IMG/VR virus record: IMGVR_UViG_3300020457_000089
Coordinates: 1-24,822 of that record
DNA length: 24,822 bases
Origin: a virus
Reading direction: 5' to 3' (one strand)
A program made the position numbers and the translations under genes. The notes below the pieces were generated by a model. The model saw only the letters and a program-made list of their open reading frames with translations, made no database searches and had not been told where the DNA came from. Of the stretch, positions 1 through 24,822 are shown piece after piece. Numbering within the stretch: the stretch's first letter is position 1; each line of letters opens with the position of its first letter.

Positions 1-362
1 TAAATTAAATCTCCTTCATTAGGTCTACCATCTACAGCAAGATTCAATGCTGGATTAGCAGACTGTTCCCATCTTCTACGTGATACAACAAATTGTATCT
101 CATCGGATACCCTCAAACCAAACTTACTTACAAACTCAGCACCAGCACCAAATCCTTCTACGTTCACAAGGAACATCTCTATCATATAGCTTTGGTTAAA
201 TTCTGATTGTATAACTTCACCAAGAGACTTATCTTTAAGATGTACTCTAGGAATATAAAACACATCAGAACCAAACAACTTGATCTGTTCATCAACCAAG
301 TCTTGTACAAGATTCTGTTCAGTGGCAACACCACCATGTTGAGGGAAGTATACTTTTTTCAT
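1..362 (-). CDS. 14: Neck protein gp14, 5' part only
   Basis: This is the first 120 codons of a gene that runs off the low-coordinate edge of the window, too edge-bound to be listed as a full ORF. Translation begins MKKVYFPQHGGVATEQNLVQ and continues through DLVDEQIKLFGSDVFYIPR and later VSRRRWEQ. I recognise this as the N-terminus of the T4-like neck protein gp14 of cyanomyoviruses. gp14 works with gp13 in the head-completion/neck complex that seals the filled capsid and accepts the tail. Its ATG overlaps the stop codon of the gp13 gene in an ATGA arrangement, which suggests translational coupling; no strong Shine-Dalgarno is visible. T4 gp14 is about 256 residues, so roughly half is present here. 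Identification rests on recalled family sequence and on the gp13-gp14 order, not on a database search. Confidence 0.85.
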   Translation of the reverse strand, partial: MKKVYFPQHGGVATEQNLVQDLVDEQIKLFGSDVFYIPRVHLKDKSLGEVIQSEFNQSYMIEMFLVNVEGFGAGAEFVSKFGLRVSDEIQFVVSRRRWEQSANPALNLAVDGRPNEGDLI

Positions 363-1174
363 CCGATCATATCAAATGGTGGTAATTCATATGTACTTGC
401 TGATGCATCTTCAATAGCAGCAATCTCTTTCTCGGCATCTTCAAAGATTTCTCTACCATTAATAGCAACTCCACCAGGAAGTTGTATACCATTAAACTTA
501 ATTAGGTTCTGACCCCACTGTCTTTTAATAAGAGCAGTAGTATATTTCTTTAAGAAGACATCACTATAAACCTGTCCAAAGCTTTCAGGATCTATTGCTC
601 TGTGGCATTCAACAATAACATGAACATCTTCGTTCATCATGTCCTCACCAACATCAAGATATAATCTATCCTGTCTCATGTTAAATCTAAACTGAACAAA
701 AGCACCATTGTTAAGTACCATGTCCATAGTTTCCATCCAAGTCTTAACCATATAATAGTTAAGAAAATCAAGAGAACCTACAGCATATAAGTCATTCAAG
801 AAGATCTGATACTCAATACCAAATAGGTTATTCCTTACAGCATTACTAGCAAGACCAAATACCTTAGTAACACCAACAACATCAGCAGGAAGTTCAAGAT
901 ACTTATCTCTCGTTTTCCATTCTGTAGTATTAGGAGCAGTACCTATGGTTGTTACAGTATCTGAAGTTTGAAATCTTGTCATGTCATCTGCTGTTAAGAC
1001 ATGCTTCATGTATGCAAGCTCTACACCATCATAATGACGCATACGATAGTATTGTAATGCATCATCAATTGAGTCCTCTATCTGATCGTCATCTACATTG
1101 ACTTCTAGTACAGGGAACCCCAACTTTCTTAGACAGTAATCTTTTAGTTCTGCCCTATTGGTGGGTTCAGCCAT
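359..1174 (-). CDS. 13: Neck protein gp13
   Basis: The 271-residue product begins MAEPTNRAELKDYCLRKLGF and continues with an acidic helix-rich segment (VNVDDDQIEDSIDDALQYY). This matches the conserved N-terminus of gp13 neck proteins in T4-like cyanophages. T4 gp13 is about 309 residues; cyanophage versions are somewhat shorter, as here. The known role is head completion: gp13 and gp14 form the neck to which the tail attaches. The adjacent gp14 start, overlapping this stop codon, supports the call. The start is unusual. The ATG lies directly after a T6 tract that closes a strong hairpin, and the only Shine-Dalgarno-like sequence (AGGGG, about 8 bases upstream) lies inside that hairpin. A late promoter octamer overlaps the hairpin. 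Translation is therefore likely to depend on which promoter made the RNA (see findings). Confidence 0.87.
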   Translation of the reverse strand: MAEPTNRAELKDYCLRKLGFPVLEVNVDDDQIEDSIDDALQYYRMRHYDGVELAYMKHVLTADDMTRFQTSDTVTTIGTAPNTTEWKTRDKYLELPADVVGVTKVFGLASNAVRNNLFGIEYQIFLNDLYAVGSLDFLNYYMVKTWMETMDMVLNNGAFVQFRFNMRQDRLYLDVGEDMMNEDVHVIVECHRAIDPESFGQVYSDVFLKKYTTALIKRQWGQNLIKFNGIQLPGGVAINGREIFEDAEKEIAAIEDASASTYELPPFDMIG

Positions 1175-1177
1175 AAA

Positions 1178-1207
1178 AAATACCCCTAGTGTGTCCTAGG
1201 GGTATTT
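1178..1207 (-). terminator. Hairpin with T-tract in the gp13 leader
   Basis: On the minus strand the sequence forms a 12-bp perfect stem (AAATACCCCTAG paired with CTAGGGGTATTT) around a six-base loop. It is followed by a T-tract that runs straight into the gp13 ATG. It has the form of an intrinsic terminator for the 170-residue gene upstream. It also buries AGGGG, the only plausible gp13 ribosome binding site. The stem is strong in its CCCCTAG core and AT-rich at its base. Confidence 0.8.
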
Positions 1208-1210
1208 ATA
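1203..1210 (-). promoter_or_regulatory. T4-type late promoter for gp13
   Basis: The octamer TATAAATA on the minus strand is a perfect match to the T4 late promoter element, which is read by the phage sigma factor gp55 with the gp45 clamp. By the usual T4 spacing the transcript would begin near 1197, giving a leader of about 23 bases. The octamer overlaps the first arm of the hairpin at 1178-1207, so late transcripts should lack most of that arm. The start point is inferred from spacing, not measured. Confidence 0.72.
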
Positions 1211-1228
1211 AATCAATCAATTAATTAA

Positions 1229-1741
1229 TTAAAAGGCAATTGGATTAAAAGCTTTCATTGTATCTAAGTCATTTAAGGTAATTGCATCAAGTGCATCTTC
1301 CTTAGTGTTATTTGCATCACGAATTGATTTCTTCTCATTAGCAAATGCTGTCATAGCAGCATTATTTCCATTAAGAAGATCAGTCTCTGATGCTTTTTCC
1401 TTTTTCCATTCAATTTCTTCTAAACGTGCTTTTGCTTCTGCTTTAATCTGCCTTCTCTTATCCTCTTTCATTTCTGCAAAAACGAGTGCTTCATTCTCAA
1501 GTTTATTTTCTTCTATTCTTTCTGTATCGGATTTGCCAGCATGGATGTCTACTAAAGCATCACCAGCTGCATTCAGCCTCCAACTTGTGAGTGGAACTCC
1601 TGCATCCAAATCCTGTCGTATAACGACATAATTTGGATCAGGGCCTGAACCGTCTGGGTGTTGTCTCGCAGGGATCTCGTTTACATCAATATCTGTAATA
1701 TCAGCAGGATCCTTTCTGTACAAATAGTATGTTAGTGCCAT
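1229..1741 (-). CDS. Coiled-coil protein, possible fibre-assembly chaperone
   Basis: The product is 170 residues. Residues 1-68 look like a small beta-rich domain (MALTYYLYRKDP at the start, then VVIRQDLDAGVPLTSWRLN and GDALVDIHAG). Residues 69-155 are highly charged and helical (ERIEENKLENEALVFAEMKEDKRRQ), with heptad-like spacing that suggests a coiled coil. The C-terminus is hydrophobic (TMKAFNPIAF). A small beta domain followed by a helical segment, immediately downstream of a large adhesin-like gene, resembles the layout of tail-fibre assembly proteins. This is inference only; I do not recognise the sequence as a named family. A good Shine-Dalgarno (TAGGAGT) lies about 10 bases before the ATG. 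The gap to the upstream gene is only 23 bases, so the two are probably co-transcribed. The gene ends just before the gp13 hairpin. Confidence 0.6.
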   Translation of the reverse strand: MALTYYLYRKDPADITDIDVNEIPARQHPDGSGPDPNYVVIRQDLDAGVPLTSWRLNAAGDALVDIHAGKSDTERIEENKLENEALVFAEMKEDKRRQIKAEAKARLEEIEWKKEKASETDLLNGNNAAMTAFANEKKSIRDANNTKEDALDAITLNDLDTMKAFNPIAF

Positions 1742-1764
1742 TTTCTTTTTCTACTCCTACTTAT

Positions 1765-3303
1765 TTAGGTATATGTTGTGAACTCAGTTTGCTTAGCTTC
1801 TCCTTCTAGTGTACCACGTCCACCTTCAACTTGTGTAGTAAAGGCATGTGTGTCGTATATAGCAGGAACTAATGCAGGATATGATGTACTATGATATGCA
1901 GTTTCAATAGATGAATGTTCTTCACTTGTAAAGAAATGAGAGCTTATCCTATCACCATCAGATCTTTCAGCGAATTGCTGATCCATGTTAGCGATTGTAT
2001 GGTACATACCATAACCACCATCAGTATTATAAGAACTGTTCATGAAGAAACTTGACTTACCAATTGGACATATCTGATAACCGTAACTAGTATCAGTAGT
2101 CTGATCCCAAAGCCACTTACCATCAGAAACTCTAATGAATGCTCCTAGCCAACCAGAACCATAATAGTAGTAAGGGCAGTAAGCACAGAGATATCTACCA
2201 TCACTGGTTACACTCCATCTCATACCCCATCTTTCACCTTGGTCTCTACCATATGAAGTAGTACCAGAATAATGTCTCTTATTACCTTCAGCTTGACCAC
2301 TTTCATTCCATCTATGAACCCATGCACCACTATGTGCAAGCATCTGGAATGTTACAACTTTACCATTGTCACAAAGAACAGGAGCACAACGATATTGATC
2401 TTCCCAAGAGTGGTTGTAAGGCTTACCAGTCCATGTTTCATATTCAGTATAACCAGTAGATGCACTCCAAGATTGACCACCACCAGCACTGTTAGCAGCA
2501 TTAAAATACGCTTTTAATGAACCTTGATCTCTAGAATAGCTATTGTACTGATCAGCTTTATCGTAGTGGAGATTCTCATTAAGTGCAATAGCCCTAAGGT
2601 TAGGAACACCATGCCAAATAATTGGACGGAAAGAATGAGAACCACCATTCTGTTCCATAACAACTATTTTCTGTTGCTTCCTGTTATAGCAAGAAGAACC
2701 AGCAGCTCCATGAGACCACTTACAAGGGATATCAACCCATGTACCTTTAGATCTACCCCATCCATGAGAATTCATACGGTAGAATTCAGAAGATCTAGAA
2801 CCGAAATAAGTTCTAGTTCTGGTGTTGTTAACATCGTCAGAGAACCATGCCCAGTCTTGCTTTGTCTCGTTAACAATTGGGTTAACAGCAGTAAAAGCAT
2901 GAGCCATGTAGTTCATACCTCTGGTTTGCAAGTTCCAACCAGCAGAAGAAGATGAAGAACCAGTTCTCTTAAAGTATTGGTGACCTAAGTAACCAACACA
3001 ACATGTCATACTTGGATAGTCGTTATGACTATTAACATGGTTAGTTGTCTGATAGTATGTTGAACCTGAATTATCTTGTAGTAATTCTGGACAATATGAT
3101 GAGTAAGGCTGGTATTGACCATAGTGGTTATTTGCACCATAGGTCATACTATACTTATCTAATCTATGTGTATAACAGAAAAAACCAGACTGGGTACTAT
3201 TTTCATGAGACCATGTGGCAAATGCTGGCTGATCATACGGATCTTTGTAAGTTCCGCCACCACCACCAGTTTCTTGTTGTACTTGTGTAATTCTACGTGC
3301 CAT
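1765..3303 (-). CDS. Aromatic- and Cys-rich virion protein, candidate adhesin
   Basis: The product is 512 residues and not one I recognise. It starts MARRITQVQQETGGGGGTYK, a short lead with a flexible Gly5 linker. It continues with a sequence very rich in Tyr, Trp, Ser, Gly, His and Cys (for example MTCCVGYLGHQYF and LCAYCPYYYYGSGWLG). Several segments have a loosely repeating pattern in which a Trp or Cys strand is followed by a turn such as SDGK, SDGR or NESG. Examples are VTSDGRYLCAYCPYY and IRVSDGKWLWDQT, which would suit a beta-propeller or other all-beta repeat fold. No signal peptide or membrane segment is seen. Position among fibre genes and surface-type composition suggest a host-binding tip protein, with the next gene a possible helper. 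The start has an AAGGA Shine-Dalgarno about 10 bases upstream. The gene is certain; the function is speculative. Confidence 0.72.
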   Translation of the reverse strand: MARRITQVQQETGGGGGTYKDPYDQPAFATWSHENSTQSGFFCYTHRLDKYSMTYGANNHYGQYQPYSSYCPELLQDNSGSTYYQTTNHVNSHNDYPSMTCCVGYLGHQYFKRTGSSSSSAGWNLQTRGMNYMAHAFTAVNPIVNETKQDWAWFSDDVNNTRTRTYFGSRSSEFYRMNSHGWGRSKGTWVDIPCKWSHGAAGSSCYNRKQQKIVVMEQNGGSHSFRPIIWHGVPNLRAIALNENLHYDKADQYNSYSRDQGSLKAYFNAANSAGGGQSWSASTGYTEYETWTGKPYNHSWEDQYRCAPVLCDNGKVVTFQMLAHSGAWVHRWNESGQAEGNKRHYSGTTSYGRDQGERWGMRWSVTSDGRYLCAYCPYYYYGSGWLGAFIRVSDGKWLWDQTTDTSYGYQICPIGKSSFFMNSSYNTDGGYGMYHTIANMDQQFAERSDGDRISSHFFTSEEHSSIETAYHSTSYPALVPAIYDTHAFTTQVEGGRGTLEGEAKQTEFTTYT

Positions 3304-3342
3304 TGTTATTGCATTCCTTATAAGTTTTACTAGTGGTTATCC

Positions 3343-3657
3343 TTAACCGTCCATACCGTAGGCAACAGCAGTAACGCCACCACCACCAGCCCAGACATGT
3401 AACCCGTTTGATGTGTCAAGAACAATACCAGTTCTCTCAAGAACACCGTTTGCTGGAAGTGATACTCCAGACTCTAAATGGTCAGCATCAGTAACATTAG
3501 CTGCTGCGTCTCTAAGAGCAACAGAAATATTAATTGCACTGCCAGAACGATTGGCAACTGAAAGTGTTACCACTTTGATGCCTGATGCAGGTGCAGCTAC
3601 AACCTCAGTCCAGGTTGTTGCTGATACATCTATTTTTCCGTATACTCCAGAAGCCAT
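3343..3657 (-). CDS. Small Ig-like virion structural protein
   Basis: The product is 104 residues. It is almost entirely beta-type sequence with no charged helices: MASGVYGKIDVSATTWTEVV, then VVTLSVANRSGSAINISVAL, then SLPANGVLERTGIVLDTSN, ending in VTAVAYGMDG. The pattern of a strand, NR, alternating hydrophobics and a closing GVLERTGIVL strand resembles a small family I recall from marine T4-like phages, annotated only as structural or hypothetical. A single Ig-like beta sandwich is likely, so it may be a decoration or appendage-adapter protein. It has its own GATAAATA late promoter about 50 bases upstream and a GGAGT Shine-Dalgarno 10 bases before ATG. It may be co-transcribed with the candidate adhesin downstream, 39 bases away. 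Confidence 0.72.
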   Translation of the reverse strand: MASGVYGKIDVSATTWTEVVAAPASGIKVVTLSVANRSGSAINISVALRDAAANVTDADHLESGVSLPANGVLERTGIVLDTSNGLHVWAGGGGVTAVAYGMDG

Positions 3658-3706
3658 TTGGTTTTACTCCGTTTAATTAAATATCAGTTTGTAGTTGCTT
3701 ATGATT

Positions 3707-3714
3707 TATTTATC
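3707..3714 (-). promoter_or_regulatory. Late promoter for the 104-residue gene
   Basis: GATAAATA on the minus strand lies in the 75-base gap after the 1582-residue fibre gene. Predicted transcript start is near 3701, with a leader of about 43 bases. A 13-base perfect inverted repeat (ATCTCAT TGAGAT) overlaps its upstream end, between the fibre stop codon and the octamer. It is too short to call a terminator with confidence. Confidence 0.6.
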
Positions 3715-3732
3715 TCAATGAGATGTTAGCTA

Positions 3733-6700
3733 CTATGCCATTGTAGCAAGGAAGTAACTAAGACTATTAGCAGGATTATCAACATAAGCTTTAACTGCAC
3801 CAGCAGTAGCAAATTGTGTATGATCCGCAGAAGTCAAATCAGTTATGACGGTCTTACCCATCATTGTACTCTCTGTAATAACAGAGGTTCCGTTAATGGT
3901 GAGACCTTCACCACTTGCAAGTTCAATACCTTTGTTGAAATTAAACTTGTCGTTAGAAGACAACCATTGAATTGTCTTGTTGGTTGTACCAAGAACAGTT
4001 AAACCACCAGAATTAGCAGTTGTATCTGTAGCACCACCTGTTGCTAATGCAGCACCAGCAGCACTTCCAGATCCTTGGAATACTTGGTCAAGTGTTACTG
4101 TAGTTCCAACAACAGCAGTTACAATACCTCCAGAAGGAAGTGTAACTGTACCACCACCAGATGTTAGCGTAATTGCTACACCAGGAGCGATGTTGTCCAT
4201 ATCACTACAGTTGGTGATATCTGCTGAACCAGTAGATATATCACCAGTAAAGTTACCAACGGCAACTTGACCCAATTCAATGTTACGATCCTTAGAAGTT
4301 AACGTAACAGAATTGATAGATGTTGTTGTACCTTTAACTGTTAAGTTACCACCAATAGTGAGGTTACCACCTATTGCTGAAAGGTTGTCAACGTATGTCT
4401 TTGTTGCTTTCTGTGTAGCAACCTTCTGGTCACTGTTCTGTGACAATGTACCATCAGTTGAGAATTCGTTAATAGCAGCACCCAACTGAGCACCGATAGA
4501 ACCAAGTCTCAAGCTTGATAGACCAGATAGGTCAAACGCAGAAGCGTCTAGTGTTGCCTTACCAGTTGACTGCTCAACCTTAAAGAACTTACCAACAGAG
4601 AAGTTACCATCTTGGTCAGTAGATACGTAGTAAACACGACCTGGACGATCTTCATTAACTTCGTTAGATGGTACGTTATTTGATAGTGGGAGACCAGGCC
4701 AGTTAGTGTTAGCCTTACTTCCAGTACCAACGTCTAGGAAGTCATGAGCAGTTAGACGTACTTGTGAGTACCTATAACGTGTCTTGAATCCTTGTCCGTC
4801 TCCAGCTTCAACTGTCTTCTCATCTGCCAACTGTAGTGTTGTGATACCAGTTGTATCAGCAGTAACAGTTGTAATCTTCATGAACTCATTATCAATCTTG
4901 ATATAGTCATCAGGATCAAGACCAATATTTGCAGCAGCAACACGAAGTGTTAAATCATTAACAGCAACGTCTTCAATAATTTCATCCTGAGATCCAATCT
5001 TAGCATTAACTATTGCAATTGAAGCAGCAGCAGCGTGTGATCCAGCAGTTGTACCCTCTTGAGCACGTTCTGCTTCAACAGATGTTGCAGATGGGAATGA
5101 AACAACCTTGAACATCTCATCATTAATAATGATGTATCCGTTAATAGTCATTCCAGTAACACTTCCAACTTGCATTGTTACAGGTGAAGATGCACCTTGA
5201 GCAAGTGATCCAGAAAGTGTTGTTGAGTTTCCAGCATCAGCATACAATGCGATAGCAGTAGTACCATCATGTGTTGCAGAAGCACTTCCTAAGAGACCTC
5301 TATCAACTCCTATTGTACCTCTACCATCTTGAGCTACGTAACTAGCATTAGAGATAACGTATGAACCAGGGTCATCGTTAACTCCATTATCATCAAGAGA
5401 AACAGATCCACCAGCATCAGGAGCAGTACTTAAACCTACAACTGTAAGAATGAATCCTTTCTGTCCTTGAACAGCATCTGTATTGTTTACAAGAGTTGCA
5501 ACAACACCAGATGTCTGACCAGTAACTGTCTCGCCTTGTGAGAAGGTTCCCTTAACTGGGAAGTAATACAAGAAACCAGAAGCATTCTGGTCATTGATTA
5601 GTTCTCCAACAGCACCAGATGTTCCACCAACAAGTCTTTCTCCGATTGTAAGTGTTCCACTGAGAGGAGTGTTAACATCAATCGTAAGACGCTTACCTTT
5701 GACGTTACCATCAATGGTTGTCTCAGAAGAATCAAATCCTCTAGCAATTGCACCGTACTTACCGTAAGATGAGTTACCAGTAACAGCACGGATTCTACCA
5801 CCACGTGTAGCGGAGTAAGAAATATGTGCGTAGTATGTGAAGGATGATACAATCTCAGTTGCAGCAGCATTAGTAACGTAAATACCAACACCACCATCTA
5901 GTACCTGAGTGAATGAGTCAAACACCATTGACTTGTAAGAAGGTGTTGACGAAGCATTAAAGTGGTTATGTACAGCACCATCAAGTAGAATACCAACTGC
6001 TGCTCCAGAGAAGATAGTTGAGTTCTGAATATATGGTGACTTAGTAATTGGTGAATTAGGATTGAATCTAAAGAACACACCCTTAATTGTGGCAGTGTCA
6101 AGATCCTTATCATCAGCACCAGCTTGGAATCCAGTCATTCCCTCAAATACCATCTCCTTGATAGTAGTATGAGAACCAAGCAAGCACATTGTAGACTCAG
6201 AGTTAATCCGAGTTGCTACAGTAGAAACATCAATGAATGGCGATGAACTGGTTGTAGCAGACAAATCACCATTAGCAATAGCAGAAGTAACTATACCAAC
6301 AAGTGTTGTAATTGAGGAAGCAACATTAGCACATGCAGGGTTAGAACCATCAGCAGTAATTGTGAGGTCTCTTGTCTGTGTAATAGTGTTACCAGCAGAA
6401 GCAGAAACAACTAAGTTACGAGCAACTTCAGTACCAACTGTTTCAATGTAGTTAGCAAGTGCTGTATCTTGAGCATTGTCTCCAGTTATAGGAGTACCAG
6501 CAAGCAAGGTAGAAGTATAATCATATACCTTATTGTTATTACCATGCTTGACGTTGAAACCAATTGCATCAACTAATTCAGCAAGACGTTCTTTAACAGT
6601 AGCTTCAGTACCATTTACAGCACCAACATTTGCTACGTGGCGATGATAAACTTCAGAAGCAATGAATGCTCTGTTTGTTATCAATAAGTCACGTGCATCA

Positions 6701-8481
6701 GCAGCCTTGTTGTCTATGATATCAACATACTTATCAGAAGTAGTCCATTCTCCACCAGTTAAGTTAAGTAGATGAACATTGTTCTGATAGTCAGAATCAA
6801 GAACCATAGCGGTCTTAGTTCCAGCAGCATTAGTAACAGTCTCACCAAATCTTAGATGAGATACATTAGAAGCAAGTGTTAAAGCTTGCATATCGGAATC
6901 ACCGAGAGCAGGCTTAACGATAGAAGTTCTTAAGTTATCACCAATAATTGAAACAAACTCTGGAACAATGATTGGTAGAATTTCTGTATATACACCAGAC
7001 TTAACAAAGATTGTAACTAGATTTGTAGGAGAAGGTTTTTCAGAACCTGTTAATCCACCAATAAAATCACAAGCATGTCTTAGAGTACCAAATGCTCTAG
7101 AAATACTCTTACCGTGGTTAGCATCAGAACCTTCTTTCGTAACATAGAAAACACTTTCTGATACGTTGTTTCTTTCCCACTGAGGTAATAGAGGTGATCC
7201 ACCAACTGTTAGTACTTGACCACTTGCTTCTCTTTCAGCAGATACGTTACCAACTCTTGTGATTCCATCAGCAACAGCAGAAACAAATGTATGATTTGAT
7301 GTATCAGAAGAAATACCAACATTAACTGTAAATGTATTTGCATCAACAACAGTTAGTTCTAGGAACTTCTTGCTAGCTGGGTCAGTTGCACGTGGATAAG
7401 GGTGGTTACTAGCGTTACCATCCTTAGCACAAGTAAATGTGATTGAACCATCAGCAAACTTAACAAAGTCTCCTGTAGAGAATCCATGAGAAGCAACAGT
7501 AATTTGAAGTAAACCTGTAGTAGGGGTATAGTCTGCACCTGTCGCTGTATGCTTTGTCTGAGAAGCGTTAGCGGTTGAAGCACCAGATGGAAGGGCAATC
7601 CTATTAACACCACTTGCTGCTTGATAGAGAAGGTCTCCAGTCTCTTGTAGAACCTGTGCTGTATCACCACCCTGTGCAACATAGTTCCAGTATGTTCCGC
7701 CTGGATCTAATTCAGGAGCTGTTGAAGCTCCAGAAGTATCTGATGCCTTACAGACATAAGAGTTTGAGTTTCTGTTAACAACATCACCTAACTGGTATAC
7801 AGTTGCAGAATCCCATCCACCTCTCCAGTTGAATCCTTCTGAAATAAGATCCCAATTAGCAGAAGTTGTAGGAGCAGTACCAGTAGAACCTACCTTATTA
7901 ACGTAAGTGTTACCACCATATCTTACAACATCACCTGGGGCGTATGTTGTAGCAGCAGCGTATTCACCTTGAGCAGAAAAACCAGTAGTAATTACATCCC
8001 AATTTGTTGTATCGTTATTAGGAGTAGTAGCACTTGCATGTGTTGTCTTACTAATATAGCTGTAACCTCTATAAGTTACAATGTCTCCCTTCTGATATGG
8101 ATCATTTGCTGTCCATGTATCTTCAAAATTTAGACCTTCAACATAGACCTCAAATTTTGTAGTGTCAAATGTTGCTCCAGAAGTATGACCACTAATACAA
8201 CGATATTGTGTATTACCAAACTTAACAACATCGTTAATCTTATACCAAGTAGTTGCTGCCCAATCTCCTTTAGCTTGAGTACCTTCACCTTGAAGATCCC
8301 AATTATTACCACCAACATCTACTGTATAGAATGATGTTTCTGCGTTTGCGGAAGTGTGGTTCTTTACACAAACATATGAGTTTGCACCGTACTTGACGAT
8401 ATCGTCAATGACATAAGCAGTGGAAGCAGCCCAATCGCCTCTCCACTTAAACTTTAGTCTGCCGAGTCTAAAATCTGCCAT
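3733..8481 (-). CDS. Tail fibre/spike with CBM5/12-like repeats and beta-helix
   Basis: The product is 1582 residues. Residues 12-270 hold five repeats of the type GDWAASTAYVIDDIVKYGAN-SYVC, ending in aromatic residues. This is the pattern of carbohydrate-binding modules of families 5/12 (chitin-binding type). Residues 315-410 form another beta module (SHGFSTGDFVKF ... FTCAKDGNASNHPYP). Residues 443-830 begin FYVTKEGSDANHGKSISRAF and continue with IFVKSGVYTEILPIIVPEFV and SIIGDN, typical of pectate-lyase-like right-handed beta-helices in tail spikes. No catalytic residues can be assigned. Near 1300-1400 lies RVYYVSTDQDGNFSVGKFFK and a TQKATKTYVDN segment, with a second AVKAYVDN near the C-terminus, both common in phage fibres. 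A TAGGA Shine-Dalgarno precedes the ATG and the gap to the upstream gene is only 11 bases. It is probably a glycan-binding appendage of the tail or baseplate; its exact location on the virion is unknown. Confidence 0.8.
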   Translation of the reverse strand: MADFRLGRLKFKWRGDWAASTAYVIDDIVKYGANSYVCVKNHTSANAETSFYTVDVGGNNWDLQGEGTQAKGDWAATTWYKINDVVKFGNTQYRCISGHTSGATFDTTKFEVYVEGLNFEDTWTANDPYQKGDIVTYRGYSYISKTTHASATTPNNDTTNWDVITTGFSAQGEYAAATTYAPGDVVRYGGNTYVNKVGSTGTAPTTSANWDLISEGFNWRGGWDSATVYQLGDVVNRNSNSYVCKASDTSGASTAPELDPGGTYWNYVAQGGDTAQVLQETGDLLYQAASGVNRIALPSGASTANASQTKHTATGADYTPTTGLLQITVASHGFSTGDFVKFADGSITFTCAKDGNASNHPYPRATDPASKKFLELTVVDANTFTVNVGISSDTSNHTFVSAVADGITRVGNVSAEREASGQVLTVGGSPLLPQWERNNVSESVFYVTKEGSDANHGKSISRAFGTLRHACDFIGGLTGSEKPSPTNLVTIFVKSGVYTEILPIIVPEFVSIIGDNLRTSIVKPALGDSDMQALTLASNVSHLRFGETVTNAAGTKTAMVLDSDYQNNVHLLNLTGGEWTTSDKYVDIIDNKAADARDLLITNRAFIASEVYHRHVANVGAVNGTEATVKERLAELVDAIGFNVKHGNNNKVYDYTSTLLAGTPITGDNAQDTALANYIETVGTEVARNLVVSASAGNTITQTRDLTITADGSNPACANVASSITTLVGIVTSAIANGDLSATTSSSPFIDVSTVATRINSESTMCLLGSHTTIKEMVFEGMTGFQAGADDKDLDTATIKGVFFRFNPNSPITKSPYIQNSTIFSGAAVGILLDGAVHNHFNASSTPSYKSMVFDSFTQVLDGGVGIYVTNAAATEIVSSFTYYAHISYSATRGGRIRAVTGNSSYGKYGAIARGFDSSETTIDGNVKGKRLTIDVNTPLSGTLTIGERLVGGTSGAVGELINDQNASGFLYYFPVKGTFSQGETVTGQTSGVVATLVNNTDAVQGQKGFILTVVGLSTAPDAGGSVSLDDNGVNDDPGSYVISNASYVAQDGRGTIGVDRGLLGSASATHDGTTAIALYADAGNSTTLSGSLAQGASSPVTMQVGSVTGMTINGYIIINDEMFKVVSFPSATSVEAERAQEGTTAGSHAAAASIAIVNAKIGSQDEIIEDVAVNDLTLRVAAANIGLDPDDYIKIDNEFMKITTVTADTTGITTLQLADEKTVEAGDGQGFKTRYRYSQVRLTAHDFLDVGTGSKANTNWPGLPLSNNVPSNEVNEDRPGRVYYVSTDQDGNFSVGKFFKVEQSTGKATLDASAFDLSGLSSLRLGSIGAQLGAAINEFSTDGTLSQNSDQKVATQKATKTYVDNLSAIGGNLTIGGNLTVKGTTTSINSVTLTSKDRNIELGQVAVGNFTGDISTGSADITNCSDMDNIAPGVAITLTSGGGTVTLPSGGIVTAVVGTTVTLDQVFQGSGSAAGAALATGGATDTTANSGGLTVLGTTNKTIQWLSSNDKFNFNKGIELASGEGLTINGTSVITESTMMGKTVITDLTSADHTQFATAGAVKAYVDNPANSLSYFLATMA

Positions 8482-8492
8482 TTGTTATATTC

Positions 8493-8858
8493 CTACTTAG
8501 GTCCGTTTGTTGTGTGATCATAATCTTTATTTAGTCTTGCGACTAAGTAACCGTCATCGTCAATGAAATAGGTTAGTCTTCTGAAATCAAATCTGAACTG
8601 TTGATATTTATCATCAGGATCATTTGAATACTTTTTATCTCCAGCATCAGCAAGAACATATTCTGTTCCTTGAAGAAAATCTGGATACTCTTCACCATCT
8701 GTACGGTGAAAATCATAAACTACATCTTCTGTAGATCTAGCATTTGTGTAATGAAGCATACCATCTTTGTCTCTGCGAAGAGCGTGTACGGTAAAGTCAT
8801 TTGAGTTTGCAACATTTTGTTCTTGAGTTGCAGTACTAGCACTAAGATATAAACTCAT
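8493..8858 (-). CDS. Small virion-region protein of unknown function
   Basis: The preferred product is 121 residues, starting MSLYLSASTATQEQNVANSN. A longer reading from 8888 adds ten residues, but the start at 8858 is better. It has a strong GGAGG Shine-Dalgarno nine bases upstream and overlaps the previous stop codon as ATGA, a normal coupled arrangement. The body is polar and acidic with likely beta strands (DFTVHALRRDKDGMLHYTNA, EYPDFLQGTEYVLADAGD, FRFDFRRLTYFIDDDGYLVA). The last part pairs an aromatic strand with a DDDGYLVAR turn. No membrane segment or signal is visible. I do not recognise the family. Its position between an Mtd-N-like protein and the large beta-helix fibre suggests a structural or fibre-associated role. 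Confidence 0.7.
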   Translation of the reverse strand: MSLYLSASTATQEQNVANSNDFTVHALRRDKDGMLHYTNARSTEDVVYDFHRTDGEEYPDFLQGTEYVLADAGDKKYSNDPDDKYQQFRFDFRRLTYFIDDDGYLVARLNKDYDHTTNGPK

Positions 8859-9322
8859 GCTAAGATCCTCCAGTAAGTTCCGTCCCAAACAAATTGAACA
8901 TATAATCCAGCAACATCAAGTATAAAAGTATCATCAACATTACCAAATTTATTCAAGAACTTTTGATTATTGCCGTTTCCAACTGTTGTCAAAGTAACAT
9001 TATTTATAGCCCACGTTGCTTTAAAGTCAGTCATTTCAACCATATCACCTACGTGAGGGACAATTCCCGTAGCTTCAAATGGCATATTTAAAGTCAAAGC
9101 TGAGGAGCTAGTATCAACAAGATACTTAACACCACATGATACATCTCCAGATGCACTGATAACTTCCCACCTTGCACGTTGAAGTTCAAATCCTCCAACA
9201 TCACTTCCATCATGTATGACAGCAGTTTTCTTATCAGTATCAACTGTAATCTCTGCTACCGCACCAGTGAATAGAGCGTGTTCAGCTGTAGTACCTTTTC
9301 TAAATTGTACCTGAGTGGTCAT
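8855..9322 (-). CDS. Small fibre protein with Mtd-N-like N-terminus
   Basis: The product is 155 residues. The N-terminal MTTQVQFRKGTTAEHALFTG followed by AVAEITVDTDKKTAVIHDGS is the typical pattern of the short domain first described at the N-terminus of the Bordetella phage major tropism determinant. It is common at the head-proximal end of many phage fibres. Residues 50-155 are beta-rich and resemble a small trimeric fibre end, closing with YVQFVWDGTYWRILA. The protein is much shorter than a tropism determinant and has no C-type lectin domain or variable repeat, so it is not a diversity-generating target. A perfect TATAAATA late promoter lies about 28 bases upstream. The leader has only a weak GAGAAG Shine-Dalgarno. 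The stop overlaps the next start as ATGA. Confidence 0.75.
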   Translation of the reverse strand: MTTQVQFRKGTTAEHALFTGAVAEITVDTDKKTAVIHDGSDVGGFELQRARWEVISASGDVSCGVKYLVDTSSSALTLNMPFEATGIVPHVGDMVEMTDFKATWAINNVTLTTVGNGNNQKFLNKFGNVDDTFILDVAGLYVQFVWDGTYWRILA

Positions 9323-9349
9323 TATTTACACACACTTTCTTCTCAAGTA

Positions 9350-9357
9350 TATTTATA
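9350..9357 (-). promoter_or_regulatory. Late promoter for the 155-residue gene
   Basis: TATAAATA on the minus strand lies immediately downstream of the stop codon of the giant repeat gene (stop at 9360-9362). Predicted transcript start is near 9344, giving a leader of about 22 bases. It probably drives the two small proteins and possibly the 1582-residue fibre, since gaps between them are 11 bases or less. Confidence 0.75.
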
Positions 9358-9359
9358 CA

Positions 9360-12300
9360 TCAAATAATCCAGACCTGTACATGTGGTGGCTGGAATAGTT
9401 GTACTTGTATAAAGGCATTACCACTGATTCTTGCAGTACCACTACCGATGTATGGAGCAATTGCAAATGCTTCATCAAGGTTATTAACATTAGATATTCT
9501 TCCAGAACCTTGATATGCACGAGTGCGAATGTCATAACTATCTCCAGTGATGTCAATCTCAACGTATGGCTGCTCTGCGAATGTAAGTAGTGGATCGCCT
9601 GATGTACTTCCAACAAGAAGAGTACCGCCCTGACTGAGTTCTCTTGCTGTTGTTGTCTCTGAAATCCTCGTTCCGTAGAAGGAGAATAGTAAATCTTTTT
9701 CTTCTGGATTGAAGCTGATAGATTCCGCAGCTCCTGTAAGAACTGGGATATTTCCAAATCCAACAAAGTCTCTTGCTCTGGTTGTATGAGCATCTCCACT
9801 GAGAGATAATGTACCTTCTCCAGTGTGTGCAAATCTGACAAGAACTCCTGCTTCTCCAGTTGTAGTGAGAATTCCTGTTCCAATTTCTCTTGCTGTTCTG
9901 GAATCTGCACCTTCTCCAGTAAACGAGAAGAGCATCTGCCTTTCGTCTGGATTGACGGTAAGAGATTCCGCAGCACCACTGAGTTTTCTGAGAGATCCAG
10001 TACCAACAATACTGCGTGTAGTTGTAAGAGTAGATTCTCCAGATGTCTGGAATAGAATGGTACTTGGTTCTGGTACGATTGCGATTGCTTCTGCTGCACC
10101 AGAGAAGTTGTAAAGTGAACCAGTACCAGTAATATTGTAATGAACAGTGAACTTGGCTTTTCCACTGACCTTCGTCTGAACAAATGGTTGCTCTGCGAAT
10201 GTGAGAATTTCTGGATGTGTTGTACCAGTAAGCTTGAGTGTTCCACCCTTGCTGATTTCTCTGACAAGTCTTCTCTCTTCTTTTTCTCCAGTAAAGGAGA
10301 AGAGCATTTGCTTCTCTTCTGGATTGACAGTAAGAGACTCTGCTGCACCAGAGAATTTCTTGAATGTACCAGAACCAATAACATGTGGTACATAATGAAT
10401 CTTGGCTTCTCCAGTAACAGGAATTGTTCCTGAACCGTGGAACGCATGAGTCCTGAGAACTGGATCTGCTTTTCCATCAATATCAACTTCAATCTGTTTG
10501 GTCTCAGCAACACCAAGAGATTCACTACCTTCACCTGTAAAGGAGAATAGAAGTTGTCTCTCGTCTGGGTTGACAGTGATAGACTCTGCTGATCCACCAA
10601 ATTTCCTGAATGTACCAGAACCAAAGTGAGTAAGAGAGAATACAATATGTACTTCTCCACTGACTCTGTATAGACCCTGAGTTTCGTATGCAGATGCTGT
10701 AACAACAGATGCACCACTGAATCCAAAGAGAGTACCAGATCCAATTGTAACAACAGATTTGCTGTCTGCTCCTTCTCCAGTAAACGAGAAGAGCATTTGC
10801 TTCTCGTCTGGATTGAAGGTGATAGATTCGGCAGCACCACTGAGTTTTCTGAGAGATCCAGTACCAACAACACTTGGTACATAATGGGTTTTGGCTTCTC
10901 CAGTAACAGGAATTGTTCCAGATGAGAACTCTGTAAATCCAAGTAACTGAGTAGATTCTCCAGTAAGACGTAGAGTACCAAATCCTGTTTCTGCAACAGA
11001 TACTTTCTCTGCTTCTCTCGTTCCAACAAAGGAGAAGAGTAATTGCTTCTCTTCTGGGTTGAATGTAATAGACTCGGCAGCTCCAGAGAATTTCTTGAAT
11101 GTACCAGAACCAATAACATGTGGTACGTAATGAGTCTTCGCAATACCAGAAGTATAAATTTCACCAGAACCTGGATACTTAGGAATGAATCTGAAGTCTG
11201 CTGCTTCTGTCCATACCTTGATATCTCCAGAACCAGTAAAGGTTTCTGTATGTTTTTCGCTGATCCTTGTACCAACAAAGGAAAACAGCATTTGCCGTTC
11301 TTCTGGATTGAAGGTAATAGATTCTGCTGCACCAGAAATAACTGGTAGATTTCCAGTACCAACAATATGAGGAACCCAATGAGTCTTGGCTTCTTCTGTT
11401 CGTATTGTGATACCACCTTTGGATACCCAAGAAGGTTGCCAATCGTATGTTGTCCATCTATCAAACGGACCAGGAACGAACTTGAATAGAACTTGACTGG
11501 TATCTGGTGAGAATCCAACGGTCTCAGCAGCTCCACCCATACTCCATAGAGTACCTTTACCAAAGGTACGAAGACTGAAGTTAGGCTTAGCATCACCAGT
11601 AACATCAAGTACACCGTAACCATTCCACTGAGGTGGTACAACAATTTCTGCATCACCGTAGATGGTAATACCATGTACACGTACATCACTTTCTCCAGTG
11701 AATACTTCACGGAATGTTCTAATGGCAGGGCCAGATGAACCACGAAGAGTACTGATAGATCCGAATGGACATACCTTGGATAGAGTTCCAAGAATCCAAC
11801 CATAGTCACGAAGTTCATCTTCAGGATCAACAATAAATCCATATTCTTCAGTGAGTGATGGTGATGTAACCTGAATTGGTACTGTGTATGTGACTCCATC
11901 ATCAATAGATAATGTCTGTCCAAGATCAACAGTTGAACAACCAGTAGATGCAATGGTATTCTCACTTATAGATCCACTTATTAATGTGCATGTTGCAAGT
12001 GATGCATCAATAATAAATCCATTATCAATTTCTGGATTGTCATAACATACATTAAGATCATATACTTCTGTATGTTTTTCTTCCGAAGGTTCAGTGAGTT
12101 CTGGTTTAACAGAACGTAAGGTGATAGTACCAGAACCAACATAGGATTCTGTTTCTGTAATATAAGACCCACTAAGAGATTTGAAGACTCCGCTTCCGTA
12201 TTCGTGGTATGTAAGTAGAGGTGGTAATGCAGTTCCAATAAACGAGAAGAGCATTTGCTTCTCGTCTGGGTTAAAGGTAAGAGACTCAGCAGCACCAGAG

Positions 12301-15300
12301 AATGTAGAGAACCTACCGTCACCAATAACACCAAGACTCTGTGCAAGATTTGCAGAATCAGTAATTCTGAATAGACCTTCACCAACCTCTGCCTTACTAA
12401 AGACATTTGCAGAACCAGCAATTGCAAATAGAGTTCCAGAACCAACGTAATCTCTAGCACGAGATGTATCAGAAGAACCAAGTACTGTAACTCCACCACG
12501 ACCAACCCAATTAGGCTGGAATTTAGATGCAGCAGAACCAATAATATCAACAAGGGTATAACGCATACCCATTGCAATAGTACCAAGAATCCAATCATAA
12601 TCACGAGGTTCATCAGCATTGTCACTGATGAATCCATAATCTTCAGAGAATGTTGGTTGTGTGATCTGATTTGGTACTGAGTAGGTAGCACCAGGAGCAA
12701 TAGAAAGTTCTGTAGATACCTTAATACATCCACTTGGAGCAGTGGTGCTGGCAAGAACATCTCCATTAGTATCAACACATGTGTATGTTGAAGGATCAAT
12801 AATTAATCCATAATCAAGATCTTGGAATGGAATCTCAGATGTGAGGTTGTAAGCCTTAGCAAATATCTCTTCTGATATCTCATCACCAAGATTCTTAAGA
12901 AGTACAGTTCCAATCTGATCGTAATCAGGATCAAAGTATAGATCATAAGGATGAGCAATACCTAAACCATAATCTGCAAGATCTCTCAGTGTTAATACAT
13001 CTGGTTTAGCAGACTTAAGATGAATATCACCAGTACCTACCCAATCAAATGTTGCTCTCTCGTCACCACCAGCGAAGTTGTAAAGTATTCCATCACCTTC
13101 AAATGTTCCATGAGTAAATTTAAGACTACTGTATCCACTGGTAAAGGAGAATAGTAATTGCTTCTCTTCTGGATTCCAAGTAGCAGACTCAGCAGCACCA
13201 GAGAATGTGGAGAATGAACCATCACCTTTATGCTCAACCTTGAAGCTATATGATGCTTCATCATACATTCCATTAATGTGTCCATCACCAATAGCGAGTA
13301 GACTAAAGTTGGTGATAGAAGCACCTTGAGGTTTGAAGAGACCAGTACCAAGTACACTAGCGAATAGTGGAAGTAATGCCTTACCAGTAATCTTGAATAA
13401 ACCACCTTCACTTGTAAAGTTACGAGTTCTTGGACTACCAGCATTACCAGTAATATCAAACATACCATAAGGTATGCCATGAGCATGAGTTCCAAGAATC
13501 CAACCATAGTCTTCATCGGGACTATGAATATCAGAAACAAGACCGTAATCTAAAGTATTCGCTGGAGTTGTATACTGTGCAGGAATACTATAATTTGCAT
13601 CAAGAGTAACAGTCTCATTCTGATCAACTCTAGCAGCACCACTTGGGCAAGTAGTATCAGAAGAAATTGTCTGAGTATTAAGAGTTGTTATTTGTGCTAA
13701 TGTAGGATCAATAATCAGACCATAATCAAGATCTATTGAAGGTACAAATGCACTGACATTATATGATTCAGTATGTTTCTCTTCTGAGAGTTCTGTTAGT
13801 TTTGGTTTAACTGAACGTAACCTTAGACCACCAGATCCTTCATAATCAAATGTTCCTTTCTCTGCTTCAAGCTTAGCGAAGTTCCTAAGTCTTCCAGAAC
13901 CAACATATACTTCGGTATGCTTCTCGCTAATACGTGATCCAACAAAGGAGAAGAGTAATTGCTTCTCTTCTGGATTGAAGGAGAGAGATTCAGAAGCACC
14001 AGAGAATGTAGAGAATACACCATCACCAAGTATTCCAATTCCAAATTTAACAGTACTGGTACTAAGAATTGCGAACAATCCATCGCCTGGTTGTAGTAGA
14101 CCGAAGTTAGTCTTGGATGCTCCAAGGAATCTAAATCCACCACTACCACGTACACCAACATCAAGTGGTACTTGTGCAACACCACTAAGCTTACTGATGT
14201 AACCACGACTTGTCCAACTAGGTAGGAACTTATCAGCACAACCATTATGGGGATCAATCTTAAGTCCACCAAACGGAATGAGATCACTACTGTCGTAGAT
14301 GTAACCCCAGTTCTGTTGCTTGGAAGCGATGGTTGTAATATCACCCCAATCAATTGTACTAGTAGGAGCATTAAGTGAAGCTGCTACTTGATATGTCTGT
14401 CCAGATACAACTCTCGCTGTTGTATCAACTTTAACAATGCATCCAGTTGCATTACCAGATACATCTCCATTAATAGTTTCTTCTGTTGTACAAACAGAAA
14501 GTGTTCCGTAATCACGGCGAGTCCAAGGAACAATTGCAGACTCATTATAGTTCTCTGTATGCTTCTCATCCGAGAGTTCATACTTAATACTACTGAGTGG
14601 TCTAGATCTAATATCCTCTAGTACCCAATCAGCAATCTCATCTAATGTGTATAGGAATGGTTTCCTACTTACGATCTTAATAGTACCAGATCCATCCCAT
14701 GCAAAGACTCTCTCATCTACAGCATTAGAGAAATTATTGAGGGATCCATCACCAATGTAACATTCACTGTTCTTCTGTATAGCTTCTCCAAGGAATGAGA
14801 AGAGCATCTGCTTCTCATCTGGATTAATTGTGAATGACTCTGATGCACCAGTAAACTTCTTAAAGCTTCCACTACCAATAAGTGAAGCACCAATTCCAAT
14901 AATAGAATTTCCTTGTAGCGGAAGAATTCCCCTGCCATAGGTGGCAGGAGAATAGTCAACATCCGCAGTACCAGATAGACCTTTGACCTTACCGTCAATG
15001 ATAATACCGTATACAGCAGGAGATGTCTGTCTACCGAATGATATAAGACTTCCCTCACCAACCCATGCACTAGTAGCTTTCCATGAAGCAGCATTGAGTG
15101 TCTTACTAAATCCAAAGGATTCTAGATCTGTGACATGAATGATGCGTCCATATTCAACCTGTGTTGCATTAAGGTCTGCAACTAGACCATTATTACTTGT
15201 TGTTGTAGCATTCTGCGTTATTGATCCGAAGTCAACTTCAGTATACAGATCAAGAATTGCAGGATGATAACTATATGATTTACTCTCTTCAGCATTATTG

Positions 15301-15674
15301 AATACCAAGAACCTACTTGGTGCTGGTATTAATATACGATTACTCTGAGGATCTAAGTTACCACTTAGTTCATCAGTTGTCCATGTATATACTGGACCTC
15401 CTTGATGTCCAACATAACCATCAGGTACATCTTGAACAGATGTTTGAGCACCATTTAATATTCCTAATCCAGATCTATAACTTGTAGTATTGTATATACT
15501 ACGACCTGCATAATGTGCAAGAGTGCCATCAATATCTTCAAGCTTTATTGCTGGACCTTGATTAAATTTAAAACTTTCTAAACCTCTAGCAGCAAACGAG
15601 CCAGACAAAACCTCAGACCTATAATCACTTATAGGTCTAAAGACTCTTCCTCCTGACTCGTAGGTGTAGAACAT
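9360..15674 (-). CDS. Giant 2104-residue repeat virion protein
   Basis: The product begins MFYTYESGGRVFRPISDYRS and ends FQPPHVQVWII. It contains 13 copies of a module whose core is GAAESITFNPEEKQLLFSF, normally preceded by IGSGTFKKFS and often followed by TGEG or GTR. In the N-terminal half these cores are 800-900 bases apart. They are separated by a second module with EEKHTESYN, DYGLIIDPS and RDYGWILGT motifs, present in about four copies. In the C-terminal half the cores mostly repeat every 245-250 bases (about 82 residues). All modules look beta-rich, with no coiled coil, signal peptide or enzyme motif. A long fibrous or sheath-like appendage is likely, and similar repeats occur in structural proteins of marine T4-like phages as far as I recall. 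The ATG has no Shine-Dalgarno and no late octamer, and follows a terminator by only 8 bases. Confidence 0.82.
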   Translation of the reverse strand: MFYTYESGGRVFRPISDYRSEVLSGSFAARGLESFKFNQGPAIKLEDIDGTLAHYAGRSIYNTTSYRSGLGILNGAQTSVQDVPDGYVGHQGGPVYTWTTDELSGNLDPQSNRILIPAPSRFLVFNNAEESKSYSYHPAILDLYTEVDFGSITQNATTTSNNGLVADLNATQVEYGRIIHVTDLESFGFSKTLNAASWKATSAWVGEGSLISFGRQTSPAVYGIIIDGKVKGLSGTADVDYSPATYGRGILPLQGNSIIGIGASLIGSGSFKKFTGASESFTINPDEKQMLFSFLGEAIQKNSECYIGDGSLNNFSNAVDERVFAWDGSGTIKIVSRKPFLYTLDEIADWVLEDIRSRPLSSIKYELSDEKHTENYNESAIVPWTRRDYGTLSVCTTEETINGDVSGNATGCIVKVDTTARVVSGQTYQVAASLNAPTSTIDWGDITTIASKQQNWGYIYDSSDLIPFGGLKIDPHNGCADKFLPSWTSRGYISKLSGVAQVPLDVGVRGSGGFRFLGASKTNFGLLQPGDGLFAILSTSTVKFGIGILGDGVFSTFSGASESLSFNPEEKQLLFSFVGSRISEKHTEVYVGSGRLRNFAKLEAEKGTFDYEGSGGLRLRSVKPKLTELSEEKHTESYNVSAFVPSIDLDYGLIIDPTLAQITTLNTQTISSDTTCPSGAARVDQNETVTLDANYSIPAQYTTPANTLDYGLVSDIHSPDEDYGWILGTHAHGIPYGMFDITGNAGSPRTRNFTSEGGLFKITGKALLPLFASVLGTGLFKPQGASITNFSLLAIGDGHINGMYDEASYSFKVEHKGDGSFSTFSGAAESATWNPEEKQLLFSFTSGYSSLKFTHGTFEGDGILYNFAGGDERATFDWVGTGDIHLKSAKPDVLTLRDLADYGLGIAHPYDLYFDPDYDQIGTVLLKNLGDEISEEIFAKAYNLTSEIPFQDLDYGLIIDPSTYTCVDTNGDVLASTTAPSGCIKVSTELSIAPGATYSVPNQITQPTFSEDYGFISDNADEPRDYDWILGTIAMGMRYTLVDIIGSAASKFQPNWVGRGGVTVLGSSDTSRARDYVGSGTLFAIAGSANVFSKAEVGEGLFRITDSANLAQSLGVIGDGRFSTFSGAAESLTFNPDEKQMLFSFIGTALPPLLTYHEYGSGVFKSLSGSYITETESYVGSGTITLRSVKPELTEPSEEKHTEVYDLNVCYDNPEIDNGFIIDASLATCTLISGSISENTIASTGCSTVDLGQTLSIDDGVTYTVPIQVTSPSLTEEYGFIVDPEDELRDYGWILGTLSKVCPFGSISTLRGSSGPAIRTFREVFTGESDVRVHGITIYGDAEIVVPPQWNGYGVLDVTGDAKPNFSLRTFGKGTLWSMGGAAETVGFSPDTSQVLFKFVPGPFDRWTTYDWQPSWVSKGGITIRTEEAKTHWVPHIVGTGNLPVISGAAESITFNPEERQMLFSFVGTRISEKHTETFTGSGDIKVWTEAADFRFIPKYPGSGEIYTSGIAKTHYVPHVIGSGTFKKFSGAAESITFNPEEKQLLFSFVGTREAEKVSVAETGFGTLRLTGESTQLLGFTEFSSGTIPVTGEAKTHYVPSVVGTGSLRKLSGAAESITFNPDEKQMLFSFTGEGADSKSVVTIGSGTLFGFSGASVVTASAYETQGLYRVSGEVHIVFSLTHFGSGTFRKFGGSAESITVNPDERQLLFSFTGEGSESLGVAETKQIEVDIDGKADPVLRTHAFHGSGTIPVTGEAKIHYVPHVIGSGTFKKFSGAAESLTVNPEEKQMLFSFTGEKEERRLVREISKGGTLKLTGTTHPEILTFAEQPFVQTKVSGKAKFTVHYNITGTGSLYNFSGAAEAIAIVPEPSTILFQTSGESTLTTTRSIVGTGSLRKLSGAAESLTVNPDERQMLFSFTGEGADSRTAREIGTGILTTTGEAGVLVRFAHTGEGTLSLSGDAHTTRARDFVGFGNIPVLTGAAESISFNPEEKDLLFSFYGTRISETTTARELSQGGTLLVGSTSGDPLLTFAEQPYVEIDITGDSYDIRTRAYQGSGRISNVNNLDEAFAIAPYIGSGTARISGNAFIQVQLFQPPHVQVWII
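9700..11360 (-). repeat. Tandem repeats of about 245-250 bp in the giant gene
   Basis: Copies of the GAAES-type core fall near 9725, 9970, 10095, 10340, 10590, 10840, 11085 and 11330. Most are therefore 245-250 bases apart, with one short interval of about 120. Neighbouring copies share long runs of near-identical DNA (for example around gagaagagcatttgcttctc), not just similar protein. This points to fairly recent duplication or gene conversion between units. Confidence 0.8.
12200..14860 (-). repeat. Long 800-900 bp repeats in the giant gene
   Basis: GAAES-type cores near 12290, 13190, 13990 and 14840 are separated by 800-900 bases. Between them lie related copies of the EEKHTE/DYGLIID/RDYGWILGT module. 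These are more diverged than the short repeats downstream, so this half of the gene seems to have grown by older, longer duplications. Confidence 0.7.
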
Positions 15675-15682
15675 AAGTCAAT

Positions 15683-15711
15683 AAAAAAGGGGATTGCAAA
15701 ATGCAACCCCC
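15683..15711 (-). terminator. Intrinsic terminator before the giant gene
   Basis: On the minus strand GGGGGTTGCA pairs with TGCAATCCCC across a three-base loop (10 pairs, one G-U), followed at once by six T. This is a convincing rho-independent terminator for the 472-residue gene. It sits in the 77-base gap in front of the giant gene, whose ATG follows the T-tract by only 8 bases. Confidence 0.82.
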
Positions 15712-15751
15712 ACAAAGTAAAGAATATAAACTGGGTGTACTCTATGTATAA

Positions 15752-17170
15752 TCAGTCTAGGCTGACGTTTAGAGTAACCTTAATTTGGTCACCATTGTTC
15801 TGAATGGCGTATGGACCGTTTGTGAATCTTTCTGCGAAGAATATACTATTGTAAAGTGTCACATCTCCAGTTCCCTGTAGAGCAGGTGTTGTGGTAAATG
15901 TATTAGCATCAGGTGTCTCAAATACTGTGTAATGAGCACCAGCAATAGTACTTGTAGTACCTTGAGCAAGGTAGATTACGTCACCAGGATTTAGTTGGTG
16001 TCCAGTAGCAGTAACCTTAGAGAAATCAAACTTAACATTATCGTTTCCATTTGATACCTGAATGTTATCAACAAGTAGATTGTTTAGATAAACACGAGGA
16101 CCGATCTCACCACTAACTGTTTCGTAGTCAATACCAGTAATTACTGTATCAGCAGCAATACCATTTGGAGTTGCAGTCTGAGAAACTTTCATTCCAGTAG
16201 TCAAGTTTTCAGCAACATTAACTTTGAAAGTAGCATCACCTGAAGCAGCACCTGTGAGTGCCTTACTTAGGTAGATAGCAGTTCCAGAAACACCAACAAC
16301 AGTTGTACCAGCAGCAATACCTGTACCAGATACACGTTGACCAGCAGCAATGTTTGTAGCACTTGCAACAGCAATCTCAAATGTACCAGATACACCAGAG
16401 CTTATTGCAGTAACAACATCAACATCAAGAAGGTTGATGTAGTCATAACCGATAACTCCCTTACAACCAGTCTTATCAATTTGAGTACCAGCAGTAGCTG
16501 CACCAGCATCAACAACACCAGCAATAGTTTCTGGCATGTTGTTTGCACGTGCTAGGAAGTAACCATATACACTACCAGCAGCAGATGTAAATGTGAAAAC
16601 TTTTTCAGGATAGGAAGCAGTTGTACGACCTCTACCGAAACTAACTGCATCAGAAACACCAGGGTTAGCAGCAGTAATATCAGCAGTCAATTGCTGACTA
16701 AGTTCAAGATCCTTTCCTTGAATGTCAACAACATATGTGTTTGTAGGAATTCCACCAGCACCAGCAGTTACATAGTCACCTTTCTTGATGTCTACTTCTG
16801 AATCAACAGTAATTTGATATGTACCAGCAGTACCTACGCATGTTGTGTTTGCAACAGCAGAAGTTGTAGTAGCAATTGTCCAACGGTTACCGTTTAGTAG
16901 GATACCATATCCAGAATCAAAGTCTTGATCCTCTTCGGTTCTGTTATTCTCTACCTCTGGGTATCCAGTACTAGGTGCTGAACCATATCCACTTGTATTG
17001 CTGGCATTGTATGGTTCAAAATATGTAGTTGATGATGGAACGTCCTGCTCTGATGGAGTAGTATTACTCGTATAAAGCTTTAGTACCAAGTTCCTTGGTA
17101 TGGTGTGCGTTGCATTCAATAACGTACGGAGTGAATCAATCTCACCCTGGTCGGTAACTAGCAGTGCCAT
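15752..17170 (-). CDS. Structural protein with inserted beta modules
   Basis: The product is 472 residues. Its ends look like one short conserved cyanophage structural protein: MALLVTDQGEIDSLRTLLNA then LVLKLYTSNTTPSEQDV at the start, TTASYPEKVFTFTSAAGSVY in the middle, and FAERFTNGPYAIQNNGDQIK then VTLNVSLD at the end. Between these lie extra modules at about residues 100-170 and 215-420. They contain motifs of the type AAGQRVSGTGIAAGTTVVGV followed by a YLSKAL strand, a repeat seen in many phage tail proteins. I infer that a core of roughly 170-200 residues has been expanded by insertions into surface loops. A tail or baseplate-periphery role is likely; the exact part is unknown. It has a perfect TATAAATA promoter, a GAGGAG Shine-Dalgarno 8-9 bases before ATG, and a strong terminator downstream, so it may be a one-gene late transcript. 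Confidence 0.75.
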   Translation of the reverse strand: MALLVTDQGEIDSLRTLLNATHTIPRNLVLKLYTSNTTPSEQDVPSSTTYFEPYNASNTSGYGSAPSTGYPEVENNRTEEDQDFDSGYGILLNGNRWTIATTTSAVANTTCVGTAGTYQITVDSEVDIKKGDYVTAGAGGIPTNTYVVDIQGKDLELSQQLTADITAANPGVSDAVSFGRGRTTASYPEKVFTFTSAAGSVYGYFLARANNMPETIAGVVDAGAATAGTQIDKTGCKGVIGYDYINLLDVDVVTAISSGVSGTFEIAVASATNIAAGQRVSGTGIAAGTTVVGVSGTAIYLSKALTGAASGDATFKVNVAENLTTGMKVSQTATPNGIAADTVITGIDYETVSGEIGPRVYLNNLLVDNIQVSNGNDNVKFDFSKVTATGHQLNPGDVIYLAQGTTSTIAGAHYTVFETPDANTFTTTPALQGTGDVTLYNSIFFAERFTNGPYAIQNNGDQIKVTLNVSLD

Positions 17171-17207
17171 TTAAGTTAACTCCTCGTGTTTTCTTCCTAT
17201 ATGAACT

Positions 17208-17215
17208 TATTTATA
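17208..17215 (-). promoter_or_regulatory. Late promoter for the 472-residue gene
   Basis: TATAAATA on the minus strand, with predicted start near 17202 and a leader of about 32 bases that carries GAGGAG before the ATG. It lies in the 51-base gap between this gene and the upstream 241-residue gene. With the terminator at 15683-15711 it defines a likely single-gene late unit. Confidence 0.78.
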
Positions 17216-17221
17216 ATAAAG

Positions 17222-17947
17222 TTACAGTGCGAGCTTCAGTGATACTACGCACCTCTGTATATTTAGTGCATACACAATTTCAAACTGGAGAATATCTCCA
17301 GAATTTAGAGTGGGACTCCAAGATGAAATAGTTGTATTTCTATTTATTCTGCCTTCTACCCCTGATGTAATATCACCTAACTGAGGTCTTTCATTACCAC
17401 AGATAGAAGAGAAATTGGGGAAATTTGCGTAATCTGATTTTTTTATATCAAATTGTACTTGACCATCTTGATCTGCTATAAGCGTCCAAGATATAACTTT
17501 TCCTGTGACATCTAATGTCATGTCACCTTTAATACCAGATGACATAGGTGCGGAACCTGCATCAACAACAAAGTTAATTGTTCTTGTAAGGTCAGCAGTA
17601 GTGGAGAGACCAACAACATATACACTGTCAGTTGCTCCAGGAGGATCGGTAAAAACTAAATCAGTTCCACTGGTAGTATAATCAATACCAGGAACTTGAA
17701 CCAAACCATTAATTGTAACAATTAACTGTTGATCATTAATGGGAGTATATGGATCATTAGAAGAATCAATTAATGGAAATCCAGTAGTGGTTCCATCAAA
17801 AGACCATCCAGATGTATTAAGTATCTCATTACCATACTGGAGATACTTACTAGGTATCTCGTAGTTAACACCAACATTAAATTTCTTCTGAGGTTCTGAA
17901 AGAACCTGATAATTAGAAGACTTTACTGATACATTATACTTTGGCAT
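17222..17947 (-). CDS. Fibre-like structural protein, 241 residues
   Basis: Residues 45-120 contain SFDGTTTGFPLIDSSNDPYT, QLIVTINGLVQVPGIDYTTS and DLVFTDPPGATDSVYVVGLS. This is the pattern of a small beta domain very common in phage tail fibres (a strand with T-x-F-x-L, then a NGVxQxPGxDY turn). Residues 120-241 form a second beta-rich domain ending SGDILQFEIVYALNIQRCVV and SLKLAL, an ending I recall from other marine phage structural proteins. It starts by a one-base TAATG overlap with the gene before it and has a GGGGTGA Shine-Dalgarno, so the two are coupled. A role as a fibre, collar or baseplate component is likely, but the exact location in the virion cannot be told. Confidence 0.74.
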   Translation of the reverse strand: MPKYNVSVKSSNYQVLSEPQKKFNVGVNYEIPSKYLQYGNEILNTSGWSFDGTTTGFPLIDSSNDPYTPINDQQLIVTINGLVQVPGIDYTTSGTDLVFTDPPGATDSVYVVGLSTTADLTRTINFVVDAGSAPMSSGIKGDMTLDVTGKVISWTLIADQDGQVQFDIKKSDYANFPNFSSICGNERPQLGDITSGVEGRINRNTTISSWSPTLNSGDILQFEIVYALNIQRCVVSLKLAL

Positions 17948-18282
17948 TAGGTCACCCCAGGAGTTACTTCAAGTATACCTTCTATAACTCTTGTCTTAAT
18001 ACTTTGCGGAGATGTCAAAACAATATCATATACATATCGTCTTGGATCTAATGCAGAAGTACTAACATTAGTTAAACTAATTTTTAATATACCATTATAA
18101 CGATCAACAAAATCAACAACAAAACTAGTTGAAGAAGTTGCATAATAACTCTTCTTAAGCTTTGCTTCTGCTGTATAACCAGTCAGATTTAATGGTGTTG
18201 TGTTATCTTCATTTTGGATATTAAAGGTGGCATCAAAATCCGTTCCTTTTTCCAGTAATAGATTTAAGGGGATCGCTGCCAT
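17947..18282 (-). CDS. Small Ig-like structural protein, 111 residues
   Basis: The product reads MAAIPLNLLLEKGTDFDATF then TTPLNLTGYTAEAKLKKSYY, and later YNGILKISLTNVSTSALDPR and YVYDIVLTSPQSIKTRVIEG. A strand, a 'pLNLTGYTaeaklk' turn, and a 'G.l.isLt...ts.l....YvYDi' strand form a pattern resembling the N-terminal Ig-like domain of baseplate upper proteins. It is also found in small structural proteins of many phages. It is probably an appendage or baseplate attachment domain. A GATAAATA octamer lies 21 bases upstream. The predicted leader is only about 15 bases, with a short AGG as the possible ribosome site. The stop overlaps the next start, so it is coupled to the 241-residue protein. 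Confidence 0.72.
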   Translation of the reverse strand: MAAIPLNLLLEKGTDFDATFNIQNEDNTTPLNLTGYTAEAKLKKSYYATSSTSFVVDFVDRYNGILKISLTNVSTSALDPRRYVYDIVLTSPQSIKTRVIEGILEVTPGVT

Positions 18283-18301
18283 TTAATTACCTAAATTAAT
18301 T

Positions 18302-18484
18302 TTATTTATCGGTTGGTGGTTCCTCTTCCTTAGGAGCTTGTAAAAGATCCAAGGTTTCCATTCCACCTATCAATTTTGTTTTATAATCTTGTAGTTGTCT
18401 CAAGTTAGTTTCTGCTGCTGCAATTTTTGTATCAGCATCTTTAATTTGTTTCTCAAATTCAATACGCAATTGTGAAGAATCCAT
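18302..18484 (-). CDS. Small coiled-coil protein, 60 residues
   Basis: A short, almost wholly helical protein: MDSSQLRIEFEKQIKDADTK then IAAAETNLRQLQDYKTKLIG, with a polar tail APKEEEPPTDK. The hydrophobic spacing (L, F, I, A, I, A, L, L, Y, L) fits a coiled coil of about 45 residues. No family is recognised. A perfect TATAAATA late promoter ends 21 bases before the ATG; the predicted leader of about 15 bases has no Shine-Dalgarno. The stop codon lies within the GATAAATA octamer of the next gene. Its position in a run of structural genes, the promoter and the clean coiled-coil pattern argue that it is real. It may be an assembly factor or a short linker component. Confidence 0.62.
   Translation of the reverse strand: MDSSQLRIEFEKQIKDADTKIAAAETNLRQLQDYKTKLIGGMETLDLLQAPKEEEPPTDK
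18303..18310 (-). promoter_or_regulatory. Late promoter for the 111-residue Ig-like gene
   Basis: GATAAATA on the minus strand. The TAA in the middle of it is the stop codon of the 60-residue coiled-coil gene, so promoter and coding end share bases. Predicted start is near 18297, with a leader of about 15 bases. It probably drives the coupled pair down to 17222. Confidence 0.62.
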
Positions 18485-18504
18485 AGCTAATAATCATGTA
18501 ATAA

Positions 18505-18512
18505 TATTTATA
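18505..18512 (-). promoter_or_regulatory. Late promoter for the 60-residue gene
   Basis: TATAAATA on the minus strand, in the short gap right after the stop codon of the 111-residue gene at 18516. Predicted start is near 18499, giving a 15-base leader without a visible ribosome site. Confidence 0.7.
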
Positions 18513-18515
18513 TCA

Positions 18516-18851
18516 CTACCAAGGTAGCGTTTTACTCACTTTAATAGGTGTTGGAGGATTCTTTTTAGATTCTATCCATTTCTCTGCATTTGTTATCATC
18601 TTACTTGCAGCAAGTTCTGTTGATATCCAACCCTTAACAACATCCTCTGATAGACTATCATATGATACAAAGCCAGCAGCAGATGTTCCACCAGAAGTAT
18701 CTATTACAAATCTATCATAACTTGTTCGTGTAAGATTTGAAGGATCTGAATCATCAACAGAAACAATTTCAACGTCTATTTCTGAAACAACATCTTCTCC
18801 ATCGTTTATTACTGTTAATTTAATAACATTTACATTGTGAGTGATTGCCAT
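18516..18851 (-). CDS. Conserved small phage protein, 111 residues
   Basis: The product begins MAITHNVNVIKLTVINDGED then VVSEIDVEIVSVDDSDPSNL. A helical second half reads SEDVVKGWISTELAASKMIT and EKWIESKKNPPTPIKVSKTLPW. A beta hairpin of the form 'DVV.evdveivsvD' followed by a helix with 'V..WI...l' and an 'IE.K..PP......LPW' tail is a pattern I recall from small hypothetical proteins near fibre genes in marine T4-like phages. No function is known. It starts right behind the long repeat fibre, with an AAGGA Shine-Dalgarno placed within the last codons of that gene. It is probably translated from the same late transcript. A small adapter or chaperone for the fibre is possible but not shown by the sequence. 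Confidence 0.68.
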   Translation of the reverse strand: MAITHNVNVIKLTVINDGEDVVSEIDVEIVSVDDSDPSNLTRTSYDRFVIDTSGGTSAAGFVSYDSLSEDVVKGWISTELAASKMITNAEKWIESKKNPPTPIKVSKTLPW

Positions 18852-18853
18852 AT

Positions 18854-21800
18854 TTAATTCCTTACTAGTGCTAATAATGCAGTCTTAAGTTGTGCGACTG
18901 TTGTGATTGTGTCGTCATTACCAATCGCATTCAATTGACTATATATGTGATCTATTTCAGCATTAGCAGTGTCTGCTGTTGCACCTTGTGCAGAAGATGC
19001 AAATACAGAACCAGATATATCACCATGATTTCCCCAGACAGGTGGTAAGGTAGATCCCCGACTAATCATTACCTCACCCATTGATCCATAATCAGGATTA
19101 GTATGACCTATTCCCCAAGCACCATCATGATTAACAGAGAATCTTTGTGTATTGGTCTCTTGATCAATAATTCTTATGCAGCATTTAGCATTACTACCAT
19201 CATCACTATAAACATCAATTGCAAAAGTGTCGTCATTGTTTGAAAATGTATGATCCTCAAATTGGAGATGCCCACCTTCTCTATAGCTAGTACCAGCTTT
19301 TTTAAGAAGTACTTCACCATTAGATTTAATCTCCATCCCACCATAACCATTTGAGTTGTTATAGACAACTAAGTTGGTGTTATTGGAGCTCGTGCCACCT
19401 TCTATTAGTGCAGTACGAGACCATTCCCAATTTGATCCATCCCATCTTAGTACTGCTCCAGCTACATTAGGTGAACCTGATATATTGATACCACCTGAAC
19501 TTACATCATCCCAAGTTCCATCTGATTTCAAGAACTTATCATTTCCAGCAGAACTACCATTAGGGACTAGACCTGAAGAACTACCACTAAAAACTCCATA
19601 GGTGGTATTAGTATCCGTAGGTATCTGCCAAGTACCATCAGATCTCAAGTACTTAGTACTTCCAGCAGAACTACCATTAGGAACTAAACCTTCACCTGCA
19701 CCAGTAAAAGTACTATATGTAGTAGTAGCAACAGTTTGCCAACTTCCATCTGATCTTAAGAACTTTGAAGATCCAGCAGAACTACCATTAGGAACTAAAC
19801 CTGAAGCTGAACCAGAAAAAACACCGTATGTAGTATTAGTATCCGTAGGTATCTGCCAAGTACCATCTGATCTCAAGTACTTAGTACTTCCAGCAGAACT
19901 ACCATTAGGAACTAAACCTTCACCTGCACCAGTAAAAGTACTATATGTAGTAGTAGCAACAGTTTGCCAACTTCCATCTGATCTTAAGAACTTTGAAGAT
20001 CCAGCAGAACTACCATTAGGAACTAAACCTGAAGCTGAACCAGAAAAAACACCGTATGTAGTATTAGTATCCGTAGGTATCTGCCAAGTACCATCTGATC
20101 TCAAGTACTTAGTACTTCCAGCAGAACTACCATTAGGAACTAAACCTTCACCTGCACCAGCAAAGGTATTATAAGTTGTATTTGTAGGTATTTGCCAAGT
20201 TCCATCTGATCTCAAGAACTTAGTACTTCCAGCAGAACTACCGTTTGGAACTAGACCAGCAGCAGTACCAGTAAAATCACTATAAGTTGTATCTGTATCA
20301 ATGGAAGCAAGATCAATAGTTTGATCTAATGAACTATTACTACTAAACTCAGCCTTTAATATAGTACCATCTAAAGATAGATTAGTGACATAATCATTTC
20401 CATCACCACCACCAGAAGTAACAGTTACCCAACTACCATCTGCTCTAAGATACTTAGTAGTACCACCAGGTGATTGAGGAACCAATCCAGCTGAACTGGT
20501 ATTGAAATTACTATAGGTTGTATCTGTATCAGGTGGAGTTTGCCAACTACCATCATCCTTAAGATACTTACCAGTAGATGATGCTGGTAACTGAGGAGCC
20601 AATCCATCAGCACTAATACTAACAACATTATATGTTGTGTTGGTGTCGGTGTCAGGTGGTACTTCCCAACTACCATCTGCTCTAAGATACTTAGTAGTAC
20701 CACCAGGTGATTGAGGAACTAATCCAGAATCAGAAGTATTAAAATTACTATAAGTTGTATCTGTATCAATAGAAGCAAGATCAACAGTCTGATTTAATGA
20801 TGTATTAACAAAACTAAGAGTTAAAACTTTTGAAGCACTTAAAGTAGCACCAGTTACATAATCGTTACCATCAGCAACACCATTACCACTACCTCCAGTT
20901 GGTACTTGCCACGTACCATCTGCTCTCAAAAACTTAGTTGTTCCGCCAGGTGTAATAGGTACTAATCCAGATGAACTGGTATTAAAATTACTATAAGTTG
21001 TATTAGTATCTGTATCTGGTGGTACTTCCCAAGTACCATCTGCCTTAAGGAATTTACCACCATGTGAAGCTGGTAACTGTGGTGCTAAACCATCAGCTTG
21101 ATTAGTGACAACACCATAAGTACCACCACCAGAAACAGTAGCCCACTCAGTTCCCGTAGCAGTTGATTTTAAATACTTTCCATTATCATATCCAGTTGGA
21201 GTATCACTAAGATCTTTTAATTTATCCACACCAGAAGTAACGGTTGCCCACTCGGTTGCTGTACCAGTTGATTTTAGATACTTACCATTATCGTATGCAT
21301 TTGGAGTATCATCTAAATCTATAAGATCATGTATATGTGATGCACTATCACTAGTATTTTTAAGTAATACTTTTATGGTTCCATACATGTTTGTATGGTT
21401 CCCACATTGATAATAAAAAAGTCCTCCTTGAGGTAAAGCTACTCCATCACCAACATCAGTTACCCAAGTAACAGTACCATTTACTGTGCCTTGATTAGAT
21501 GCAGTATTAACACCTTGTCCACCACCTACTTGATCAGATGATCCTCCATGAGCCCATACAAGATAAAATGGATGACCAGAAGCATTAACATTGAATATTA
21601 AAGTGTCCTCTTCATTAACAGTGATAGTTGGATTTAATCCATTAACCTCACCGTTTCTATCAGTACCAACTACATTATAATTACCAGGAACATTTGTATA
21701 AGTTACAGTAAAAGCAAAACTTCTTGCAGTATTATCAATTATAGTTACTGTTCCATTAGTAGATACTATTTTCCAAGTAGTACCATCCCAAGCCCAGACC

Positions 21801-21874
21801 TTTCCGTCTATATTACCTGTAGTTGGCCATTTGTCTCCAGGATTAGGAGATGCTGGAAAATTAATTGCTGTCAT
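18854..21874 (-). CDS. Long repeat tail-fibre-like protein with cupredoxin-like motif
   Basis: The product is 1006 residues. Residues 1-36 (MTAINFPASPNPGDKWPTTG ... VWAWDGTTWKI) are a common short fibre-protein start. Residues 80-170 resemble a cupredoxin: a His in NASGHPFYL (H101), then FYYQCGNHTNMYGTIKV with C157, H160 and M163, the usual ligand types in the usual order. Residues 185-250 hold two LDDTPxxYDNGKYLKSTxTxTEWATV repeats. From about 250 to 790 there are more than ten copies of a 'GLVP...G.TKYLRSDGTWQ.P' repeat, some almost identical at DNA level. The last 200 residues form a different beta-rich tip, ending with a helical part (IDHIYSQLNAIGN ... LKTALLALVRN). A long trimeric fibre with a distal tip is likely. 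It has its own GATAAATA promoter but no clear Shine-Dalgarno. Confidence 0.78.
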   Translation of the reverse strand: MTAINFPASPNPGDKWPTTGNIDGKVWAWDGTTWKIVSTNGTVTIIDNTARSFAFTVTYTNVPGNYNVVGTDRNGEVNGLNPTITVNEEDTLIFNVNASGHPFYLVWAHGGSSDQVGGGQGVNTASNQGTVNGTVTWVTDVGDGVALPQGGLFYYQCGNHTNMYGTIKVLLKNTSDSASHIHDLIDLDDTPNAYDNGKYLKSTGTATEWATVTSGVDKLKDLSDTPTGYDNGKYLKSTATGTEWATVSGGGTYGVVTNQADGLAPQLPASHGGKFLKADGTWEVPPDTDTNTTYSNFNTSSSGLVPITPGGTTKFLRADGTWQVPTGGSGNGVADGNDYVTGATLSASKVLTLSFVNTSLNQTVDLASIDTDTTYSNFNTSDSGLVPQSPGGTTKYLRADGSWEVPPDTDTNTTYNVVSISADGLAPQLPASSTGKYLKDDGSWQTPPDTDTTYSNFNTSSAGLVPQSPGGTTKYLRADGSWVTVTSGGGDGNDYVTNLSLDGTILKAEFSSNSSLDQTIDLASIDTDTTYSDFTGTAAGLVPNGSSAGSTKFLRSDGTWQIPTNTTYNTFAGAGEGLVPNGSSAGSTKYLRSDGTWQIPTDTNTTYGVFSGSASGLVPNGSSAGSSKFLRSDGSWQTVATTTYSTFTGAGEGLVPNGSSAGSTKYLRSDGTWQIPTDTNTTYGVFSGSASGLVPNGSSAGSSKFLRSDGSWQTVATTTYSTFTGAGEGLVPNGSSAGSTKYLRSDGTWQIPTDTNTTYGVFSGSSSGLVPNGSSAGNDKFLKSDGTWDDVSSGGINISGSPNVAGAVLRWDGSNWEWSRTALIEGGTSSNNTNLVVYNNSNGYGGMEIKSNGEVLLKKAGTSYREGGHLQFEDHTFSNNDDTFAIDVYSDDGSNAKCCIRIIDQETNTQRFSVNHDGAWGIGHTNPDYGSMGEVMISRGSTLPPVWGNHGDISGSVFASSAQGATADTANAEIDHIYSQLNAIGNDDTITTVAQLKTALLALVRN
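19611..20160 (-). repeat. 228-bp near-perfect tandem repeat in the fibre gene
   Basis: The unit starting at 19611 recurs at 19839 and again, partly, at 20067, an exact period of 228 bases (76 codons, two 38-residue fibre repeats). By eye the first two full copies differ at about one base; the third stays identical for about 90 bases before it diverges. Such identity, including silent positions, indicates recent duplication or ongoing homogenisation. Confidence 0.9.
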
Positions 21875-21926
21875 GGTTGCTTCGGTAATCTCTTTATTTA
21901 GTTGGGCATATAAATTGTCTCTGTTT

Positions 21927-21934
21927 TATTTATC
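21927..21934 (-). promoter_or_regulatory. Late promoter for the 1006-residue fibre
   Basis: GATAAATA on the minus strand, directly against the stop codon of the upstream glycine-rich gene (stop at 21935-21937). Predicted start is near 21921, with a leader of about 47 bases. A weaker relative, CTAAATAA, lies about 30 bases further down, closer to the ATG. Confidence 0.62.
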
Positions 21935-23500
21935 TTATACATCACTGGTGTTGGTAGATGGAAAAGCTCTATTCGGACCCCAAATAATTCTAACTGCTCC
22001 ACCAGCACCATTAGAACCTTGACATGTACCCCAAGCACCATTTCCATTACAACCTCCTCCACCTCCACCATATCCTCCACCAGCTAGTCCAGCAACTACT
22101 CCAGAATATCCATTATTAAAAGTAGGTGCTATTCCATTACCACCATTACTACCACCTGATCCACCGCCACCACCATACATCGTTGCACCATAGGTCGTAA
22201 CATTCCAAGTACCACCTTGATAGTTCTGTCCAGAAGTTCCTTCACCTTGAAGTCCTACACCTCCACCACCAGCACCTCCACCAGTTAATCCATTGGCAGC
22301 ACCTCCACCACCACCGCCACCAGTTACAGTACCAGTATTATCACCACCACCGCCATTTCCAGAATATCCACCAGCTCCACCGCCACCACCATAAGTTACA
22401 TATCTTCCACCATTTCCACCACCATCTCCAATATATCCTCCACCACTACCATCATTGCCGTCTCCACCATAACCCCTACATAGTCCACTAACACCACCAG
22501 GGAAAATAGAATCTCCACCATCTGTTCCACCAGAACTATTACCTTGTCCAGCAGCACCAACAGTGATAGTATATTGCTGACTTGGAGAAACCGCTATATT
22601 ATTCTTCCAGCCTAGGCCCCCACCAGATCCTGCATTAAAATTATTACCATTTGAACCTCCTCCACCACCACCTACGCATACAACACAAATACTGTATACA
22701 TTAGAAGGAACAGTAAATGTATGAGTACCTGCTGTTGTCCATTCTTGCTGTCCAGAAACTGTTGTCACTGGTGTTGTTGAAGTATCTTGGATTGTAATTG
22801 TATTTGTAACTGCTACTTGAGTTGTGCGATTAGAATCAGAGTATAAACGAAATAAAAATGATTCATTACCCTCAGTTGTATTATCACCAATAACAGTAAA
22901 AGCGTATACACCACTACCTCCCGAAACAGTAATCTGTCCAGTCGTAGCACTAAAATCAGCTGTTTCAGAAGAGCTCAAAGTATCTATTTCCCAATAAAAT
23001 ACTGTAGGGTCAGCTACATTAGTGGTATCTAATTTTAATAATCCATTTGAACTCTCATTCATACTTGTCACAGCAGTATTAGAACCACTCTGCGTTACTC
23101 TAAAATCGTAAGTAGGTATTGTATTGGAAGTATCGTTAATCGTAATTACGTTTGTATTTGCTACATTATTTGTATATTCTTCCTCAGTATATAATTTAAC
23201 CGCAAATTTTTCTTCACCTTCAGTTGTAGCATCTTCACTTATATCAATAGTAATTGTCCCAGTACTATTCGTAATAGTAACAGTACCAGAATACGCATTA
23301 AAATCGCTAATATTAATACTACCAGTATGCTGATCAACTGTCCAATATAATACTAGACCATCATCTACATTTGTAGTATTAACTGTTATAGTTAAGGTTT
23401 GTCCTTCATTTAATGATGTTGAAGATTCTGTAACAGTGGCACTAGAACTAGATGTCCATACTGGATCTGAATCCATATGATGTAATAATTGTTGTACCAT
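21935..23500 (-). CDS. Calx-beta-like and glycine-rich virion protein
   Basis: The product is 521 residues in three parts. Residues 20-125 and 132-243 are two related beta domains. Each has a sequence like 'VTESSTSLNEGQTLTITV', a later 'DFNAYSGTVTIT' strand, and the acidic turn DATTEGEEKFAVKLY or DNTTEGNESFLFRLY. This is typical of Calx-beta calcium-binding domains. Residues 250-280 (QQEWTTAGTHTFTVPSNVYS then ICVVCVGGGGGG) open a glycine-rich domain that fills the rest, ending GAVRIIWGPNRAFPSTNTSDV. Such domains occur in many phage fibre proteins, and the runs of Gly recall the polyglycine-core adhesins of T4-like phages. A host-binding role, perhaps Ca-dependent, is a reasonable inference. 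The start overlaps the previous stop as TAATG, and GGTGG serves as a possible ribosome site. Confidence 0.77.
   Translation of the reverse strand: MVQQLLHHMDSDPVWTSSSSATVTESSTSLNEGQTLTITVNTTNVDDGLVLYWTVDQHTGSINISDFNAYSGTVTITNSTGTITIDISEDATTEGEEKFAVKLYTEEEYTNNVANTNVITINDTSNTIPTYDFRVTQSGSNTAVTSMNESSNGLLKLDTTNVADPTVFYWEIDTLSSSETADFSATTGQITVSGGSGVYAFTVIGDNTTEGNESFLFRLYSDSNRTTQVAVTNTITIQDTSTTPVTTVSGQQEWTTAGTHTFTVPSNVYSICVVCVGGGGGGSNGNNFNAGSGGGLGWKNNIAVSPSQQYTITVGAAGQGNSSGGTDGGDSIFPGGVSGLCRGYGGDGNDGSGGGYIGDGGGNGGRYVTYGGGGGAGGYSGNGGGGDNTGTVTGGGGGGGAANGLTGGGAGGGGVGLQGEGTSGQNYQGGTWNVTTYGATMYGGGGGSGGSNGGNGIAPTFNNGYSGVVAGLAGGGYGGGGGGCNGNGAWGTCQGSNGAGGAVRIIWGPNRAFPSTNTSDV
22030..22680 (-). repeat. Glycine-codon-rich low-complexity tract
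   Basis: The stretch encodes the glycine-rich C-terminal domain of the gene above and reads as many ccacca/ccacct groups on the + strand. Gly runs of four to seven residues are separated by short Asn, Ser or aromatic-bearing spacers. The codons GGT, GGA and GGC are mixed, so this is selected protein composition rather than simple DNA slippage. Confidence 0.75.
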
Positions 23501-24822
23501 TATGTAATACCACCACCCATTAATACATATTCATTTGTACCAACACATACAAGATTAGCAATTCCTTTCTGTGCTAAAACTCTATTTTGAGAAGTACTGT
23601 CTCCAACAAGGTACATATCTGTACTTGATCTTTCTATATTAATATCACCAGAAGTAGAATTGTATATAGTTACTATATCTCCTTCTGATAGTACATTAGC
23701 AGAACTAATAGTTATATCACCACTAGCTTTAATCAACTTACCAACATCAGAAGTTTGAATTGTATATGCTGCTGCTTGTGTATTAACTGGTAGAGATCTG
23801 ACATTACCACCAGCATCATTTAAAGTACCTACAGTTAAAGATTTTGAAGTTGCTGTATTACCAGCAGTAAGAACACTATCTAAAGTTTGTGATGGTGTAT
23901 CCCAACTACCATCAGATTTTAAGTACTTAGATGTCTCTGCTAATGTAGATCCAGGAACTAAACCTGCACCTTCACCAGCAAATGTACCTGATCCACTACC
24001 ACCTCCAGCAGTATCAACCCAAGCAGAACTATCAGCATCAGTGTAGTAAATCTTCAACTGACCTTCATCAGATTTCCACCAAAGATCTCCATTGGAAGCA
24101 GATGTTGGTGCTGTTGTTGAAATAGTTACTGAAGCTCCACCACCAGTAGGAGCATCAATCCAATCTACTTCAGTACCAGTAGTACTTAATATCTGTCCAG
24201 GAGTACCTAGCCCTCCATCCTTATCCTTTACACCAGCATTAAGTTCTAAATTACCAACAACAGATACATGGTCATCTAAAGTTAAATGATGAGAACCTCC
24301 AATTCCATTACCTCTAATTTTTAGATTAGAAGTCCCACTGGTCAATTGAACTGCATCACCATTGATATTAACTTGATCAACATTAAGAGAACCAGTCAGT
24401 GTAAGAGTACCATTAGAAGCAAGAGTTAATTTATCACTAGCATTTAATTCACCAGTAGTATTAGATCCAGTTATTACTCTCTCTGCTGCATTATTATTAA
24501 TGGTTGTAGAAGCACCAGTAGGAGCATTAGTAAATTCTAAAGCATCACCAATAGAATTTACTTTAATCCATTTATCAGCAGTTAATGTGCTTGGAGTATC
24601 TTTTAAATTTGAAAAATTAAGTAAAGGTGGTGTATATGTAAACTCTCCTGCATCATCATATGATAAGTCACCGTCACCAGAAGCAACTGCTTTAACAACG
24701 TCTAATGATGTTAAATCAAAACTACTATCACTACCACCTTCTAACTTCTGGAAGAAAAATCTACTCTGTTTTTCATTATTCCAATCAATCTGCATACAAG
24801 TAGTAGCATCATTAATATCAAA
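23500..24822 (-). CDS. Fibre-like structural protein, 5' end outside window
   Basis: At least 431 residues are visible from an ATG at 24795, but the frame stays open to the edge (FDINDATTC before that Met). No Shine-Dalgarno precedes the ATG, so the true start is probably upstream of the window. Motifs are fibre-like: NFSNLKDTPSTLTADKWIKV, then VITGSNTTGELNASDKLTLA, a 'GTLTLTGSLNVDQVNINGD' stretch, and FAGEGAGLVPGSTLAETSKY with YLKSDGSWDTP. This is the same GLVP/KYLKSDGSW repeat that is multiplied in the 1006-residue fibre nearby, so the two share building blocks. The C-terminal part (LPVNTQAAAYTIQTSDVGKL then IKASGDITISS, EGDIVTIYNSTSGDINIERS) is a beta module common in fibres. Its stop overlaps the start of the glycine-rich protein. 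Fibre or baseplate-spike component; details unknown. Confidence 0.74.
   Translation of the reverse strand, partial: FDINDATTCMQIDWNNEKQSRFFFQKLEGGSDSSFDLTSLDVVKAVASGDGDLSYDDAGEFTYTPPLLNFSNLKDTPSTLTADKWIKVNSIGDALEFTNAPTGASTTINNNAAERVITGSNTTGELNASDKLTLASNGTLTLTGSLNVDQVNINGDAVQLTSGTSNLKIRGNGIGGSHHLTLDDHVSVVGNLELNAGVKDKDGGLGTPGQILSTTGTEVDWIDAPTGGGASVTISTTAPTSASNGDLWWKSDEGQLKIYYTDADSSAWVDTAGGGSGSGTFAGEGAGLVPGSTLAETSKYLKSDGSWDTPSQTLDSVLTAGNTATSKSLTVGTLNDAGGNVRSLPVNTQAAAYTIQTSDVGKLIKASGDITISSANVLSEGDIVTIYNSTSGDINIERSSTDMYLVGDSTSQNRVLAQKGIANLVCVGTNEYVLMGGGIT

Follow-up and report, generated by a model that had tools for sequence, protein, structure and literature searches.

A late promoter, an intrinsic terminator and a ribosome-binding site appear to be fused in front of the neck gene gp13 in a T4-like cyanophage-type genome

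Introduction

The closest described counterpart of the element reported here is the leader of T4 gene e, in which masking cuts lysozyme synthesis approximately 100-fold (PMC3014915). This leader, which reads TTTTATAAATACCTTCTATAAATACTTAGGAGGTATTATG in the T4 genome (sequence checked in NC_000866), carries a late TATAAATA in the first arm of a hairpin in which AATACC pairs with GGTATT next to the ATG, so that the Shine-Dalgarno sequence is held in the stem, while the late RNA lacks the first arm. Further switches of this kind have been described for soc, gene 49, I-TevI, segB, and mobE (PMC3014915, PMC2988022). In soc, the late promoter lies upstream and the hairpin at the start site (PMC3014915), whereas in the leaders of I-TevI, segB, and mobE the late promoter is placed so that the late RNA is free of the masking hairpin (PMC2988022).

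Two other kinds of element invite comparison. Leaders consisting of TTATAAATACCCCCAAAATTGGGGGTATTTTATG or a near copy precede a PHROG 2114 gene in 174 Kuttervirus records, and in one of these genomes (KF669653, 62832-62888; L628) the depositors annotated a terminator overlapping a ribosome-binding site; from its sequence, this leader is likely a fusion of late promoter, terminator and ribosome site. Ordinary intrinsic terminators, for their part, combine a hairpin with a GC core and a T-run soon after the stop codon of an upstream gene. A class of late promoters is known from cyanophages (PMC2984593). Within the open-access literature searched, which leaves out most subscription journals, neither a description of the present element in cyanophages nor a map of transcription start sites was found.

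Results

Gene neighborhood of the element

Judged by its sequence, the window, that is, the whole 24,822-nt stretch of DNA analyzed here, is a piece of a T4-like cyanophage-type genome. The best named matches of its gp13 are mostly proteins of Synechococcus phages (50-59% identity), and the ATG of gp14 overlaps the gp13 stop codon (ATGA). No gp55, gp33 or gp45 gene was seen in this 24.8-kb stretch, which is itself a fragment. The coordinates of the genes and of the leader between them are collected in Table 1.

Table 1. Features of the gp13 leader and of the genes on either side of it
Feature	Position	Strand	Remarks
gp14, head closure Hc2	1..362	minus	PHROG 460; 3' end beyond the window
gp13, neck protein / head-tail adaptor Ad2	359..1174	minus	PHROG 211
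gp13 start codon ATG	1174-1172	minus	
Run of six T	1175..1180	minus	3' of the GC core, adjoining the start codon; tail of intrinsic-terminator type
Hairpin second arm, CTAGGGGTATTT	1178..1189	minus	
AGGGG, probable gp13 Shine-Dalgarno	1183..1187	minus	Within second arm; anti-SD duplex -6.6 kcal/mol
Hairpin loop, GACACA	1190..1195	minus	
Hairpin first arm, AAATACCCCTAG	1196..1207	minus	Perfect 12-bp hairpin spans 1178-1207
Predicted late transcription start, A	1197	minus	6th base after the octamer; purines peak here in 254 cyanophage promoters
T4-type late promoter octamer, TATAAATA	1203..1210	minus	Exact match; 28 nt 5' of gp13 ATG
Octamer/hairpin overlap	within 1203..1210	minus	3'-most five bases of the octamer double as 5' part of the first arm
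Upstream gene, 170 aa	1229..1741	minus	Same strand as gp13; unit whose RNA would be stopped
Leader, TTTATAAATACCCCTAGGACACACTAGGGGTATTTTTTATGG		minus	

The gene upstream of gp13 evolves fast, its identity being only 30-72% in relatives whose gp13s are at least 82% identical. In 18 close relatives, the same-strand upstream gene stops 14-31 nt before TAAATA. We considered that this boundary might be a site where unrelated upstream genes are swapped, but close relatives gave no support, as 149 of 153 gene pairs are homologous. The genes upstream of gp13 in the window include tail-fiber genes and bear late-type promoters of their own, and an element at this boundary would therefore separate two late units rather than early from late expression.

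Three observations concern this upstream region in its own right. The 1582-aa tail-fiber protein (3733-8481, minus) contains four stretches matching CBM_5_12 (Pfam), which is unexpected given the presumably cyanobacterial hosts. A strong T-tailed hairpin, GGGGGTTGCATTTTGCAATCCCC followed by TTTTTT and without a late promoter, is found at 15689-15711 (minus), at a distance of 14 nt from the annotated start of a 2104-aa ORF (9360-15674), which it precedes; since a second hairpin (15611-15642) lies inside the ORF as listed, translation may in fact begin deeper within it. Finally, a 20-base hairpin, GAGAAGCAATTACTCTTCTC, occurs twice within the same ORF, at 11032-11051 and 13948-13967 (minus), approximately 2.9 kb apart, which suggests internal repeats.

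Anatomy of the gp13 leader

The first-pass annotation of this DNA had described a late octamer, a 12-bp hairpin with a T-tract and a Shine-Dalgarno sequence inside the second arm of that hairpin. All three are present as described: the octamer is exact, the stem is perfect and followed by six T, and AGGGG matches the anti-SD better than any other site within 30 nt upstream of the gp13 ATG. This is the only perfect hairpin of at least 12 bp in the window, whereas dinucleotide shuffles yield a mean of 0.017 (5 of 300 shuffles contained one). The octamer alone is not rare, with five occurrences against 2.1 expected, and the window has several late-type promoters, just one of which overlaps a hairpin. 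The unusual feature is thus the overlap of octamer and hairpin, not the octamer itself.

The hairpin begins A-rich, and its core, CCCCTAG/CTAGGGG, has a predicted stability of -12.5 kcal/mol and is followed by the six T, that is, the stable GC-containing stem and T-run that typify intrinsic terminators. A terminator scan of the window by a simple rule nevertheless failed to list it, probably because the A-T pairs at the base of the stem were counted as stem, which left too few T. An Rfam search of the window returned no match to a curated RNA family.

Predicted transcription start and RNA folds

The position at which late transcription would begin was estimated from 254 promoter-like TAAATA sites preceding ORFs in eight cyanophage genomes. 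At these sites, the sixth base after TAAATA is A in 52%, G in 26%, and C in only 6% of cases, and A is likewise favored there in T4, RB49, and KVP40. The sixth base after the octamer in the gp13 leader is A1197, matching this purine peak, in line with the earlier prediction, made from T4 spacing, of a start near 1197.

The long RNA folds at -22.6 kcal/mol (z -3.6). When only the segment from promoter to ATG is considered, the read-through RNA is predicted to fold at -18.9 kcal/mol, against 0.0 for the late form. RNA beginning at 1197 is predicted not to form the hairpin, and the optimal fold of this RNA does not outdo that of a single shuffle. The claim that the late form would be missing most of the first arm holds with a small correction: 10 of the 12 bases would be gone, while A1197 and G1196 would be kept. 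Two hallmarks of the T4 gene e class recur here, with AGGGG placed in the stem of the long RNA and a late RNA that is predicted to be unfolded and without most of its first arm.

Conservation of the hairpin in related leaders

To place this leader among its relatives, we assembled a set from four IMG/VR protein scans, loci found by pattern, and nine phage records, which provided 328 gp13 leaders, 195 of them unique. Classes were assigned by folds, with 14 labels corrected by hand. The geometry of the window, complete with T-run, is found in 44 of the unique leaders, and 11 have the stem without the T-run. In 43 others the promoter sits in the loop of the hairpin and in six it is just 3' of a terminator; 36 have a promoter only, and 55 have neither. 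On a gp13 tree, the window-type leader is scattered over several separated clades, requiring approximately 10 changes, and is near-identical across them. Over 38 nt, the leaders L023, L038, L323, L332, and L352 differ little or not at all, and their gp13s belong to separated clades; such identity could reflect either strong constraint or leader transfer between phages.

Compensatory changes in the stem of related leaders, which the first-pass annotation had proposed looking for, were found. In an alignment of 26 leaders, 91% of cells pair, and 12 cells are changed on both sides yet still paired, as opposed to 3.2 in shuffles, with none of 500 shuffles reaching this number. The covariation score is 0.143 versus 0.089 in shuffles, all 500 of which score lower; a weaker signal is the count of doubly changed pairs, three, which 42 of the 500 shuffles equaled or exceeded. 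The combinations seen at variable positions include CC/GG, TC/GA, TC/GG, CT/GG, CA/TG, and CG/TG, all of which pair, and TAAATA is kept in these relatives. The loops vary (GAAA, GAAACA, GTAAAA, and others, including one of 11 nt).

Linkage of stem and T-run

The stem and the T-run are conserved jointly. Across 219 loci, some of which are one contig fetched twice, 186 of the 188 leaders with a T-run retain both variable central pairs of the stem, as opposed to none of the 31 that lack one; thinning reduces these counts to 51 of 53 and 0 of 12, respectively. Placed on the tree, this link amounts to about four to five independent contrasts, four for and none against (p = 0.125, not significant). 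We take the joint retention of stem and T-run as a sign that selection has acted mainly on intrinsic termination.

The first-pass annotation had assigned two effects to the hairpin in read-through RNA, termination and masking of the ribosome site, and in one reading of this model the leader is mainly a translational switch, in which read-through RNA hides AGGGG and late RNA does not, termination being minor. The location of the Shine-Dalgarno sequence within the stem throughout this leader class is what such a switch requires, and T4 gene e, with the same geometry, TATAAATACC...GGAGGTATTATG, achieves its strong reduction in lysozyme synthesis without a T-run. Moreover, for the leaders without a T-run (L007, L010, L012-L015, L022, L450) the predicted folding energy is -5 to -10 kcal/mol in the long form and about 0 in the late form, which makes masking plausible in these leaders and as a second lock in the window. 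Two results weigh against masking as the principal function, namely that the central pairs are never both intact once the T-run is missing, and that the loop-type leaders mask little. We therefore regard a mainly translational switch as unlikely, though it retains a real share of the probability. Because the stem is perfect only together with the T-run, and because other cyanophages have terminators that do not mask, termination moves up to the apparent main role and masking down to a plausible back-up. The T-run, lying between ribosome site and AUG, could alternatively serve translation.

Specificity for gp13

A 27-nt pattern built from the element, TAAATACCNNTAGGAAACTANNGGTAT, was used to scan IMG/VR, which gave at least 80 readable sites. 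Among the matches listed, 79 lie directly before gp13 and one is cut by a contig end, so that all 79 sites with a readable gene precede gp13, down to 45% gp13 identity; for most of the full-length matches, identity to the gp13 of the window is approximately 45-73%. A looser design, TATAAATACCCC...GGGGTATTT, also precedes genes other than gp13, namely the Kuttervirus PHROG 2114 gene and small ORFs. The design thus appears to be reused across genes, with the common cyanophage form belonging to gp13. The looser design was seen as well before genes resembling GIY-YIG or HNH homing endonucleases in IMG/VR (L112, L105, L082), one of which (L105) has an early stop after the leader.

This specificity, along with an AGGAAAC loop region strongly conserved in many clades, is what one would expect if the hairpin were a protein-binding site, for a translational repressor or for gp13 itself, to which the promoter overlap is secondary. 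We consider this very improbable: loops differ in both length and sequence (GAAA, GACACA, an 11-nt loop), the stem varies in sequence with compensation, and a repressor would miss the main message, since the late RNA is predicted to be without the hairpin. Least credible of all is that the hairpin has no function as RNA, its complementarity arising by chance or from fixed promoter and Shine-Dalgarno sequences, for although TAAATA and GGTA are each constrained independently and the T-run and first-arm bases could be passively inherited in close relatives, the CC following TAAATA is near-universal here while cyanophage late promoters have C at frequencies of 0.14 and 0.13, compensatory changes occur in the stem, the hairpin stands well clear of what shuffles produce, and the same pairing recurs in separated clades.

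Other geometries in front of gp13

Different arrangements of the same parts precede gp13 in other cyanophages. The promoter is within the loop of a T-tailed hairpin in S-PM2, S-RSM4, Syn1, and S-WAM2, and right 3' of a terminator in S-BM3. In the loop-type leaders, a gap of approximately 14-20 nt separates the hairpin arm from the ATG, which leaves little masking of the ribosome site. The loop and after-terminator forms would therefore follow the same logic without hiding that site. In S-CAM3, S-CAM1, S-SKS1, and P-SSM2, the gp13s are similar and no hairpin was found in the leader, which means that the element is not essential. T4 and RB49 have a GC-rich hairpin shortly 5' of gene 13, without TAAATA.

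We rejected the idea of a genome-wide rule, since T-tailed hairpins holding TAAATA number only zero to two per cyanophage genome. The cyanophage genomes together contain eight, including four at gp13, against at most four for rearrangements of these letters; the T4, RB49, and KVP40 genomes have none. TAAATA also occupies the loop of a T-tailed hairpin at two other genes, one in S-CAM3 (L213, hairpin from 5809), where the second arm contains the strong ribosome site AGGGGAGG, and one in S-BM3 (L264, hairpin from 11908, minus).

Discussion

The reading that we favor, and hold to be probable, is that terminator, late promoter, and ribosome-binding site are fused in this leader at the boundary between the tail-fiber genes and gp13-gp14. 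A single stretch of 45 bases seems to combine a stop signal, a start signal, and a lock on the ribosome site, so that the protein would be made only from locally initiated RNA. RNA entering from upstream would copy both arms, fold the 12-bp hairpin followed by UAUUUUUU, and terminate just before the gp13 AUG. Polymerase carrying the late sigma factor would instead bind the octamer and start near 1197, inside the hairpin, producing an RNA that cannot terminate there for want of a first arm and in which AGGGG is free. Should some upstream RNA leak through, its Shine-Dalgarno sequence would stay paired, and poor translation would be expected.

The likeness to T4 gene e that had been proposed for this locus is borne out by the identical geometry (NC_000866; PMC3014915). 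The differences are that gene e has two late promoters and no T-run 3' of its stem, and that its switch keeps the early and late expression of a lysis gene apart, whereas the gp13 element serves a neck protein and has late-type promoters upstream. By analogy, the gp13 element may work like the gene e switch, with termination added, between two late-type units. The soc leader is less similar, as its stem covers the AUG and its Shine-Dalgarno sequence is in the loop; the leaders L012 and L025 are nearer to that form. The design shared with the I-TevI-type switches also precedes the endonuclease-like genes of L112 and L082, but I-TevI, segB, and mobE are selfish genes silenced in early or middle transcripts, whereas gp13 is a core virion gene. 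The Kuttervirus leader belongs to another phage family, precedes another gene, and has no late promoter among its listed features. In contrast to an ordinary intrinsic terminator, the gp13 element holds a promoter whose transcript is predicted to be unable to form the hairpin, and it finishes at the start codon of the next gene.

More tentatively, and with slightly less than even confidence, we propose that T4-like cyanophages have a recurrent device in which a late promoter starts inside an intrinsic terminator. With one hairpin, such a device would block RNA from upstream at two levels, transcription and translation, yet its own promoter would not see it. It would have been retained, lost, and formed again in several arrangements at a single boundary, where the neck-protein unit begins. 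Cyanobacteria are not known to have Rho, and hairpin terminators should therefore matter more in such hosts.

If this is correct, one compact element would insulate a conserved assembly gene from the neighboring fast-changing fiber genes in a common group of marine phages, and the supply of gp13 and gp14 would be set by one promoter, whatever happens upstream. S-PM2 and Syn1, among other cyanophages in culture, would allow a clear test, and the element offers a naturally occurring blueprint for an insulated promoter made of one part. The gene e type of switch would then reach beyond lysis and homing genes to include a core virion gene, with termination added.
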